Positions 1 to 64,000 of a stretch of DNA of 64,000 nucleotides are shown here, piece after piece; position 1 is the stretch's first letter, and each line of letters opens with the position of its first letter. The notes under the pieces are model-generated. The model was not told the DNA's origin. It made no database searches and saw only the letters and a list, made by a program, of their open reading frames with translations. The translations under genes and the position numbers were made by a program. Source of the DNA: Marivivens aquimaris (GTDB lineage: Bacteria; Pseudomonadota; Alphaproteobacteria; Rhodobacterales; Rhodobacteraceae); the NCBI RefSeq assembly GCF_015220045.1, contig NZ_JADBGB010000001.1:2597001-2661000 (forward strand), given 5' to 3'.

Positions 1-1
1 G

Positions 2-115
2 ATTACGTGGATCCAGAACAAATACATGGACACCCCGTTCTTCCGCGCCGCATTCCAAGTCGTCGTCGGCGGCGCGCTGGTGTTTGCCGCAGGTGCCCTG
101 ATCGGGGCAGGCTAG
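2..115 (+). CDS. C-terminal fragment of a membrane protein, possibly MbfA/VIT-type
   Basis: The gene enters from the left edge and only its last 37 residues are visible, ending at a TAG. The fragment has a short polar stretch followed by a hydrophobic, glycine/alanine-rich helix (FQVVVGGALVFAAGALIG). This looks like the final transmembrane segment of a VIT/CCC1-type iron transporter domain, such as the rubrerythrin-VIT fusion MbfA of alphaproteobacteria. That assignment rests on general resemblance of a very short tail and could be wrong. About 115 bases of non-coding sequence separate it from gpmI. Confidence 0.4.
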   Translation: MTWIQNKYMDTPFFRAAFQVVVGGALVFAAGALIGAG

Positions 116-230
116 TCACGATCTGCGAAAAATCGCTGTTCCACGCAGTATTTTCATACCGCCGAAACTGTAGGGCTGTTCCTTGGCCCGACGGAACGCT
201 AAGACTTGCCCGAGTATGAAGGAGCCGATT

Positions 231-1751
231 ATGAGCCGACCCAAACCCGTTGTCCTGTGTATTCTCGACGGTTGGGGTAAGCGCGCGGACAGCACCGCCA
301 ACGCGCCTGCCCTTGCGAACACCCCCACTTTCGACCGCCTCCAGTCGGAATGCCCGACGGCAGAGCTGATTACGCACGGTCCGGACGTCGGCCTTCCCAC
401 CGGCCAGATGGGCAACTCCGAAGTCGGCCACACAAACATTGGCGCGGGCCGCGTCGTGGCGATGGACCTCGGCCAGATCGACCTTTCGATGGAAGACGGC
501 AGCTTCAGTGAGAAAGAAGCGCTTCTCGCTTTCATCGACAAGCTAAAGCAAACCGGCGGCCGCGCGCACTTGATGGGCGTTGTGTCGGACGGCGGTGTTC
601 ACGGTCACATCGACCACATCGTCTCGGCAGCCAAGGTTCTCCGCGATGCGGGCCTGCCTGTCGTACTGCACGCGATCACCGATGGCCGCGATGTCGCGCC
701 GAAGTCGGCTGACGGTTTCATGAAGGACCTGCTCGACCGTCTGCCAGAGGGCTGCGATGTCGTCACCGTGACGGGCCGCTACTACGCGATGGACCGCGAC
801 AACCGCTGGGAACGCGTTTCGACCGCCTATGAGGCGATGGTCGACGGCAAAGGTCAGTTCACCGCCGACAACGCCGCTCAGGCCGTCAAAGATGCCTACG
901 GTCGCGACGAAATGGACGAGTTCATCAAGGCGACCGTCATCGGCGATTATGATGGCGTGAAAGAGGGCGACGGCCTGTTCTGCCTGAACTTCCGCGCTGA
1001 CCGTGCCCGCGAAATCCTCGCTGCAATCGGCAACCCCGAATTTGACGGTTTTGATCGTGGCGAACTGCCACCGTTTGCCGCTCTGCTCGGCATGGTGCAG
1101 TACTCGTCGGCCCACAACGAGTGGTACGAGACCGTTTTCCCGAAGCGCGAAATCGTCAACACTCTCGGCGCTTGGGTCGCCAAGCACGGCCTGACCCAAT
1201 TCCGTCTGGCGGAGACCGAGAAATACCCGCACGTCACGTTCTTCCTAAACGGCGGCAAAGAAGAGCCCGAGGAAGGCGAAGATCGCTACATGCCGAAATC
1301 GCCCAAGGTCGCGACCTATGACCTTCAGCCCGAAATGTCGGCGCCTGAGGTGACCGAGAAGTTCGTGGAAGCCATCGAGAAAGGCTACGACCTGATCGTC
1401 ACCAACTACGCCAACCCCGATATGGTCGGCCACACCGGCGATCTGGATGCCGCGATCAAGGCTTGCGAAGCCGTCGATCAGGGTCTGACCAAGGTCGTTG
1501 CCGCGCTTGAAAAAGCAGGCGGTGCGATGGTCATTACCGCTGACCACGGCAACTGCGAAACCATGGTCGATCCGGAGACAGGCGGCGCGCACACCGCGCA
1601 CACGTTGAACCACGTTTCGGTCGCTGTATTCGGCGCGCCCGAAGGCACGACGCTCCGCAACGGTCGCCTCGCGGACCTCGCTCCGACCATTCTGGACCTC
1701 ATGGGACTGGAGAAACCGGAAGAGATGACCGGGGAAAGCCTGATCAAGTGA
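231..1751 (+). CDS. gpmI: 2,3-bisphosphoglycerate-independent phosphoglycerate mutase
   Basis: Cytoplasmic glycolytic and gluconeogenic enzyme that interconverts 3- and 2-phosphoglycerate using two Mn ions and a phosphoserine intermediate. The 506-residue protein matches the usual family length. It carries the N-terminal metal motif CILDGWG, the catalytic serine in MGNSEVGHTNIGAGR (Ser63), and the C-terminal metal motifs NYANPDMVGHTGD and TADHGNCE. The ATG at 231 is preferred over an in-frame ATG at 183 because a clear AAGGAG lies 7-8 bases before it and family members start at this MSRPKP-like sequence. The stop overlaps the next gene by one base, so gpmI, the EnvC-like gene and ctpA probably form one operon. 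Confidence 0.96.
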   Translation: MSRPKPVVLCILDGWGKRADSTANAPALANTPTFDRLQSECPTAELITHGPDVGLPTGQMGNSEVGHTNIGAGRVVAMDLGQIDLSMEDGSFSEKEALLAFIDKLKQTGGRAHLMGVVSDGGVHGHIDHIVSAAKVLRDAGLPVVLHAITDGRDVAPKSADGFMKDLLDRLPEGCDVVTVTGRYYAMDRDNRWERVSTAYEAMVDGKGQFTADNAAQAVKDAYGRDEMDEFIKATVIGDYDGVKEGDGLFCLNFRADRAREILAAIGNPEFDGFDRGELPPFAALLGMVQYSSAHNEWYETVFPKREIVNTLGAWVAKHGLTQFRLAETEKYPHVTFFLNGGKEEPEEGEDRYMPKSPKVATYDLQPEMSAPEVTEKFVEAIEKGYDLIVTNYANPDMVGHTGDLDAAIKACEAVDQGLTKVVAALEKAGGAMVITADHGNCETMVDPETGGAHTAHTLNHVSVAVFGAPEGTTLRNGRLADLAPTILDLMGLEKPEEMTGESLIK

Positions 1752-2872
1752 TGTTCCGCGCAGCGGCAATTGTATTTGCTCTTTGGTCCGGTGCCGCAAT
1801 GGCGGAAACCGGTCCGGCAGAAGCTGCGCAGGCGGCGGTGCAGCGGATCGAATCCGCTGCGCTGATGCTCGACGATGCGTCCTCGGCAGATGACCGCGTT
1901 GCGGCGTTGACCGAAACCGTTCGAGCATACGAGGAGGGCCTCATCTCCCTCCGCGAGGGGCTGCGCAGGGCATCAATCCGCCAGACGACTTTGGAGCAAC
2001 GGCTTGAGGCGAAATCGGACGAGATTGCCAACCTGCTTGGCGTTCTACAGTCGATGAGCCGCTCCCCCGCTCCTGTCCTGCTGCTTCATCCGGCTGGTGC
2101 ACTCGGCACGGCACGGTCGGGAATGATCGTGGCGGATGTGACACCTGCGCTTCAGGATCAGGCAAACGAGCTGAAGGCCGAGCTGGAAGAGGTCGCCACC
2201 CTGCGTGACCTTCAGGCGAACGCTGCCGAAATGCTGTCGGAGGGCCTCGACGGAGCGCAAGCGGCGCGCACCGCGCTGTCCGAAGCGGTTTCCAAGCGCG
2301 AAGATCTGCCCCAACGCTTTGTCGAAGATCAGGTGCAGATGGCGCTGCTGATCGCGTCCGTTGAAACACTCGATGCACTGGCCAGTGGGCTCGACGATAC
2401 CATCAATGGCGACGTCACGGGCGTTGCCCCTGATGCGCTGGCACTGCGCGGAGAGATCCCGCTCCCTGTTCAAGGGCGCATCCTGCGCGGCTTCAACGAA
2501 GAAGACCTTGCCGGCATCGTTCGTCCAGGCACGCTGATTGCAACGCAGCCTCGCACAATGGTGGTGACGCCGGTCGCGGCGACACTCCGTTTTCGCGGAC
2601 AATTGCTCGACTACGGTAACGTCGTGGTGACTGAGCCCGCTGCGGGCATCCTTTTCATTTACGCCGGACTGGCAGATGTGTTTGGTGAGGTCGGTGACGT
2701 GCTGCCTACCGGAACGCCGGTCGGCCTGATGGGAGGCGATGCGCCTCTCGTTGACGAGATTTTGACCGATCTTGACGCAGGAGCGGGCGCACGCGCGACG
2801 GAGAGCCTTTATCTCGAAGTGCGAGAGGGGCAAACTCCGGTAGACCCCGCGACTTGGTTCGCGATCGAATAG
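1751..2872 (+). CDS. EnvC-like murein hydrolase activator with degenerate LytM domain
   Basis: Predicted periplasmic regulator of amidases that split septal peptidoglycan. The 373-residue product has a signal peptide (hydrophobic residues 4-17 ending AMA), a long alpha-helical coiled-coil region over about residues 25-230, and a C-terminal LytM/M23-like domain. The zinc ligands of active M23 peptidases are missing: the usual YAH segment reads IYAGL and the first metal histidine is absent. EnvC-type activators are likewise non-catalytic. The start ATG overlaps the gpmI stop by one base (TGATG); a GTG one codon earlier is possible. The next gene is a C-terminal processing protease, a common alphaproteobacterial arrangement. 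Confidence 0.83.
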   Translation: MFRAAAIVFALWSGAAMAETGPAEAAQAAVQRIESAALMLDDASSADDRVAALTETVRAYEEGLISLREGLRRASIRQTTLEQRLEAKSDEIANLLGVLQSMSRSPAPVLLLHPAGALGTARSGMIVADVTPALQDQANELKAELEEVATLRDLQANAAEMLSEGLDGAQAARTALSEAVSKREDLPQRFVEDQVQMALLIASVETLDALASGLDDTINGDVTGVAPDALALRGEIPLPVQGRILRGFNEEDLAGIVRPGTLIATQPRTMVVTPVAATLRFRGQLLDYGNVVVTEPAAGILFIYAGLADVFGEVGDVLPTGTPVGLMGGDAPLVDEILTDLDAGAGARATESLYLEVREGQTPVDPATWFAIE

Positions 2873-2882
2873 AGGTAGGGAT

Positions 2883-4217
2883 ATGAAAAAATTCGCTTTC
2901 GCCGCAGTGACCGGCACCGTGCTTGGTGTTCTGGCAACGACACAGCTGGCGGGGCCGCTGATCGCACAGGAAAACGACAGCAACGCTACCATCTACGAGC
3001 AAATGGATATGTTCGGCGACATCTTCGACCGTATCCGTGCGCAATACGTCGAAGAAGTCGACGAGAAGGAACTGATCGACGCGGCGATCAACGGTATGTT
3101 GACCTCGCTCGACCCGCACTCCAGCTATCTGTCGCCTGACGACGCTGCCGACATGCGCATCCAGACCACCGGTGAATTCGGCGGTCTTGGTATCGAAGTC
3201 ACGCAGGAAGAAGGCTGGGTCAAAGTTGTCTCCCCAATGGACGGCACCCCTGCCGACGCTGCTGGCGTCATGTCCGGCGACTTCATCACCCACGTCGATG
3301 GCGAGAGCCTGCTTGGCCTGACGCTTGATGAGGCGGTGGAGTTGATGCGCGGTCCGGTTGGCTCCGAAACGATCCTGACGCTGGTTCGCGAAGATACTGC
3401 CGAGCCGTTCGATGTGTCGATTATCCGCGACACCATCAAGCTGACCGCCGTTCGCGCGCGCACTGAAGGCAAAGCCGTCGTTCTGCGTATCGCGACCTTT
3501 AGCGACCAGACCTTCTCCGACCTCGAAGCCGGTCTGCAAGAACAGGTCGAAGAGGCTGGCGGCATCGAAAACGTCAATGGCGTGATCCTCGACCTCCGCA
3601 ACAACCCGGGCGGTCTGCTGAACCAAGCGATCTACGTCGCCGATGCGTTCCTTGACGCGGGCGAGATCGTTTCGACCCGTGGCCGCAACGCCGAAGACGG
3701 TGATCGCTTCAACGCAACACCGGGTGATCTAGCCGAAGGTCTGCCGATTGTTGTGCTGATCAACGGCGGCTCGGCCTCCGCTTCGGAAATCGTGTCGGGC
3801 GCCCTTCAGGATCACCGCCGCGCCATCGTCGTTGGCACGAAGTCCTTTGGTAAGGGCTCGGTCCAGACCCTGATGCCGCTGCGTGGTGACGGTGCGATCC
3901 GTCTGACGACCGCGCGCTACTACACACCGTCGGGTCGCTCGATCCAGTCACTCGGCATTCAGCCGGACATCATCGTCGAACAGCCGATGCCTGCAGAAGT
4001 CAGCGAAGAGGACGAAGGCAACCAGCGCACCCAACGTTCCGAAGCCGATCTGCGCGGCGCTTTGGTTAACGACAGCCTGAGCGAAGACGAGATTCGCCAG
4101 ATCGAAGAAGACGCCGCCGAAGCCGAAGCGACCGCAGCTCTGCGTGATGAAGATTACCAGCTGGCCTACGCGATCGACATCATCCGCGGCCTCAGCGCGC
4201 TGAACACCAAAGAATAA
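2883..4217 (+). CDS. ctpA: S41-family C-terminal processing peptidase
   Basis: Periplasmic serine protease that trims or degrades exported proteins, often cell-wall hydrolases. The 444-residue protein has an N-terminal signal or anchor segment (residues 2-27), a PDZ domain near residues 90-170 with the LGIEV start, and an S41 catalytic domain. The Ser/Lys dyad is visible as the serine in GGSASASEIVSG and the lysine in TKSFGKGSVQT. The C-terminal 70 residues are acidic and probably disordered. It starts 10 bases after the EnvC-like gene behind a GAGGTAGGG ribosome site, consistent with co-transcription. The substrate is not shown by sequence; EnvC partners or amidases are reasonable guesses. 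Confidence 0.93.
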   Translation: MKKFAFAAVTGTVLGVLATTQLAGPLIAQENDSNATIYEQMDMFGDIFDRIRAQYVEEVDEKELIDAAINGMLTSLDPHSSYLSPDDAADMRIQTTGEFGGLGIEVTQEEGWVKVVSPMDGTPADAAGVMSGDFITHVDGESLLGLTLDEAVELMRGPVGSETILTLVREDTAEPFDVSIIRDTIKLTAVRARTEGKAVVLRIATFSDQTFSDLEAGLQEQVEEAGGIENVNGVILDLRNNPGGLLNQAIYVADAFLDAGEIVSTRGRNAEDGDRFNATPGDLAEGLPIVVLINGGSASASEIVSGALQDHRRAIVVGTKSFGKGSVQTLMPLRGDGAIRLTTARYYTPSGRSIQSLGIQPDIIVEQPMPAEVSEEDEGNQRTQRSEADLRGALVNDSLSEDEIRQIEEDAAEAEATAALRDEDYQLAYAIDIIRGLSALNTKE

Positions 4218-4224
4218 CGAAATA

Positions 4225-4247
4225 CCGGCGGCGTTCTGCGCCGCCGG
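4225..4247 (+). terminator. Intercistronic GC-rich hairpin
   Basis: A perfect 9-bp stem (CCGGCGGCG with CGCCGCCGG, loop TTCTG) lies between ctpA and rppH. No T-tract follows, so it may stabilise the upstream mRNA or weakly pause transcription and is unlikely to be a full terminator. Confidence 0.45.
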
Positions 4248-4265
4248 TCCGCCAAGGACCATACT

Positions 4266-4748
4266 GTGACACCCGAAGACATCGCCAAACTCCCCTACCG
4301 CCCCTGCGTCGGCGTGATGCTCGCCAACAAAGAGGGCAAGGTTTTCGTCGGTCAACGCAACGACCGCGACCATGATGCTTGGCAGATGCCCCAAGGCGGT
4401 ATCGACGACGGCGAAGAGCCCAAGACCGCCGCCATTCGCGAGCTTTGGGAAGAAACCGGCGTGACCGATGATCTCGTCGTCCTCGAAGCAGAGACCGAAG
4501 ACTGGGTTGCCTACGATCTGCCCCACGACGTTGTTCCGCACATCTGGAAGGGCAAGTATCGCGGCCAGAAGCAGAAGTGGTTCCTGTTCCGCTTCGAAGG
4601 CACTGACGACCAGATCGATATCCAGTCCGAACACCCCGAGTTCACGACTTGGAAATGGATCGCGGTCGACGAGCTTGTCGACGCCATCGTGCCGTTCAAG
4701 CGCGCCGTTTACGAACAGGTCGTCGCGGAGTTAGGCCCGAAAGTCTAA
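4266..4748 (+). CDS. rppH: RNA pyrophosphohydrolase (Nudix)
   Basis: Removes pyrophosphate from 5'-triphosphorylated RNA, which opens mRNAs to 5'-end-dependent decay; related alphaproteobacterial enzymes also cleave diadenosine polyphosphates. The 160-residue length is typical. The Nudix box is complete in [20 protein letters not shown] followed by TGV, and the family N-terminal YRPCVGVML is present. Translation starts at a GTG. The 3' end overlaps the convergent lytic transglycosylase gene by 4 bases. The position after ctpA suggests it can be read from the same transcript, although the hairpin before it may reduce this. Confidence 0.93.
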
Positions 4749-5929
4749 CCCCTCAGGTACCTCAACATCAGCAAACTCGGCCGCCCGTCTGCGGGCAGGC
4801 CGACGTTGCGCTGCCAGTTGCGCAGTGCAGAACGTGTCTGGCTACCGGGCTTTCCATCGACCGGACCGGCATTGTAACCCATTGCATTCAAACGCCTTTG
4901 CATGTCCGCCGCCTCTTCCGAGGTCAGCGAACGATCGCCGCGCGGCCAGCTCGCCACGAATGGGCCGCCACCCGCGATGCGGTCCGCAAGGTGCCCCACG
5001 CCCATCACATAGGCTTCGGAGTTGTTGTAGCGTTCAATGGTGCGGAAATTGGCGAAGGTCATGAGCGCGACGCCGCTCGCGCCTGCAGGCGTCAGAATGC
5101 CCGCGCTACCGTAGTCCGGCACTGGCTGCCGGTTGGTGCCCACAACGCCCTGCTGCGCCCATTCGGACGGCATACGGCTGACGCTGCGGTCTGACTGGCT
5201 GAAATCGAACGTGCGCGGCAGCAGAACTTCTACCGCCCACGGAACGCCGCGCCGCCAGTTGAAACGGGACAGATAGGAAGCCGTGGATGCCAGCGCGTCG
5301 GTCGGATCATCAGACCAGACGTTGCGGCGACCATCGCCGTCGAAATCAACCGCGTACGCTTCGAACGACGTTGGGATGAATTGGGTGTGACCCATCGCGC
5401 CTGCCCAGCTTCCGGTGAATTGAGCGGGGGCGACGTTGCCTGCCTGAAGGATACGAAGCGCGGCCATCAATTGCGTTTCAAAGAACCGCCCGCGCCGCCC
5501 GTCGTAGGCGAGCGTTGCCAGCGCCTCGATCACGGGGACATCGCCGCGGCGGGTGCCGTAGGCGCTCTCCATCCCCCAGATAGCAGCGACAATATTGGCG
5601 GGCACGCCGTAGGTCGCCTCGATGCGGCCAAGGGTGTTCAACTGTCGTCGATAGGCTTCGCGCCCGTTGGACACGCGGCTGTCAGAGACAACGAGGTCGA
5701 GGTATTCCCAGATCTGACGATTGAATTCGGCCTGATTGCGGTCCCGTTCGACCACGTCCGAATTGTAGCGGACATTTGCGAAGGCTACGTCCAGCCAATC
5801 CTGCCGGATTCCACGCGACCGTGCGCGTGATTTGAACGAGCTCACCCAAGCATCAAAGCCGGATTGGGCCTGCGCAAAGGTGGGAAAAACTGCCAGAGCT
5901 GCGAGGAGCGAGCGGCGGGAGAAGGGCAT
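4745..5929 (-). CDS. MltB-type lytic murein transglycosylase with C-terminal peptidoglycan-binding domain
   Basis: Periplasmic GH103-type enzyme that cleaves glycan strands to 1,6-anhydromuropeptides. The 394-residue product begins with a twin-arginine-like leader ([11 protein letters not shown]) ending in AQA. The catalytic core has the glutamate in IWGMESAYG (Glu121) and the family signature [11 protein letters not shown]. The last 60 residues form a PF01471-type peptidoglycan-binding domain ([20 protein letters not shown]). The ATG at 5929 is chosen over a GTG three codons upstream. No lipobox is seen, so unlike E. coli MltB it should be soluble. Its 3' end overlaps rppH tail-to-tail by 4 bases. 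Confidence 0.9.
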
Positions 5930-5998
5930 GATTGGCACCGGTAAATTACTTTACACAGGAACTAGCCCGCACCCTCCGCCTGCCAAATGGGCCTGCGG

Positions 5999-6018
5999 AA
6001 AACCGCCGTTAACGGCGG
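5999..6018 (-). terminator. rnr terminator built over the stop codon
   Basis: The perfect 16-bp palindrome CCGCCGTTAACGGCGG at 6003-6018 contains the rnr stop codon (6009-6011). Read on the minus strand it is followed at once by TTTT, giving a compact intrinsic terminator whose hairpin includes the last codons of the gene. Confidence 0.7.
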
Positions 6019-8267
6019 GTCCGCTTCACCTTGCGCTCTTTGATCGCCGCTTTCTTCTTGGACGTTTTCAGCTTTTTCTTCATCGGCTTACCACCGCGAC
6101 CACGCGCGCCACCGCCATTGGCGATCCGCTTTTCGTCGAGCGTTACGATCTCTGCCGTGATACCACCGGTAACGGGGAGCGCCTCGATCAGTTTGACCGT
6201 GACGCGCTGGCCCATCGCAACGACCATGCCCGATCGAGTGCCGACCAGTTGCTGCGTGTCCTGATGATATTCGAAGAACTCCGTGCCAAGCGTGCGGATC
6301 GGGACCAGCGCGTCGGCGCCGCTTTCGTCCAGCTTCACAAAGACACCGAACTTGGCGATGCCGTTGATCCGGCCGCCGATGATCTCGCCCACACGCTCGG
6401 ACATGAATGCCGCGAGATAGCGGTCGGTCGTGTCGCGCTCCGCCATCATGGAACGGCGCTCGGTGTTGGAAATCTGCTCTGCCGTGGCGTCGAGGTGTTC
6501 GACATCCCAATCAGACAGACCGTCGTTGCCCCACTTGTGCGCCTTGATCAGCGCGCGGTGGACGATGAGGTCGGAATAGCGGCGGATCGGCGAGGTGAAG
6601 TGTGCGTAGTTGCGCAGCGCCAGACCGAAGTGACCGAAGTTCTCGGGGCTGTAATACGCCTGCGTCATCGACCGTAAGGTGGCGATGTTGATTAGCTCGT
6701 CGTTCGGCGTGCCCTCAGCTTGCTGGAGCAGTTGGTTCAGGTGACGGGTTTGCAGAACCTGCCCTTTGGCCAACACCAGACCGCTCGCTTGCGCGACTTC
6801 ACGCAGGTTTTCCAGCTTTTCCTGACCAGGCTCTTCGTGAACGCGGAACAGCAGAGGGGTCCTGTGCTTCACCAGTTCTTCGGCAGCGGCGACGTTGGCC
6901 AGCACCATGAACTCTTCGATCAGCTTGTGAGCATCAAAGCGTTCCTTGAACTGGATCGAAGCAACCTGACCTTCGTCGTTCAGAACGATCTGGCGTTCGG
7001 GCAAATCGAGTTCGAGCGGCTGACGCGCTTCGCGGGCACGTTTCAATGCGGCGTAGGCACCCCAGAGCGGGCGCAGAACAGTATCGACCAGCGGCTCGGT
7101 ACGCTCATCGGGCTCGCCGTTGATAGCTTTCTGAGCGTCCTCGTAGGCCAGCGAAGCCTTCGACTGCATCAGGCCGCGGGTGAAGCGATGGGACAGCTTG
7201 CGACCGTCCTTGTCGATCTTCATCTGCACCGCCATGCAGGCGCGTGGGACGTCTTCGTGCAGCGAGCAGAGGTCGCCCGACAGACGGTCGGGCAGCATCG
7301 GCACAACGCGGTCGGGGAAGTAGCTGGAGTTGCCGCGCTTGCGGGCTTCGCGGTCAAGCTCGGACCCCGGACGCACATAGTGCGCCACGTCGGCAATCGC
7401 GACCCAAAGCAGGAAGCCGCCCTTGTTGTTCGGATCATCGTCAGGGATCGCCAGCACGGCATCGTCGCGGTCGCGCGCGTCGGGCGGATCGATCGTGACC
7501 AGAGGCAGATCGCGCAGGTCTTCGCGGCCCTTCAGGCCAGCGGGTTTGCACTTATCAGCCTCGGCGATGACCTCGTCGGGGAACTGGTCGGGAATGCCGT
7601 GCTGATGGATCGCGATGAGGCTCACGGCCTTCGGCGCGCTGGGGTCGCCCAGACGCGACACAATGCGGGCCTTCGGAAGACCGAGGCGGCCTTTCGGGCC
7701 CGATTGCTCAGCCTCGACCAGTTCGCCGTCCTTGGCACCGTGTTCGGCGTTCGCGGGGACGATCCACTGTTTGTCGGAGCCTTTGTCGACCGGAATGATC
7801 CTGCCACCCTCGTGCGCCTTGCGGTAGATGCCGACAATGCGGAGCGGGTTGGTGCCGACCTTGCGGATCAGGCGGGCGGTGTAGTCGTATTCCTCACCGC
7901 CGACCTCGGTCATCCGCGCCAGAATGCGGTCGCCTTGGCCAAGCCCGTCTTCGTCATTCAGCATCATCAGAATGGTTGGCGCATCACCTTCACCATGCCA
8001 TTCGAGCGGACGCGCCCAGAGGTCGCCATTGTTGTCGGGCGGCAGGATTTGCAGCAGCGAAACCGGCGGCAGCTTTTCGCGGTCACGATAGGACGAACGA
8101 CGGCGCGTCAGCGTGCCTTCGTTCTCCATCTCACGCAGGACGCGCTTGAGGTCGATACGCGCAGCACCTTTGATGCCAAAGGCTTTGGCAATGTCACGCT
8201 TCGCTGCGTGGGTGGGATTGTCGGAAATCCACTGGAGGATTTCCTCTTTCGAAGGAATACGGGTCAT
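6009..8267 (-). CDS. rnr: Ribonuclease R
   Basis: 3'-5' processive exoribonuclease that degrades structured RNA and takes part in rRNA and tmRNA quality control. The 752-residue protein has an N-terminal winged-helix region (about 1-70), cold-shock/OB domains, the RNB catalytic domain with the metal aspartates in TIDPPDARDRDDAV, an S1 domain near residues 625-710, and a Lys/Arg-rich tail (KKKLKTSKKKAAIKERKVKR). The length fits the family. The gene appears monocistronic: 77 bases separate it from dapE and its own terminator overlaps the stop codon. Confidence 0.95.
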   Translation of the reverse strand: MTRIPSKEEILQWISDNPTHAAKRDIAKAFGIKGAARIDLKRVLREMENEGTLTRRRSSYRDREKLPPVSLLQILPPDNNGDLWARPLEWHGEGDAPTILMMLNDEDGLGQGDRILARMTEVGGEEYDYTARLIRKVGTNPLRIVGIYRKAHEGGRIIPVDKGSDKQWIVPANAEHGAKDGELVEAEQSGPKGRLGLPKARIVSRLGDPSAPKAVSLIAIHQHGIPDQFPDEVIAEADKCKPAGLKGREDLRDLPLVTIDPPDARDRDDAVLAIPDDDPNNKGGFLLWVAIADVAHYVRPGSELDREARKRGNSSYFPDRVVPMLPDRLSGDLCSLHEDVPRACMAVQMKIDKDGRKLSHRFTRGLMQSKASLAYEDAQKAINGEPDERTEPLVDTVLRPLWGAYAALKRAREARQPLELDLPERQIVLNDEGQVASIQFKERFDAHKLIEEFMVLANVAAAEELVKHRTPLLFRVHEEPGQEKLENLREVAQASGLVLAKGQVLQTRHLNQLLQQAEGTPNDELINIATLRSMTQAYYSPENFGHFGLALRNYAHFTSPIRRYSDLIVHRALIKAHKWGNDGLSDWDVEHLDATAEQISNTERRSMMAERDTTDRYLAAFMSERVGEIIGGRINGIAKFGVFVKLDESGADALVPIRTLGTEFFEYHQDTQQLVGTRSGMVVAMGQRVTVKLIEALPVTGGITAEIVTLDEKRIANGGGARGRGGKPMKKKLKTSKKKAAIKERKVKRTRR

Positions 8268-8344
8268 TCGGCAGCACTATCATCGGAGCGCAGGGAACGC
8301 ACCGTCCAAATCATACTGCAAACCTAGTCCGTTTTAGCCCGCAA

Positions 8345-9490
8345 TCAGCCGAAATAATCGGTCAGGATGCGAGTGTAGATGGATTTGAGCTGGCCGATCT
8401 GTTCCACCGCCACACGTTCGTCGACTTGGTGCATGGTTTTGCCGACCAGTCCGAACTCCACCACGGGGCAGTGATTTTTCACGAAACGCGCGTCCGAGGT
8501 GCCGCCAGAGGTCGACAGTACGGGCTTGCGGCCAGTTTCTGCCTCGACTGATTTTGCAATCAGATCAGACAGTTCACCGGGCGGGGTGATGAAACTTTCG
8601 CCCGACACCTTCACCTTCATCTGGACTTGGAGGCCGAATTCCTCAGCGACCTTGTCGGCCTCGGCTTGCAGCCATTCAGTGAGGCTCTGCCCGCTGTGAA
8701 GGTCATTATAGCGGATGTTCACAGTCGCACGGCTTTGTGCGGGAATGACGTTCGTCGCGGCGTTTCCGGTGTCGATGGTGACAACGGCAAGCGTCGAGGC
8801 ATCGAAATGTTCGGTGCCCTGATCCAATTCGTGCGAAGACAAACGATCCATTAGGCGCGCCATGGCGGGCATCGGGTTGTTCGCGCGGTGCGGATAGGCG
8901 GCGTGGCCCTGAACGCCGATCACGGTGAACCAAGCGGTCAGCGAACCGCGACGACCGATTTTCATCATCTCGCCCATCTCATTGGGACAAGTCGGCTCTC
9001 CCACGAGGCAGACGCTCATCGCCTCGCCTTCGGCAGCCATCCAGTCGAGCAGCGCGGTCGTGCCGTCTTCAGCGTCGCCTTCTTCATCGCCCGTAATCGC
9101 CAGTGCGATCGAACCATCGGGCGGTGTCTGGCGCACGAAATCAATCGCGGCGGCAGCAAAAGCGGCCACGCCAGATTTCATGTCAGTGGTGCCGCGACCA
9201 TACATAAAGCCGTCTTTGACCTCGGCCCCGAACGGATCGACGGTCCAAGCGTCCAGATCACCAACCGGCACGACATCCGTGTGACCGTTGAAACCGAACG
9301 TCCGGTTCGCGCCTTTGCGGCCCCAGCGAGCGTAGAGGTTCGACGTGCCATTGCGATCCACGCGCGTGCATTCGAAACCTGCCGCCGACAGTTCCGCTTC
9401 GAGCAGAACTAGCGCGCCGCCTTCTTCGGGGGTCACGGACGGGCAACGGACAAGGCGGGCAGTCAGATCGACGGGATCAATGGCGGTCAT
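8345..9490 (-). CDS. dapE: Succinyl-diaminopimelate desuccinylase
   Basis: M20 zinc metallopeptidase-fold enzyme that hydrolyses N-succinyl-LL-diaminopimelate to LL-DAP and succinate in lysine and peptidoglycan-precursor synthesis. Metal and catalytic motifs are present: [28 protein letters not shown] and, at the C-terminus, [12 protein letters not shown]. The 381-residue version starting at 9490 is preferred over a longer frame because a GGAG lies just upstream and the family begins at this [18 protein letters not shown] start. The partner enzyme gene dapD lies 3.6 kb away, also on the minus strand, with a Hint operon between. Confidence 0.95.
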
Positions 9491-9776
9491 GCGGGTCTCC
9501 TTTCCCGATGCGTAGCCCCACGCGCCGCGTGATGCAATCGGACCAGAAAGTGCATGTGTCGAGTCTGTCACAGACTCCTGTGCGATTTTGCAACTCTGTC
9601 CAATAAGACTAGGTCAGAATGACCATTCGTATATTCTTCATATTCATAAAAATGACCCGAGGCAGGGCGAGCCAGATTCGTGACGTGTGTTTGTTGTCAC
9701 AACTCTGCGGTGTGTGCGTTAGCCGCCAATAAAAATAATTGGACGTACTGACCTTGGCTGAGGCTGAGGCGATCGA

Positions 9777-11354
9777 ATGGTTAAAGCACGTGAGTTGGGG
9801 TATGACTCCAACGCAAGCGCTGTGGATATGGCGCAGACGATTTTCGGTGACGGCACCACTGTCCTCGACGCGTCCTTCACCGGCGATGCGGGCTCTTCCG
9901 CGATCTACACCAACGGCGGGCTGTCGGACGGTGTGGTTCCTTCGGAAACCGGCCTGATCCTGTCGACGGGCGATGCGGAAGATTTCACCAACCGCCGCGG
10001 CCAAGCCAACCAGAACACGAATACGTCGACCGACCATTGGTGGAACAACGACAACGATGCGGGCTTCAACGAGCTTGCAGGGACCAACACCTATGACGCG
10101 TCCTACCTCGATGTGACGTTCATTCCGGACGGCGATGTGATGACGATGACCTTCGTCTTTTCGTCCGAAGAATACCCCGAATACACCGGTTCGATTTACA
10201 ACGACGTCGTCGGCGTTTGGGTGAATGGAGAAAACATCCCCGTATCCGTCGGCGACGGCAGCACCGCGATTTCGAACATCAACCAGTCGACCAACCTCAA
10301 CCTCTTCGTCTCGAACACTGAAAGCCAGTACAACACCGAGATGGACGGCTTTACCGTCAAGATGACGCTCGTCATGCCGGTGAACAGCGGCGAGGTGAAC
10401 ACCATCCGCATCGGTATCGCCGACGTTGGTGACGCCCAGTACGACTCCAACCTCATCATCGCGGCGGACTCCGTGCAGACATCGCTCGTGGCGGGTCACG
10501 ACCAGCTTGATATCGCGCCGGACCAGACGAAGACCTTCGACCTGTTAGCAAACGACTACAACGGCACGAACGGCGTGCTGCGCATCACGCACATCAACAA
10601 CCAAGAGGTCGTCGCGGGCTCGGTCATCACACTGCAAACCGGACAGGTCATCACCGTCAACGGCGACGGTACGATTACCGTGCAGGCGGACAGCGACGAA
10701 GAGACCATCAACCTGACTTACGAGGTCGGTGCGTTCGACGGCGATACGCTCATCAAGAGCGACGTCGGCATGGCGACCATCGACACGGTGCCTTGCTTTA
10801 CCAAAGGCACCCGCATCCAGACCACGCGCGGCTTGATCGCGATCGAGGAACTGGAAGTCGGGGATCAGGTCATCACCTTCGACAACGGCCCGCAACCGAT
10901 CCGCTGGATCGGGTCCCGTACGGTCGCTGCGACCGGCAACCTCGCCCCGATCCGGATCAAGGCCAACACCTTTGGCGGACACGGCGAGATCACCGTTTCC
11001 CCGCAGCACCGCGTCTATCTGACGGACGGTCTGGCTGCGCTGCTGTTCGGTCAGGACGAAGTGCTGATCAAGGCCAAGGATCTGGTGAATGACGACACGG
11101 TGTGCCGCCTTGAAGGAGGGGACGTCACCTATTTCCACCTGCTGTTCGACACCCACGAAATTGTCCTCGCCGAGGGCCTGCCGACCGAAAGCTTCCACCC
11201 CGGTCTTACGGTTCTCGCGTCCTTTGAAGAGGAAGTGAAAGAGGAACTGCTGACGCTCTTCCCCGAACTGGCGGACAACTCCTCCTACGGTCCGACGGCC
11301 CGTATGTCCCTGAAACAGCATGAAGTTAGCGTACTTCTGGCAGGTGCAGCATGA
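9777..11354 (+). CDS. Secreted choice-of-anchor L / Hint-domain protein
   Basis: 525-residue protein without a classical signal peptide. Residues about 1-225 resemble choice-of-anchor L domains (start ELGYDSNASAVDMAQTIFG, motif FVFSSEEYPEY). Residues 230-335 resemble an Ig/cadherin-like linker. Residues 338-490 form a Hint (hedgehog/intein) domain with Cys340 in VPCFTKGTRI, followed by VGDQVITFDNGPQPIRWIGSR and SPQHRVYL. Hint domains can catalyse acyl shift and self-cleavage at the cysteine. Such proteins are frequent in Rhodobacteraceae and thought to be exported, possibly by type I secretion; neither export nor cleavage is proven here. It overlaps a second Hint gene by ATGA, so the two are translationally coupled. 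Confidence 0.8.
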   Translation: MVKARELGYDSNASAVDMAQTIFGDGTTVLDASFTGDAGSSAIYTNGGLSDGVVPSETGLILSTGDAEDFTNRRGQANQNTNTSTDHWWNNDNDAGFNELAGTNTYDASYLDVTFIPDGDVMTMTFVFSSEEYPEYTGSIYNDVVGVWVNGENIPVSVGDGSTAISNINQSTNLNLFVSNTESQYNTEMDGFTVKMTLVMPVNSGEVNTIRIGIADVGDAQYDSNLIIAADSVQTSLVAGHDQLDIAPDQTKTFDLLANDYNGTNGVLRITHINNQEVVAGSVITLQTGQVITVNGDGTITVQADSDEETINLTYEVGAFDGDTLIKSDVGMATIDTVPCFTKGTRIQTTRGLIAIEELEVGDQVITFDNGPQPIRWIGSRTVAATGNLAPIRIKANTFGGHGEITVSPQHRVYLTDGLAALLFGQDEVLIKAKDLVNDDTVCRLEGGDVTYFHLLFDTHEIVLAEGLPTESFHPGLTVLASFEEEVKEELLTLFPELADNSSYGPTARMSLKQHEVSVLLAGAA

Positions 11355-12424
11355 GCTGGATCGGCATCAGGGACCAACACGGACAATGCTATTTCAAGCC
11401 CGAAGGGCTGGAGCAAAAGGCCAAGTCGAACCCGCTCAACACTCTGTCGCTGCTTCCGCGCGGCACTTTGGTGATGGAGTTCGAATACAGCCGCGAAACC
11501 AACGCACGCCGCCAGAATTTGCTACGTTATATCTCGCGCGATCCGTGGCATTCGGTGTTTCGGCTAGTGTTGGAAACCGACGGCCTAATCACGCTCGTTT
11601 GCCAGCAGGGCGACAAGAAGATCGAATTCCAACTGCCCACCGCGATGGAGCAGGTCACGGGCACGATCACGCTCTGGTACACGTGGGATGCCCCTGCCCG
11701 CCGTGGTCTGCTGGCCGCAATGGGGCCTGACGGAGAGATGTTTTACACCGAACTCACCGGCCCGCTTACGGTGCTCGATGCGAAACGCATCTGCACGGAC
11801 GGTCAGGTGGTGCGCAACGTGAAAGGTTTCACCTTCCTTGCCATCTCGGACGAGGTCGAACCCGTCGGTCCTTGGGCGACCATCGGCGCGAATGCCATGC
11901 TTCGCACCATCAACGGCCAGCGCCTCATTAGCGATCTGAAACCGGGTGACTTGCTGCTGACCGAAGACGAGACAATCGTTCAGATCCGCTCTGTCGCAAA
12001 GCAAGTATTGCCAGCGAAGGGTCGATTCAAACCGATGATGATCCGGAGTCCTTACTACGGCGCAAAGACCGACCTCATGCTCGCCCAGAACCATCTGGTC
12101 GAATTGAACGGCCCGAAGATCGAGTACCTCTTCAACGAAGAGCGCGTGCATACCCAGATCGGATCGCTTGATGACGGTCGCGAAGCGGTGCGCCTGCGCG
12201 GCGCGATGACGGCGACTTACTATCATCTGCTGCTGGACGAGGACGTAACGCTTTCGCTGTCAGGCGTTCCCGCAACTGCATCCCGCGCCGAACTTCTGAC
12301 GCAGGATCGCGGCCTTCAACGTCATAGCATCCTGCGCGACACGCCCGAATTGCTGGTACCGTCGTTCAAATCCAAGTCGATCAAGACGCTCGCCCCTTAT
12401 GAGGCGATGTCGATCGGCTTCTGA
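11351..12424 (+). CDS. Hint-domain protein with altered nucleophile
   Basis: 357-residue partner of the preceding gene, starting inside its stop codon. Residues 1-170 are a beta-rich, LamG-like-looking domain not assigned to a family. Residues about 173-320 align with the Hint domain of the upstream protein: LRTINGQRLISDLKPGD matches IQTTRGLIAIEELEVGD, and AQNHLVEL matches SPQHRVYL. Where the upstream protein has the nucleophile Cys340, this one appears to have Thr177 (WATIGANAML), so it may be slow, inactive, or use a threonine. The stop is directly adjacent to the convergent gene at 12425. The role is unknown; a partner, processing factor or surface protein is possible. Confidence 0.7.
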   Translation: MSWIGIRDQHGQCYFKPEGLEQKAKSNPLNTLSLLPRGTLVMEFEYSRETNARRQNLLRYISRDPWHSVFRLVLETDGLITLVCQQGDKKIEFQLPTAMEQVTGTITLWYTWDAPARRGLLAAMGPDGEMFYTELTGPLTVLDAKRICTDGQVVRNVKGFTFLAISDEVEPVGPWATIGANAMLRTINGQRLISDLKPGDLLLTEDETIVQIRSVAKQVLPAKGRFKPMMIRSPYYGAKTDLMLAQNHLVELNGPKIEYLFNEERVHTQIGSLDDGREAVRLRGAMTATYYHLLLDEDVTLSLSGVPATASRAELLTQDRGLQRHSILRDTPELLVPSFKSKSIKTLAPYEAMSIGF

Positions 12425-12772
12425 TCAGGCTTCGCCCGCGGCGTTCATGTCACCGAAGAACGGCGTCATCTGAGCGACAATGACGCTGTTTTCTTCCAGC
12501 GCGCGGTTCATCAACTCGATCTCGTCGGCTTCGATGTCGTGGCCCATCTCCTGACGCTCTTCGAGAGTGCCGTAGCCGGTCACGTCGAGGGGGTTGAGGT
12601 CGGCCTGCTTGAGGATCGCGACGGTTTCGCGGACAGCTTCTGCCTCGTCCACACCGCTGGCATAGCACATCAGCGCGGCACCGGTGCTGCCCTCGGGCAG
12701 ACCGTCGTCCTGCTTGCGGCCCACTTCGACAAGAAGCGTATATACTTTCTGCTTGTTGGGCTTGTTGGCCAT
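12425..12772 (-). CDS. Small conserved protein of unknown function
   Basis: 115-residue acidic, soluble protein. The ATG at 12772 is favoured because GAGGA precedes it and the product then begins MANKPNKQKVYTLLVEVGR. Charged helices follow (VDEAEAVRETVAILKQADLNP). No signal peptide, membrane segment or catalytic motif is apparent and I do not recognise the family. It is tail-to-tail and directly adjacent to the Hint operon, with the candidate small RNA region upstream. Confidence 0.75.
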   Translation of the reverse strand: MANKPNKQKVYTLLVEVGRKQDDGLPEGSTGAALMCYASGVDEAEAVRETVAILKQADLNPLDVTGYGTLEERQEMGHDIEADEIELMNRALEENSVIVAQMTPFFGDMNAAGEA

Positions 12773-12899
12773 ATCGGTATCCTCGTTTGACGGTGCACTG
12801 TTTCGCGCAAAGCCAGCGCCGTTGCAATTCCCGAATCCGAAATTGCAGAAACGGGTGAACCTATACCTTTGCGCCAAATGCTAGGCTTTCGCCTCTATG

Positions 12900-13063
12900 G
12901 ATTCTGCAGTCGCATTATCCCACGCTACAGTTGATGTGGCCGGTCCGCGCTGGATGTCCCATTCCACACCATGCGGAGCGTCGCTTCAGTCTTTCATCTC
13001 CCCGGACCGTCTTCGGTCCTAGGGAAACTCTTCCCCCGCCCTTTGTGGCGGGGTTTCTTTTTT
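12900..13063 (+). ncRNA. Candidate small RNA ending in an intrinsic terminator
   Basis: The 332-base gap at 12773-13104 has no convincing ORF. Its 3' part contains three consecutive hairpins on the plus strand: GGACCG-TCTT-CGGTCC, GGGAA-ACTC-TTCCC, and the strong terminator stem CCCCGCC/GGCGGGG with TTTCTTTTTT. A CTCCCC single-stranded segment precedes the hairpins, as in some alphaproteobacterial regulatory RNAs. The plus-strand terminator has no plus-strand gene upstream: both flanking genes, the small protein at 12425-12772 and dapD, lie on the minus strand. This points to an independent transcript. The 5' end is not defined; no clear promoter was picked. Confidence 0.45.
13034..13063 (+). 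terminator. Strong intrinsic terminator
   Basis: Stem CCCCGCC (13034-13040) with GGCGGGG (13047-13053), loop CTTTGT, followed by TTTCTTTTTT. Orientation is plus strand, toward the 3' end of dapD. Confidence 0.88.
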
Positions 13064-13104
13064 CCTGAAACGAAAAGGGCGCCCGAAGGCGCCCTGATGT
13101 CCAC

Positions 13105-13932
13105 TTAGTCGCGGAGCAGCTCGTTGATGCCCGTCTTGGAGCGGGTCTTTTCGTCGACGCGCTTCACGATGACGGCGCAGTACAGGTTGACGTTGTTCTT
13201 CGACGGCATAGAGCCTGCAACGACTACCGAGTACGGCGGCACTTCACCGTACATGACTTCGCCGGTTTCGCGGTCGACGATCTTGGTCGACTTGCCGATG
13301 AAGACGCCCATGCCGAGCACCGAACCTTCGCGAACGATACAACCTTCGACGACTTCCGAGCGTGCACCGATGAAGCAGTTGTCTTCGATGATGGTCGGAC
13401 CAGCCTGCATCGGCTCCAGAACGCCGCCGATGCCGACGCCGCCCGAAAGGTGGACGTTCTTACCGATCTGCGCGCAGGAACCAACGGTGGCCCAGGTGTC
13501 GACCATGGTACCTTCGTCAACGTAAGCGCCGAGGTTGACGAACGACGGCATCAGCACGACGCCCTTGGCGATGTAGGCCGACTTGCGGACAACAGCGTTC
13601 GGCACAGCGCGCAAACCTGCAGCGCGGAACTGGTTGTCGCCCCAGCCTTTGAACTTGCTGTCGACCTTGTCCCACCAGTTGTGACCCTGCGGACCGCCTT
13701 CGTGGAGCTCCATGTCCTTGATGCGGAAGCCGAGCAGAACAGCTTTCTTCGCCCACTGGTTGACATGCCAGTCGCCGCTTTCCAGCTTTTCGGCAACGCG
13801 CAGGCTGCCGCTGTCGAGCGCGTTCAGCGTATCCTCGATCGCTTCACGGGTTTCGCCGGTAGTAGCGGGGGTGATCGTATCGCGGGCTTCCCACGCGGCT
13901 TCGATAGCTGCTTCGAGCTGGGCGTTAGACAT
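13105..13932 (-). CDS. dapD: Tetrahydrodipicolinate N-succinyltransferase
   Basis: Transfers succinyl from succinyl-CoA to tetrahydrodipicolinate in the succinylase branch of DAP/lysine synthesis. The 275-residue product has the usual length, an N-terminal helical domain and a left-handed beta-helix of hexapeptide repeats ([48 protein letters not shown]). The ATG at 13932 is chosen over a start 46 codons upstream because the family starts [14 protein letters not shown] and a GAGAGG precedes it. It is divergent from the LOG-family gene. Confidence 0.95.
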
Positions 13933-14008
13933 GTGGCCTCTCGGTGTTAAGTATGAGGGTGAACCTTCCGAGGGGCTATAGACCGAATACCCCTCGCAGA
14001 GCAACAAA

Positions 14009-14872
14009 ATGGACGACCCTATGACCAAGAGCCACCGCCGCCACCCCCTCCGTTTCAGCGGCGAGGACAAACAAACCGCAAAAACAGTCCCTGATACGCC
14101 CCAAACGCGGTCGCCGACCTACAAGCTCGCATTCGCCGATACGGATTTTCTTCTGCGCGAAGATATGCGCCCGCTGCGTTTCCAGCTGGAGCTTCTGAAG
14201 CCCGAACTTGCGATGGACGAAGCCGGCGTGAATTCGACCGTCGTCCTGTTCGGCGGCGCACGCATTCCGTCGCCGGAGAAGCGCGAAACAGCGCGGACAA
14301 AGACGCTGGCCGATCTCACGAAGTACTACGCCGAAGCCCAGAAGTTCGCTGAAATCATCACGAAGCGTTCGATGGCCGATGGCGGCACCGAAAACGTCAT
14401 CGCTACGGGCGGCGGTCCCGGCGTGATGGAAGCAGGCAACAGAGGCGCTGCCGACGCGGGCGGTCGTTCGATCGGCCTGAACATTGTTCTTCCGCACGAG
14501 CAGGCTCCGAACCCCTATGTGACGCCCGAGCTGTGCTTCAACTTCCACTACTTCGCGATCCGCAAGATGCACTTCCTGATGCGCGCCAACGCGATCTGCG
14601 TCTTCCCTGGTGGTTTTGGTACGCTGGACGAGATGTTCGAAGCCCTGACCCTTGTTCAGACCGGCCGCATGTCCAAAGTGCCGTTCCTGCTGTTTGGCAA
14701 GGAGTTCTGGGAAGGCATCATCAATTGGGAAGTTCTGGCCGACGCAGGCACCATCGCAGACGAAGACCTTAAATTGTTCCAGTATGTCGAGACCGCAGAA
14801 GAGGCGATCAACGCGCTCGACAACTGGGAACACCCCGACGAGCGTCGGCAGAACATTCCGGGCCGCGAATGA
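14009..14872 (+). CDS. LOG-family protein (TIGR00730), possible nucleotide 5'-monophosphate phosphoribohydrolase
   Basis: Rossmann-like protein of 287 residues. The family signature [14 protein letters not shown] is present together with [14 protein letters not shown]. Characterised members cleave cytokinin riboside or other nucleotide monophosphates to base plus ribose 5-phosphate. This protein has about 70 extra N-terminal residues compared with the short plant-type LOG enzymes, like the longer bacterial group, so the real substrate is unclear. Two in-frame ATGs (14009 and 14021) are possible starts. The stop overlaps gntK by ATGA, which suggests co-translation. Confidence 0.85.
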
Positions 14873-15360
14873 AGCCAGCGTATGTTGTGATGGGTGTGTC
14901 CGGTTCGGGCAAATCGACGGTGGGCAGCGAACTCGCAGCCCATCTCGGGGCTCGTTTTATTGACGCCGACGATCTGCACCCAGCCGAAAACGTGGCTCAT
15001 ATGGCCGCCGGGCATCCACTGACCGACGAAATGCGCTGGCCGTGGCTGGATAAGTGCGGGCAAGAGATGGCCGCGAACCGCGAGGATCAACCCGTCGTGC
15101 TCGCGTGTTCGGCGCTCAAGCGCGTTTATCGTGACCGCTTGCGCAACTGGGTGCCGGATCTCGTGATCGTCTACCCTGCGGCGGACGCCGTGGTGATCGC
15201 CGAACGCATGTCGCATCGCGCCAACCACTTCATGCCGGTGTCGCTGCTGCAAAGTCAGTTCGCGACGCTCGAAGAGCCGACCGAGGACGAAGCGGTGATC
15301 CGCGTGAGTGCCGAAGGCTCGGTCGAACAGACCGTTCAGGCCGTCATCAAAGCCATATGA
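14869..15360 (+). CDS. gntK: Gluconokinase
   Basis: Phosphorylates D-gluconate to 6-phosphogluconate, feeding the Entner-Doudoroff or pentose-phosphate route. The 163-residue length is typical for GntK-type kinases. It has a P-loop GVSGSGKSTVG, the substrate region DADDLHPAENVAHMAAGHPL and ACSALKRVYRDRLR. Its start overlaps the LOG gene stop. It lies tail-to-tail with a sugar catabolic locus; whether it serves that pathway is not shown. Confidence 0.93.
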   Translation: MKPAYVVMGVSGSGKSTVGSELAAHLGARFIDADDLHPAENVAHMAAGHPLTDEMRWPWLDKCGQEMAANREDQPVVLACSALKRVYRDRLRNWVPDLVIVYPAADAVVIAERMSHRANHFMPVSLLQSQFATLEEPTEDEAVIRVSAEGSVEQTVQAVIKAI

Positions 15361-15384
15361 AAAGGGCGGCCTGTTGGCCGCCCT
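15360..15384 (+). terminator. Bidirectional terminator between gntK and the oxidoreductase
   Basis: Perfect 8-bp stem GGGCGGCC/GGCCGCCC with loop TGTT at 15364-15383. On the minus strand it is followed by TTTTCA and on the plus strand by a pyrimidine-rich TCTCTGTTTA, so it can end transcripts from both sides. Confidence 0.7.
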
Positions 15385-15390
15385 CTCTGT

Positions 15391-16500
15391 TTACCGTGCG
15401 ATCCACGTATTTCCGGCGTCCTGCGATTTGATGCAGGAGGCGATGAACCACATCCCGTCCATGCCAGCGTCGATACCAGGGAGGAGGCTGCCGTCGCCTT
15501 CGCCGCGGATCAGGTCGGCCGCGTCGGAGTAAAGGTTCGCAAACCCCTCCAGATAGCCCTCGGGGTGGCCCGGCGGGATACGGGTCCAGTCACCGCCACC
15601 CGAACCGAGGCCAGCGCCGCCACGGGTCAGCAGCTGCTTGGGTTCACCGAAGCGAGCGAAGGTCATCACGTTCGGATTTTCCTGATTCCACTCGATACCG
15701 CCCTTTTCGCCGTAGATGCGGAGCGACAGGTTGTTTTCCTGACCGATGGCAACCTGCGAAGCCCAGAGCATACCCTTCGCACCGCCTTCGAGGCGGAGCA
15801 GGATGTGCGCGTTGTCGTCCACGCGGCGACCGTCGACCATGCTGTGCAGTTCAGCCAGCAGCGCCTCGGTTTTCAGACCCGAAACAAAGGAAAGAAGGTT
15901 GAAAGCGTGGCTACCGATGTCGCCGATCGCGCCGCCACCAGCTTTCGCCGGATCGGTGCGCCATTCGGCTTGCTTGTTGTCCGGGTCGGGCGCCTCTGCC
16001 AGCCAGTCCTGCGAATAGGACGCCTGAATGACGCGGATTTTGCCCAGATCACCACGCGCCACCATTTCACGCGCCTGACGGATCAGCGGGTAGCCGGTGT
16101 AGTTGTGGGTCAGGATGAACCGCGCCTTGGACGACTTCACTGCAGCAGCCATCTCCTCCGCCTGTTCGGGCGTCGCAGCGAGCGGCTTGTCACAGATCAC
16201 GTTGATGCCTGCGTTCAGAAACGTAATCGCGGGGCCAGCGTGCATGTGGTTCGGGGTCACGATAGCAACAGCCTCGATGCCGTCCTCGCGGGCGGCTTCC
16301 TCGCGGGCCATTTCCTCGTAGCTGGAGTAGCTGCGCGCGATGCCCAGTTCCTTGGCCGAAGCCGCCGCGCGTTCGGGGTTGGACGACAGCGCGCCCGCGA
16401 CAAGGTCGAACTTGCCGTCGATACGCGACGCGATGCGGTGGACGCCACCGATAAACGCGCCCTGTCCGCCGCCGACCATACCCAGTCGTACTTTATTCAT
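15391..16500 (-). CDS. Gfo/Idh/MocA-family oxidoreductase
   Basis: NAD(P)-dependent sugar dehydrogenase-type enzyme of 369 residues. The N-terminal Rossmann motif is GMVGGGQGAFIGG, followed by NHMHAGPAITFLNAGINVICDKPLAAT, with the family lysine in the CDKP segment. The C-terminal alpha/beta domain has GGAIGDIGSHAFNLLSF. The substrate is not determined by sequence; inositol, sugar or keto-sugar substrates are possible. The start overlaps the stop of the upstream isomerase gene by ATGA, and both are downstream of the LacI-type regulator, forming the minus-strand arm of the sugar locus. Confidence 0.88.
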   Translation of the reverse strand: MNKVRLGMVGGGQGAFIGGVHRIASRIDGKFDLVAGALSSNPERAAASAKELGIARSYSSYEEMAREEAAREDGIEAVAIVTPNHMHAGPAITFLNAGINVICDKPLAATPEQAEEMAAAVKSSKARFILTHNYTGYPLIRQAREMVARGDLGKIRVIQASYSQDWLAEAPDPDNKQAEWRTDPAKAGGGAIGDIGSHAFNLLSFVSGLKTEALLAELHSMVDGRRVDDNAHILLRLEGGAKGMLWASQVAIGQENNLSLRIYGEKGGIEWNQENPNVMTFARFGEPKQLLTRGGAGLGSGGGDWTRIPPGHPEGYLEGFANLYSDAADLIRGEGDGSLLPGIDAGMDGMWFIASCIKSQDAGNTWIAR

Positions 16501-17552
16501 AGTCCAAGCATCCTTTTAATCTGTGCGTCATCCCGTTCGGCACCCGCAAAGTCGTCAAAGGCTTTGCCCGTCACTTCGATCAGGTGCTTCTCAATAAACG
16601 GACCGCCTTCGGCAGCGCCCTGTTCGGGAGATTTAATGCAACATTCCCACTCAAGTACGGCCCACGAGTCGTAGCCGTATTGGGTCATCTTACTGAAGAT
16701 GCCCGAGAAATCGACCTGACCGTCGCCGAGTGAGCGGAAACGCCCCGCACGGTTGGTCCAGCCCTGATAACCGGAATAAACACCCTGACGGCCGGTCGGA
16801 TTGAACTCCGCATCCTTCACATGGAAGGCGTTGATGCGGTCGTGATAGATGTCGATGAATTCAAGGTAGTCGAGCTGTTGCAGCAGGAAGTGCGAGGGAT
16901 CGTAGTTGATCATCGCAGCCTCGTGGCCACCGCAAGCGTCCACGAACATCTCGAACGTCGCGCCGTCGAACACGTCCTCACCAGGATGGATTTCGTAGCC
17001 GATGTCGACGCCGTTGTCTTTGTAGTGGTCAAGGATCGGGGTCCAGCGACGACCAAGTTCGGCAAACGCTTCGTCGATCAGACCAGCTGGGCGCTGCGGC
17101 CACGGGTATAGGTACGGGAACGCCAGCGAGCCGGTGAACGACACCGAATGCTCCAGACCAAGGCGGCGGGACGCGACAGCGGCCTTCTTCACCTGATCGA
17201 TCGCCCACTCGGTGCGGGCCTTCGGGTTCTTGTGGACCGACGCCGGAGCGAAGGCGTCGAACGCTTCGTCATAGGCGGGGTTTACAGCGACCAACTGACC
17301 CTGAAGGTGGGTCGAAAGCTCGGTAATCTCGACGCCCGCATCGGCACAAATGCCTTTGACTTCGTCGCAGTAGGTGTCGCTCTCGGCAGCTTTGTCGAGG
17401 TCGAACAGGTGGCCGACAAACGTCGGGATCTGAACGCCCTTGTAACCGAGGCCAGCCGCCCATTTGGTAATGTTTTCAAGGGAGTCGAACGGGGCTTCCG
17501 ACCCCGCAAACTGCGCCAGAAAAATGCCTGGCCCCTTAATCTGTGTTGGCAT
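16497..17552 (-). CDS. Sugar phosphate isomerase/epimerase (TIM barrel)
   Basis: 351-residue AP-endonuclease-2-fold TIM barrel. It has typical segments: GYKGVQIPTF, GYEIHPGEDVFDG with a metal glutamate and histidine, NYDPSHFLLQQLDYLEFID and HVKDAEF. Families of this type isomerise or epimerise sugars and inosose-like compounds. The ATG at 17552 sits behind GGAGGAGG and is preferred over an ATG overlapping that site. It lies 18 bases after the LacI gene and overlaps the oxidoreductase gene. Confidence 0.87.
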   Translation of the reverse strand: MPTQIKGPGIFLAQFAGSEAPFDSLENITKWAAGLGYKGVQIPTFVGHLFDLDKAAESDTYCDEVKGICADAGVEITELSTHLQGQLVAVNPAYDEAFDAFAPASVHKNPKARTEWAIDQVKKAAVASRRLGLEHSVSFTGSLAFPYLYPWPQRPAGLIDEAFAELGRRWTPILDHYKDNGVDIGYEIHPGEDVFDGATFEMFVDACGGHEAAMINYDPSHFLLQQLDYLEFIDIYHDRINAFHVKDAEFNPTGRQGVYSGYQGWTNRAGRFRSLGDGQVDFSGIFSKMTQYGYDSWAVLEWECCIKSPEQGAAEGGPFIEKHLIEVTGKAFDDFAGAERDDAQIKRMLGL

Positions 17553-17570
17553 GAACGCCTCCTCCACTCG

Positions 17571-18608
17571 TCATTTATTGAGTCTCGCCGGGTCGGGGAC
17601 TTCCAGCGCCTGAAGCGGCGGAAGATCCGGCTCGTTGATTGCTTGCATGACCGCTCTGGCCAAAAACTCGCCTGCTTGGCTGACGTTTTCGGGCATTACG
17701 ATAATCTCTTTCCGAAACAGTTTGAGGAATGGGACAGCTTCCTTGCCGAAGATGTCGATATCGGCCCCGACCGCACGACCGATCTGTTCGGCGGCCGCCA
17801 CCGACCCCATGGCCGCAGTGGGCGAGCTACAGATAATGCCATCGACCTCGGGTTCGTGCTCAAGGATGTTCTGGACGATGGCGCGCACGCCTTCGCCGCT
17901 TTCGTCACTGTTCGTTCGTCTGACCGTGCGCAGATACACGCCAGCCGCTTCGGCTGCCGCGCTCGCACCTTCGATCGTATTTTTAGCGTAATACTGGCTC
18001 TGTGGCGGCGCGATGAGGATGAGGTGTTTGCGGCCACGCCTGACCAGTTCCTCGACCCCGATCCGACCGAATTCCACGTTGTCGAAGTCAAAATACGCGT
18101 GCTTCTCGCTGCCTGTCCGTCCGTGGGTCGCGAAGGGGAACTTCTTTTCCATCAGATAAGCGACACGGGGATCATCCGGTTCGGTCTGGTTCATGATGAT
18201 CGCGTCAGCAGAGCCAGTCTCGACAATGTACCGGACAGGTTTGAGCTTATCCTCGTCCTGAAACATGTGCGTAATGATGAGATGATACTGCGTTCCGCGC
18301 AACGTTTCCGCGATTGCATTTATCAACCTTGCCGTGTGGTTCATCATGTCCGACTCGGGGGCGAGGATCAGGCTGATCACGTTCGTTTTGCCAGTCCGAA
18401 GACGCACCCCCGCACGGTTCGGGACGTAGCCGATTTCATCAGCGATTCGCCTAACCAGTTTCTTGGTTGCTGCACCGATATCGGGCGCGCCGGAGAGGGC
18501 ACGGGACACTGTGGGGACCGCGAGGCCGCTCAGCCTTGCGATGGTTTTAAGCGTCGGCTTTTCGCCCTTTTCGAGAACGTAGCCCGACGCTGTTTTTTCG
18601 TTTGTCAT
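17571..18608 (-). CDS. LacI-family transcriptional regulator
   Basis: 345-residue repressor-type protein. The N-terminal HTH is TLKTIARLSGLAVPTVSRAL, followed by the hinge (YVPNRAGVRLRTGKTNVISLIL) and a periplasmic-binding-protein-like effector domain to the C-terminus. It is divergent from the ABC transporter operon with 211 bases between starts, and leads the isomerase/oxidoreductase pair on its own strand. This arrangement suggests that it controls both arms in response to a sugar ligand. A 14-bp near-palindrome in the shared region is the best operator candidate. Confidence 0.93.
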   Translation of the reverse strand: MTNEKTASGYVLEKGEKPTLKTIARLSGLAVPTVSRALSGAPDIGAATKKLVRRIADEIGYVPNRAGVRLRTGKTNVISLILAPESDMMNHTARLINAIAETLRGTQYHLIITHMFQDEDKLKPVRYIVETGSADAIIMNQTEPDDPRVAYLMEKKFPFATHGRTGSEKHAYFDFDNVEFGRIGVEELVRRGRKHLILIAPPQSQYYAKNTIEGASAAAEAAGVYLRTVRRTNSDESGEGVRAIVQNILEHEPEVDGIICSSPTAAMGSVAAAEQIGRAVGADIDIFGKEAVPFLKLFRKEIIVMPENVSQAGEFLARAVMQAINEPDLPPLQALEVPDPARLNK

Positions 18609-18753
18609 GAACGTGTTCCCTCAGTTCTCCGTTCCAGCAGACAGCCTAACTGCCATTCTCCCTACGCACCACACTCCCTTAACCGATATCGATAACGCCG
18701 CAGCGCCGCGCACGAATGTTGCGAGCGCAGCAAATAACTTTCTAGAATATTTC

Positions 18754-18781
18754 TTGCTCCATCTATCTAAAACGTTATAGG
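18754..18781 (+). promoter_or_regulatory. Candidate sigma-70 promoter of the ABC transporter operon
   Basis: TTGCTC at 18754-18759 and TATAGG at 18776-18781 are separated by 16 bases, a plausible -35/-10 pair located 39 bases before the GTG start. The candidate LacI operator overlaps the -10 element, as expected for repression. Confidence 0.4.
18767..18780. promoter_or_regulatory. Candidate LacI-family operator
   Basis: CTAAAACGTTATAG is a 14-bp inverted repeat with a central CG and only one mismatched pair, the classic shape of LacI/PurR-family operators. It lies 40 bases upstream of the substrate-binding protein gene and overlaps the proposed -10. A weaker CG-centred site (GATATCGATAAC) occurs near 18686, closer to the regulator gene. 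Confidence 0.6.
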
Positions 18782-18819
18782 ACTTTCTACAACGATTTAG
18801 AGCCAGGGAGGAGAGAATC

Positions 18820-20043
18820 GTGAAACTGACCACCAAACTGCTGGCCGCGACCGCAATTGTCAGCGCGACCGGCGCATCGGCCACTGATCTTGAAGTCACC
18901 CATTGGTGGACTTCGGGCGGCGAAGCTGCCGCTGTGGCTGAACTCGCGAAGGCATTCGACGCATCGGGCGATCACTGGATCGACGGCGCAATCGCAGGTT
19001 CCGGCGGCACCGCGCGTCCGATCATGATCAGCCGAATCACCGGCGGTGATCCGATGGGTGCAACTCAGTTCAACCACGGCCAACAGGCTCTCGAACTCGT
19101 CGAAGCCGGCCTGATGCTCGACCTCACTGACGTAGCCGAAGAAAACAACTGGGAGGAGGTCATCTTCCCGAAGTCGCTGCTCGACGCATGTACTGTTGAT
19201 GGCCGCGTTTACTGCGCTCCGGTGAACATCCACTCGCCGGAATGGCTCTGGATTTCGAACAAGGTTTACGAAGACCTCGGCCTGCCGGTTCCGCAGAACT
19301 GGAACGAGTTCGTCGAAAGCGCACCGGCGGTTCGCGAAGCTGGCAAAGTGCCGCTCGCGCTCGGCAACCAGCCGTGGCAGGCAAGCACCGCATTCGGCGC
19401 CATTCAGGTTGCAGTTGCCGGCCTTGAGAACTGGCAAGCCGTTAACATGGAACAGGACCTCGACGTTGCTGCCGGTGACGCCTACGCCGCTGTCTTCGAA
19501 GCCGCTGCCGCTGCTCGCGAGCTCGCTGTCGGTTCGAACGTTCAGGACTGGAACCAGGCTACCAACCTCGTGATCACCGATCAGGCCGCTGGCCAGATCA
19601 TGGGTGACTGGGCACAGGGTGAATTCGCTGTCGCAGGCGAAGTCGCTGGTGAAGACTACACCTGTCTGCCGGGTCTGGGCCTCAACGCCTACCTGTCGAC
19701 CGGTGGTGACGCCTTCTACTTCCCGAAGCTGGATGATCCGGAAAAGGAAGCCGCGCAGAAGCGCCTCGCAGCTCTGCTCGTTTCGCCGGAAGTTCAGGTT
19801 GCCTTCAACCTGAAGAAAGGCTCGCTGCCGATCCGTGGCGACGTAGACCTCTCGGAAGCCAACGACTGTATGCAGAAGGGCCTCGAGCTCCTCGCTTCGG
19901 GCAACGTGATGCCGTCGGGCGACATGCTGTGGACTCCTGACACTCAAAAGCAGGTCGAAGACCTGATGGTCGAGTTCTGGATGAGCGACATGCCTGCTGC
20001 CGAAGCGCACGAGCGTTGGGTCGACATCCTGAGCATGGACTAA
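18820..20043 (+). CDS. CUT1 sugar ABC transporter, substrate-binding protein
   Basis: 407-residue periplasmic binding protein with signal peptide (KLLAATAIVSATGASA). The mature protein begins with the family-like DLEVTHWWTSGGEAAAVAELAKAF. Overall it resembles glucose/mannose binders of the GtsA type (WLWISNKVYEDLGLPVPQNW; DAFYFPKLDD). The start is a GTG with a strong GGGAGGAG site. Repression by the divergent LacI regulator is suggested by the operator. The presence of a beta-mannosidase-like gene downstream suggests a mannose- or glucose-containing glycoside as ligand; this is inference. Confidence 0.9.
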   Translation: MKLTTKLLAATAIVSATGASATDLEVTHWWTSGGEAAAVAELAKAFDASGDHWIDGAIAGSGGTARPIMISRITGGDPMGATQFNHGQQALELVEAGLMLDLTDVAEENNWEEVIFPKSLLDACTVDGRVYCAPVNIHSPEWLWISNKVYEDLGLPVPQNWNEFVESAPAVREAGKVPLALGNQPWQASTAFGAIQVAVAGLENWQAVNMEQDLDVAAGDAYAAVFEAAAAARELAVGSNVQDWNQATNLVITDQAAGQIMGDWAQGEFAVAGEVAGEDYTCLPGLGLNAYLSTGGDAFYFPKLDDPEKEAAQKRLAALLVSPEVQVAFNLKKGSLPIRGDVDLSEANDCMQKGLELLASGNVMPSGDMLWTPDTQKQVEDLMVEFWMSDMPAAEAHERWVDILSMD

Positions 20044-20129
20044 TCGTCCGGCTCTAAGTGCGGGCCGCCCTGACTCCCAAGGGGCGGCCCGATTTGTCTT
20101 TAGCGTTCCGAAACGGCGAGGGGATCGGG

Positions 20130-21023
20130 ATGGCATCAAAACCGCTTAGCGCACGGCTTACGCGCAACTTAAACGCCAAGATCGCGGCACTACCGATGAT
20201 TATCACCACACTTGTGGTCTTTCTCGGCGGGACGATCTGGTCCGTAGTTTACTCATTCACAGGCTCGAAACTTCTGCCCAAGCTTCAGTGGGTTGGCCTC
20301 AAACAATATGACCGTCTGTGGAGCAACAGCCGCTGGGAAATCTCGATCGAGAACCTTTTCTGGTACGGCATCTTTGCTCTGGTCCTGACGATCGCAATAG
20401 GCTTCCTGCTGGCAGTCCTTCTGGATCAGAAGATCCGTTTCGAAGACACGTTCCGCACAATTCTGCTTTATCCGTTTGCACTTAGCTTCATCGTGACCGG
20501 CCTTGTGTGGCAGTGGCTGCTGAACCCCGACATGGGTATCCAGCACATCGTCCGCAGCATGGGCTGGGAAAGCTTCACCTTCGATCCGTTATACAATCCG
20601 GACTTGGTGCTCATAGGTCTACTGATGGCGGGGCTTTGGCAGGGCACGGGCTTTGTCATGTGCATCATGCTCGCAGGTCTGCGCGGTATCGACGAAGATA
20701 TCTGGAAAGCAGCCCGCGTGGACGGCATCCCTGCGTGGAAAACCTACCTCCGCGTCGTCATTCCGATGATGCGTCCGGTGTTCATCACCACGCTGGTGAT
20801 CGTCGCTGCCGGCATCATCAAACTCTATGACCTCGTCGTCGCTATGACGTCCGGCGGTCCCGGCAACTCCAGCCAGGTTCCCGCGATGTACGTCTACGAC
20901 TACCTATTCCAGGCCCAGAACCTCGGCCAAGGTCTTGCCGCATCGACTATGATGCTGCTGAGCGTGCTGATCGTTTTGATCCCTTGGGCTTACCTCGAAT
21001 TCGGAGGCAAAAAGCATGCTTGA
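20130..21023 (+). CDS. Sugar ABC transporter permease 1
   Basis: 297-residue inner-membrane permease with about six membrane helices and the EAA loop seen in DEDIWKAARVDGIPAWKTYLRVVIPMM. The ATG at 20130 follows GCGAGGGG and removes 24 non-family residues from the longest frame. It overlaps the second permease gene by 8 bases. Confidence 0.92.
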   Translation: MASKPLSARLTRNLNAKIAALPMIITTLVVFLGGTIWSVVYSFTGSKLLPKLQWVGLKQYDRLWSNSRWEISIENLFWYGIFALVLTIAIGFLLAVLLDQKIRFEDTFRTILLYPFALSFIVTGLVWQWLLNPDMGIQHIVRSMGWESFTFDPLYNPDLVLIGLLMAGLWQGTGFVMCIMLAGLRGIDEDIWKAARVDGIPAWKTYLRVVIPMMRPVFITTLVIVAAGIIKLYDLVVAMTSGGPGNSSQVPAMYVYDYLFQAQNLGQGLAASTMMLLSVLIVLIPWAYLEFGGKKHA

Positions 21024-21939
21024 GGCCTCGAAAATGGTCGATCGCACTGTCGACGCAATGTCCGGTCCGCGTGGCAAAAAGCCGAAAAAGACGCTCTCCG
21101 GCCGCAATATCATGATCTACGGCATTCTGCTGATGGTCAGCCTTTACTACATCCTGCCACTTTGGGTGATGGTCATGACCTCGCTCAAAGGGATGCCGGA
21201 AATCCGCATGGGCAACATCTTTGCCCCGCCGGTCGAGATTACCTTCGAGCCGTGGGTCAAAGCTTGGTCGAGCGCCTGTACCGGTCTCAACTGTGACGGC
21301 CTGAGCCGCGGGTTCTGGAATTCGGTGCAGATCCTCATCCCGTCGGTTTTCCTGTCCATCGCGATTGCGTCGGTGAACGGCTACGCGCTGGTGAACTGGA
21401 AGTTCAAAGGGTCGGAGCTGTTCTTCACCATCCTGATCTTCGGCAGCTTCATTCCCTACCAGATCATGCTCTACCCGATCGTGATCATGCTGCGGGAACT
21501 GGGACTTTACGGCAAACTCGGCGGTCTGGTGCTCGTGCACTCGGTCTTCGGTATGCCGATCCTGACGCTGCTCTTCCGCAACTACTTCACTTCCGTCCCC
21601 GAAGAACTGTTCAAGGCCGCCCGAGTGGATGGCGCAGGCTTCTGGGGTATCTATTTCCGGATCATGCTGCCGATGTCGCTGCCCATCTTCGTGGTTGCCG
21701 TCATCCTGCAGGTTACGGGTATCTGGAACGACTTCCTCTTCGGTGTCGTCTTCACCAAACCCTCGATCTATCCGATGACCGTTCAGCTCAATAACATCGT
21801 GAACTCGGTGCAGGGCGTGAAGGAATACAATGTCAATATGGCCGCGACCATGCTGACGGGCCTCGTTCCTCTGGTCATCTACTTCATCTCCGGAAAACTC
21901 TTTGTCCGCGGTATTGCCGCCGGCGCCGTGAAAGGCTGA
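21016..21939 (+). CDS. Sugar ABC transporter permease 2
   Basis: 307-residue permease with a 35-residue basic cytoplasmic N-terminus, about six membrane helices, and the EAA loop PEELFKAARVDGAGFWGIYF. It is the second half of the heterodimeric channel of a CUT1 importer and sits 7 bases before the ATPase gene. Confidence 0.93.
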   Translation: MLEASKMVDRTVDAMSGPRGKKPKKTLSGRNIMIYGILLMVSLYYILPLWVMVMTSLKGMPEIRMGNIFAPPVEITFEPWVKAWSSACTGLNCDGLSRGFWNSVQILIPSVFLSIAIASVNGYALVNWKFKGSELFFTILIFGSFIPYQIMLYPIVIMLRELGLYGKLGGLVLVHSVFGMPILTLLFRNYFTSVPEELFKAARVDGAGFWGIYFRIMLPMSLPIFVVAVILQVTGIWNDFLFGVVFTKPSIYPMTVQLNNIVNSVQGVKEYNVNMAATMLTGLVPLVIYFISGKLFVRGIAAGAVKG

Positions 21940-21946
21940 CGACGCT

Positions 21947-23022
<1,076 letters not shown>

Positions 23023-23026
<4 letters not shown>

Positions 23027-25386
23027 TTCAACTATCGGGTCTTTGGACCCTTACCGATGCATCGGGCGAGTTTACTTGCCCGATCACCCTACCCGGCGAT
23101 GGCGTTTCTGCCCTTTACGATGCCGGACTGATCCCCGACCCATATTGGGGTCGCAACGAATACGACCTGCGTTGGATCGCAGACCGTGACTGGACCGCCA
23201 AGCGCACGGTTGACCTGACCGATGCTGACGTTGATCTGGTGATCAGCGACCTTGATACCGTCGCAACGATCCGCTGGAACGGACAGGAGGTGCATACCTC
23301 CAAAAACATGTTCCGCGACTATCGCGTCTCGCTCGCCGATGTGGCCCGCGTGGGTGAAAACGAAGTCGAAATCGTCTTCCATTCGAGCACCAAAGCCGGT
23401 GCCGAAGAGCAGGCCCGCCAGCCGTTCTTTGTGCCGTGGCACGAACAGAATTCGCCCATCGCGAATGGCAACATGCTCCGCAAGGTGCAGTGCGATTTCG
23501 GGTGGGACTGGAACATCGCGCTGGCACCCTTCGGCCAGTACGGCACGCTCGCCGTTCAATCCCGCAAGGCCGCACGGATCGAAGACCTCTATATCACGCA
23601 GAGCCACGAAAACGGCACCGTATCAGTGTCTATTTCGGCCAAAACCGTCAATTATGAGGGTCCGTTCACTGTCACTCTCGACGGTCAAACGGTGGAGGCC
23701 GACGGCTCCGCGACGATCACCATCGACCAGCCGAAACTCTGGTGGCCTGCGGGGCTGGGCGAGCAGCCGCTCTACGATCTGACCGTGCAGGCAGGCAACG
23801 CGACAGAGACCCGCCGCATCGGTCTTCGCAAGATGGAGCTAATCACCGACAAGGACGACACGGGCTCCATGTTCAAGTTCCGCGTCAATGATGTCGACGT
23901 CTTCGCCAAGGGTGCCAACTGGATTCCCGCAGACGCACTTGCCGGTCGCATCACCTACGAGGCGACCCGTGATCTGCTGCAATCGGCTCTCGACGCGAAT
24001 ATGAACATGATCCGCGTATGGGGCGGCGGCCGCTATGAGCCGACCTCGTTCTACGATACCTGCGACGAGATGGGGCTGATGGTCTGGCAGGACTTCATGT
24101 TCGCCTGCAACCTCTACCCTTCGACCGAGGATTACCTGTCCGAAGTGAAAGCCGAGGTGCACGACAACGTCTCGCGGATGCACCACCATGCCTGTATCGC
24201 CGTCTGGTGCGGTGACAACGAACTGGTGGGAGCTTTCGACTGGTTCGAGGTCAGCCGCAATAACCGCGACACCTACCTTGTCAGCTATGACCGCCTGAAC
24301 CGCACGATCGAACAGGAGCTCAAAGCAACCGATCCCAACGCGATCTGGTGGCCGTCCTCGCCTTGTGCCGGCCCGATGAACTACGGCGATGCGTGGCACG
24401 ACGACAGCAAGGGCGACATGCACTTCTGGTCGGTCTGGCACGAAGGCCGCGATTTCGACCATTACCGCGACGTTTCTCCGCGCTTCTGTTCGGAATTCGG
24501 CTTCCAGTCCTATCCGTCAATGAACATCATCAAGACCTTCGCCGATCCGAAGGATTGGAACATCGCGGCGCCCGTTTTCGAAAGCCACCAGAAAAACAAG
24601 GGCGGCAATGCGCGCATCGCCGAAACCATGTTCCGCTATTTCCGCTGGCCCGAGAAGTTCGAGGACTTTGTCTGGCTCTCGCAAATCCAGCAGGCCATGG
24701 CGATCAAGACAGCCGTCACCCACTGGCGCGGCCTGAAACCGCACTGCATGGGCACGCTGATCTGGCAGCTTAACGATACATGGCCGGTGTGTTCGTGGTC
24801 CTCGCTCGACTACGGCGGCGGCTGGAAGATGCTGCACTACATGATCCAGCGCTTCTACGCGCCGGTGACTGTTGTCTGCGCACCGACCGAGAACGGCTAC
24901 CAGCTCAAGGGCGTCAACGATCACCTTGATCCGGTCGAATTGACCGTCAGTGCCCGTACGCTCGACATGCAGGGCGAAAGCCGCGCTCTCGGCAAGACCA
25001 AGATGACCATCGGCGCACAGTCCGAGGTCATGCTCGATATCCCCGCCGATCAGGTCAAAGAGGGCGAGATCATCGTCTTCCTCTGGCACACCGAGGACGG
25101 CGAGGCGGGCGGCGATCACTTCGCGCCTTGGCCCTACAAAACCTACCACCTGCCCGACAGCGGGCTGGAAATGAAGCAGGACGGAAACAAGCTCACGATC
25201 ACGGCAAAGCAGCTTTCGCTCTTCGCCAGCGTCGAAGCCGACGTGCCCGGGCGTTTCTCGAATAACGCCTTCGCCGTGTTCCCCGGTCTGCCCGTCACCG
25301 TCACCTTCACACCGCAGGACGAGAACGCGACACCCACGTTCTCTCTGCGTGACCTCTACAGCGCCACAGTAGCCCGTAACGGCTGA
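23023..25386 (+). CDS. GH2 beta-mannosidase-like glycoside hydrolase
   Basis: 787-residue protein of glycoside hydrolase family 2. An N-terminal galactose-binding-like domain and an Ig-like domain precede the TIM barrel. The acid/base is Glu400 in the AVWCGDNE motif, close to the WCGNNE pattern of beta-mannosidases. The nucleophile is Glu491 in RFCSEFGFQSYPS. No signal peptide is present, so it should act in the cytoplasm on an imported oligosaccharide or glycoside. It begins with a GTG inside the ATPase stop. Beta-mannosidase is the best guess; other GH2 specificities cannot be excluded. Confidence 0.88.
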
Positions 25387-25398
25387 AAGGATTTCACA

Positions 25399-26139
25399 AT
25401 GCCCGGCATTTCCTACCAGATGTACTGCTCCCGCGATCACGGGATCGAAGAAACCCTCGAGATGCTGGCCGAAGCCGGCTATGACGCCGTCGAAGGCTAC
25501 GGCCCGATGTACGAAGACCTCGACGCGACCAAAGCCATGCTGGACGCCAATGGCCTGTCCATGCCCACCGGCCACTTCGCCATCGAAGTCGCAGAGGACA
25601 CCGCAAAGACGCTCGAAATCTGCGAAAAACTCGGCATCAAGACCGTCATCGTGCCGTTCATCATGCCCGATGACCGTCCGACCGACAGCGCAGGCTGGGC
25701 CGCGTTTGGTGAGCGCCTCGCCGCTGCGGGCAAGCCCATCGTCGACGCTGGTCTGAAGTTCGGCTGGCACAACCACGACTTCGAATTCGACGCACAGTCG
25801 GACGGCAAGCTGCCGCTCGATCTGATCATGGATGGGGGCGATGTCGTCGGCCTCGAACTGGACCTCGGCTGGACCATCCGTGCGGGCAAAGATCCTGTCG
25901 AGTGGATCAACAAATACGCCGACCGCCTCGTCGCCGTTCACATCAAGGACCGCGCGCCTGAAGGCGAAAACACCCAATACGACGGCTGGGCCGATGTGGG
26001 TGACGGTACCGTCGATTGGGCACCGATCCACGCGGCGCTGCAATCTGCTGGCGTTGATCGCTATGTCATCGAAAACGACCACCCCGCCGACCACGCAGTC
26101 TTTGCCAAGCGGTCGCTGGACGCAGTCAAGAAATTCTAA
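25399..26139 (+). CDS. Sugar phosphate isomerase/epimerase (TIM barrel), short form
   Basis: 246-residue TIM-barrel protein, shorter than the isomerase on the minus-strand arm. Metal-binding segments include GWHNHDFEF, GLELDLGWTIRAG, VHIKDRAPEG and a final ENDHPAD. It starts 12 bases after the glycoside hydrolase and is followed by an oxidoreductase 11 bases later. The hydrolase/isomerase/oxidoreductase order suggests sequential processing of one sugar. Confidence 0.87.
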   Translation: MPGISYQMYCSRDHGIEETLEMLAEAGYDAVEGYGPMYEDLDATKAMLDANGLSMPTGHFAIEVAEDTAKTLEICEKLGIKTVIVPFIMPDDRPTDSAGWAAFGERLAAAGKPIVDAGLKFGWHNHDFEFDAQSDGKLPLDLIMDGGDVVGLELDLGWTIRAGKDPVEWINKYADRLVAVHIKDRAPEGENTQYDGWADVGDGTVDWAPIHAALQSAGVDRYVIENDHPADHAVFAKRSLDAVKKF

Positions 26140-26150
26140 GGACAATCACC

Positions 26151-27284
26151 ATGGAAAATATGGGTGTTGGCATCATCGGATGCGGCAATATCTCGACCAC
26201 CTACCTCCAGTATGCTCCGCTGTTTAAGGGCATCGAGGTCCGTGCGGTCGCCGACATCAACATGGACACCGCCAAAGCGCAGGCCGAGAAGTTCGGCGTG
26301 CGCGCCGAGACGGTCGAAGACCTGCTGGCTGCCGACGACATCGGCGTCGTGGTCAACCTGACCATTCCGGCGGTCCACTACGAGATCACCAAGCGTATCC
26401 TCGAAGCAGGCAAGCACGCCTATTCGGAAAAGCCGCTGGTTCTCACGCTTGAAGAAGGCGAGTCGCTCCGCGTGCTCGCCAAATCGAAAAACCTGCGCGT
26501 CGGCTCTGCGCCTGACACATTCCTTGGCGGCTCGCACCAAGCGGCCCGCGCAGCCATCGACAGCGGCGAAACCGGCCGCATTATCGGTGGCACCTGTCAC
26601 TTCATGGGTCATGGCATGGAAGGCTGGCACCCGAATCCGGACTTCTTCTTCCAGCCCGGCGCGGGTCCGGTCCTCGACATGGGTCCGTACTACATCACCA
26701 ACCTCGTCCAGCTGCTTGGTCCGGTGAAGGCCGTAAGCGCGATGACCGCGATCACTTTCCCGACCCGCACCATCGGCAACGGCGACCGCAACGGCGAAGT
26801 CATTCCGGTCAGCACGCCGACGAACATCCATGCGCTGATGCAGTTCGAAAACGGCGCGATCGTCACGCTGGGCATGTCTTGGGACGTTTGGGCGAACCGC
26901 CATCCGAACATGGATCTCTATGGCGAGAAAGCATCTCTCTACGTGCCTGATCCGAACTTCTTTGCAGGCGACGTGACACTGGTGGGTGAAGACGGCGAGG
27001 AAATCGCCCTCGATCACAGCAACCACCCCTATTCGAACCCGAACCAAGAGGATCACAACGGCAACCCCATCGCGAACTATCGCTGTGCAGGCCTTGCTGA
27101 CATGGTTGCCGCCATCGGCGAAGGCCGTCAGCACCGCTGTAACCTCGACCTCGCCATCCATGTCGTCGAGGTGATGACCTCGATCCTCAAGGCGGGTGAA
27201 GAGCAGCAGCGTGTCGAGATGACGACAACCTGCGAACGGCCTGATGCCCTGCCGCCCGAAGCGGCCAAGGCACTGATGGTCTAA
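26151..27284 (+). CDS. Gfo/Idh/MocA-family oxidoreductase
   Basis: 377-residue NAD(P)-dependent dehydrogenase. Rossmann motif VGIIGCGNISTTY; family lysine in AYSEKPLVLTLEEG; C-terminal domain with GPVLDMGPYYITNLVQLLGP, where Asp and Tyr positions typical of sugar dehydrogenases are visible. It ends the plus-strand operon just before a bidirectional terminator. Sequence differs clearly from the minus-strand Gfo enzyme, so the two probably act on different intermediates. Confidence 0.89.
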   Translation: MENMGVGIIGCGNISTTYLQYAPLFKGIEVRAVADINMDTAKAQAEKFGVRAETVEDLLAADDIGVVVNLTIPAVHYEITKRILEAGKHAYSEKPLVLTLEEGESLRVLAKSKNLRVGSAPDTFLGGSHQAARAAIDSGETGRIIGGTCHFMGHGMEGWHPNPDFFFQPGAGPVLDMGPYYITNLVQLLGPVKAVSAMTAITFPTRTIGNGDRNGEVIPVSTPTNIHALMQFENGAIVTLGMSWDVWANRHPNMDLYGEKASLYVPDPNFFAGDVTLVGEDGEEIALDHSNHPYSNPNQEDHNGNPIANYRCAGLADMVAAIGEGRQHRCNLDLAIHVVEVMTSILKAGEEQQRVEMTTTCERPDALPPEAAKALMV

Positions 27285-27288
27285 AAGA

Positions 27289-27311
27289 AAAGGGCGGTCA
27301 CTGACCGCCCT
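27289..27311. terminator. Bidirectional terminator
   Basis: GGGCGGTCA/TGACCGCCC inverted repeat at 27292-27310 between convergent genes. Read on the minus strand it is followed by TTTTCTTTT, a strong terminator for the DUF2945 gene; on the plus strand it ends the sugar operon with a weaker tail. Confidence 0.75.
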
Positions 27312-27529
27312 TACGCTTTCTTGACCTCGCTGTGCGATTTGAGCACCGCGTCGCCGTCATTCTGTTTGATGTAGTACGCGGGTTCGTCCTTCGACGCTTT
27401 GCGGGTGATCTCCGAACCGTCGATCTTGCGCGTCACCTTCTTGGTATAGACCTTGTCGATCTTGCCGGTGCCGGTGCCGTTGCCCCACTCCCACTTGACC
27501 TTATCGCCGTCGTTGTAGCCTGCTGACAT
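27311..27529 (-). CDS. DUF2945 (hypervirulence-associated TUDOR domain) small protein
   Basis: 72-residue basic protein that fits the DUF2945 family: GDKVKWEWGNGTGTGKI near the start, VTRKIDGSEITRKASKDEPAYYI in the middle, and KSHSEVKK at the end. The family is a small beta-barrel related to TUDOR/SH3 folds with no settled function. The ATG at 27529 follows AAGGAGGA and is preferred over a longer frame. It is downstream of rlmN with 52 bases between. Confidence 0.88.
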   Translation of the reverse strand: MSAGYNDGDKVKWEWGNGTGTGKIDKVYTKKVTRKIDGSEITRKASKDEPAYYIKQNDGDAVLKSHSEVKKA

Positions 27530-27581
27530 GATGTCCTCCTTGGTTGTGGAGACAACATGCCAAGGCCAAAGGCGGTTCCGA

Positions 27582-28763
27582 TCAGAGACCGGCCTCGGCA
27601 GCGATCTGCGCACGCGACTTGCGTTCGCGCTCGGTCGCGGACTTCAGCTGACCACATGCCGCCATGATGTCCTCGCCGCGCGGGGTCCGGATCGGAGAGG
27701 CGTAACCCGCTTCCATCAGGATGGTCGCAAACGCACGGATACGGTTGTTCGACGAACGCTTGTACGGTGCGCCAGGCCATTCGTTGAACGGGATCAGGTT
27801 CACCTTGGCGGGAATACCGTCGAGCAGCTTCACCAGTCGGTGCGCGTCTTCGAACGTGTCGTTCACGCCCTCCAGCATCACGTATTCAAACGTGATGCGC
27901 TCGCTGTTGGTCGCCTTGGGATATTCGCGCAGTGCGGCCAGCAACTGTTCAATGTTCCACTTCTTGTTCACCGGAACCAGCTTATCGCGCACTTCATCGG
28001 TGGTGGCGTGGAACGAGACAGCCAGCAGACAGCCGATTTCTTCGGCGGTACGGGCGATTTCCGGCACAACGCCCGAAGTCGATAGCGTGATGCGGCGGCG
28101 ACCCAGCGCGATGCCTTCGCCGTCCATGCAGACCTTCATCGCGTCGCGCACGTTCTCGAAGTTATAGAGCGGCTCGCCCATGCCCATCAGCACGATGTTC
28201 GACAGCAGACGCGGACCGTCTTCGCCAGTGCCGGTGCCCGGTTCGGGCCATTCCCCCAGATCGTCGCGTGCCAGCATGACCTGACCGACGATCTCTGCGG
28301 CGGTAAGGTTACGGACCAGCTTCTGCGTGCCGGTGTGGCAGAACGAGCAGGTCAGCGTACAGCCCACCTGCGACGACACGCAGAGCGTACCGCGGCCCTC
28401 TTCGGGGATGTACACGATCTCGACCTCGTGGCCGCCTGCGATGCGGACAAGGTACTTGCGAGTGCCGTCTTCGGACACGAGCTTGGTGACAAGCTCCGGA
28501 CGCTCGATCACGAAGTTATCGGAGAGCAGCTTGCGGTAGTCCTTGGACAGGTTGGTCATTACGTCGAAATCGGTGACGCCCCAGTGGTAAATCCACTGCC
28601 ACACCTGATTGAGGCGCATTTTGGCCTGCTTCTCGGCGGTGCCAGCTTCGATCAGCGCTTCGCGCATCTGGTCGCGGGTCATGCCCACAAGGTTCTTGGC
28701 CCCTTCCGGCGCTTTGCGCGGAATGGTCAGGACGTCTTGGGTAATCGGTGCGGTCGCAGTCAT
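27582..28763 (-). CDS. rlmN: Dual-specificity 23S rRNA/tRNA methyltransferase RlmN
   Basis: Radical-SAM enzyme that methylates C2 of A2503 in 23S rRNA and A37 of certain tRNAs. The 393-residue product has the CxxxCxxC cluster in GCTLTCSFC, the GMGEPL motif, GVNDTFEDA, and the C-terminal catalytic cysteine in DIMAACGQL. The ATG at 28763 follows GGAGG and is favoured over one 14 codons upstream. Confidence 0.96.
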
Positions 28764-28866
28764 GGCAGCCTCCGGAATCGAATGAGATGGGCGCTCATAT
28801 AGCATTCGGGGCCGAATTCAAAAGAATTCCGCCCCTAAATTCCATTATCACGCTTTTTTGGTTGCG

Positions 28867-29397
28867 TCAGCCGCCGCAGCGACGTGCAGCCTCTTCAACG
28901 GATGCGGTGAAGCCGAGCAACGAGAACGTGTCGGTCGTCACAGTGCCGCGGCCCGAACGGCCAACGACAGTCGCGCTAGCACCCGCTTTCAATGCGTTCA
29001 CGATCTGCGCGTCGGCTTCGGCGTTGGTCGGCCAAGCGAATTCGCCATCGACAAACAGTTCGAACTTGGTGCCGCCGACGTCCAGTTCGACGGTCGAGTC
29101 AGTTGCGAACGGATATCCGCCGTTGAAAGCGACCTGCCCCTGCACGTTGGCTTCGGGACGGTAGAAGACGTAAAGAAGGATGTCGCCACGGCGGGCTTCG
29201 ACCACTTCGCCGTTACGGCTGTTTACGGTTTCTTTCGGAGCGGAGACGGCCCAGCAATCATGCGGGGTCGCAACTTCGAAAACGCTCCAGTCGGTGTTTG
29301 CTGCTACACGTTGCGGCTCGCTGCTCTGAGCAAAAGCCGAAGTACCGGCCCCAAGGGCCAGAGCAACGCAAGCGGCGCGCATCATTCCTGAAATCAT
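28867..29397 (-). CDS. Invasion-associated locus B (IalB) family protein
   Basis: 176-residue exported protein with a signal peptide ending AFA. The mature part has the IalB-family pattern: TDWSVFEVATPHDCWAVSAP, DILLYVFYRP and FSLLGFTASVEEAARRC, with two cysteines that could form a disulfide. IalB was named from Bartonella erythrocyte invasion, but homologues are widespread in free-living Rhodobacteraceae, so a general envelope role is more likely here. GGAGG lies seven bases before the start. Confidence 0.82.
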   Translation of the reverse strand: MISGMMRAACVALALGAGTSAFAQSSEPQRVAANTDWSVFEVATPHDCWAVSAPKETVNSRNGEVVEARRGDILLYVFYRPEANVQGQVAFNGGYPFATDSTVELDVGGTKFELFVDGEFAWPTNAEADAQIVNALKAGASATVVGRSGRGTVTTDTFSLLGFTASVEEAARRCGG

Positions 29398-29576
29398 CTT
29401 ACAGCCTCCAAGCTGTCATTGCCTCTGCCCCAGCGTTCCTGCGCGTTCTCCGGCGCAATAGGATCAGCGGAGCGGTGTTCACCCGATATCTCAGACCTAG
29501 CAAGAAAGATGCCGGATTGGAAAGCCCGTGCCTACCATGATTATAGGTAGTTTTCGGCTATCCTCACGGGATCGTG

Positions 29577-30344
29577 TCAGATTCCCATCGCATCCGCGAT
29601 CAGTTTGAGAGCCATACCCGTCGACGCGATGACCAGCACCGGCTTGATTACGCGGCTGCCGATCGACATGGCGAGGCGCGATCCGACGTAGGCTCCCGCC
29701 ATCTGTGCGGCACCCATGCAAAGGCCCGTGATCCACAGCGGCTGGGCGGTCGTTGCGAAAACCAGCACCGCCCCGACGTTCGACGCGAAGTTCAGTAGCT
29801 TGGTATGCGCGGTCGCCTTCAGAATGCCGTAGCCACCCAGCGCCACAAACCCGAGCATGAAAAACGCACCCGTTCCCGGCCCCAGCAGGCCATCGTAGAA
29901 GCCGACGAACGGAACAAGCGTAAACATGAATACGGCCGGTGAAATCCGCTGCTCGCGGTCGATGTCATCAAGGCCGGGTCGGAACGCGAAAAACGCTGCC
30001 ACCGCGATGAGCAGGACAGGCAGACCTAGGCGGATCACATCGACGGGTAAGCTGCTCGCAAGCCAAGCGCCAACGCCCGCAGCAACGCCGGACACCAGCG
30101 CGGCGGGCAGCTGGCGACGCAGGTTCACGTGGCCGGCGCGGGCATAGTTGAATGCGGCCATCCCTGCGCCGAACAGACCTTGGACTTTGTTCGTCGCCAG
30201 TGCGGCAACAGGATTGATCCCTGCGATCATCAGCGCGGGAACGGTAATCAGACCGCCGCCTCCAGCAATGGAGTCGACGAAGCCGGCAGCGAACGCGGCC
30301 AGCATGAGCAACGCCAATACGTCGCCGGCAATTTCAATAGGCAT
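29577..30344 (-). CDS. TSUP-family (TauE/SafE) membrane exporter
   Basis: 255-residue inner-membrane protein with about eight hydrophobic helices. Family signatures are AGFVDSIAGGGGLITVPAL near the start and GFYDGLLGPGTGAFF in the second half. TSUP proteins move sulfite, sulfoacetate or other organosulfur anions. The start at 30344 overlaps the serB stop by one base (TAATG), which suggests co-translation with serB. Substrate unknown. Confidence 0.9.
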   Translation of the reverse strand: MPIEIAGDVLALLMLAAFAAGFVDSIAGGGGLITVPALMIAGINPVAALATNKVQGLFGAGMAAFNYARAGHVNLRRQLPAALVSGVAAGVGAWLASSLPVDVIRLGLPVLLIAVAAFFAFRPGLDDIDREQRISPAVFMFTLVPFVGFYDGLLGPGTGAFFMLGFVALGGYGILKATAHTKLLNFASNVGAVLVFATTAQPLWITGLCMGAAQMAGAYVGSRLAMSIGSRVIKPVLVIASTGMALKLIADAMGI

Positions 30345-31219
30345 TATGAGGTGAACTCGGAGCGGGCGTACCCTTGGATAAAGAGAAGAGCGGTCAGGTC
30401 GCCATGGTTGATGCGAACATCGCACTGGGCCTGCACACTCGGTTTGGCATGAAGCGCAACGCCTGTTCCGGCGCGACCCAACATACCCAGATCGTTGGCA
30501 CCGTCGCCTACAGCAATCACGTCGGCTTCTTCGATGCCAAGCTTGGCGGTAATTTCTTCAAGCGCCTGAACCTTTGCTTCACGGCCAAGGATCGGACGGC
30601 CAACCTCTCCGGTCAGCTTGCCGTCTTCGGCGATCAGCGTGTTGGCGCGGTTTTCGTCAAAGCCAATGGCCTCGGCCACGCGGCCTGTAAATGCAGTGAA
30701 ACCGCCCGACACCAGTGCAGCGTAGCCACCGTTCGCCTTCATCGTGGCGACCAGTTCGTGACCGCCGGGCATAAAGGTGATGCGGGTTTCCAGAACGTGC
30801 GGGATGACGGATTCGTCGAGGCCCTTGAGCAGACCGACCCGTTCTGTCAGCGCACCTTCGAAGTCCAGCTCACCGTTCATAGCGCGGGCGGTAATGTCGG
30901 CAACGCGCTCACCAACACCAGCCTCGGCTGCCAGTTCGTCGATGCATTCCTGACGGATCATGGTCGAATCCATGTCCGCGAGCAGCATCTTTTTCTTACG
31001 GTTTTTGGTCTCTTGAATAACGAGGTCGATTCCCGACGACTGGAGGCTTTCCCAGACCTGCCAGAAATTCGTCGGCATCGTCGGAACGCGGAACTCGGCA
31101 GCCTCTTCGACCGACAACCACTGCGCTTCACCGCCACCCCAAGCGTTTCTGAGGTTCTCAACCAGCGCGGATTCCAGTCGGCCCTCGGCGGGCGCGCAAA
31201 GCAGGGTGACGACGTACAT
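30344..31219 (-). CDS. serB: Phosphoserine phosphatase
   Basis: Last step of serine synthesis: L-phosphoserine to L-serine. The 291-residue product has an N-terminal ACT-like region (1-75) and a HAD domain with the catalytic DMDSTMI, SGGFTAFT, and VGDGANDLGMLG. The ATG at 31219 is chosen because the family begins MYVVTLL. serB is divergent from serC-serA, so the three serine genes sit around one shared intergenic region of 230 bases. Confidence 0.95.
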   Translation of the reverse strand: MYVVTLLCAPAEGRLESALVENLRNAWGGGEAQWLSVEEAAEFRVPTMPTNFWQVWESLQSSGIDLVIQETKNRKKKMLLADMDSTMIRQECIDELAAEAGVGERVADITARAMNGELDFEGALTERVGLLKGLDESVIPHVLETRITFMPGGHELVATMKANGGYAALVSGGFTAFTGRVAEAIGFDENRANTLIAEDGKLTGEVGRPILGREAKVQALEEITAKLGIEEADVIAVGDGANDLGMLGRAGTGVALHAKPSVQAQCDVRINHGDLTALLFIQGYARSEFTS

Positions 31220-31394
31220 ATCAAGGCTCCGAGCGTTGTTACAAAGGCGATGTCGCACATCCCCGACGCGGTGCCAAGTGCAACCGAAGTTTCCCCGTGT
31301 TTCCTATCGTGAACTAGGGATGTCTGTTTGCGACCATTTGTCGGAAAATGCCGTCACTTTCCTCATTGCCTTCCCTCCGACTCGGCTCTATCTC

Positions 31395-31449
31395 GGTCAG
31401 CGGGACACTCCTCCCCAACGAGGAGCGTATATCTGAGAGGGTAACACCG
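31395..31449 (+). promoter_or_regulatory. serC-motif-like leader RNA element
   Basis: The serC leader contains a hairpin CTCCTC (31408-31413)/GAGGAG (31420-31425) with loop CCCAAC, preceded by GCGGGACA and followed by an A/T-rich stretch and the ribosome site. This fits my memory of the alphaproteobacterial serC RNA motif found just before serC. The GAGGAG arm could hide or mimic a ribosome site. A covariance-model search would decide the assignment. Confidence 0.55.
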
Positions 31450-32595
31450 ATGACTATCGAACAACCGGCTACGCGGCCGGAAAACCCGCGTTTTTCCTCT
31501 GGCCCCTGCGCCAAAATCCCCACCTACGCACTCGAAAAGCTTGCTGACGCGCCTCTGGGCCGCTCGCACCGTGCTGCCGTGGGCAAGGCGAAGCTGAAAG
31601 CCGCCATCGAGGAAACCCGCGAGCTTCTGAACATCCCCGCAGACTACCGCATCGGCATCGTTCCGGCGTCGGATACCGGCGCTGTCGAAATGGCCATGTG
31701 GTCGATGCTCGGCGCACGCCACGTCGAAATGCTGGCATGGGAATCCTTCGGCTCCGGCTGGGTCACCGACGTCGTCAAGCAGCTCAAGCTGGACGCCACC
31801 GTGAAGACCGCCGACTACGGCCAGATCGTCGATTTCAACACGGTCGACTTCAACAACGACGTCGTGTTCACCTGGAATGGCACCACTTCGGGCTGCCGTC
31901 TGCCGAATGGCGACGCGATCCCTGCGAACCGCGAAGGCATCACTATCTGCGACGCAACCTCGGCTGCATTCGCGCAGGACCTGCCGTGGGACAAGCTCGA
32001 TGTGACCACCTTCTCGTGGCAGAAAGTCATGGGCGGCGAAGCTGCTCACGGCATGATCGTTCTGTCGCCGCGCGCCGTCGAGCGCCTCGAAACCTACACA
32101 CCCGCTTGGCCGCTGCCGAAAGTTTTCCGCATGACCAAGGGCGGCAAGCTGATCGAAGGCATCTTCGTCGGCGAGACCATCAACACCCCGTCGATGCTGG
32201 CTGTCGAAGACTACCTCGTCGCTCTGGATTGGGCCCGTTCGATCGGTGGCCTGAAGGCTCTGTTCGCCCGCGCTGACGCAAACGCCAAAGCCATCTGGGA
32301 CTTCTGTGACCAGAAAGATTGGATCGCCAACCTCGCAGAGGATGACGCGACCCGTTCGAACACTTCGGTCTGCCTGAAGTTCACCGACGACCGCATCAAA
32401 GACGGCGCAACCTTCGCCAAGGCCGTTGCAAAGCGCCTCGAAAAAGAAGGCGTTGCGCTGGATATCGGCGCGTACCGCGATGCGCCTGCCGGTCTGCGTA
32501 TCTGGTGTGGTGCGACGGTCGAAACCGCCGACATCGAAGCTCTGCTGCCGTGGCTCGAATGGGCCTTCGAAGCCGAAATCGAAGCACAAGCGTGA
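31450..32595 (+). CDS. serC: Phosphoserine aminotransferase
   Basis: PLP enzyme that makes 3-phosphoserine from 3-phosphohydroxypyruvate. The 381-residue product belongs to the alphaproteobacterial subfamily: [13 protein letters not shown] at the start, [13 protein letters not shown], and the PLP lysine in [15 protein letters not shown] (about Lys192). The ATG at 31450 follows GAGAGGG and matches the family start. serA lies 76 bases downstream, with a small hairpin between. Confidence 0.95.
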
Positions 32596-32601
32596 TCTGA
32601 C

Positions 32602-32621
32602 GGGGCGCACTGACGCGCCCC
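32602..32621 (+). terminator. Intercistronic hairpin between serC and serA
   Basis: GGGGCGC/GCGCCCC stem with loop ACTGAC just after the serC stop. There is no long T-tract, so partial termination or 3'-end protection of serC mRNA is more likely than full termination. Confidence 0.5.
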
Positions 32622-32671
32622 TCCTTTCCCCATTCCACGGGCGAAGTGCCCGCCAGTCAAAGGAGCCCATC

Positions 32672-34267
32672 ATGGCCCCCAAAGTCCTCATTTCCGATAA
32701 GCTTTCCCCCGCTGCCGTCCAGATCTTCAAGGATCGCGGTATCGACGTCGACTTCCAGCCCGACCTTGGCAAAGACAAGGACAAGCTGGCCGAGATCATC
32801 GGCAACTACGACGGTCTCGCCATCCGCTCGGCCACCAAAGTGACCGAGAAGATCATCGAAGCCGCCACCAACCTCAAAGTCGTTGGCCGCGCCGGTATCG
32901 GGGTCGACAACGTGGACATCCCGAATGCCTCGAAAAAAGGTATCATCGTGATGAACACCCCGTTCGGCAACATGATCACCACCGCCGAGCACGCCATCGC
33001 AATGATGTTCGCCGTTGCCCGCCAGATCCCCGAAGCATCGGCTTCGACCCACGCTGGTAAGTGGGAAAAGTCGAAGTTCATGGGCGTCGAGCTCACCGGC
33101 AAGACCCTCGGCGTCATCGGCGCAGGTAACATCGGCGGCATCGTTTGCCAGCGCGCTGTCGGCCTGAAAATGAAGGTCGTTGCTTATGACCCCTTCCTGT
33201 CGGACGAACGCGCCACCGAACTGGGCGTGACCAAAGTCGAACTCGACGAGCTGTTCGCTCGCGCCGACTTCATCACCCTGCACGTTCCGCTGACGGACTC
33301 GACCCGCAACGTCATCTCGGCTGAAGCTATCGCCAAGATGAAAGACGGCGTCCGCATCATCAACTGTGCCCGCGGTGGCCTCGTTGACGAAGCCGCTCTG
33401 GCCGAAGCCCTGAAGTCGGGCAAGGTTGCCGGCGCTGCCTTCGACGTGTTCGAAACCGAGCCGGCGAAGGACTCGCCGCTCTTCAACCTGCCGAATGTCG
33501 TCTGCACCCCGCACCTCGGCGCGTCGACCACTGAAGCCCAAGAAAACGTCGCCCTTCAGGTTGCCGAACAGATTTCGGACTACTTGCTGACCGGCGCTGT
33601 CACCAACGCGCTGAACATGCCGTCGGTCACCGCCGAAGAAGCTAAGGTCATGGGTCCGTGGATCAAGCTGGCCGGTCACCTCGGTAACTTCATCGGTCAG
33701 ATGACCGACGAGCCGATCAAGGCGATCAACGTCCTTTATGACGGTGTAGCTTCGACCATGAACCTCAAGGCGCTCGATTGCGGCGTCGTTGCGGGCATCA
33801 TGAAAAAGGCCAACCCCGACGTAAACATGGTGTCGGCTCCGGTCATCGCCAAAGAGCGTGGCGTGAAGATCTCGACCACCACGCAGGACCAGTCGGGTGC
33901 GTTCGAAGGCTACATCAAAGTGACCGTCGTCACCGAAAAGAAAGAGCGTTCGGTTGCGGGCACCGTCTTCTCGGATGGCAAGCCGCGCTTCATCCAGATC
34001 AAGGGCATCAACGTCGACGCCGAAGTCGGTGAACACATGCTCTACACCACCAACGAAGACGTACCGGGCATCATCGGTACCCTCGGCGGCACCCTTGGTG
34101 ATCACGGCGTGAACATCGCGAACTTTACCCTCGGCCGTTCGAACTCGGGCGGTGAAGCCATCGCGCTGCTCTACGTTGACGATGCGCTGTCGACCGACGT
34201 GCTGAAAGCCCTCGAAGCGACCGGCAAGTTCAAGCAGGTCAAACCGCTGACCTTTGACATCGCCTGA
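32672..34267 (+). CDS. serA: D-3-phosphoglycerate dehydrogenase
   Basis: First committed enzyme of serine synthesis. The 531-residue long form has a nucleotide-binding motif (GVIGAGNIGGIVCQRAVG), the catalytic His region CTPHLGASTTEAQ, an intervening ASB domain, and a C-terminal ACT domain (NEDVPGIIGTLGGTLGDHGV), which in related enzymes can bind serine. The ATG at 32672 is preceded by AAGGAG; a much longer in-frame extension overlaps serC and is rejected. Terminated by a strong hairpin. Confidence 0.96.
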   Translation: MAPKVLISDKLSPAAVQIFKDRGIDVDFQPDLGKDKDKLAEIIGNYDGLAIRSATKVTEKIIEAATNLKVVGRAGIGVDNVDIPNASKKGIIVMNTPFGNMITTAEHAIAMMFAVARQIPEASASTHAGKWEKSKFMGVELTGKTLGVIGAGNIGGIVCQRAVGLKMKVVAYDPFLSDERATELGVTKVELDELFARADFITLHVPLTDSTRNVISAEAIAKMKDGVRIINCARGGLVDEAALAEALKSGKVAGAAFDVFETEPAKDSPLFNLPNVVCTPHLGASTTEAQENVALQVAEQISDYLLTGAVTNALNMPSVTAEEAKVMGPWIKLAGHLGNFIGQMTDEPIKAINVLYDGVASTMNLKALDCGVVAGIMKKANPDVNMVSAPVIAKERGVKISTTTQDQSGAFEGYIKVTVVTEKKERSVAGTVFSDGKPRFIQIKGINVDAEVGEHMLYTTNEDVPGIIGTLGGTLGDHGVNIANFTLGRSNSGGEAIALLYVDDALSTDVLKALEATGKFKQVKPLTFDIA

Positions 34268-34290
34268 TCAATTCAGCGACACAGTGACCG

Positions 34291-34317
34291 AAAGGGGCGG
34301 ACAATCCGCCCCTTTTT
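34291..34317 (+). terminator. serA terminator
   Basis: Stem AAGGGGCGGA/TCCGCCCCTT (10 bp, loop CAA) followed by TTT, 25 bases after the serA stop. Confidence 0.9.
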
Positions 34318-34381
34318 CATGTTGCGGACGTGACATTGTTACCCTCCGCGACATATCCCTCTCCTGCAAACGGAGCACATT

Positions 34382-35095
34382 ATGATTTATGCTATTGGTG
34401 ATATTCACGGGCAATTGGCCGAACTGGACCGCGTTCTCAGCCTGATCGAGGCGGACGGCGGCGCGGACGCCCACATCGTTTTTCTGGGTGACTATACGGA
34501 CCGCGGCCCCGACAGCCGCGGCGTTCTCGACCGCCTGATTAATGGCGTCAGCCAAGGCCGCCGCTGGACCGTCCTGCGCGGCAACCACGACCGCATGTTC
34601 TGCCGATACCTCACCGACGGCAACGAACACGACGAGCGCATCAAGTCCGGCAAAGGCTGGCTGAACCCCTCCCTTGGCGGCCCCACGACCCTCGCCAGCT
34701 ACGGCGTCAACGTCGAAGAGGGCGACATCCTCAAGCGCGCGCAGGCCGCCGTCCCGCCCGAGCACTTGGCGTTCCTCGAAAGCCGCTCGCTCTGGTACGA
34801 AACCGACGATCTGCTGTTCGTCCATGCCGGCATCAAACCTGGCGTGCCGATGGACGAGCAGGACGAAGATGACCTGATCTGGATCCGCGAAGGATTCCTT
34901 GATTACGAAGAGCCCTTCGACAAGCTTATCGTGCATGGCCACACCGCGCTCGAACAGCCGACACACTTCGGCAACCGCATCGACATCGATAGCGGCGCGG
35001 GCTATGATCGGCCGCTGACCGCTGCCGTCTTTGAAGGGACCGACTGTTTCATCCTGACCGAGACGGGACGCGTGCCGCTGCTACCCACAGTCTGA
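34382..35095 (+). CDS. Metallophosphoesterase, PPP/ApaH-type
   Basis: 237-residue cytoplasmic phosphatase with all core motifs of the PPP group: GDIHG, GDYTDRGPDS, LRGNHD, and later histidines in VHAGIKPG and VHGHTALEQP. Such enzymes act as protein serine/threonine phosphatases or as bis(5'-nucleosyl)-tetraphosphatases; sequence alone does not separate these. It starts after the serA terminator and is followed 9 bases later by selU. Confidence 0.88.
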   Translation: MIYAIGDIHGQLAELDRVLSLIEADGGADAHIVFLGDYTDRGPDSRGVLDRLINGVSQGRRWTVLRGNHDRMFCRYLTDGNEHDERIKSGKGWLNPSLGGPTTLASYGVNVEEGDILKRAQAAVPPEHLAFLESRSLWYETDDLLFVHAGIKPGVPMDEQDEDDLIWIREGFLDYEEPFDKLIVHGHTALEQPTHFGNRIDIDSGAGYDRPLTAAVFEGTDCFILTETGRVPLLPTV

Positions 35096-35104
35096 TCAGA
35101 GAAA

Positions 35105-36154
35105 ATGCCGCAGGAATTCAAGACACTGGCCGACCTTCTGGCGCACGGCTTCGACACCGTCATCGACGTGCGCTCGCCTGCCGAATTTGCCGAGGACCAC
35201 ATCCCTGGCGCCGTCAGTATGCCGGCCATGTCGAACGACGAACGCGCGCGCGTGGGCACGATCTACAAACAGATCAGCCCGTTCGAGGCCAAAAAGGTCG
35301 GCGCCGCCATCGTTGCCCGCAACGTGGCCAGCCACATCGATCGTCACATGCAGCAGAAGAACGGTAGCTGGAAGCCGCTCGTTTATTGCTGGCGCGGCGG
35401 TCAGCGGTCGGGTTCTGTGGCGATCATTCTCAAACAGATCGGCTGGCGCACGGACACCATTCAGGGCGGCTATCAGACCTACCGCCGTCTGGTGCATCAC
35501 GCGCTTTACGATAACGAAATCCCGCACCGCTTCATCCTGCTGGACGGCAACACCGGCACGGCAAAGACCGACGTTCTGAAAAAGCTCGCCGCGATGGGGG
35601 TGCAGACGCTCGATCTCGAAGGCATGGCGAACCACCGTGGTTCGATGCTCGGCGCGATAGGCGATCAGCCGAGCCAGAAGATGTTCGAATCCCGAATCGC
35701 CTGCGCCCTTGCCCAGCTTGATCCGGCCAAGCCCGTTCTCGTCGAGGCCGAGAGCAGCAAAATTGGCAAAATGATCGTCCCGCCGATGGTCTGGAAAGCG
35801 ATGTGCGCTGCGCCGCGCGTCGACATTTCAGCCCCGCTCGAGGCCCGTGTCGAGTACCTGACCCGCGCCTATGACGACGTGACCGCCGCCCCGCGCCGCT
35901 TGAAGACGCTGATCCAGCCGCTCCGCACGTTCCGTGGCAACGAAACCGTCGATCAGTGGGAAAAGCTGCTGGAGGCCGAGGATTTCCCCGCTCTCGCGGC
36001 GTCGCTCATCATCGACCACTACGATCCGGCCTACAACAAGTCGCGCAGCGTCCACGACTTTACGCTGCTCGCGACGGTCGAGGCGGACAAGCTGGACGAG
36101 GCGGGCCAGACCCGCCTCGCCGAGCAGATCGCAGAGATCGTCAGCTCACGGTAA
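35105..36154 (+). CDS. selU: tRNA 2-selenouridine synthase
   Basis: Converts 2-thiouridine at tRNA wobble U34 to 2-selenouridine through a geranylated intermediate, using selenophosphate. The 349-residue protein has an N-terminal rhodanese domain with the active-site cysteine in YCWRGGQRSGS and a C-terminal P-loop region (LDGNTGTAKTDVL) followed by LVEAESSKIG. It is convergent with, and overlaps by 14 bases, the gene for its selenophosphate supplier SelD. Confidence 0.94.
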   Translation: MPQEFKTLADLLAHGFDTVIDVRSPAEFAEDHIPGAVSMPAMSNDERARVGTIYKQISPFEAKKVGAAIVARNVASHIDRHMQQKNGSWKPLVYCWRGGQRSGSVAIILKQIGWRTDTIQGGYQTYRRLVHHALYDNEIPHRFILLDGNTGTAKTDVLKKLAAMGVQTLDLEGMANHRGSMLGAIGDQPSQKMFESRIACALAQLDPAKPVLVEAESSKIGKMIVPPMVWKAMCAAPRVDISAPLEARVEYLTRAYDDVTAAPRRLKTLIQPLRTFRGNETVDQWEKLLEAEDFPALAASLIIDHYDPAYNKSRSVHDFTLLATVEADKLDEAGQTRLAEQIAEIVSSR

Positions 36155-38291
36155 TCCCGTCAGCCTTGGTCATCTTCCCAATGATCGCAGCTTTGTAGCC
36201 GCTCAGGAGAAGCTGTTGTCGCAGCTCTTCGGATTTTTCGGCGGGCACAACTGCCATTAAGCCGCCCGCCGTCTGGGGATCGAACAGCAGGTCGAACTTC
36301 GGGCTACGGTTGCCGTAGATCGCACCTGCGCCACCTCGGTTCTCCGCCCAGATGGTCGAACGAACGCCCTGCTCTGACAGCTCCTCCGCACCCGCCAATG
36401 TCGGCACATCTTTCAGTGTGATCTGCGCGCCAAGGCCGCTGGCTTCGCAGATGTTGGCGAGGTGCCCTGCCAGCCCGAAACCGGTGATGTCCGTCATCGC
36501 GCGGGCATCAGGCGCAAGGATGCGGCTCGCCTCCGCCTGCGTTTGCAGCATCGCGTCATAGGTCGCCACGACGTCCCGCCCTTTGGCGAGGCCGCGCATC
36601 TCTCCGGCCATCACAACACCCGCGCCGATGGGTTGCGTGATGATGATCGCGTCGCCTGCCTCCGCCCCTTCGAGCGTGATGGGACGGTCACAAATGCCTG
36701 TAATCGTAAAGCCGATCGTCAGCTCGCTGCCGATGGACGAGTGCCCGCCGACAATCGCCGCGCCCGCCTGCCCGAGGACATCGGCAGCAGCGCCAGTAAT
36801 TTCTGCCATCGTACGCCGTTGTAGCGCGTCCGACATGCGCGGCAGGATGATCTGGACCGTCGCGGCAGAGGGCTTCGCACCCATCCCCCAAACATCGCCC
36901 AACGCATGGATCGCCGCGATACGCGTCATCATAACCGGATCTTCGGTGAAAGCCCGCAGGTGGTCAGTGGTCATCACCTGTTTCTGACCGTTCACATCCA
37001 TGATCGCGGCATCATCGCCTTTGACGGACTGGATGTCGGGGCGGTCGTGCTGCGGCAGGTCAGCCAACGCTTCCTTTAGCGCGGACCGCCCGACCTTTGC
37101 CCCGCATCCTCCACAAAGCGGCGCATCACCGAGTTCCTCGCGCACGCCCTTCGCGACCTGAGATGGAAGCTTCGCAAGGCCCATCTGCGGCAGGTCGCTA
37201 AATTTGCGCATGAATTTGGTGTCGATGTGGTTCTTCCACTTCCACAGCAGCGGCCCCTTGAAAGACTGGCCCAGCTTTTCAGCTAGCGCCGACTGCCCCC
37301 CCAACGAAACGAGTTTCAGGTAGTCCTTCTGCGGCTGGTAGCCCTTCAGCGGCTCGCCCGACAGTTCAGCCTTCAGGTTATGAAACAGCGTCTTGGCCGA
37401 GCGCACTGCGAACACACCCGCCTTGGGACGCGGCGCGTGGCGCATGTAGCAACAGTCCCCCGCAGCAAAGACGTGGGGATCGCTGGATTGCAGCGTCGGC
37501 CCGACACTGACAAACCCGTGGTAGAGCGTCAGGCCCGTCTTTTTTAGCCACTCATGCGGACGCGCCCCCGCCGCACCGCAGACGAAATCCGCAGGGATCG
37601 GCGTCCCGCCTTCCAGCAGAACCGCGTCAGAGGTGATCCGGTCGACCTTGGCATCCTCGGCCAGCTCCACCCCGTTCGTCTCCAGCGCTTCCAGCAGATG
37701 CTTTCGGGCATCATCACCGAATTGGGAAAGCACCTTGCCGCTGTCGATCAGCGTCACGCGGTGATCCTTGTGCCGCAGCGCATGAGCCATCGCCATCGCA
37801 AGTTCAGCACCCGCAACACCGCCGCCGATCACCGCGACACGCGGACGGGTTGCGGATTTGCGATAGCTATCCCACCGCTCGGCGAACCGGTCGAGCGGCT
37901 TGGCAGGCACGGCGTGTTCGGCAAAGCCTTCGATATCCGGCATTTCGGACGTGATCCCCACGTCGATAGACGCCACATCATAGGCGACCTTGCGATCCCC
38001 GACGGTGATCGTCTTTGCATTCGTATCAATCGCGCTGGCCTTGCCGGTGATGATCCGCGCACCTGCGAAACGGGCGAGCTTGACCAGGTCGATATCCAGC
38101 TCGTCCTTGGTGTAGTGCCCCGCCACGAACCCCGGCAGCATCCCCGAATATGGCGCGGTTGGCGCGGGATTGATGACAGTGACGCGCACCCCCGCCAGAG
38201 GCTTCATTCCCCACATCCGCAGGACCAGCGCGTGAGTGTGCCCCCCTCCGATCAGCACCAGATCGCGGGTCAGGGGAATGGTGGTCTGCAT
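36141..38291 (-). CDS. selD: Bifunctional NADH-dehydrogenase-like flavoprotein / selenide,water dikinase
   Basis: 716-residue fusion. Residues about 1-375 form a pyridine-nucleotide-disulfide oxidoreductase domain related to NDH-2/FIP enzymes (LVLIGGGHTHALVLR; AVIGGGVAGAELAMAMAH; FAAGDCCYM). Residues about 380-716 form SelD, which makes selenophosphate from selenide and ATP, with the catalytic cysteine/lysine region LCGGCGAKVG and metal motifs DDAAIMD and TTDHLRAF. The active position is Cys and not Sec. The fusion is known in other bacteria and algae; the flavoprotein may reduce a selenium compound to selenide, which is inference. Confidence 0.94.
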   Translation of the reverse strand: MQTTIPLTRDLVLIGGGHTHALVLRMWGMKPLAGVRVTVINPAPTAPYSGMLPGFVAGHYTKDELDIDLVKLARFAGARIITGKASAIDTNAKTITVGDRKVAYDVASIDVGITSEMPDIEGFAEHAVPAKPLDRFAERWDSYRKSATRPRVAVIGGGVAGAELAMAMAHALRHKDHRVTLIDSGKVLSQFGDDARKHLLEALETNGVELAEDAKVDRITSDAVLLEGGTPIPADFVCGAAGARPHEWLKKTGLTLYHGFVSVGPTLQSSDPHVFAAGDCCYMRHAPRPKAGVFAVRSAKTLFHNLKAELSGEPLKGYQPQKDYLKLVSLGGQSALAEKLGQSFKGPLLWKWKNHIDTKFMRKFSDLPQMGLAKLPSQVAKGVREELGDAPLCGGCGAKVGRSALKEALADLPQHDRPDIQSVKGDDAAIMDVNGQKQVMTTDHLRAFTEDPVMMTRIAAIHALGDVWGMGAKPSAATVQIILPRMSDALQRRTMAEITGAAADVLGQAGAAIVGGHSSIGSELTIGFTITGICDRPITLEGAEAGDAIIITQPIGAGVVMAGEMRGLAKGRDVVATYDAMLQTQAEASRILAPDARAMTDITGFGLAGHLANICEASGLGAQITLKDVPTLAGAEELSEQGVRSTIWAENRGGAGAIYGNRSPKFDLLFDPQTAGGLMAVVPAEKSEELRQQLLLSGYKAAIIGKMTKADGITVS

Positions 38292-38303
38292 GCTCTGCCT
38301 CGG

Positions 38304-39323
38304 TTATTCGTAGCCCGTCATTTCCAGATAACCCCGCCCCGTATGGGTACCCGTCACAGTGACAGGGCCCTCCCAATACTGGGTCGTCAGCGGCATCCAT
38401 GAATCCGGATTAATAGCGGATACAGTGACATCCAAGCCCCGCTCAGGCAACTGGACTTGCCACCGGACGGGCACCTCCGGACCGCTCGTCGGACTGTTTT
38501 CAAGCGGCTCAGCCATAAAGGCACCGTCGGCAAAAGCTGTCGTCCTGCCATCCGCATCGATCCAAGTGGCAGAGGTGTAGGTATCGGTCCCTCGCAGGCG
38601 GAACCCCATCAGCTTGTCACCGTCGTCGAAGGACAGCGAGAACCAGTCCCAGCCGCTCTGATCCTCGGCAAGCGGCTGGGACGACCATTCGCGATCGAGC
38701 CACGCGTTGCCGGTGACGTGGATCTCTTCGTTGCCGATGGTAAGGGTTCCGTCGACCTCAAGAAACGGCTGGGAGTAGTAATAGGACGCCTGCCCGCCCG
38801 CCGATTTGACGGAGTAACCATCTTCCCCGTGAAACACGAGCGGCCCCGTTTCGCTCAGCGACAGGTCGTAGCGCCAATCGGTGCCCGAGGCGGTCATGTG
38901 GCTGAAGTCCAGTTCCCAGTCGTCGATCCATGCGGAAAGCTCCTGATCCAACGCTCCCGCCTGTCCGATCCCGCCGCGCCCGAACCGCTCGGCCGTGTAG
39001 TGCGCATCCTCGGTCGTTAGCGCCGCGTGACCCATCCAGACCTGCGGGGAATCCCACCCCTCCGCCTCCTCTGGGGCGAGGGCGCTTCGGAACAACGTCC
39101 ACTGCACGCCGTATTCCGCACCGTCATCGCCCGTCAGGTTCGCGGTCACATACCACCACTCGATCCGGTACTCGGGGTGCGCGCCGTGATCGGTCGGAAA
39201 GTTGAATGTGTTGCCCCTCTGAGGAAGCGCAAAACCGTCCGCATCAGAGCCTAATCCAGCGAAACCTTGGCCAAACGCCGCAAACGGCCAGAGCAGGAGA
39301 AAGGCGAGCAATCTAGCGTTCAT
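38304..39323 (-). CDS. AttH/CrtC-like lipocalin-fold protein
   Basis: 339-residue exported protein with a signal peptide ending AFG. It has the EYRIEWWYVTANL pattern and WMGHAALT typical of the lipocalin-like AttH/carotenoid-hydratase family, and a second barrel with GNAWLDREWSSQPL. No carotenoid genes are nearby, so true hydratase activity is unlikely. It follows an FtsX-type permease (11-base overlap) and an ABC ATPase, the order of AttEFGH-type systems, suggesting that it binds or receives a lipophilic compound. Confidence 0.85.
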   Translation of the reverse strand: MNARLLAFLLLWPFAAFGQGFAGLGSDADGFALPQRGNTFNFPTDHGAHPEYRIEWWYVTANLTGDDGAEYGVQWTLFRSALAPEEAEGWDSPQVWMGHAALTTEDAHYTAERFGRGGIGQAGALDQELSAWIDDWELDFSHMTASGTDWRYDLSLSETGPLVFHGEDGYSVKSAGGQASYYYSQPFLEVDGTLTIGNEEIHVTGNAWLDREWSSQPLAEDQSGWDWFSLSFDDGDKLMGFRLRGTDTYTSATWIDADGRTTAFADGAFMAEPLENSPTSGPEVPVRWQVQLPERGLDVTVSAINPDSWMPLTTQYWEGPVTVTGTHTGRGYLEMTGYE

Positions 39324-41676
39324 TGGCGAAAACCTTCAGCAAATGGCTCGTCGGGGTGCGCCCGAGTTTCAGCGCAGGCCACAGCGCTGCCGCCCCCGCA
39401 GCGATCAGCGCCTGCACGAGCAGGAACACGTAACTCGACGGGAAAACGAACATCGGTAGCCGCCAACCGAAAGCGGCCACGTTGACCACGGCCAGCAGCA
39501 CCCACGCCAGCGCCAGCCCCAGCGGAAGCGCAAAAACGAACGTCCACGCGGTCAGCATGACGGTCCGCAGGATCTCCAGCCGTTCCAACCGCCCGCGCGT
39601 CAGGCCCAGTGCCCAAAGCGGCGCAAGCTGCGGGATGCGCATCCCCGACAGGGTTAGAAGGCTCATCAGGATCGCGAAACCCGCCACCCCTAGGGTTAGC
39701 CAGTTCAGCGCACCCGTGACCGTAAACGTGCGCTCGAAGATATCGAGCGAGTAGGCCTTGATCCCCGCCTGATTGATAACATTCGCCTCGGGCAGACCGT
39801 AATCGTTCACAAGCTGATCGGTCAGCGCGCCCACGTCATCTGGCGGGATGCGCACCCCGTATCGCAGCGCCTGACTGTCGGGGTAGAGCCCTTTGAACGC
39901 CCCGCGCCCGATGATCACCTGCCCGATGGGATTGCCGTAATCGCCGTAAATACCGACGACCGGCAGCGTGATCCCCGGTAGCTCCAGCATATCGCCGAGC
40001 TGAAGATCGCCCCGATACGAAAGCTGTTCGTTAATCGCCACACCGTCACCCGCCTGCACGACATCCCACATCTGCGGGATCTGGCTGAGGAACCGCCAGT
40101 TGTCGCGGTAGGTGCGGTCATCAATCGGGCCGTAGAGTTCGGCGGGCAGGCCGTTCGCCTCAACGTCGATCTGCTCGATCGGCAGAACGGACTCCACCTT
40201 GCCCGTGAGGAAGCGCTCCAGCGCAACGGCGTCCTCTTCATCGCGAGCGGTCACGTAAAGCTCCGCCGCGAGCCGCTGGTCGAGGAAACCGACAAAGGTC
40301 TGCCGGAACGAAGACACCATCGTGGACACGCCGATATTCGCAGCCATCGCCAGAAGCAGCGCCGCGAGCGCGAGCGACAGGCCCGGCAACTGCTGGCGCG
40401 TATCGGCCCAGAACCACTCCGACAACGGCCCCTTGGCAAGCCGTTGACCGAGCGCAAGCGCAGCGTTCAGCACCATCGGCAACAGCAGCGCCGCGCCTAG
40501 CAGCAACGTGCCTAGCAAAGCAAAACCAGTTACTAATCCGTCGGCAATCACAGCAAACACGCCCGCCGACGCCAGCATGACCAGACCCGCTCCAGTCTGG
40601 ATCATCCGCCCGCGTCCCGCCTGCATCGACCACGCGCGCGGCTGTGCGCCAGCCAGCAACGGCATCCGCGACAGCTTCCACAAGGCAGAGGCAGAGGCCG
40701 CCATCCCGCCGAGCAGCGCGATGCCCAGCCCTGACAGCCACCACACCGGTCTGATCGCCAGCGTGCCCCCGACATCCGCGCCATAAAGCCCTTGCAATGT
40801 CGCCGCCACGTCGGGCAGCAAAGCCGCCGCGATGAAGTATCCGAGCACTACGCCAATCACTCCACCGAGCAGCGAAAGCACCGCCATCTCGGTCGCCATG
40901 ATCGCGATCACGGTCTTCAACGGCACGCCCAGCGCTCGCAGAGTTCGCACTAACGGCCTGCGCTGTTCGAACGCCAGACCCACGGCGCCGTTGACGATAA
41001 ATATACCTACGACGAACGACAGAAACCCGAAGGCGGTGAGGTTGAGGTGGAAACTATCCGTCAGCCGCCCGATGTCCGAGCCACCTTGCGGCGTCTGCAA
41101 GCTGAGGCCCTGAACAATGCTCTCCAAGGGCGGTTGACCGCGCGGCTGGTCCGGCAGGACCAGCAGCCGCGAAATGCCTTCGACTCCGAGCAGATCAGAG
41201 ACGAGGCCGATGTCACCAATCGCGGTATTCGGCGCAAGCTCGGGCATTTCGACCGTCGTCACGCCGTCCACAGACACGCCCGAGGCCACCCACAGCGTCG
41301 GCTCACTCGGCAATTCCGCCTCAATCGACAGTGCCGACGTTCCGATCCCCTGCGGCGCGGTCAGTGGCTCGACCCCGATCAGCCGCACGCCGTCCAATCG
41401 CCCCTCGACCACTGGGGACACCAGCCAACCCGCGCGGCGCAGCGCCACGTAGTCCTCGACCGAAATCGGCAATCCGCTGTTGGCGGTAATCTGCGCGTAC
41501 TGCCCTTCGCCCAGCGTCGCGGCGGCGGCATCGTAGCTCGCCCGCGCTTCGGCGTTGATCGCCTGCACACCGGACCACAGCGCCGTCGCCAGCGCCAATC
41601 CGGCCAGCAGCGTGAAAAACTGGAGCCAGTTGCGCCGCCAGTAAGAAGGCAGCGCGATGAGGGCCTGCCGCCTCAC
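39313..41676 (-). CDS. FtsX-family ABC transporter permease
   Basis: 787-residue inner-membrane permease with one N-terminal helix (YWRRNWLQFFTLLAGLALATA), a large periplasmic domain, and several more helices in two FtsX-like groups (FLSFVVGIFIVNGAVGLAF; LTLGVAGFAILMSLLTLSG). Long MacB/LolE-like permeases with two FtsX units of this kind export lipids, lipoproteins or peptides mechanically through the periplasmic domain. It overlaps the ATPase gene by ATGA and the lipocalin gene by 11 bases. Confidence 0.9.
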   Translation of the reverse strand: MRRQALIALPSYWRRNWLQFFTLLAGLALATALWSGVQAINAEARASYDAAAATLGEGQYAQITANSGLPISVEDYVALRRAGWLVSPVVEGRLDGVRLIGVEPLTAPQGIGTSALSIEAELPSEPTLWVASGVSVDGVTTVEMPELAPNTAIGDIGLVSDLLGVEGISRLLVLPDQPRGQPPLESIVQGLSLQTPQGGSDIGRLTDSFHLNLTAFGFLSFVVGIFIVNGAVGLAFEQRRPLVRTLRALGVPLKTVIAIMATEMAVLSLLGGVIGVVLGYFIAAALLPDVAATLQGLYGADVGGTLAIRPVWWLSGLGIALLGGMAASASALWKLSRMPLLAGAQPRAWSMQAGRGRMIQTGAGLVMLASAGVFAVIADGLVTGFALLGTLLLGAALLLPMVLNAALALGQRLAKGPLSEWFWADTRQQLPGLSLALAALLLAMAANIGVSTMVSSFRQTFVGFLDQRLAAELYVTARDEEDAVALERFLTGKVESVLPIEQIDVEANGLPAELYGPIDDRTYRDNWRFLSQIPQMWDVVQAGDGVAINEQLSYRGDLQLGDMLELPGITLPVVGIYGDYGNPIGQVIIGRGAFKGLYPDSQALRYGVRIPPDDVGALTDQLVNDYGLPEANVINQAGIKAYSLDIFERTFTVTGALNWLTLGVAGFAILMSLLTLSGMRIPQLAPLWALGLTRGRLERLEILRTVMLTAWTFVFALPLGLALAWVLLAVVNVAAFGWRLPMFVFPSSYVFLLVQALIAAGAAALWPALKLGRTPTSHLLKVFANER

Positions 41677-42341
41677 GCGACCTGTCCCGCCCGAAGATGC
41701 AGACGCCGATCCAGCATCGCGGCCAGCGCGCTCGAGTGGGTCACCATGAGCAGCGCCGCCCCCGTCTCGCTGACAAGCTCCAGCATCAGTGCGATCACCT
41801 GCACAGCGGTTTCCTCGTCAAGGTTGCCCGTCGGTTCGTCCGCCAACACGAGCGCGGGCCTCGCCGCCAGCGTCCGCGCAATCGCGACGCGTTGTTGTTG
41901 GCCGCCCGAAAGCTGCTCGGGATATTTCCCAAGCTGCTCCGTCAGCCCGATCCGGTCCGCGAGTCGCTGACACCAATCGGCATCGTATTTCCCCGCCAGC
42001 CGCGCATGGAATGCGATATTCGCCTCGACCGTCAGCGAGGGTATCAGGTTGAACTGCTGGAAGATGACGCCGACCACATCGCGGCGCAGATGGGCGCGTC
42101 CCGCCTCGTCGAGTTGCCCGACATTCGTCTCACCGACAAACACGTCACCCGCATCGACCACATCCAGCCCCGCAGCCAGATGGAGCAGCGTGCTCTTCCC
42201 GCTACCGGACTCGCCCGTGAGCGCCAAAGTCTCACCGCCAGCGAGGTCCAAAGAGACACCTTTGAGCACCTGAACGGTCTGGCCCGCGCTCACGTAACTC
42301 TTTTGCAGGTCGCGAATTTTTAGCACATCGGCCTCCGGCAA
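41673..42341 (-). CDS. ABC transporter ATP-binding protein (LolD/MacB type)
   Basis: 222-residue ATPase with Walker A TGESGSGKSTLLHL, Q-loop FQQFNLIPSLTVEANI, signature LSGGQQQRVAIARTL, Walker B VLADEPTGNLD and the switch histidine in VTHSSALA. Short, single-domain ATPases of this subtype pair with FtsX-fold permeases. First gene of a three-gene operon with the permease and the AttH-like protein. Confidence 0.93.
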   Translation of the reverse strand: MPEADVLKIRDLQKSYVSAGQTVQVLKGVSLDLAGGETLALTGESGSGKSTLLHLAAGLDVVDAGDVFVGETNVGQLDEAGRAHLRRDVVGVIFQQFNLIPSLTVEANIAFHARLAGKYDADWCQRLADRIGLTEQLGKYPEQLSGGQQQRVAIARTLAARPALVLADEPTGNLDEETAVQVIALMLELVSETGAALLMVTHSSALAAMLDRRLHLRAGQVA

Positions 42342-42390
42342 TCAGGGTTGCTGCAAAACTAGCACCCCCTGCCGGACAGTCTATGACCTG

Positions 42391-42504
42391 TCAGGGGTTT
42401 GCCGTCGCAAGACAGGCCGCCATCGCCAGAAACAGCAGCGTCAGCCCGTAGAAAGCATTACGCAGTGGCTCCTCCTTCGGATCGTTCATCCAGTCTTCGG
42501 CCAT
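42391..42504 (-). CDS. Possible small membrane protein
   Basis: 37-residue ORF with an acidic N-terminus (MAEDWMNDPKEEPLRN) and one hydrophobic helix (AFYGLTLLFLAMAACLA). The frame stays open upstream but has no convincing start codon or ribosome site, so the 5' end is uncertain. The stop lies in an inverted repeat (CCCCT/GGGGA arms near 42366-42397). It may be a real small membrane protein divergent from the thiolase gene, or chance. Confidence 0.35.
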   Translation of the reverse strand: MAEDWMNDPKEEPLRNAFYGLTLLFLAMAACLATANP

Positions 42505-42618
42505 GGACGCGAGCTTGAGGGGGATGTCCGAGTTACGGTTCGTGCGCTCGGTGACGGGACGTTCCGCTTCTCTGCCTTGTTCGTGCGCAATATCCTCTCG
42601 CTCAACAGGAGGACCCTC

Positions 42619-43794
42619 ATGAGCGATATCGTAATTCTGTCCGGCGCACGCACGGCCATCGGTACTTTCGGCGGAAGCCTCGCGCAGACGCCGCCGATCG
42701 AACTGGGCACCGTCGCCGCGAAGGCCGCCATCGAACGCGCTGGAATTGAGCCTGATCGGATCGGCAGCACTGTCTTCGGCCACATCATCAACACCGAGCC
42801 GCGCGACATGTACCTCAGCCGCGTCGTCGCGATGCAGGCAGGCGTTCCGCAAGAGACGCCCGCGATGAACGTGAACCGCCTCTGCGGGTCCGGCGTTCAG
42901 GCGATTGTCTCGGCGGTTCAGGGCCTGATGCTGGGCGACGCGGACTTCGCACTCGCTGGCGGAGCCGAGAATATGACCCGCTCGCCCTATATCCTCCCCG
43001 ATGCGCGGTGGGGCGCGAAGATGGGCGATGTCCGCGCGCTCGACATGATGCTCGGTGCGCTGAACTGCCCCTTCGGCACCGACCACATGGGTGTCACCGC
43101 CGAAAACGTCGCCGCCCGCTACGGCCTGACCCGCGATGATCAGGACGCCTTCGCGCTCGAAAGCCAGAAGCGCGCAGCAGCCGCGATTGAGGCGGGCCAC
43201 TTCGACAGCCAGATCGTGCCCGTGGAAGTGAAGGTCAAACGTGACACGGTCGCCTTTGCCCGCGACGAACACCCCAAGGCGACGGACGCCGCCGGCCTCG
43301 CCAAACTGCGCCCCGCGTTCCAGAAGGACGGCACCGTCACCGCTGGCAACGCGAGCGGCATCAATGACGGCGCTGCCGCGCTGGTTCTGGCCCGCGCCGA
43401 TGCGGCAGAGGCGGCTGGTTTCACGCCGAAATTCCGCGTGGTCGGCTATGCACACGCTGGCGTCGATCCGACCGTGATGGGCCTCGGCCCGATCCCTGCC
43501 GTACGTAACCTGCTCAAGCGCACCCGCCTCAGCATCGCAGACTTCGACGTGATTGAATCGAACGAAGCTTTCGCGTCCCAAGCCCTCGCCGTGTCCAAGG
43601 AATTGGACCTCGACCCCGCCAAGGTCAACCCGAACGGCGGCGCAATCGCCCTCGGCCATCCGGTCGGTGCGTCGGGCGCGATCATCACGGTCAAAGCGAT
43701 GTACGAGCTTGAGCGCACGGGCAAACGCCTCGGCCTCGTCACCATGTGCATCGGCGGCGGTCAGGGCATCGCGCTGGCAATTGAAAGGCTCTAA
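42619..43794 (+). CDS. Acetyl-CoA acetyltransferase (thiolase)
   Basis: 391-residue thiolase that condenses or cleaves acetoacetyl-CoA/3-ketoacyl-CoA. Catalytic residues are visible: nucleophile Cys in NVNRLCGSGVQAIV, His in NPNGGAIALGHPVGASGA, and second Cys in MCIGGGQG. The ATG at 42619 follows AGGAGGA. No other fatty-acid or polyhydroxybutyrate gene is adjacent. It overlaps the convergent pbpC gene by 4 bases. Confidence 0.92.
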   Translation: MSDIVILSGARTAIGTFGGSLAQTPPIELGTVAAKAAIERAGIEPDRIGSTVFGHIINTEPRDMYLSRVVAMQAGVPQETPAMNVNRLCGSGVQAIVSAVQGLMLGDADFALAGGAENMTRSPYILPDARWGAKMGDVRALDMMLGALNCPFGTDHMGVTAENVAARYGLTRDDQDAFALESQKRAAAAIEAGHFDSQIVPVEVKVKRDTVAFARDEHPKATDAAGLAKLRPAFQKDGTVTAGNASGINDGAAALVLARADAAEAAGFTPKFRVVGYAHAGVDPTVMGLGPIPAVRNLLKRTRLSIADFDVIESNEAFASQALAVSKELDLDPAKVNPNGGAIALGHPVGASGAIITVKAMYELERTGKRLGLVTMCIGGGQGIALAIERL

Positions 43795-45815
43795 CGCAGC
43801 TCGATTTCGGTGCGGGCCGACTGGCCCGCGCTGTCGATCACGGTCAGCGTCTGAAAGCCCAAACCGAGGTCGAATTGCATCTCCCGCTCGCGGGAGGTCA
43901 GCACCACATCGCCGTTCGCCAGCCACGTGAACGGCGGCGCGCCTTCGTTGACACGGGCAAAGACAGAGCGCCCTTCGACTATCGCTCCGGACGGCGGGAA
44001 TGCGAACTCCGGCCCCGTTTCGAGCACGACCTCACCGCGCGGGCGGAACCGTTGCAGCGGCCTCGGCAGATCGGACGTCCCGACGATCAAAGTCGCCTCG
44101 GGTGGCGCCGGAATAGGGTCTATTTCGGCCTTCACGCGCTCGAACGCCTCGAACATCACAGGCGCGGCGAGTTCTCCACCAAAGGCCCCCGACACGGGCG
44201 TTCCGTCCGCGCGGCCCATCCAGACGCCGACTACATGCCGCCCGTCGAACCCGACCGCCCACGCGTCGCGGTGGCCGTAGCTGGTCCCCGTTTTGTAGGC
44301 GATGCCCTCGGACAGATAGCCGGCAGGGCGCGGCACTTCGCGCAGAATGTCGGCCAGTTCCCACGCTGCGACCTCGCCCATGATCCGGCGCGGCGCGAAG
44401 CCTTCGGTGGGGCTGGCAAAGTGGCGCAGGTCGACCTGCGTCCCGCCATGCGCGATGCTGGCATAGACCCGCATCAAATCCTCCAGCGACACACCCAGAC
44501 CGCCCAGCGCAATCGCGAGGCCGGGCTTGCCGCCGGGAATGTCGGGCTGCACGCCGGTGCGCCTCAGCCCCCAGACAAGGTGCTGCGGTCCCATACTATC
44601 GAGCAGAGACACCACGGGGATGTTCAGCGACAGTTGCAGCGCGGTCCGCACCCGCAGTTCACCGCGATACATGCCATCGAAATTCCGCGGTGCGTAGCCG
44701 TCGAAATCGACGGGGCGGTCGGCGATCAGCGTCTCGGGATGGACCATGCCCTGATCAAACGCGAGGCCGTAGATCAGCGGTTTCAGCGTCGAGCCTGGCG
44801 AGCGAACCGCCTGCGTGAGGTCGACAAAACCCGCCGACTGGTTCGCCTCGTAGCTCGCCGACCCGACCGAGGCGAGCACCTCGCCCGCCGTGTGGTCGGC
44901 CACCATGATCGCCACCTGCACGCGGTCGCTCCGGCTCCTCACGGTTTCAGAGGCGAGGCGCTCCAGCCGCCGCTGCATATCGCCGTCGATCGTCAGCCAA
45001 TAGCGCTGCGCGGAACCGTCTGTCACACGATCCGCGAGGTGGGGCGCAAGCGCGGGGAAATCCTGTCTTTCGCTTGGAATAGGCTCTGTTTGGGCAGCTG
45101 CGAAGGTATCTGTGTCCGCCACCTCCTGCCCCAGCATCCTTTCCAATACCCGCTCCCGCGCGGCTTCGGCATTCTGCGGATTCCGGTCCGGCCTGCGCAC
45201 CTCGGGCGACTGGGGCAAAGCCACCAACAACGCTGCCTCAGCGGTCGTCAAACGAAGTGGCGGCTTCCCGAAATAGGCCAAAGACGCCGCGCGGACGCCT
45301 TCCAGATTGCCCCCAAAAGGCGCGCGGTTGAGGTAGAGCGTCAGGATCTGCTCTTTGTCCAGAACGCGCTCCAACGCCAGCGCAACGCGCACCTGTCGCA
45401 GCTTGCCTTGCCACGACCCAGTCCCGCTATCCTCCAGCAGACGCGCGACCTGCATCGTGATCGTCGACCCGCCGGAGACGATCTCTCCGCTCGTCACCGC
45501 CTGCCCTACCGCGCGCGCCACAGCGATCCAGTCAACGCCGTGATGGCGCATGAACCGCTGGTCCTCGTAGGCGATGAGCATGGCCATGTAATCGGGGTCC
45601 ACGTCCTCGATTGCCGCCTCCAACCGCCAGCGCCCATCCGCGACCGTGTATGCCCGCAGCAGATCGCCGTCGCGGTCCAGCACCTCGACCGAGGTTTCGG
45701 CCATCAGGCTCGGCAGCTCGGTCGTGTCGATCCAGTGATCAAGCGCAGCGCGGCCCTCGGCAAAGGCCAGAAGCCCCGCCGAAAGGCAGATCAGCGCTGC
45801 GCCAACCCGTTTCAC
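43791..45815 (-). CDS. pbpC: Penicillin-binding protein 1C
   Basis: 674-residue bifunctional peptidoglycan synthase-type protein: an N-terminal membrane anchor (VGAALICLSAGLLAF), a GT51 glycosyltransferase domain with the catalytic glutamate in LIAYEDQRFMRHHGVDW, a transpeptidase domain with SPGSTLKPL (SxxK) and KTGTSYG (KTG), and a C-terminal PBP1C-specific domain (about 580-674). The GTG start at 45815 overlaps the stop of the macroglobulin gene (GTGA). pbpC next to a yfhM-like gene is the standard pairing, thought to couple wall repair to protease trapping. Confidence 0.93.
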   Translation of the reverse strand: MKRVGAALICLSAGLLAFAEGRAALDHWIDTTELPSLMAETSVEVLDRDGDLLRAYTVADGRWRLEAAIEDVDPDYMAMLIAYEDQRFMRHHGVDWIAVARAVGQAVTSGEIVSGGSTITMQVARLLEDSGTGSWQGKLRQVRVALALERVLDKEQILTLYLNRAPFGGNLEGVRAASLAYFGKPPLRLTTAEAALLVALPQSPEVRRPDRNPQNAEAARERVLERMLGQEVADTDTFAAAQTEPIPSERQDFPALAPHLADRVTDGSAQRYWLTIDGDMQRRLERLASETVRSRSDRVQVAIMVADHTAGEVLASVGSASYEANQSAGFVDLTQAVRSPGSTLKPLIYGLAFDQGMVHPETLIADRPVDFDGYAPRNFDGMYRGELRVRTALQLSLNIPVVSLLDSMGPQHLVWGLRRTGVQPDIPGGKPGLAIALGGLGVSLEDLMRVYASIAHGGTQVDLRHFASPTEGFAPRRIMGEVAAWELADILREVPRPAGYLSEGIAYKTGTSYGHRDAWAVGFDGRHVVGVWMGRADGTPVSGAFGGELAAPVMFEAFERVKAEIDPIPAPPEATLIVGTSDLPRPLQRFRPRGEVVLETGPEFAFPPSGAIVEGRSVFARVNEGAPPFTWLANGDVVLTSREREMQFDLGLGFQTLTVIDSAGQSARTEIELR

Positions 45816-48800
45816 TCGATGACCGTGACAGTGCCCGCATCGCTCCACGCGCGGTGGTCAGGACGGTACATATCCTCGACGCTCGCGGCGGGATGATGGT
45901 ACGCGCCGGGGGTCGTCGCACGGACGATGTAGGCCAAAGTGAACGGATCGTCAGAGCGCCAATCGACCGCTGCAAGGAAGCGGTCGGCGAGGAACTGCGA
46001 CGACTCCGCATCGACCGACTCCAGCCAGTTCAGGTTTGCAATCGCACCGCCGCTGACAAGGTTCGGATTGTCGATCTCGAAACCGGCGGGCAGCGGATCG
46101 TTGACCATGAGGCGGCCTTCCTGATCGCCCAGCGGATCGACCCGAACGACAGCCACGAGGCGCTCTCCGGCAGCAACAGGCTCGGTCAGGTCAACCGCGT
46201 TGCCGTCCAGATCATAGTACGCACGGCTGATCGCATAGGCTTTGCCGCCTGCAGGCTCCGGCTGCTCTGGCACGCCATAGGTTGTGACCGTCAGCGCGGT
46301 GCCTTCATCGCCATTGTTCGCGACGAGCACAGGATTCGCGGCGTCGCCCTCCAGCATACGCACCAGCGGGCCGTCGGGCACCTCGCCATTCAAAGTGATC
46401 CCTGCATCGGCAAAGCTGTTGGTCAGCGCGTTGGCGGCAAGCAGGGTCCAGACGGCCTCTTGCGTCGAGGCACGCTCGCCTACGCCGACCAGTCGCGACA
46501 CCATCGCATCCGCGTTCACCGCATTGCTATTCGCTTCGCTCGCGAGGGTCAGCACTGCAGCGGTGTCGCGGCGATAGGTGCCGTAGTCGCTCCGCCACGT
46601 ATTCGGCTCTGTTCCGGCATCACGCGCGACGATCCGGTCTTCGGCCATGTGGAACAGACGGTCAGCGCGCTGCTGCTCGCCGTAGCTCGCCAGCGCCGCC
46701 CCAAGCTGGGCGAGCGCGAGTGGAGAGCCGAAATCGGCTGCTTTCTGGTCCGCGTAGTAGCGCAGATCACCGACGGGCGCGGCGTTCTCGCGAGCCAGCA
46801 CGTAGAGCGCATAGGCCAGATCAGTCGCACCGCTATCGAAGTCGGGATAGTAGTTCACAGCATTCCGCAGATTATCGACGGCACTCTCGAACGCGCGGTC
46901 GGGCACGTCGTAACCAAGCTCCCGCGCACGACTGAGGAAGTCGGTCACGTAAGCATCCAGCCACAGATCGCCCGACGACGGGTTCCAGAGGCCGAAGGCG
47001 CCGTTGCTGTCCTGATTGCCCAGCACCTCGGTGATCGCCTGTCCGATCCGTTCGTCCAGATCGTCAGCCGTATCCAGCCCCATCACATTCGCCAACGCGC
47101 CCATATAGAGCAGCGGCATGGCGCGGGACGTGATCTGCTCGGTGCAGCCGTAGGGGTACTGATCAAGCGCCAGCAGCAGACCCGGCGCATCGAGGCGCGC
47201 GAGCGCACCGACCGACAGGGTCGCCTCGCCCGTGCCATCCATCAGACCGTCAAAGACAGAGCGGTCGAACAGGAAGGTATCACCCGCCGCGAGCGTCATC
47301 CGCGACTGGCGGACGATAGCGGGATCGTTGACCTCGACGGGGAGGGAAATGACCTTGTCCAGAGTCTCTCCGTCAGGTGTCGTAAGGGTGAAAGTCACAT
47401 GGTGCAGCCCGACCTCTTCGGCAAAAACAGGCAGTGTTAGGGTCACATTTCCGCCTTCGGGCAGGTTGACCGAAGACGGAATGGCGCTGGCGTCGATGAC
47501 CACGCCATCCGCACTCACCGCCACGCCCAACTCGCCTGCAGGACCGTCGGTATGCGTGATCTCCATCAAGATGCGCGAGGTATCTTCGGGTGCCATAAAG
47601 CGGGGTGCGGAGACCGTCAGGACGACCGGATCGCGGACGATCACGTCCTGCGACGCTTCGCCGACGCCGGTGTCGGACCACGCGACTGCCATGACTTTGA
47701 CCGTGCCGTTGAAGGCAGGCAGATCGAAGCTCACATGCGCCTTGCCATCCGCGCCAACCTCAACAGGGCCGGAGAAGTAAGCGACCAGTTCTTCAGTCGG
47801 TGGCGGCGCTTCCATCCCCATCGGAGAGATCCCGTCACCACCAGAGCGCACATTGCCGAGGCTACCATTCAGCCCGTCGATCAGGTCGCCGTAGATGTCC
47901 CGCAGTTCAATACCGAGGCGGCGCTGGCCGAAGTAGTACGCGGTCGGCTCGGGCGCTTTGAAATTGGTAAGGTTGAGTATGCCGACATCGACGGCGGCAA
48001 CGGTCACCCACGCCTCGTCCCCTTCGATCAGACCGTCCACATCGACAGTGATGTCCATTGGGCCGCGCGGGCGCATCTGCTCAGGTAGGTCCAGCGACAC
48101 CGCAAGTTCCCGATCTCCGGGCGCGATGGCGGCGTAGGCAAGGCCCATGCTGCGCGCGGGATTATGTCCGGCGGCCACGTCCATTGGACGGATGACCGAG
48201 GCGGTGACGTAGGCCCCCGCCCCCCATTCGTCAGTGACGCTCAGCGGGATCAGGTTTTCTCCCTCGCTCACCTCGACGGTTTCCATGTGGATCACGTGGT
48301 TCGACAGGACGCTGACCAGCGCGGTGCCGGCGTAGCGCGGCACGATGCGCAGGGTCGCGGTGTCGCCCACAGCGTAATCCTCAGCGTCCAGCGACACGTC
48401 CAGCACGTCGGGCGTTTTCTGGCTGTCGGCGGGCACGTACCAGCCCGCATAGTAGCTGACCGAGGACGCGATCTCCGCGTCTTCGCTGCTCTCCACGACC
48501 AGCTCATATTCGCCCCACGTCGTCGGCGCCTCGACCGACACCGCGCCGTTGCCGAGCGTGATGCGGCCCGAGGCCACCCGTTCGCGCGTGGTCACGAGGT
48601 TCCAATCCCAGCGACCGTCGATCGAATACCACTGATAGCGGTTTGTCAGGCGATTGACGGTCCAGTCGGCCTCCATCGCGGTTTCCTGAAGGTCGGAGCC
48701 AACGCCCACGACCTCGAACGAAGCGGTCGCGTTCTCGGCCACGTCACCGTCAAAGAGCGGCTTAATCCCGATGAGGTTCTCGCCAGACAGCACCGTCGCT

Positions 48801-51244
48801 GTCGCGCGGCGCTCCACCGGACGTCCGGAGCCTTCAACCAGACGCACATTCAGCGCCATCGACAGCGGACGGGTCACGCGTTCGTAGATCGGCAGGTCCA
48901 GTTCCACCATCGTGAAGCCGTCATCGCCTGTTGCATCGCCGTAGACATAGCCGGTGCGGGTGTCGAAACGCTCATTGTAGCGACCGAACTTGTAGCCCGC
49001 CCAACCCGCGACCGAGGTTTGCGCGCTCAGGATCGCTTCGCCCTCGACAACGAGGCCCGCAGCAGGCGCACCGAACAGGTAGCTCGCGGTGACAGGCACG
49101 TCGGCGATGTCATCGAGGTTGATGATCTCCGGCAGGTCGATGTCGAAGTCGATCCGCTCGGGCAGGAAATCCTCGACCAGCACGCGGGCACTCGCCAAAG
49201 GCGCTGCATCAGTGTCTGCTTTGACCTCCAGACGCCACGCGCCGCGCGGCGCAGTTCCGGCAATCGGCAGATCATAGACGTAGCCGCCCGAGTGGTCCTC
49301 GGTCAGCGTGGCGCGGCTGTATTCGACGCCATCCGGACGGCGCAGGATCGCCGTCAGCGGCACACCGGTCAGTGCGGTCACGTCTTCATCCCGCAGCAGC
49401 GCGGTCGCGTGGATTGTCTCTCCCGCACGATAAGCACCGCGGTCCGTAGTCAGGAACACATCAAGGGGTCCGGCAGGCTCGCGCCCTTCAACACCGCGGT
49501 CGGACAGATCGAACGCGGGACCGTCGAGCGACAGGAATGCCATGTCGGCGTCATTGCGAACAGTTACTAATGCAGGCGCAGATGTACCAGTACCGCGCGT
49601 CAGTCCCGCGTCGAACTTGGCCACACCCATCGCATCAGCCGTCGCAGTGCCGAGCTCAGCGTTCCCGACGGACACCAGCTGCACCTCTGCCCCTTCAAGA
49701 GCGCTGCTGTCGGCCAGCGAACGGGTCACAACGGTCAGGCCATCGGACCCGAGCATCGTTGAAATGCCAATGTCAGAGAGGATGAACCATTGCGTCGCGG
49801 GCGGTTCCCATTCGGTATCGGTGCCAGGAACAGTGGCGGTCAGCAGGTAGACACCGGCGGGCTGATCACCCAGCGCCGCTGACAGCGGAATACGGCTAAG
49901 ACTGTCGGCGTTCAGATCGCCCGACACCTCGACCGTGCCGTCCCAGACATCGGTCAGCACAGTGTCGTCGAGGTACTCGTCGTTCCACGGATAGACCGGC
50001 TGGCCGAAGGTGCGCTCCTGCATCATTTGCCGCAAGTTGCGGTCGCTCATCCGGCGCAGGCGGAGGTCGACCTCATTCAAGTTCACCGTCTCGATCGGGA
50101 TCGCGACGTCACCCAGACGCGGCAGCACATAGGCGTTCGACATGAACCGGACAGAGGCGGAACGGTCGCGCACATAGAGCGCCAGTTCCGTGTTCCGCGC
50201 GAGCGTTTCGCCGGACTCCGCTGGCATCCCTTCGCGCAAGGTGAAGGTATACCGCTGCCCATGCTCGGCACCGTCGAGGCAGAGGCGATCATCGCTCACC
50301 TCGACCGTCATCGCCTGATCGGGCAGCTGCACGAACGGCGCATAGTCGACACCGGTCTTCACGAGCGGTTCGTTGAAAATCGCGCAAATGCGGGGCGTCT
50401 CGCTGTCGCTCTCAACCTCGGTATCGACCACGCGGAAGCCGTATTTGTTGATGGCGTCCTCAAGCATCGCCTCGACCTGGCGGTCGGGCGACACCTCCAT
50501 CGCGAGGCGGAGCGCAGGGATCATCTGGCGACCACGATCCTTCATTTCGAAGGCTTGCGCGAGAGAAACCAGCGCACGGCGGCGGTCCACGTTCGACGAG
50601 GCGCGGAGGTAAGCGTTCATTGCCGCAAGGTCGGCGCGGCGCTTGATATCCAGATCGTCCCCGCGTGCGTCCTGCTGTATCCGACGTGCGGCAAAGGCGT
50701 AGGCGAGCCACGTATCGACGTCCTCAGCGATGGACAGGGCAGCGCCGTAATTTCGCGCCGCCGTCACATAGTCGCCCTCACCAGCCGCCTTCTGTGCCGC
50801 TCCGAGCAGTGCATCACGGTCGAAGCCGTTCGCAACATGGTATTTACCAATATCACGCGACAGGGTCCGCGCCTGACCCAGCAAGCTGTCGCTGACGAAC
50901 GGCATCAGATCCTGCGCACGCATTGCGCCCAGCGCCTGCGCCGCATCGGTGGTGTCACGGATGTAGGCGGAATTGGCTCCCGCAAAATACTGTGCCTCCA
51001 GATCGCCCGCCTTGAGGAAACAAGCGGCCGATCGTTGGTTGAACGTGAACGCCTCGCAGGATGTATCGGACAGACAGGAAGATTCGCAGACTTGCAGCGT
51101 CGTGTCTCGGATCGACTGGATATCACCGCCGGGCAGATCGTTGTTCAGGGTGTATTCAAGCCGCCTCTCGGGAATGAAGCTTTGATCCTGAGCGAGTACC
51201 GGCGTCGCTGCCAACACGGCAGCCGCAATCCACATGATGCGCAT
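45812..51244 (-). CDS. Bacterial alpha-2-macroglobulin with N-terminal PAN/apple-like domain
   Basis: 1810-residue periplasmic protease trap of the YfhM class. It has a signal peptide ending LAQ with no lipobox, so unlike E. coli YfhM it should be soluble. Residues about 25-95 form a cysteine-rich PAN/apple-like domain (CESSCLSDTSCEAFTFN). Macroglobulin domains follow, and the thioester motif is intact (YPYGCTEQ, Cys1367), ahead of an alpha/alpha-toroid region. In the known mechanism, cleavage of a bait region exposes the thioester, which covalently captures the protease. GGAGGA precedes the ATG; the gene is coupled to pbpC by a GTGA overlap. Confidence 0.93.
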   Translation of the reverse strand: MRIMWIAAAVLAATPVLAQDQSFIPERRLEYTLNNDLPGGDIQSIRDTTLQVCESSCLSDTSCEAFTFNQRSAACFLKAGDLEAQYFAGANSAYIRDTTDAAQALGAMRAQDLMPFVSDSLLGQARTLSRDIGKYHVANGFDRDALLGAAQKAAGEGDYVTAARNYGAALSIAEDVDTWLAYAFAARRIQQDARGDDLDIKRRADLAAMNAYLRASSNVDRRRALVSLAQAFEMKDRGRQMIPALRLAMEVSPDRQVEAMLEDAINKYGFRVVDTEVESDSETPRICAIFNEPLVKTGVDYAPFVQLPDQAMTVEVSDDRLCLDGAEHGQRYTFTLREGMPAESGETLARNTELALYVRDRSASVRFMSNAYVLPRLGDVAIPIETVNLNEVDLRLRRMSDRNLRQMMQERTFGQPVYPWNDEYLDDTVLTDVWDGTVEVSGDLNADSLSRIPLSAALGDQPAGVYLLTATVPGTDTEWEPPATQWFILSDIGISTMLGSDGLTVVTRSLADSSALEGAEVQLVSVGNAELGTATADAMGVAKFDAGLTRGTGTSAPALVTVRNDADMAFLSLDGPAFDLSDRGVEGREPAGPLDVFLTTDRGAYRAGETIHATALLRDEDVTALTGVPLTAILRRPDGVEYSRATLTEDHSGGYVYDLPIAGTAPRGAWRLEVKADTDAAPLASARVLVEDFLPERIDFDIDLPEIINLDDIADVPVTASYLFGAPAAGLVVEGEAILSAQTSVAGWAGYKFGRYNERFDTRTGYVYGDATGDDGFTMVELDLPIYERVTRPLSMALNVRLVEGSGRPVERRATATVLSGENLIGIKPLFDGDVAENATASFEVVGVGSDLQETAMEADWTVNRLTNRYQWYSIDGRWDWNLVTTRERVASGRITLGNGAVSVEAPTTWGEYELVVESSEDAEIASSVSYYAGWYVPADSQKTPDVLDVSLDAEDYAVGDTATLRIVPRYAGTALVSVLSNHVIHMETVEVSEGENLIPLSVTDEWGAGAYVTASVIRPMDVAAGHNPARSMGLAYAAIAPGDRELAVSLDLPEQMRPRGPMDITVDVDGLIEGDEAWVTVAAVDVGILNLTNFKAPEPTAYYFGQRRLGIELRDIYGDLIDGLNGSLGNVRSGGDGISPMGMEAPPPTEELVAYFSGPVEVGADGKAHVSFDLPAFNGTVKVMAVAWSDTGVGEASQDVIVRDPVVLTVSAPRFMAPEDTSRILMEITHTDGPAGELGVAVSADGVVIDASAIPSSVNLPEGGNVTLTLPVFAEEVGLHHVTFTLTTPDGETLDKVISLPVEVNDPAIVRQSRMTLAAGDTFLFDRSVFDGLMDGTGEATLSVGALARLDAPGLLLALDQYPYGCTEQITSRAMPLLYMGALANVMGLDTADDLDERIGQAITEVLGNQDSNGAFGLWNPSSGDLWLDAYVTDFLSRARELGYDVPDRAFESAVDNLRNAVNYYPDFDSGATDLAYALYVLARENAAPVGDLRYYADQKAADFGSPLALAQLGAALASYGEQQRADRLFHMAEDRIVARDAGTEPNTWRSDYGTYRRDTAAVLTLASEANSNAVNADAMVSRLVGVGERASTQEAVWTLLAANALTNSFADAGITLNGEVPDGPLVRMLEGDAANPVLVANNGDEGTALTVTTYGVPEQPEPAGGKAYAISRAYYDLDGNAVDLTEPVAAGERLVAVVRVDPLGDQEGRLMVNDPLPAGFEIDNPNLVSGGAIANLNWLESVDAESSQFLADRFLAAVDWRSDDPFTLAYIVRATTPGAYHHPAASVEDMYRPDHRAWSDAGTVTVIE

Positions 51245-51331
51245 GTCTGTTCCTCCATGACCCAAGATCAGGCTGACACAGGCTCTGCGAGTCCCGCAAC
51301 AAGGGACTGGAAATGCTCCGCGCGGAAATCC

Positions 51332-52105
51332 TTACCCTTCTGGATAAGCCCTTGTGAACGCGAGGTTATCGCCTTCACTCATTTCCTCGTTATAGGCGTA
51401 ACCGCCCAAGTTGAACGCCTTCAAATCCCCGATGTCGAGGGGACGGTTTTCCATGACGAAACGCGCCATCGCACCGCGTGCGCGCTTGGCAAAGAAACTC
51501 ACCATCTGCGGCTTGTCGTTCTTGATCTCGTAGAACTGCGGCGTCACGACACGCAGCTTCAGCGCCCTGGTTTGCGCCGCGCCAAAGTATTCCTGACTAG
51601 CGCAATTCACTAGAATATCAGTGTCTATTTCGGCGGCTTGCGCGTTCAGCGCCTTCGCAATCTGGTCGCCCCAATAGTCATAGAGGTTCTTACCGCGGCG
51701 CGTTTTCAGACGGCTCCCCATCTCCAGACGGTACGGCTGCATCGCGTCCAAGGGGCGCAGCACACCGTAGAGGCCCGAGAGAATACGCAGATGGTCCTGC
51801 GCATAGCGGATGGCATCTTCGGACATCGTTTTGGCTTCGAGCCCTTTGTATGTGTCACCATCGAATGCATAGATCGCGGGCTTGACCTTGTCGGCAGCGG
51901 GCTCCGCCTCGAACGCCTTGAAGCGGTCGCGGTTCAGCTTGGCGAGGTTATCCGACAGGCTCATCAGCCCCTTCAGATCGCCCAGCGTCAGGTTCCGCAT
52001 CGTTTTGGCCAGACGCACGGCATCGACCTGAAACGCAGGCTCGGTCGGGGTGACGTCAACGGGATCGAAATCCAGCGATTTTGCGGGGGAAACGACGACT
52101 AGCAT
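51332..52105 (-). CDS. yaaA: Peroxide-stress protein YaaA
   Basis: 257-residue UPF0246/DUF328 protein, which in E. coli lowers intracellular iron during peroxide stress and binds DNA. The family start MLVVVSPAKSLDF is seen at 52105, the internal pattern LSGLYGVLRPLDAMQPYRLEMG is conserved, and the C-terminus has FAKRARGAMARF and FNLGGYAYNEE. It starts 7 bases after recQ, so the two are co-transcribed and may share a DNA-damage or oxidative-stress theme. Confidence 0.94.
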   Translation of the reverse strand: MLVVVSPAKSLDFDPVDVTPTEPAFQVDAVRLAKTMRNLTLGDLKGLMSLSDNLAKLNRDRFKAFEAEPAADKVKPAIYAFDGDTYKGLEAKTMSEDAIRYAQDHLRILSGLYGVLRPLDAMQPYRLEMGSRLKTRRGKNLYDYWGDQIAKALNAQAAEIDTDILVNCASQEYFGAAQTRALKLRVVTPQFYEIKNDKPQMVSFFAKRARGAMARFVMENRPLDIGDLKAFNLGGYAYNEEMSEGDNLAFTRAYPEG

Positions 52106-52112
52106 TTTGTCC

Positions 52113-54149
52113 TCACGAGGCTTCCTGCAACACGTCGAGGAACGCAGCGCCAAATCGTTCGGCATAGCGCTCACCCAGCAAACGCTGCAGGGCGTTCATA
52201 TCATTCGGCCGCGACTGGGCCACTTTCGCCAGTAAGGACGCAGAGCAGCTCATCGGCTTGCCAGTCCCATCCTCGCCACGTTGCAGATCGGCCTGAGCCG
52301 CCAGCAGACGATCATAAAGATCACCTTCGGACCGCCCCGCCATCTTGCGCCGTGCAGGGTGTACGTGCTCCACCTCGCCCGCGATCACAGAAAGAAACGC
52401 ATCACCGTAGCTTTGCAGTTTCTTGGCACCAACACCGCTGATCTTCGCCATTGCGTCCAACGTCATAGGCCGCTGCTGCGCCATCTCGATCAGCGTAGAA
52501 TCGTTGAAAATAATGTAAGCTGGAACGCCCGCCGCTTCCGCCAACCCGCGACGCTTGGCCTTGAGCGCAGACATCAGCGGCGCGTCTTCCTCGCTCACCA
52601 GCATCTTGATTTTGTTGCCCGATTTCGCCGCCTTGATCGTATCGCGGCGCAGGCGGATGCTTTCTTCGTCGCGCAGGATCGGCCTCGCGCGCTCGGTCAT
52701 CCGCAGCCCGCCGTGACGTTCCGGATCGGGCCGCAGCAAATCGTGCCCCATCATCTGACGGAAAATCGCCTGCCATTCGCGGCGGCTGTATTCCTTGCCC
52801 ACCCCGAAGGTCGGCAGCTGGTCGTGCCCCCGCTCGCGGATCTTGTCGAGGTCACTGCCCAGCAGGATCTCGATCAGATGCCCCGCGCCGTAGCTCTCAC
52901 CCGTACGCAGCGCCGCCGACAGCGCCATCCGCACCGGAGTCGTCCCGTCAAACACATCGGCAGGCTTGTCGCAGAGGTCGCAATGGCCGCACGGCTCCGA
53001 CTGCTCCCCGAAATACCCCAGCAAGGTCTGACGGCGGCAATCCAGCGCCTCGCACAGCCCGAGCAATGCGTTCAGACGCGCATGATCCGCCATCCGCCGC
53101 TCGGGCGGCGCAAGTCCCTCATCGATTTGCTGGCGGCGATAGCGGATGTCGTCCGGCCCAAACAGAGTCAGCGTCTCCGCAGGCGCGCCGTCACGCCCTG
53201 CACGTCCGATTTCCTGATAATAGGCCTCTATCGACTTGGGCAGATCGGCATGAGCGACCCAGCGGATATCCGGCTTGTCGATGCCCATGCCAAAAGCCAC
53301 CGTCGCCACAACGATCAGCCCGTCCTCACGCTGAAACCGCGCCTCGACCTCGCGCCGGTCGTCAGCCTCCATCCCGCCGTGGTAGTGGCAGGCCAGATGC
53401 CCCGCCTCGCCCAGCGCTTTGGCCAGCCCTTCGGTCTTCGCCCGCGTGCCGCAGTAAACGATGCCGGACTGCCCCTTGCGCGCATCGGCAAAGTTCAGAA
53501 TCTGCTTGCGCGGCTGATCCTTCACCGCAAACGCCAGATGGATGTTTGGACGGTCAAAACCACGCAGGAAAGTCTGCGGCTGCTCCGACCCGAACAGCTT
53601 CTCAACGATCTCGACCTGCGTCTCTGCATCAGCCGTCGCAGTGAACGCGGCCAACGGCACATCCAGCGCCCGGCGCAACTCCCCGATCCGCAAATAGTCA
53701 GGTCGGAAATCATGGCCCCATTGACTCACGCAATGCGCCTCGTCCACGGCGATCAGCGACACACCCACGCGGCGTAGCATCTGCGGAATTCCGCCTGACG
53801 CCAGACGCTCCGGCGCCATGTAAAGCAGCTTCAGCCGCCCCTCTTCGAGCGCCTGCCAAACCGCGTCGGTCTCTTCCTGCGTATTGCCTGATGTCAGCGC
53901 ACCCGCTTCGACCCCCGCTTCGCGCAGCCCCCGCACCTGATCGCGCATCAACGCAATGAGCGGAGAGATGACGACCGTCACCCCGTCACGCACCAGCGCA
54001 GGCAATTGATAACACAGGGATTTACCGCCGCCCGTGGGCATAATCGCAAGCGTATTCCGCCCCGCAACCACAGCCTCGACGATCTCTTCCTGCCCGGGGC
54101 GGAAGCCGTCGAATCCGAATACGTCGCGCAAATATGCTGCCGCGGTCAT
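52113..54149 (-). CDS. recQ: ATP-dependent DNA helicase RecQ
   Basis: 678-residue 3'-5' helicase. Helicase motifs: MPTGGGKSLCYQLPAL (Walker A), VDEAHCVSQWGHDFRPDY (Walker B and aromatic-rich loop), VATVAFGMGIDKPD and QEIGRAGRDG. A zinc-binding region (EPCGHCDLCDKPAD), a winged-helix domain and a C-terminal HRDC domain (about residues 520-600) follow. An upstream intergenic element with two hairpins separates it from yggT. Confidence 0.96.
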   Translation of the reverse strand: MTAAAYLRDVFGFDGFRPGQEEIVEAVVAGRNTLAIMPTGGGKSLCYQLPALVRDGVTVVISPLIALMRDQVRGLREAGVEAGALTSGNTQEETDAVWQALEEGRLKLLYMAPERLASGGIPQMLRRVGVSLIAVDEAHCVSQWGHDFRPDYLRIGELRRALDVPLAAFTATADAETQVEIVEKLFGSEQPQTFLRGFDRPNIHLAFAVKDQPRKQILNFADARKGQSGIVYCGTRAKTEGLAKALGEAGHLACHYHGGMEADDRREVEARFQREDGLIVVATVAFGMGIDKPDIRWVAHADLPKSIEAYYQEIGRAGRDGAPAETLTLFGPDDIRYRRQQIDEGLAPPERRMADHARLNALLGLCEALDCRRQTLLGYFGEQSEPCGHCDLCDKPADVFDGTTPVRMALSAALRTGESYGAGHLIEILLGSDLDKIRERGHDQLPTFGVGKEYSRREWQAIFRQMMGHDLLRPDPERHGGLRMTERARPILRDEESIRLRRDTIKAAKSGNKIKMLVSEEDAPLMSALKAKRRGLAEAAGVPAYIIFNDSTLIEMAQQRPMTLDAMAKISGVGAKKLQSYGDAFLSVIAGEVEHVHPARRKMAGRSEGDLYDRLLAAQADLQRGEDGTGKPMSCSASLLAKVAQSRPNDMNALQRLLGERYAERFGAAFLDVLQEAS

Positions 54150-54221
54150 TGGTGTCCTAGAAGTCTGCTCGTTTGCGCAAAAGAATCACAGCAAACAGAG
54201 CGGAGCAACCCCGCCCTGCCT

Positions 54222-54280
54222 TTGTGCTTCAAATATCCCGGGGTGAATTGGCCGCAGGCCAAGAGGGGCAGCGCCCCTCC
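54222..54280. repeat. Candidate Rhodobacteraceae REP-like intergenic element
   Basis: The stretch after yggT reads as two short hairpins (GGCC-GCA-GGCC at 54250-54260; GGGGC-AGC-GCCCC at 54265-54277) preceded by TGTGCTTCAAATATCCCGGG. From memory, closely similar sequences recur between genes in many roseobacter genomes, which suggests a repeated element that may also terminate the yggT transcript. No second copy is present in this window, so the repeat call is inference. Confidence 0.4.
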
Positions 54281-54284
54281 CCGA

Positions 54285-54572
54285 TCACATAAACGCGTAG
54301 TAGTTGTTCATCAGGATGATGCGGATCGCCTCAAGCGCGAGAAGCGCCACGATCGGCGACAAATCCAGACCTCCCAGGTTCGGCAGGATGCGGCGGATCG
54401 GATTATACAGCGGATCCAGAATACGCTGGAGGCCGTACCAGATCTGCGCCACGATCGGCTGGCGGATGTTCAGCACTTGCAGGCTGATGAGCCAGCTCAT
54501 GATGAAGTGGGCAAAGATGATGAATCGGGCGACGCCAATCAGCATCAGGAGGATTTGGAAAACCGAAGCCAT
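54285..54572 (-). CDS. YggT-family membrane protein
   Basis: 95-residue protein with two hydrophobic segments (QILLMLIGVARFIIFAHFIMSW; LGGLDLSPIVALLALEAIRIIL) and the family motif LYNPIRRILPNLGG between them. YggT proteins are linked to osmotic tolerance and cell-division or photosystem assembly in different groups; the exact role here is unknown. It is divergent from a thioesterase gene. Confidence 0.9.
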   Translation of the reverse strand: MASVFQILLMLIGVARFIIFAHFIMSWLISLQVLNIRQPIVAQIWYGLQRILDPLYNPIRRILPNLGGLDLSPIVALLALEAIRIILMNNYYAFM

Positions 54573-54699
54573 GCGATGTCCTTTCGTTGGCTCTCAGGTA
54601 ATGCCACAGCGCCCCTGACACAAGTCCGTGCCCTCACGTTACAATTGACGTTGTGTCACACGGGCGTATTCCGGTCCCATAGAACCGGAAAATTTGCGC

Positions 54700-55233
54700 A
54701 TGTATCCCTTTGTCCGCCTCATCTGGCAAACTTTCAAACACCGGAATGACGGCCCTGTCGCTTTCGGTGATGTCTACACGACCCATCACTATTGTCTGCC
54801 GTGGGACCTCGATCTCTGGGTCGAGTTGAACAACGGCCGCACGCTGACGCTCTATGATATGGGGCGTATCCCGCTGGGCCACGCCTCGGGGCTGACCGCC
54901 GCGCTCCGCCGCCGCAAGTGGGGCCTGACGGTCGCAGGCTCCTGTCCGCGCTATCGTCGCCGTATCCGCATGATGGAAAAGATCGAGATGCGCTCCCGTG
55001 CGCTCGGTTGGGACGACAAGTTCATCTATATCGAGCAGAGCATGTGGAAGAACGGCGAGTGCGCCAACCACGTTCTGATCCGCTCCGCCGTCACCAGCCA
55101 TAAGGGTATCGTGCCGCCATCCGAGGTCGCCAAAGAGATGGGAATAGACCCTGTTTCGCCGCAGATGCCTGATTGGGTTCACGCTTGGATCGCCGCCGAG
55201 GGACAGCGCCCCTGGCCGCCCATGTCGGAATAA
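54700..55233 (+). CDS. Acyl-CoA thioesterase-like hotdog-fold protein
   Basis: 177-residue protein of the 4HBT/hotdog type (DVYTTHHYCLPWDLDLWVELNNGRTLTLYDMGR). Motifs resemble the alphaproteobacterial long 4-hydroxybenzoyl-CoA thioesterase-like family; substrate unknown. The ATG at 54700 is taken as start; an in-frame TTG two codons before is less likely. Confidence 0.82.
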   Translation: MYPFVRLIWQTFKHRNDGPVAFGDVYTTHHYCLPWDLDLWVELNNGRTLTLYDMGRIPLGHASGLTAALRRRKWGLTVAGSCPRYRRRIRMMEKIEMRSRALGWDDKFIYIEQSMWKNGECANHVLIRSAVTSHKGIVPPSEVAKEMGIDPVSPQMPDWVHAWIAAEGQRPWPPMSE

Positions 55234-55312
55234 AAACTACCCTAGGGTCATCTCGAAACTTGCCAGTCTCCTGTTCTTGCTGCTCTAAGAAGGCCAAGAA
55301 CAGGGATGAACC

Positions 55313-56689
55313 ATGACGACCGCCAAGAAACGCATCTGGGGCTGGATGACCTTTGACTGGGCACAGCAACCTTTCTACACGCTCGGCCTTACCTTTATTT
55401 TCGGACCATACTTCGCCGCCGTCGCGGCCGACTGGTTCATGGCGCAAGGCCATCTATCGCCGCAGGCGGATGCCCAGTCGCTCTGGTCCGCGGGCCAGAC
55501 GGTCGCCGGTCTAATCATCGCCATTTCCGCGCCGTTCCTCGGCGCGTGGGCCGACCTTTCTGGGCGCAAAGTCCCGTGGATCGCGTTTTTCTCTATCATC
55601 TATTTCATCGCGACTTGGATGATGTGGGGCCTTCTGCCGGACGGCACGAACCTGATCCTCGTGCTGATCGTATTCTACGTCGGCTTCATCGCGTCCGAGT
55701 CCTCGCTGAACTTCGTCAATGCGATCCTTCCGTCGCTCGGCAATGACCGCGAGGTCGGCAAGATTTCCGGCTCCGGTGCCGCGTTCGGCTACTGGGGCGG
55801 CCTTGTTGCGCTGATTATCGTTCTCACGCTGTTCGAAGACGGTGCGGGCCAGACGATCCTCGGACTTCAGCCTGCCTTCGGCCTGCTTGACCCCGCAACC
55901 AATGAAGGCACCCGCGCTGTCGGGCCGTTTATCGCGCTTTGGTACGCGATCTTCATGATCCCGTTCTTCCTCTGGGTCCGCGATGACCGCAGCACGCCCA
56001 AAGGCCGCGTGAACCCGTCGCTCGTGACCAAAGAACTCGTCCGCTCGGTCAAATCCATCAGCCAGAGCAAGAGCCTGAGCTACTTCCTGATCGGTTCGAT
56101 GCTGTACCGCGACGCGTTGAACGCGCTCTATGCATTCGGCGGTGTCTACGCGAAGCTCGTGCTCGGCTGGGAGACGATGCAGATCGGCGTCTTCGGTATT
56201 CTCGGCGTTATTACCGCAGCAGTTGTAACTTGGCTCGGCGGTCTGGCTGATAAGCGATTTGGCCCGAAGCCGGTGATCTATTCCGCCGTAATCGCGCTGA
56301 TCTTCGTGTCGACCATCATCGTCAGCATGTCCCGCGAACGCATTGGCCCCATCACGCTGGCCGAAGGTTCGTCGCTTCCCGATATCCTGTTCTACATCTG
56401 CGGCGCTGTGATCGGCGGCGCTGGCGGTGCGCTCTATGCGGCCTCCCGTTCATTGATGGTGCGTCACACGAACCCCGAACGTCCTGCCGAGGCTTTCGGC
56501 CTCTTTGCTCTGACCGGCAAGGCAACGGCATTCCTCGCTCCGATGCTGATCGGCATCACAACCTATGTGACAGGCAGTAATCAGCTTGGTTTCATACCTG
56601 TGATCATCCTTTTCCTCATTGGTCTGGTAATGCTACGCTCAGTTAACAAAAACGGAGATCGGGCAGCATGGGGTACAAGTTTGGATTGA
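55313..56689 (+). CDS. UMF1-family MFS transporter
   Basis: 458-residue membrane protein with about 11-12 helices. The start KKRIWGWMTFDWAQQPFYTL and the loop GAWADLSGRKVPWI are characteristic of UMF1/Atg22-like major-facilitator proteins; FIASESSLNFVNAILPSL and GGAGGALYAASRSLM also fit. Substrate unknown; amino-acid efflux is known for the yeast relative. Its 3' end overlaps mepA by 22 bases, so mepA and the following gene are probably in the same operon. Confidence 0.88.
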   Translation: MTTAKKRIWGWMTFDWAQQPFYTLGLTFIFGPYFAAVAADWFMAQGHLSPQADAQSLWSAGQTVAGLIIAISAPFLGAWADLSGRKVPWIAFFSIIYFIATWMMWGLLPDGTNLILVLIVFYVGFIASESSLNFVNAILPSLGNDREVGKISGSGAAFGYWGGLVALIIVLTLFEDGAGQTILGLQPAFGLLDPATNEGTRAVGPFIALWYAIFMIPFFLWVRDDRSTPKGRVNPSLVTKELVRSVKSISQSKSLSYFLIGSMLYRDALNALYAFGGVYAKLVLGWETMQIGVFGILGVITAAVVTWLGGLADKRFGPKPVIYSAVIALIFVSTIIVSMSRERIGPITLAEGSSLPDILFYICGAVIGGAGGALYAASRSLMVRHTNPERPAEAFGLFALTGKATAFLAPMLIGITTYVTGSNQLGFIPVIILFLIGLVMLRSVNKNGDRAAWGTSLD

Positions 56690-57579
56690 TTGCACTGGCG
56701 CTGACGGCGCTTGTTGCATGTAAGTCGGAGAACGGCGCGCCGCCGACGCGCGCCGCTGTTTCTACACAGACGATCGACGACCCGCGCGTCGCAAAGCAGG
56801 TGTTCGGCCACATCGACGCGCCTAACGCAGGCGCGTCGCAGGCCATCGGCTCCTATGCGCGCGGCTGTTCCAGCGGCGCTGTCGAGCTGGCTGAAAACGG
56901 CCCGACGTGGCAGGCGATGCGCCTCAGCCGCAACCGCAATTGGGGTCAACCGGAGCTTGTCGACTTCGTGCAGGACCTCAGCGCCTATGCCGCGACCCTG
57001 CCGGGGTGGGAAGGGCTCTATGTCGGTGACATGAGCCAGCCGCGCGGTGGTCCGATGCTGACGGGTCACGCGAGCCACCAGATCGGCCTCGATGCTGATA
57101 TCTGGCTGCGCGCACCTGATCGCCTGAACCTGACCGTCACCGAGCGCGAAAACATCTCCTCCACCCGTATGGACCGCACCAGCGGCGCCTACACCAACGA
57201 CAGTTGGACCCCGCAACACGAGGCGCTTCTGCGCCGCGCTGCTTCCGATCCCCGAGTGGCCCGCATCTTCATCTTCCCTGGTGCGAAGGTAGAGATGTGC
57301 AAAAACGCGACGGGAGACCGCTCGTGGCTCAACAAAATCCGTCCGTGGTGGGGTCACAACTATCACTTCCACGTCCGCCTGAATTGCCAGCCGGGTGATC
57401 CGAGCTGCGTCCCGCAGGATCCGCCGCCCGCAGGTGACGGTTGCGCCGATGCGCAGGTCTGGGTGGACAACATCCTGAACCCGCCGCCCCCGACCAGCGG
57501 CGGCGGTGGCGGCACCCCGAGTGGCCCGCTTCTGATGGAGCAGCTTCCCGCCACCTGTCAGGCTGTAGCTGCGAATTAA
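56668..57579 (+). CDS. mepA: Penicillin-insensitive murein endopeptidase
   Basis: LAS-family zinc metallopeptidase that cuts D-Ala-meso-DAP cross-links. The 303-residue product has a lipobox (LVAC at residues 15-18), so it is a predicted lipoprotein. Zinc ligands are in GHASHQIGLDADIW and WGHNYHFHVRL; cysteines at CSSG, CKNATGD, CQPGDPSC and CADA fit family disulfides. The C-terminal region contains a proline- and glycine-rich linker. The start lies inside the MFS gene. Confidence 0.93.
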   Translation: MGYKFGLIALALTALVACKSENGAPPTRAAVSTQTIDDPRVAKQVFGHIDAPNAGASQAIGSYARGCSSGAVELAENGPTWQAMRLSRNRNWGQPELVDFVQDLSAYAATLPGWEGLYVGDMSQPRGGPMLTGHASHQIGLDADIWLRAPDRLNLTVTERENISSTRMDRTSGAYTNDSWTPQHEALLRRAASDPRVARIFIFPGAKVEMCKNATGDRSWLNKIRPWWGHNYHFHVRLNCQPGDPSCVPQDPPPAGDGCADAQVWVDNILNPPPPTSGGGGGTPSGPLLMEQLPATCQAVAAN

Positions 57580-57582
57580 ACG

Positions 57583-58422
57583 ATGCGATTTTTGCCTTTG
57601 CTGCTGGCCCTTTGGGCCAGCGCTTCCCATGCCGACGCGCGCCTGTCGTCCGAGATCACCCTACCCATGGGGATCAAGGGCGGCCTGTCCGCAATCGAGG
57701 TTCAGAACAGCGGCAACTCCGCCGTCGTCCTGTCCGACCGCGGGGTGATCCTGACGCTTGATCTGGTGCGTGAAAACGGCGTCCTGAAGGGCGTCCGCAA
57801 CACTGGGCAAGCCGATCTTCACAACCCGCAGGGACGTGTCTTGCAACGCCCTGCCTACGATTCCGAGGGGCTTTCCATCACTCCCGATGGCCGTCTGATC
57901 GTCAGTTTCGAATCCGCGCCACGCGTCTGGTCCTACACCGATCCCGCCGGTCCTGCCGCGCCCTATGCCCGTAATCCGGCCTTTGCGGACCTCCAGCCGA
58001 ACTCCGGCCTCGAGGCTTTGGCGACCGGCCCTGACGGTACGATCTACACCGTTCCCGAACGTTCCGGCCGTTATGACCGCCCCTTCCGCGTCTACCGCTA
58101 CCGCAATGATTGGGACGTAGCCTTTGAAATCCCGCGTCGCGGCAAGTTCCTCGTCACGGGTGCCGACATCGGCCCCGATGGCCTTTTTTATCTACTCGAA
58201 CGCGATTTCGTCGGCCTCGGTTTCAAAACCAGAGTCCGCCGTTTCGACATGAATGGTGGGGCGGAGGAGACGTTGATCGAGACCACCACCGGAACGCATT
58301 CGAACCTTGAAGGGATCTCTGTCTGGGAGGACGATCAGGGGCGGATCAGGCTCACGATGGTGTCGGACAACAACGAAAATCTGTTCATCGGGACCTATAT
58401 CACCGAATATATCCTCGATTGA
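57583..58422 (+). CDS. Phytase-like esterase-activity family protein
   Basis: 279-residue exported protein with signal peptide (LLLALWASASHA). It matches the 'esterase-like activity of phytase' family: GLSAIEVQNSGNSAVVLSDRG, YDSEGLSITPDGRLIVSFE, GLEALATGPDGTIYTVPE and SNLEGISVWEDDQGRIRL. The fold is a beta-propeller; substrate unknown. It starts 3 bases after mepA, completing a likely MFS-mepA-esterase operon. Confidence 0.85.
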   Translation: MRFLPLLLALWASASHADARLSSEITLPMGIKGGLSAIEVQNSGNSAVVLSDRGVILTLDLVRENGVLKGVRNTGQADLHNPQGRVLQRPAYDSEGLSITPDGRLIVSFESAPRVWSYTDPAGPAAPYARNPAFADLQPNSGLEALATGPDGTIYTVPERSGRYDRPFRVYRYRNDWDVAFEIPRRGKFLVTGADIGPDGLFYLLERDFVGLGFKTRVRRFDMNGGAEETLIETTTGTHSNLEGISVWEDDQGRIRLTMVSDNNENLFIGTYITEYILD

Positions 58423-58516
58423 GGCAGCCCCTGTATTGCTTGCCTACAGCCTGTGCGACCGGCGAACTCCTCCGCAAAATTTGTGAAAACTGTTACAACC
58501 AGTAGCGATTTTTATT

Positions 58517-58545
58517 TTGACATATACGACATCTGTGCCACCCTT
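58517..58545 (+). promoter_or_regulatory. Candidate promoter of the short leader unit
   Basis: A consensus -35 hexamer TTGACA lies at 58517-58522 in a locally AT-rich stretch after the esterase gene. At 17 bases spacing the -10 is only ACCCTT, so the -10 is poor or the promoter depends on an activator. Downstream sequence forms a short ORF, hairpins and a terminator. Confidence 0.4.
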
Positions 58546-58582
58546 GAGATACAGGCGAAACTCATTGAAAGGAGGTGATCCA

Positions 58583-58639
58583 GTGTCGAGAAAGGTATTG
58601 GAGAAAGTGGTCGGGACAACTTGGGGGGCGGTAGTCTAA
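58583..58639 (+). CDS. 18-residue peptide ORF with extreme Shine-Dalgarno
   Basis: GTG-started ORF encoding MSRKVLEKVVGTTWGAVV. The preceding 16 bases (58567-58582, GAAAGGAGGTGATCCA) are complementary to the entire 3' tail of alphaproteobacterial 16S rRNA, and the GGAGG core lies 7 bases before the GTG. The stop codon sits in the left arm of an 8-bp hairpin. The peptide is basic and amphipathic. A leader peptide or small-protein gene is possible; alternatively the RNA itself may be the functional product. Confidence 0.55.
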   Translation: MSRKVLEKVVGTTWGAVV

Positions 58640-58704
58640 GGCAGCCCTTAGACGGCTCAAACCTCAGGTGGGACAGCCTAACCGGCCCACCTCCTGGACT
58701 TTCG

Positions 58705-58735
58705 AAGGGTCGCCGATCGCCTCGGCGGCCCTTTT
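58705..58735 (+). terminator. Strong intrinsic terminator before arfB
   Basis: 12-bp stem AAGGGTCGCCGA/TCGGCGGCCCTT (one G-U pair, loop TCGCC) at 58705-58733 ending in TTTT. It should stop most transcripts of the short unit. Confidence 0.85.
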
Positions 58736-58759
58736 AATTCGCACCCGAACGGGCCGGTC

Positions 58760-58896
58760 CGCACCCTTTTGACGGGAATAAAGGGTGCGCAATCCGGCGC
58801 GGCAAAGGCGGAAAACCGGACCGATTTTGCCCGCAAACGCGCGAAAAGGGTGCGGGATGCCCACTTCGCACTAGTTTCAGGGCAGAAAAGGGTGCG
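58760..58896 (+). repeat. Cluster of AAAGGGTGCG repeats upstream of arfB
   Basis: The 10-mer AAAGGGTGCG occurs three times directly (58780-58789, 58845-58854, 58887-58896) and once inverted as CGCACCCTTT (58760-58769). The inverted copy and the first direct copy form a perfect 10-bp hairpin, and could pair with the other copies instead. The last copy ends 10 bases before the arfB start codon. The region is open as an N-terminal extension of arfB but that product is not family-like. Confidence 0.75.
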
Positions 58897-58906
58897 ATTG
58901 GAACTT

Positions 58907-59320
58907 ATGTTAAAAGTGAATGACCAGATCACCATTCAGGACTGGGAACTGACCGAGCAATTCGTCCGCTCGTCCGGCCCCGGCGGTCAGAATGTGAACA
59001 AAGTCTCAACGGCTGTCGAACTACGCTTCGAGGCCGAACGCAGCCCCTCGCTCCCCGATCCGGTCAAGCGCCGCCTGAAGCGCATCGCGGGCAGCAAGTG
59101 GACGCAGGACGGCGCGCTGATCCTGTTCGTGCAAGACACCCGCAGCCAGCCCCGCAACCGAGAGATCGCCCGCGAACGGCTCGCCGAAATGATCCTCAAA
59201 GCCACCCACGTCCCCAAACGCCGCATCGCCACCAAACCTACCAAGGGATCGGTACGCAGACGTCTGGACGAGAAGAAGAAGCGTGGGGAGGTTAAGGCGC
59301 TCAGGGGGAAGGTGGAGTAG
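58907..59320 (+). CDS. arfB: Peptidyl-tRNA hydrolase / alternative ribosome-rescue factor ArfB
   Basis: 137-residue protein that enters the empty mRNA channel of stalled ribosomes and hydrolyses peptidyl-tRNA. It has the catalytic GGQ in RSSGPGGQNVNKVST and the basic C-terminal tail (RRRLDEKKKRGEVKALRGK) that senses the empty channel. The ATG at 58907 matches the family start; a 46-residue upstream extension is rejected because it covers the repeat cluster. A rescue factor next to a leader with full anti-SD complementarity is suggestive but unproven. Confidence 0.93.
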   Translation: MLKVNDQITIQDWELTEQFVRSSGPGGQNVNKVSTAVELRFEAERSPSLPDPVKRRLKRIAGSKWTQDGALILFVQDTRSQPRNREIARERLAEMILKATHVPKRRIATKPTKGSVRRRLDEKKKRGEVKALRGKVE

Positions 59321-59353
59321 ATCGGCTCCTACTCAAAATTGAATGTTTTTGTT

Positions 59354-59381
59354 TTGTTCCTGCCACAATATATGGTAGAAT
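59354..59381 (+). promoter_or_regulatory. Candidate promoter of the YjzC-like gene
   Basis: TTGTTC (59354-59359) and TAGAAT (59376-59381) with 16-bp spacing in an AT-rich intergenic stretch, 36 bases before the GTG start at 59417. Confidence 0.5.
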
Positions 59382-59416
59382 GGAGAAAGAATCAGACAAC
59401 CCTAGTGGAGTAAAAA

Positions 59417-59590
59417 GTGAAATCAGGTGAGAAAGCCACCAAGAGTGGCCAATACGAAATAGTCGGCCCAAGAGGCGGCAAAACTGGTGAGGAGCGGACC
59501 GTAACTAAAGGTGAACCGTTTCCACCGACGCCAAAGGCAGGTCAAAAATATAACTTGGTTGATGCCACAAAGCACAAGGGCAAAAAATGA
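59417..59590 (+). CDS. YjzC-like small protein
   Basis: 57-residue basic protein too short for standard ORF lists. It fits the YjzC pattern: SGQYEIVGPRGGKTGEERTV, then TKGEPFPPTPKAGQKY and a Lys-rich end (KHKGKK). YjzC was first seen in Bacillus and has no known function. A GGAG lies 6-7 bases before the GTG start. The stop overlaps the next small gene by ATGA. Base composition is clearly more AT-rich than the surrounding core, suggesting acquisition by transfer. Confidence 0.68.
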   Translation: MKSGEKATKSGQYEIVGPRGGKTGEERTVTKGEPFPPTPKAGQKYNLVDATKHKGKK

Positions 59591-59751
59591 GCAGCGATAA
59601 GAGTCAGTCTGGAAACACTACCAATAAAGGTCCCCAGTCTTCGTCCATCTCGATACATAGTCTGCAGCCAATTGGCATCGGAGGAGCGCAAGGCTCAACA
59701 CAACCAACAGGCGCTGGCGGTACGCAAACTACTGGTAGTGGGAAGAAGTAA
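59587..59751 (+). CDS. Small Ser/Thr/Gly/Gln-rich protein
   Basis: 54-residue ORF that begins inside the stop of the YjzC-like gene. It is low in complexity (MSSDKSQSGNTTNKG; TQPTGAGGTQTTGSGKK), lacks hydrophobic segments, and looks disordered. I do not recognise it. The ATGA overlap and tight spacing make co-translation with the YjzC-like gene likely. It ends 3 bases before the convergent membrane-protein gene. Confidence 0.5.
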   Translation: MSSDKSQSGNTTNKGPQSSSISIHSLQPIGIGGAQGSTQPTGAGGTQTTGSGKK

Positions 59752-59754
59752 TAA

Positions 59755-60375
59755 TTATCTTCTCCTGATCTCAATTTCTCTAATTTGGTCAGCGGGTATA
59801 ATTGTTATTCGGTGACCATCTTCGTTGATGGTGCCTTTGGCGTGACGTCCTTCAGGCGAATGTTCATCGAAAATACGGGTAATATACATCGCGATTGATC
59901 CATCCCGTCCATACGTGCACGGGCCATTGGGAAGATCATTAAATTGACCTAGCGGATAACTTTCGTAACATGTCCCATTATTAAGTGACACGAATAACTC
60001 AGAGTGACTCAAGCTTACATCGTTAATTACACTATCGAAGGCCGAAATTAGGTTGTCATCAACGCCTTTCATGACTTTTCGAAAAATTTTAAAACTAAAA
60101 ATCCTAAAATAATTTCTCCAAAGAACTGCGGCAATAACGGTCGAAGTTATACCAACTAGGGAAGAGATTATTTCAACGGAAAAATGATCTGATTCAACAA
60201 GGCTCTTAATTAGCAAGTTTATGGCCAAATAAATTGAGCCAAAACACAATATGATAAATGAAGTATCAAAGTGACTATGGTTTTGTCGCCAGCCAGAGTA
60301 GGCAAGTGAATAGCTTATATAACCACTCACAAGCATCACTTGCGTTTGAAACGATAATTGCAACAACTCAGACAA
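59755..60375 (-). CDS. Membrane protein of unknown function in AT-rich island
   Basis: About 206 residues with three predicted membrane helices in the first 95 residues (QVMLVSGYISYSLAYSG; FIILCFGSIYLAINLLI; IISSLVGITSTVIAAVLW), then a cytoplasmic domain that contains FNDLPNGPCTYGRDGSIAMY and ends GHRITIIPADQIREIEIRRR. The start is uncertain: TTG at 60375 has GGAG six bases before it, while TTG at 60393 and ATG at 60336 are alternatives. AT-rich codon use differs from both neighbours. I assign no family; the C-terminal part looks like a small beta-barrel. Confidence 0.7.
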   Translation of the reverse strand: MSELLQLSFQTQVMLVSGYISYSLAYSGWRQNHSHFDTSFIILCFGSIYLAINLLIKSLVESDHFSVEIISSLVGITSTVIAAVLWRNYFRIFSFKIFRKVMKGVDDNLISAFDSVINDVSLSHSELFVSLNNGTCYESYPLGQFNDLPNGPCTYGRDGSIAMYITRIFDEHSPEGRHAKGTINEDGHRITIIPADQIREIEIRRR

Positions 60376-60412
60376 TTCAATCTCCAACAACAATCATTCG
60401 AGACTGAACCAC

Positions 60413-61705
60413 CTAGACGCGAACTTCAAGCGCCTCCTGCTCTCCCACCCCGAACACGCGTTTGTAGCGGGCGATTTCCTCTGAGGGGCCCATGGCTTTG
60501 TTGGGGTTGTCGCTGAGTTTGACGGTGGGGTGGCCGTCGGCCTCGACGGCTTTGCACACGAGGCTGAAGGGGGCGAGCGTGTTGCCGGGGGTGAGGCCGA
60601 TGAAGTCGTTGGTCAGCATCGTCCCCCAGCCGAAGGACACCTTGACCCGACCGCGGAATTGCGCGGCGAGTTCGTGGATTTTCTGCGTGTCCAGACCGTC
60701 CGAGAAGATGACCAGCTTCTGCGTGGGGTCCTCTCCGCGGTCCTTCCACCATTTGATCGCGGTCTCGGCTCCGGCGGCGGGATCACCGCTGTCGATGCGC
60801 ATCCCCGTCCAGCCCGCGAGCCAGTCGGGGGCGTTACGCAAAAAGCCCTCGGTCCCGTAGGTGTCGGGCAGGATCATGCGCAGGTTGCCCTCGTGCTCCT
60901 CGTGCCAGTCGGCGAGGACGTCGTAGGGCGCGCGGCGGAGTTCCTCGTCGGTCCGGGCCAGCGCGGCGTAGACCATGGGAAGCTCGTGGGCGTTGGTGCC
61001 GATCGCTTCGAGGTCGCGCTTCATCGCGATGGAGCAGTTGGAGGTGCCGGTGAATTTGTCGCCGAGGCCCTCTTCGAGCGCCTGCACGCAGAAATCCTGC
61101 CACAGATAGGAGTGGCGGCGGCGGGTGCCGAAGTCCGCGAGCTTGAGGTCGGGAATTTCGCGCAGGCTTTCGACCTTTTCCCACAGCTTCGTCATGGCGC
61201 GGGCGTAGAGCACCTGCAGTTCGAACTTGCCCATGGTGTTGAGCACGGCGCGGGAGCGGAGCTCCATCAGGATGGCGAGCGCGGGGATTTCCCAGAGCAT
61301 GACCTCGGGCCATTTGCCTTCGAAGGTGAGCTCGAATTGGCCGTCGCGTTTTTCGAGGTGGTAATCGGGAAGGCGCAGGTTCTCGAACCACTCCATAAAG
61401 TCAGGACGGAACATCTGGCGCTTGCCGTAGAAGGTGTTGCCGCGCAGCCAAGTGGACTCGCCACGCGAGAGCGAGAGGGAGCGCACATGGTCGAGCTGTT
61501 CGCGCAGTTCGCCTTCGTCGATCATCTCGGCCAGACGGATATGCTTGGCGCGGTTGATCAGGCTGAAGGTGACGGTGGTGTCCGGCTTGTTACGGAACAC
61601 CGACTGGCACATGAGCAGCTTGTAGAAATCCGTGTCGATCAGAGAGCGGACAATCGGGTCGATTTTCCACTTGTGGTTATAGACGCGGGTGGCGAGGTCG
61701 ACCAT
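60413..61705 (-). CDS. pncB: Nicotinate phosphoribosyltransferase
   Basis: NAD salvage enzyme that joins nicotinate with PRPP using ATP. The 430-residue product has the family start DPIVRSLIDTDFYKLLMCQ, the regulatory/catalytic histidine in GTNAHELPMVYA, and the phosphate-binding SFGWGTMLTND. It lies 14 bases downstream of an McrB-N-like gene and belongs to the same minus-strand operon as pncA, which makes its substrate nicotinate. Confidence 0.95.
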   Translation of the reverse strand: MVDLATRVYNHKWKIDPIVRSLIDTDFYKLLMCQSVFRNKPDTTVTFSLINRAKHIRLAEMIDEGELREQLDHVRSLSLSRGESTWLRGNTFYGKRQMFRPDFMEWFENLRLPDYHLEKRDGQFELTFEGKWPEVMLWEIPALAILMELRSRAVLNTMGKFELQVLYARAMTKLWEKVESLREIPDLKLADFGTRRRHSYLWQDFCVQALEEGLGDKFTGTSNCSIAMKRDLEAIGTNAHELPMVYAALARTDEELRRAPYDVLADWHEEHEGNLRMILPDTYGTEGFLRNAPDWLAGWTGMRIDSGDPAAGAETAIKWWKDRGEDPTQKLVIFSDGLDTQKIHELAAQFRGRVKVSFGWGTMLTNDFIGLTPGNTLAPFSLVCKAVEADGHPTVKLSDNPNKAMGPSEEIARYKRVFGVGEQEALEVRV

Positions 61706-61719
61706 GGCAGGCCCTTTGT

Positions 61720-62340
61720 TCAGCGCAGTTCCGCGCGAGTAGACGCTGTACTGCCCTGTTTTTCAAGCAGGATGAATGCGTTGTAGGCATCGAGGAGCGC
61801 GTTCAGGTCGCCTTTCAGATCGGCCGTGGCGAGATCGGAAAGCGTGTAGGTCCGGCCCATCGCGTGACCTGCTTCGTAGTTCAGGGGCGTATCGGCGGGC
61901 GATCCGAGGGTGATCGGCGCAGTGCTGAAACGAGCGTGGAATTGCGGGATGCTGGCGGCGATAGCGGCGGAACGTTCGCGGAGCATCCGTCGCCCTTCGG
62001 TCGGGCCATGCAGGCGGTAGAGCGTTTCGGTGCCGTGAACGAGCGAGAGGGTGATCGTGCCAAGCTCGGGCGCGAGGAGGTAGACGACGTAGACGCCATC
62101 GCGGGCGGAAAGCGTAGCGCGTAGGTCGAAGAAACCGAGCCACGGGATCGACGCCCATTGGCCGATCCCGGCGCTGGCCTTGATCCTGAGCGGCTGGTCG
62201 CGGCGCGAAATCAGGTCGCGGGCGGCAATCGCCAGATCGTGCCTGATCCAGTGGGCGAAATCGTTGCCCTTGAACGGTTCGGTCCGCCGCGCGGGATAGT
62301 CGAGCGCCCAGCGGACCAGCATGTCGGCGAAAGGGGTCAC
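61720..62340 (-). CDS. Stand-alone McrB N-terminal-like (DUF3578/MrcB_N) domain protein
   Basis: 206-residue soluble protein. The core SAGIGQWASIPWLGFFDLRA, DGVYVVYLLAPELGTITLSL and HGTETL fits the DUF3578/MrcB_N family, whose best known member is the 5-methylcytosine-binding N-terminal domain of the McrB restriction subunit. Here no AAA+ or nuclease domain follows. It starts with a GTG overlapping the pncA stop (GTGA) and ends 14 bases before pncB, so it is made together with NAD salvage enzymes. The function is unknown: a nucleic-acid or nucleotide-binding regulator is a guess. Confidence 0.72.
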   Translation of the reverse strand: MTPFADMLVRWALDYPARRTEPFKGNDFAHWIRHDLAIAARDLISRRDQPLRIKASAGIGQWASIPWLGFFDLRATLSARDGVYVVYLLAPELGTITLSLVHGTETLYRLHGPTEGRRMLRERSAAIAASIPQFHARFSTAPITLGSPADTPLNYEAGHAMGRTYTLSDLATADLKGDLNALLDAYNAFILLEKQGSTASTRAELR

Positions 62341-62939
62341 TCCACCGTGACGCCTGCGCCTTTCATGGCGTCGATGGCGGCGGAGAGGGAGCCGTCGAAG
62401 TCGATGGCGCGGCAGTGGTCCAAGGACACGGTGACTTTGTAGCCGAGGTTGGCGGCGTCGATGGCGGAGTAGTTCACGCAGAAATCGGTGGCGAGGCCGA
62501 CAATGGTGAGCGTGTCGATGCCCTTTTCCTTGAGGTAGCCGTGGAGGCCCGTGGGCGTCTCGTGGTCGTTTTCAAAGAAGGCGGAGTAGCTGTCGATCTC
62601 GGGGTTGGTGCCCTTGCGGATGATGATGTTGCCACCGTCGCGGAGCACGGCGTGGAGGTCCGCGCCCTTGGTGTTCTGGACGCAGTGATCAGGCCAGAGG
62701 ACCTGCGGGCCGTAGGGCATATCGATCATCTCCATCGGGACTTTGCCCTCATGGCTGGAGGCAAAGGACTTGTGGCCCGTGGGGTGCCAGTCCTGCGTGA
62801 CGACGACGGTCTTGTAGTCGTCCATCAGCGCGTTGATCGGGGCGACGATTTCGTCCCCACCGGGAACGGCAAGCGCGCCTCTGGGGCAGAAGTCGTTCTG
62901 GACGTCGATGACGAGGAGGGCGTGGTTGTCACTGTGCAT
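62337..62939 (-). CDS. pncA: Nicotinamidase/pyrazinamidase
   Basis: 200-residue hydrolase that converts nicotinamide to nicotinate. The catalytic Asp and metal motif are in VIDVQNDFCPRGALAVPGGD and WPDHCVQNTKGAD; the nucleophile Cys is in GLATDFCVNYSAIDA. First gene of a pncA/McrB-N-like/pncB operon. Confidence 0.95.
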   Translation of the reverse strand: MHSDNHALLVIDVQNDFCPRGALAVPGGDEIVAPINALMDDYKTVVVTQDWHPTGHKSFASSHEGKVPMEMIDMPYGPQVLWPDHCVQNTKGADLHAVLRDGGNIIIRKGTNPEIDSYSAFFENDHETPTGLHGYLKEKGIDTLTIVGLATDFCVNYSAIDAANLGYKVTVSLDHCRAIDFDGSLSAAIDAMKGAGVTVE

Positions 62940-63081
62940 CGGAGGGCTCCGTTGGGGTGCGTTGGTTGCAAGGTACGAAGGCTACGCAGATGGTCAACCT
63001 CCGGCGGGTCGGACGGGTTCCTCTTGACCCTGCTGCGGCGCGCAATTAGGCAGCGCGGCTTCTGATAAAGGGGGTTTGTAA

Positions 63082-64000
63082 ATGGCACGTCTCGGAATCG
63101 ATTTCGGAACATCGAATACGGCTGCCGCTGTGATGGCGGGCGGCTCCCCCTATGTGATCCCGCTGGAGCCGGGTGAAACGACGCTACCGACGGCGGTGTT
63201 TTTCGACCCTGATCAAGCCAAACCCATCTATGGCCACCGTGCCGTTGCCGCGCTGATCGAAGGGCGCGAGGGGCGGTTCATGCGGGCGCTCAAGAGCGTT
63301 CTGGGCACCCAGCTGATGCGCGAGAAACGTCTAATCGGGCGGGAGCGGATCACGCTGATGGAGGTCGTGGCGCGGTTTCTGGCCAAGGTGAAGGCCGAGG
63401 CGGAGGCGCAGACCTATCAGACGTTCGATACCGCGCTGTCGGGTCGGCCCGTGCATTTCCACTCGCGCGACATGGAGCGGGACGCGCAGGCAGCGGTCGA
63501 TCTGGCCGAGTGTTATGCAATGGCGGGGTTCAAGGACGTGGAGTTCCTGCCCGAGCCCGAAGCTGCGGCGATTGCCTGCGGCGGGGTGGAGAGTGGCTAC
63601 GGGCTGGTCGTGGATATCGGCGGCGGCACCTCGGACTTTACCGTGTTCCAAGGCGCTGCGGGGGCGATTGATGTGATCGCCAGCCACGGCGTGCGGATCG
63701 GCGGGACGGATTTCGACCGGCTGCTGAACATTGCGCATGTGATGCCGCTGCTGGGGTATGGCTCGGAGCTGAAGAACGTCTTCGGCAATGAGACCAACCG
63801 CGCGCCGAACGCGATTTTCCATGACCTTGCAACGTGGGAGAAGATCCCGTTCCAGTACTCCGCCGATGTGAAGCGCAACGTCGCGAAGATGGCTCAGGTC
63901 GCGGTGGAGCCCGAACTGTGGGACCGCTTGCAGGAGGTTTTGGAGGACGAACTGGGGCACGAGATCGCCTTTGCCGTCGAACGTGGGAAGATCGCTGCAA
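63082..64000 (+). CDS. Hsp70-family protein, YegD-like (partial)
   Basis: The gene runs off the right edge; 306 residues are visible. The actin-like ATPase signatures are clear: LGIDFGTSNTAAAV at the start, EFLPEPEAAAIACGG, and VVDIGGGTSDFTVF followed by HGVRIGGTDFDRLL. The form is that of short Hsp70 relatives of the YegD type, which lack a usual substrate-binding domain. The start ATG follows AAAGGGGG. It is divergent from the pncA operon. Confidence 0.9.
   Translation, partial: MARLGIDFGTSNTAAAVMAGGSPYVIPLEPGETTLPTAVFFDPDQAKPIYGHRAVAALIEGREGRFMRALKSVLGTQLMREKRLIGRERITLMEVVARFLAKVKAEAEAQTYQTFDTALSGRPVHFHSRDMERDAQAAVDLAECYAMAGFKDVEFLPEPEAAAIACGGVESGYGLVVDIGGGTSDFTVFQGAAGAIDVIASHGVRIGGTDFDRLLNIAHVMPLLGYGSELKNVFGNETNRAPNAIFHDLATWEKIPFQYSADVKRNVAKMAQVAVEPELWDRLQEVLEDELGHEIAFAVERGKIAA

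Follow-up and report, generated by a model that had tools for sequence, protein, structure and literature searches.

The mechanism nearest to the one considered here is, by analogy and judging from the parts of the paper covered, the upstream open reading frame (uORF) attenuator of duf1127 in Sinorhizobium meliloti, in which the ribosome-binding site of the uORF pairs internally and which has been put forward as a sensor of ribosome availability and translation efficiency (PMC12218461). Unlike the locus described below, this attenuator is thought to be Rho-dependent, lacks an intrinsic terminator and regulates a DUF1127 gene, and a Shine-Dalgarno (SD) sequence as long as the 16S rRNA tail is not described in the parts covered (PMC12218461). 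Within the Rhodobacteraceae, the UpsM leader of Rhodobacter sphaeroides carries an intrinsic terminator and gives rise to an sRNA in front of a conserved gene cluster, but in the abstract it is described as non-coding and as preceding the dcw cluster (PMC5089854). Unusually long pairing between SD and anti-SD, together with small leader ORFs, is found at the extended SD sites of the Gram-positive Staphylococcus aureus, where, in contrast, the extension is start-proximal and the abstract mentions no internal copy of the 16S tail (PMC13009471).

The element can also be compared with the family CC2171 (RF01867), which is filed in Rfam as an sRNA gene. CC2171 is a Caulobacter sRNA that reportedly stems from the work of Landt et al. 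in 2008. In the part of the Rfam 15 paper covered, RF01867 appears as a list entry. A Mesorhizobium huakuii member, MH_s33, was predicted at 397 nt and gave a sequencing product of 215 nt; according to the parts covered, it was outside the nine candidates examined by Northern blot, which were drawn from the novel ones (PMC5596092). Among the titles and beginnings of abstracts of the open-licence literature, none described an ORF or a function for CC2171, or a leader of arfB.

Here, we analysed a locus of Marivivens aquimaris (Rhodobacteraceae) within a stretch of 64,000 nt (the window), for which an earlier note had drawn attention to a very short ORF behind an exceptionally long ribosome site next to the ribosome-rescue gene arfB and had proposed that the site could hold, titrate or sense ribosomes.

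Results

The ribosome site is located at positions 58567-58583 of the window (GAAAGGAGGTGATCCAG, + strand) and was compared with the 16S rRNA of a Rhodobacteraceae relative (genome G008, L374), the 3' end of which reads ...GCGGCTGGATCACCTCCTTTCTAAGG (CTGGATCACCTCCTTTCT); no 16S gene was detected in the window's own assembly, and the tail compared is that of the relative. The complement of this tail matched the site exactly over 17 nt, including the G of the GTG start codon, which is one base more than the 16 bases that had been claimed to complement the whole 16S 3' end. The 15-nt core of the site occurs once in the 4.05-Mb genome. The site leads into a mini-ORF of 18 codons (58583-58639, + strand, MSRKVLEKVVGTTWGAVV) consisting of GTG and 17 further codons, followed by the stop codon TAA (58637-58639), which is part of the 5' arm of a hairpin with a perfect 8-bp stem and the loop CAGC (58634-58653, + strand, GTCTAAGG-CAGC-CCTTAGAC). 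Both the 18-codon ORF starting from GTG and the position of its stop within a perfect hairpin were thus as the earlier note had read them. Upstream of the element, TTGACA (58517-58522, + strand) matches what we take to be a -35-like promoter motif; the stretch TTGACA...TGTGCCA (58517-58541) to which it belongs is near-palindromic in some relatives (TTGACAnACA...TGTGTCAA). In 69 of the 111 aligned loci described below, TTTG[AT] was present 43-55 nt upstream of the site, and a simple scan of the region for sigma-70 promoters returned no site at its criteria.

Searches in other genomes showed that the site is kept in many genera. Its 18-mer was found in 32 of 101 relatives, AAAGGAGGTGATCYAGTG in 105 of 246 Rhodobacteraceae genomes, and the pattern AAAGGAGGTGATCCNDTG in 63 of 385 Alphaproteobacteria. 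Named contigs that carry the motif, among the matches listed, belong to Rhodobacteraceae, with Cereibacter johrii, C. ovatus and several Ruegeria among them. In a second draw of 299 Pseudomonadota genomes, AAAGGAGGTGATCCNDTG was detected in 59 of 113 Alphaproteobacteria compared with 0 of 186 others (the split into 113 and 186 was counted from the result rows); among the matches listed, the reversed-pattern control was zero and the maximum was one site per genome. Since the 16S tail of the non-alphaproteobacterial classes has a different base near its end, the corresponding pattern TAAGGAGGTGATCCNDTG (TAAGG...) was searched as well, and it was found in one of the 299 Pseudomonadota genomes. 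The sole non-alphaproteobacterial match (L375, genome G694) carries TAAGGAGGTGATCCGGTG.

At the Rfam gathering threshold, no match was obtained at the element. Below this threshold, the RF01867 model aligned end to end (model positions 1-159 of 159) with 58559-58732 (+ strand), with a score of 37.4 bits, half of the gathering cut-off of 75, and with an E-value of 2.1e-6 in 501 nt and of 4.0e-6 in the whole genome of the window. Because the score is below the membership cut-off, the element was filed as a divergent relative of CC2171 and not as a curated member. When whole genomes were searched with the model, 66 of 289 Alphaproteobacteria, including the genome of the window, gave a match with E ≤ 0.001 and 10 scored above the cut-off, and among 14 control genomes only Caulobacter was matched. 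Much of the score in the window must derive from the 17-nt site, and common descent is therefore likely rather than proven. Like CC2171, the element is distributed in Alphaproteobacteria and has the same layout from end to end, with a site complementary to the 16S tail, an intrinsic terminator and, in the model, a putative pairing of the first codons with the bases directly ahead of that terminator; in contrast to CC2171, the peptide of the window is a different one, and in the Rhodobacteraceae branch the SD has CACCUCC as an internal partner and arfB follows. Taken as a whole, the sequence comparisons support the view that the element is likely a divergent branch, within the Rhodobacteraceae, of the CC2171 sRNA family of Alphaproteobacteria. 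In genome G416 (L046, L129), the CC2171 element is preceded on its own strand, at a distance of about 1.2 kb, by an alphaproteobacterial tmRNA gene (L129:7260-7628); a general link to tmRNA was rejected, as this arrangement was seen in one genome only and in none of the other sources checked. Elsewhere in the window, the Rfam serC leader (RF00517) is found at 31398-31449 (+ strand, 65.3 bits).

For the comparison within the family, 114 Rhodobacteraceae loci were collected by means of the 18-mer with one C/T position allowed, so that the invariance of the site among them is by construction. The alignment comprised 111 loci after exclusion of three whose ORFs had 20, 24 and 26 codons; L225, which has arfB downstream, was excluded from the 114 for want of the exact site (it reads GAAAGGAGGTGCCCATTG). 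The ORF was exactly 18 codons long in 111 of the 114 loci. Among the 111, the stop codon was TAG in 56, TGA in 29 and TAA in 26, and TGG was never found, compared with 14.6 TGG expected if the columns were independent; the length of the ORF and its stop are under selection by this measure, and translation of the 18-codon ORF is well supported by the alignment. The earlier note had asked for conservation of the peptide against synonymous change, and in the 111 loci third positions showed no surplus of changes across the ORF as a whole, the mean entropies at codon positions 1, 2 and 3 being 0.816, 0.821 and 0.827 bits. Two codons were fixed in all 111 loci (GAG at codon 7 and ACA at codon 12), and all 100 arginines at codon 3 were encoded by AGA; both AGA and ACA are locally rare, accounting for 2 of 78 arginine and 4 of 69 threonine codons, respectively, in four genes of the window. 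The last six codons (13-18) were highly variable, while the stop hairpin covaries. The even variability of the codon positions, the fixed locally rare codons and the variable last six residues alongside a covarying hairpin indicate that the places of start and stop and the shape of the RNA outweigh the peptide, and that constraint acts mostly at the RNA level is well supported. Weak signs of peptide constraint may be seen at codon 2, which encodes Ser in 101 of 111 loci with a free third base, and at Gly11, which is GGG or GGA in 107.

Outside the Rhodobacteraceae, ORF and terminator were counted at 31 loci out of 63 matching Alphaproteobacteria genomes. The ORF had 14-39 codons in 29 of them and 56 and 57 codons in L036 and L054, respectively, which look like ordinary small proteins. 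The peptides differ in these families, the second codon was TCT or TCG in 28 of the 31 loci, and in 25 of them a terminator-like hairpin lay no more than 160 nt beyond the stop, compared with 2 in shuffled sequence.

RNAalifold, applied to the 111 sequences, predicted a fold in which the SD core pairs with CACCUCC and the start codon is covered by a hairpin, together with inner helices, the stop hairpin and the terminator. A tree-based scan of single pairs revealed no significant covarying column pair, and tests at the level of helices were applied after it, with columns evolving independently along the tree as the null model (600 runs). The stop hairpin was never matched by the null in covariation (0/600) or in pairing (0/600), and when its arms were swapped between species, pairing as good as that of the species' own arms was reached in 0 of 5000 permutations. 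Inner helix D (58619-58624, + strand, partner 58664-58669) was likewise matched in 0/600 runs for covariation and 0/600 for pairing, and inner helix C (58610-58614, + strand, partner 58682-58686) in 40/600 and 5/600, respectively. The intrinsic terminator (58705-58739, + strand) has a 12-bp stem with one G-T pair (58705-58733) followed by TTAATT; a terminator-like hairpin was present in all 111 loci, with the null reaching its covariation in 2/600 and its pairing in 0/600 runs, and a simple terminator scan did not flag the one at 58705. The stop hairpin, an inner helix and the terminator thus covary in the alignment. The start hairpin, which encloses the GTG (58579-58602, + strand, UCCAGUGUC / GGUAUUGGA), was paired in 95% of cells in the 111 sequences but not beyond the null (covariation 189/600, pairing 77/600). 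The same percentage was paired in the long-range helix between the SD core GGAGGUG (58571-58577, + strand) and CACCUCC, a segment resembling the 16S tail just ahead of the terminator (58688-58694, + strand); here the null reached covariation in 303/600 and pairing in 65/600 runs, the SD being near-invariant through the selection of the loci. Both helices are conserved complementarity which the covariation test does not separate from plain conservation. The putative pairing of the first codons with the stretch before the terminator, as in the CC2171 layout, is represented by P1, in which GAAAG of codons 3-4 (58590-58594, + strand) faces CUUUC beside the terminator (58699-58703); the null reached its covariation in 2/600 and its pairing in 71/600 runs, with a register chosen after the top-scoring pair had been seen. 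As P1 and the SD-CACCUCC helix together would need a pseudoknot, they may represent alternative states. The site, the length of the ORF, the position of its stop and the folds are all kept among relatives; dismissal of the observation for want of conservation, which the earlier note had allowed for, therefore fails, and site, mini-ORF and stop hairpin are confirmed as conserved features at the sequence level.

In the predicted free state (mean of 111 loci), the probability of being unpaired was 0.02 for GGAGG, 0.11 for the start and 0.15 for the stop. The 17-bp duplex with the 16S tail was calculated at -32.2 kcal/mol, compared with a mean opening cost of 10.0, and the 7-nt core alone at -12.6 kcal/mol, compared with an opening cost of 6.6, which leaves a mean net of -6.0 that is favourable in 110 of 111 loci. 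By calculation the core thus also opens the fold, and the energetics do not require the full tail, which would be ample but not strictly needed, in line with the variants of the site found ahead of arfB (see below). The opening cost is ordinary, as four other starts in the window gave 7.3-12.6. Blocking of the start or stop region left predicted formation of the terminator unchanged (0.953, 0.954 and 0.952), and hence no path from occupancy of the RNA to arfB is visible in these calculations.

The arfB gene itself is located at 58907-59320 (+ strand; NCBIfam ArfB equivalog, 187.6 bits with a cut-off of 100; PF00472). The proximity that the earlier note had pointed out is borne out in Rhodobacteraceae, with arfB on the same strand and at most 800 nt downstream in 96 of the 114 loci. 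The gap between the terminator stem and the start of arfB was 10-839 nt in 95 loci, with 41 at 40 nt or less and 60 at 60 nt or less; a promoter of its own is hardly possible for arfB in the many species with such short gaps, and it should rely there on read-through. When the search was anchored on arfB instead (420 nt upstream, best 30 of 114 arfB-positive genomes among 120 searched), the element was present within these 420 nt in 26 of 30 loci. The match to the full tail held in 16 of the 26 elements, whereas in the other 10 the site was changed, mostly in the ATCC part (altered in 9); GGAGGTG was kept in all 10 and GAAAGGAGGTG was whole in 8, and the ORFs behind these changed sites had 18 codons in 7 cases and 20 in 3.

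The ORF and the main helices were also retained in 16 of the 111 aligned loci that have no arfB in the fetched stretch, with pairing of 0.98 compared with 0.95 in the rest for SD-CACCUCC, 0.81 compared with 0.84 for the stop hairpin and 0.69 compared with 0.81 for P1. In 8 of these 16 genomes arfB was located: L004 and L222 carry it on a different contig, L176 and L199 at a great distance, L030 about 7.5 kb away, and L008, L132 and L168 on the same strand, 1.7-3.4 kb downstream; the remaining 8 were outside the arfB search, and L184, with arfB 1.0 kb downstream, was grouped with the arfB-positive loci. The site could be placed in 32 of 39 larger stretches, and of these 32 only L128, a member of the Rhodobacteraceae, carries arfB; the 31 stretches from other families had neither arfB near the element nor a widely shared neighbour gene, as clusters of neighbours comprised at most 3-4 loci and had no fixed place. 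A role as general arfB leader across the RNA family was rejected on these grounds. The element is, on comparison of genomes, wider than its arfB link, and the link to ribosome rescue was seen in Rhodobacteraceae only.

In the window, the element is preceded by a phytase-like gene (57583-58422, PF13449). Gene order ahead of the element is conserved for this gene and for a membrane-protein gene resembling YhhQ/VUT, each being present in 25 of 28 loci; the membrane-protein gene, the end of which is a short way from the element in 25 of 28 relatives, is absent from this place in the window and in two close relatives, L019 and L021. Between terminator and arfB (58741-58900), several copies of AAAGGGTGCG and its complement are present, and the inverted pair CGCACCCTTTT...AAAGGGTGCG could form a further hairpin. 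Two short ORFs of about 57 and 54 codons, starting with GTG and ATG, respectively, were read by eye behind arfB (59418-59751). In genome G017 (C7:203-1660), three additional matches resembling the C-terminal part of arfB follow arfB, as if its tail were repeated.

Discussion

We consider it an even call that the element is a structured small mRNA or sRNA of about 170 nt, ended by a terminator and carrying a translated 18-codon ORF, which is opened by the ribosome, serves as a reporter of free 30S subunits and, in Rhodobacteraceae, lies on the read-through route to arfB. Within this explanation the kinship, the translation and the constraint at the RNA level are firm; neither the sensing nor the step to arfB is. 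The SD core of the free RNA is predicted to pair with CACCUCC, the internal copy of the 16S tail, with start and stop codons paired as well, while the bases just before the SD core (GAA or GAAA) are predicted to stay unpaired. The free 16S tail of a 30S subunit could enter at these bases and would then displace the internal CACCUCC copy and the start hairpin along its length, thereby opening the ORF, so that the state of the RNA would report initiation-competent 30S subunits. In Rhodobacteraceae, transcription that passes the terminator would run on into arfB, so that arfB could be tuned by how far the RNA is occupied or decays; read-through could still depend on Rho, pausing, RNA decay or another factor. 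That the element holds, titrates or senses ribosomes, as had been suggested, is possible. A bolder version is tentative and in our view rather improbable: the element may be a natural toehold-like switch with the free 16S 3' tail as its ligand, the start site being shut by the internal copy and opened by the 30S subunit through strand displacement over up to 17 bp, and may thus act as a sensor of ribosome availability across Alphaproteobacteria that has been wired to arfB in one family.

A serious competitor, although an unlikely one, is that the element is a stand-alone CC2171-like sRNA working in trans, either by targeting mRNAs or by tying up 30S subunits, and that arfB is adjacent merely through conserved gene order. 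The filing of CC2171 as an sRNA gene fits this, as do the lack of arfB or a widely shared neighbour in the 31 stretches of other families in which the site was located, the 16 aligned Rhodobacteraceae loci that keep ORF and main helices with no arfB in the fetched stretch, the terminator predicted to form in every state tested, and the upstream phytase-like and membrane-protein genes, whose order is conserved too. However, arfB begins 10-60 nt past the terminator stem in 60 of 95 loci, which suggests read-through and close coupling, and a purely non-coding RNA needs neither the selected stop codon nor the selected ORF length.

Quite unlikely is a classical transcription attenuator of arfB, in which a ribosome on the mini-ORF would choose between terminator and antiterminator. 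The leader ORF, the hairpin at its stop codon and a terminator directly before arfB are arranged as such a device would have them, and downstream of the stop, GGCAGCCCTT is similar to the terminator's 3' arm. A precedent is the S. meliloti uORF attenuator, which the covered parts of its description propose to monitor ribosome availability (PMC12218461). An intrinsic terminator before arfB was indeed found, but an alternative antiterminator pairing was not: the candidate pairs with the terminator of its own species (-13.31) no better than with terminators exchanged from other species (-13.60), and the predicted terminator is unaffected by blocking start or stop. On the exchange test and the unchanged terminator probability, an antiterminator at the stop codon was rejected.

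We regard it as very unlikely that the 18-residue peptide is the product that matters. A core VSRxxLExGVGT is common to most of the 111 loci and codon 2 and Gly11 are conserved as described, but the codon statistics (no third-position excess, fixed locally rare codons, variable last six residues) make the peptide a weak candidate for the main product, and other families have different peptides. An origin of the site by chance or from a displaced antisense piece of 16S DNA, for which the exactness of the 17-nt match might speak, is practically out of the question and is refuted by conservation, as the match stops where the ORF starts and the site is kept in many genera with zero reversed-pattern controls among the matches listed.

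To return to the structured, translated small RNA that we favour, the element represents a branch, itself without annotation, of a small-RNA family of Alphaproteobacteria that has received little study. What is catalogued as an sRNA gene appears to be a translated mini-mRNA, centred on an exceptionally long ribosome site and distributed across Alphaproteobacteria, and the CC2171 RNA gains a concrete hypothesis for its function. Sensing of free ribosomes by the element may be an attractive possibility, for which, by analogy, there is precedent, and the element makes it testable how cells sense free ribosomes and how ArfB is regulated.
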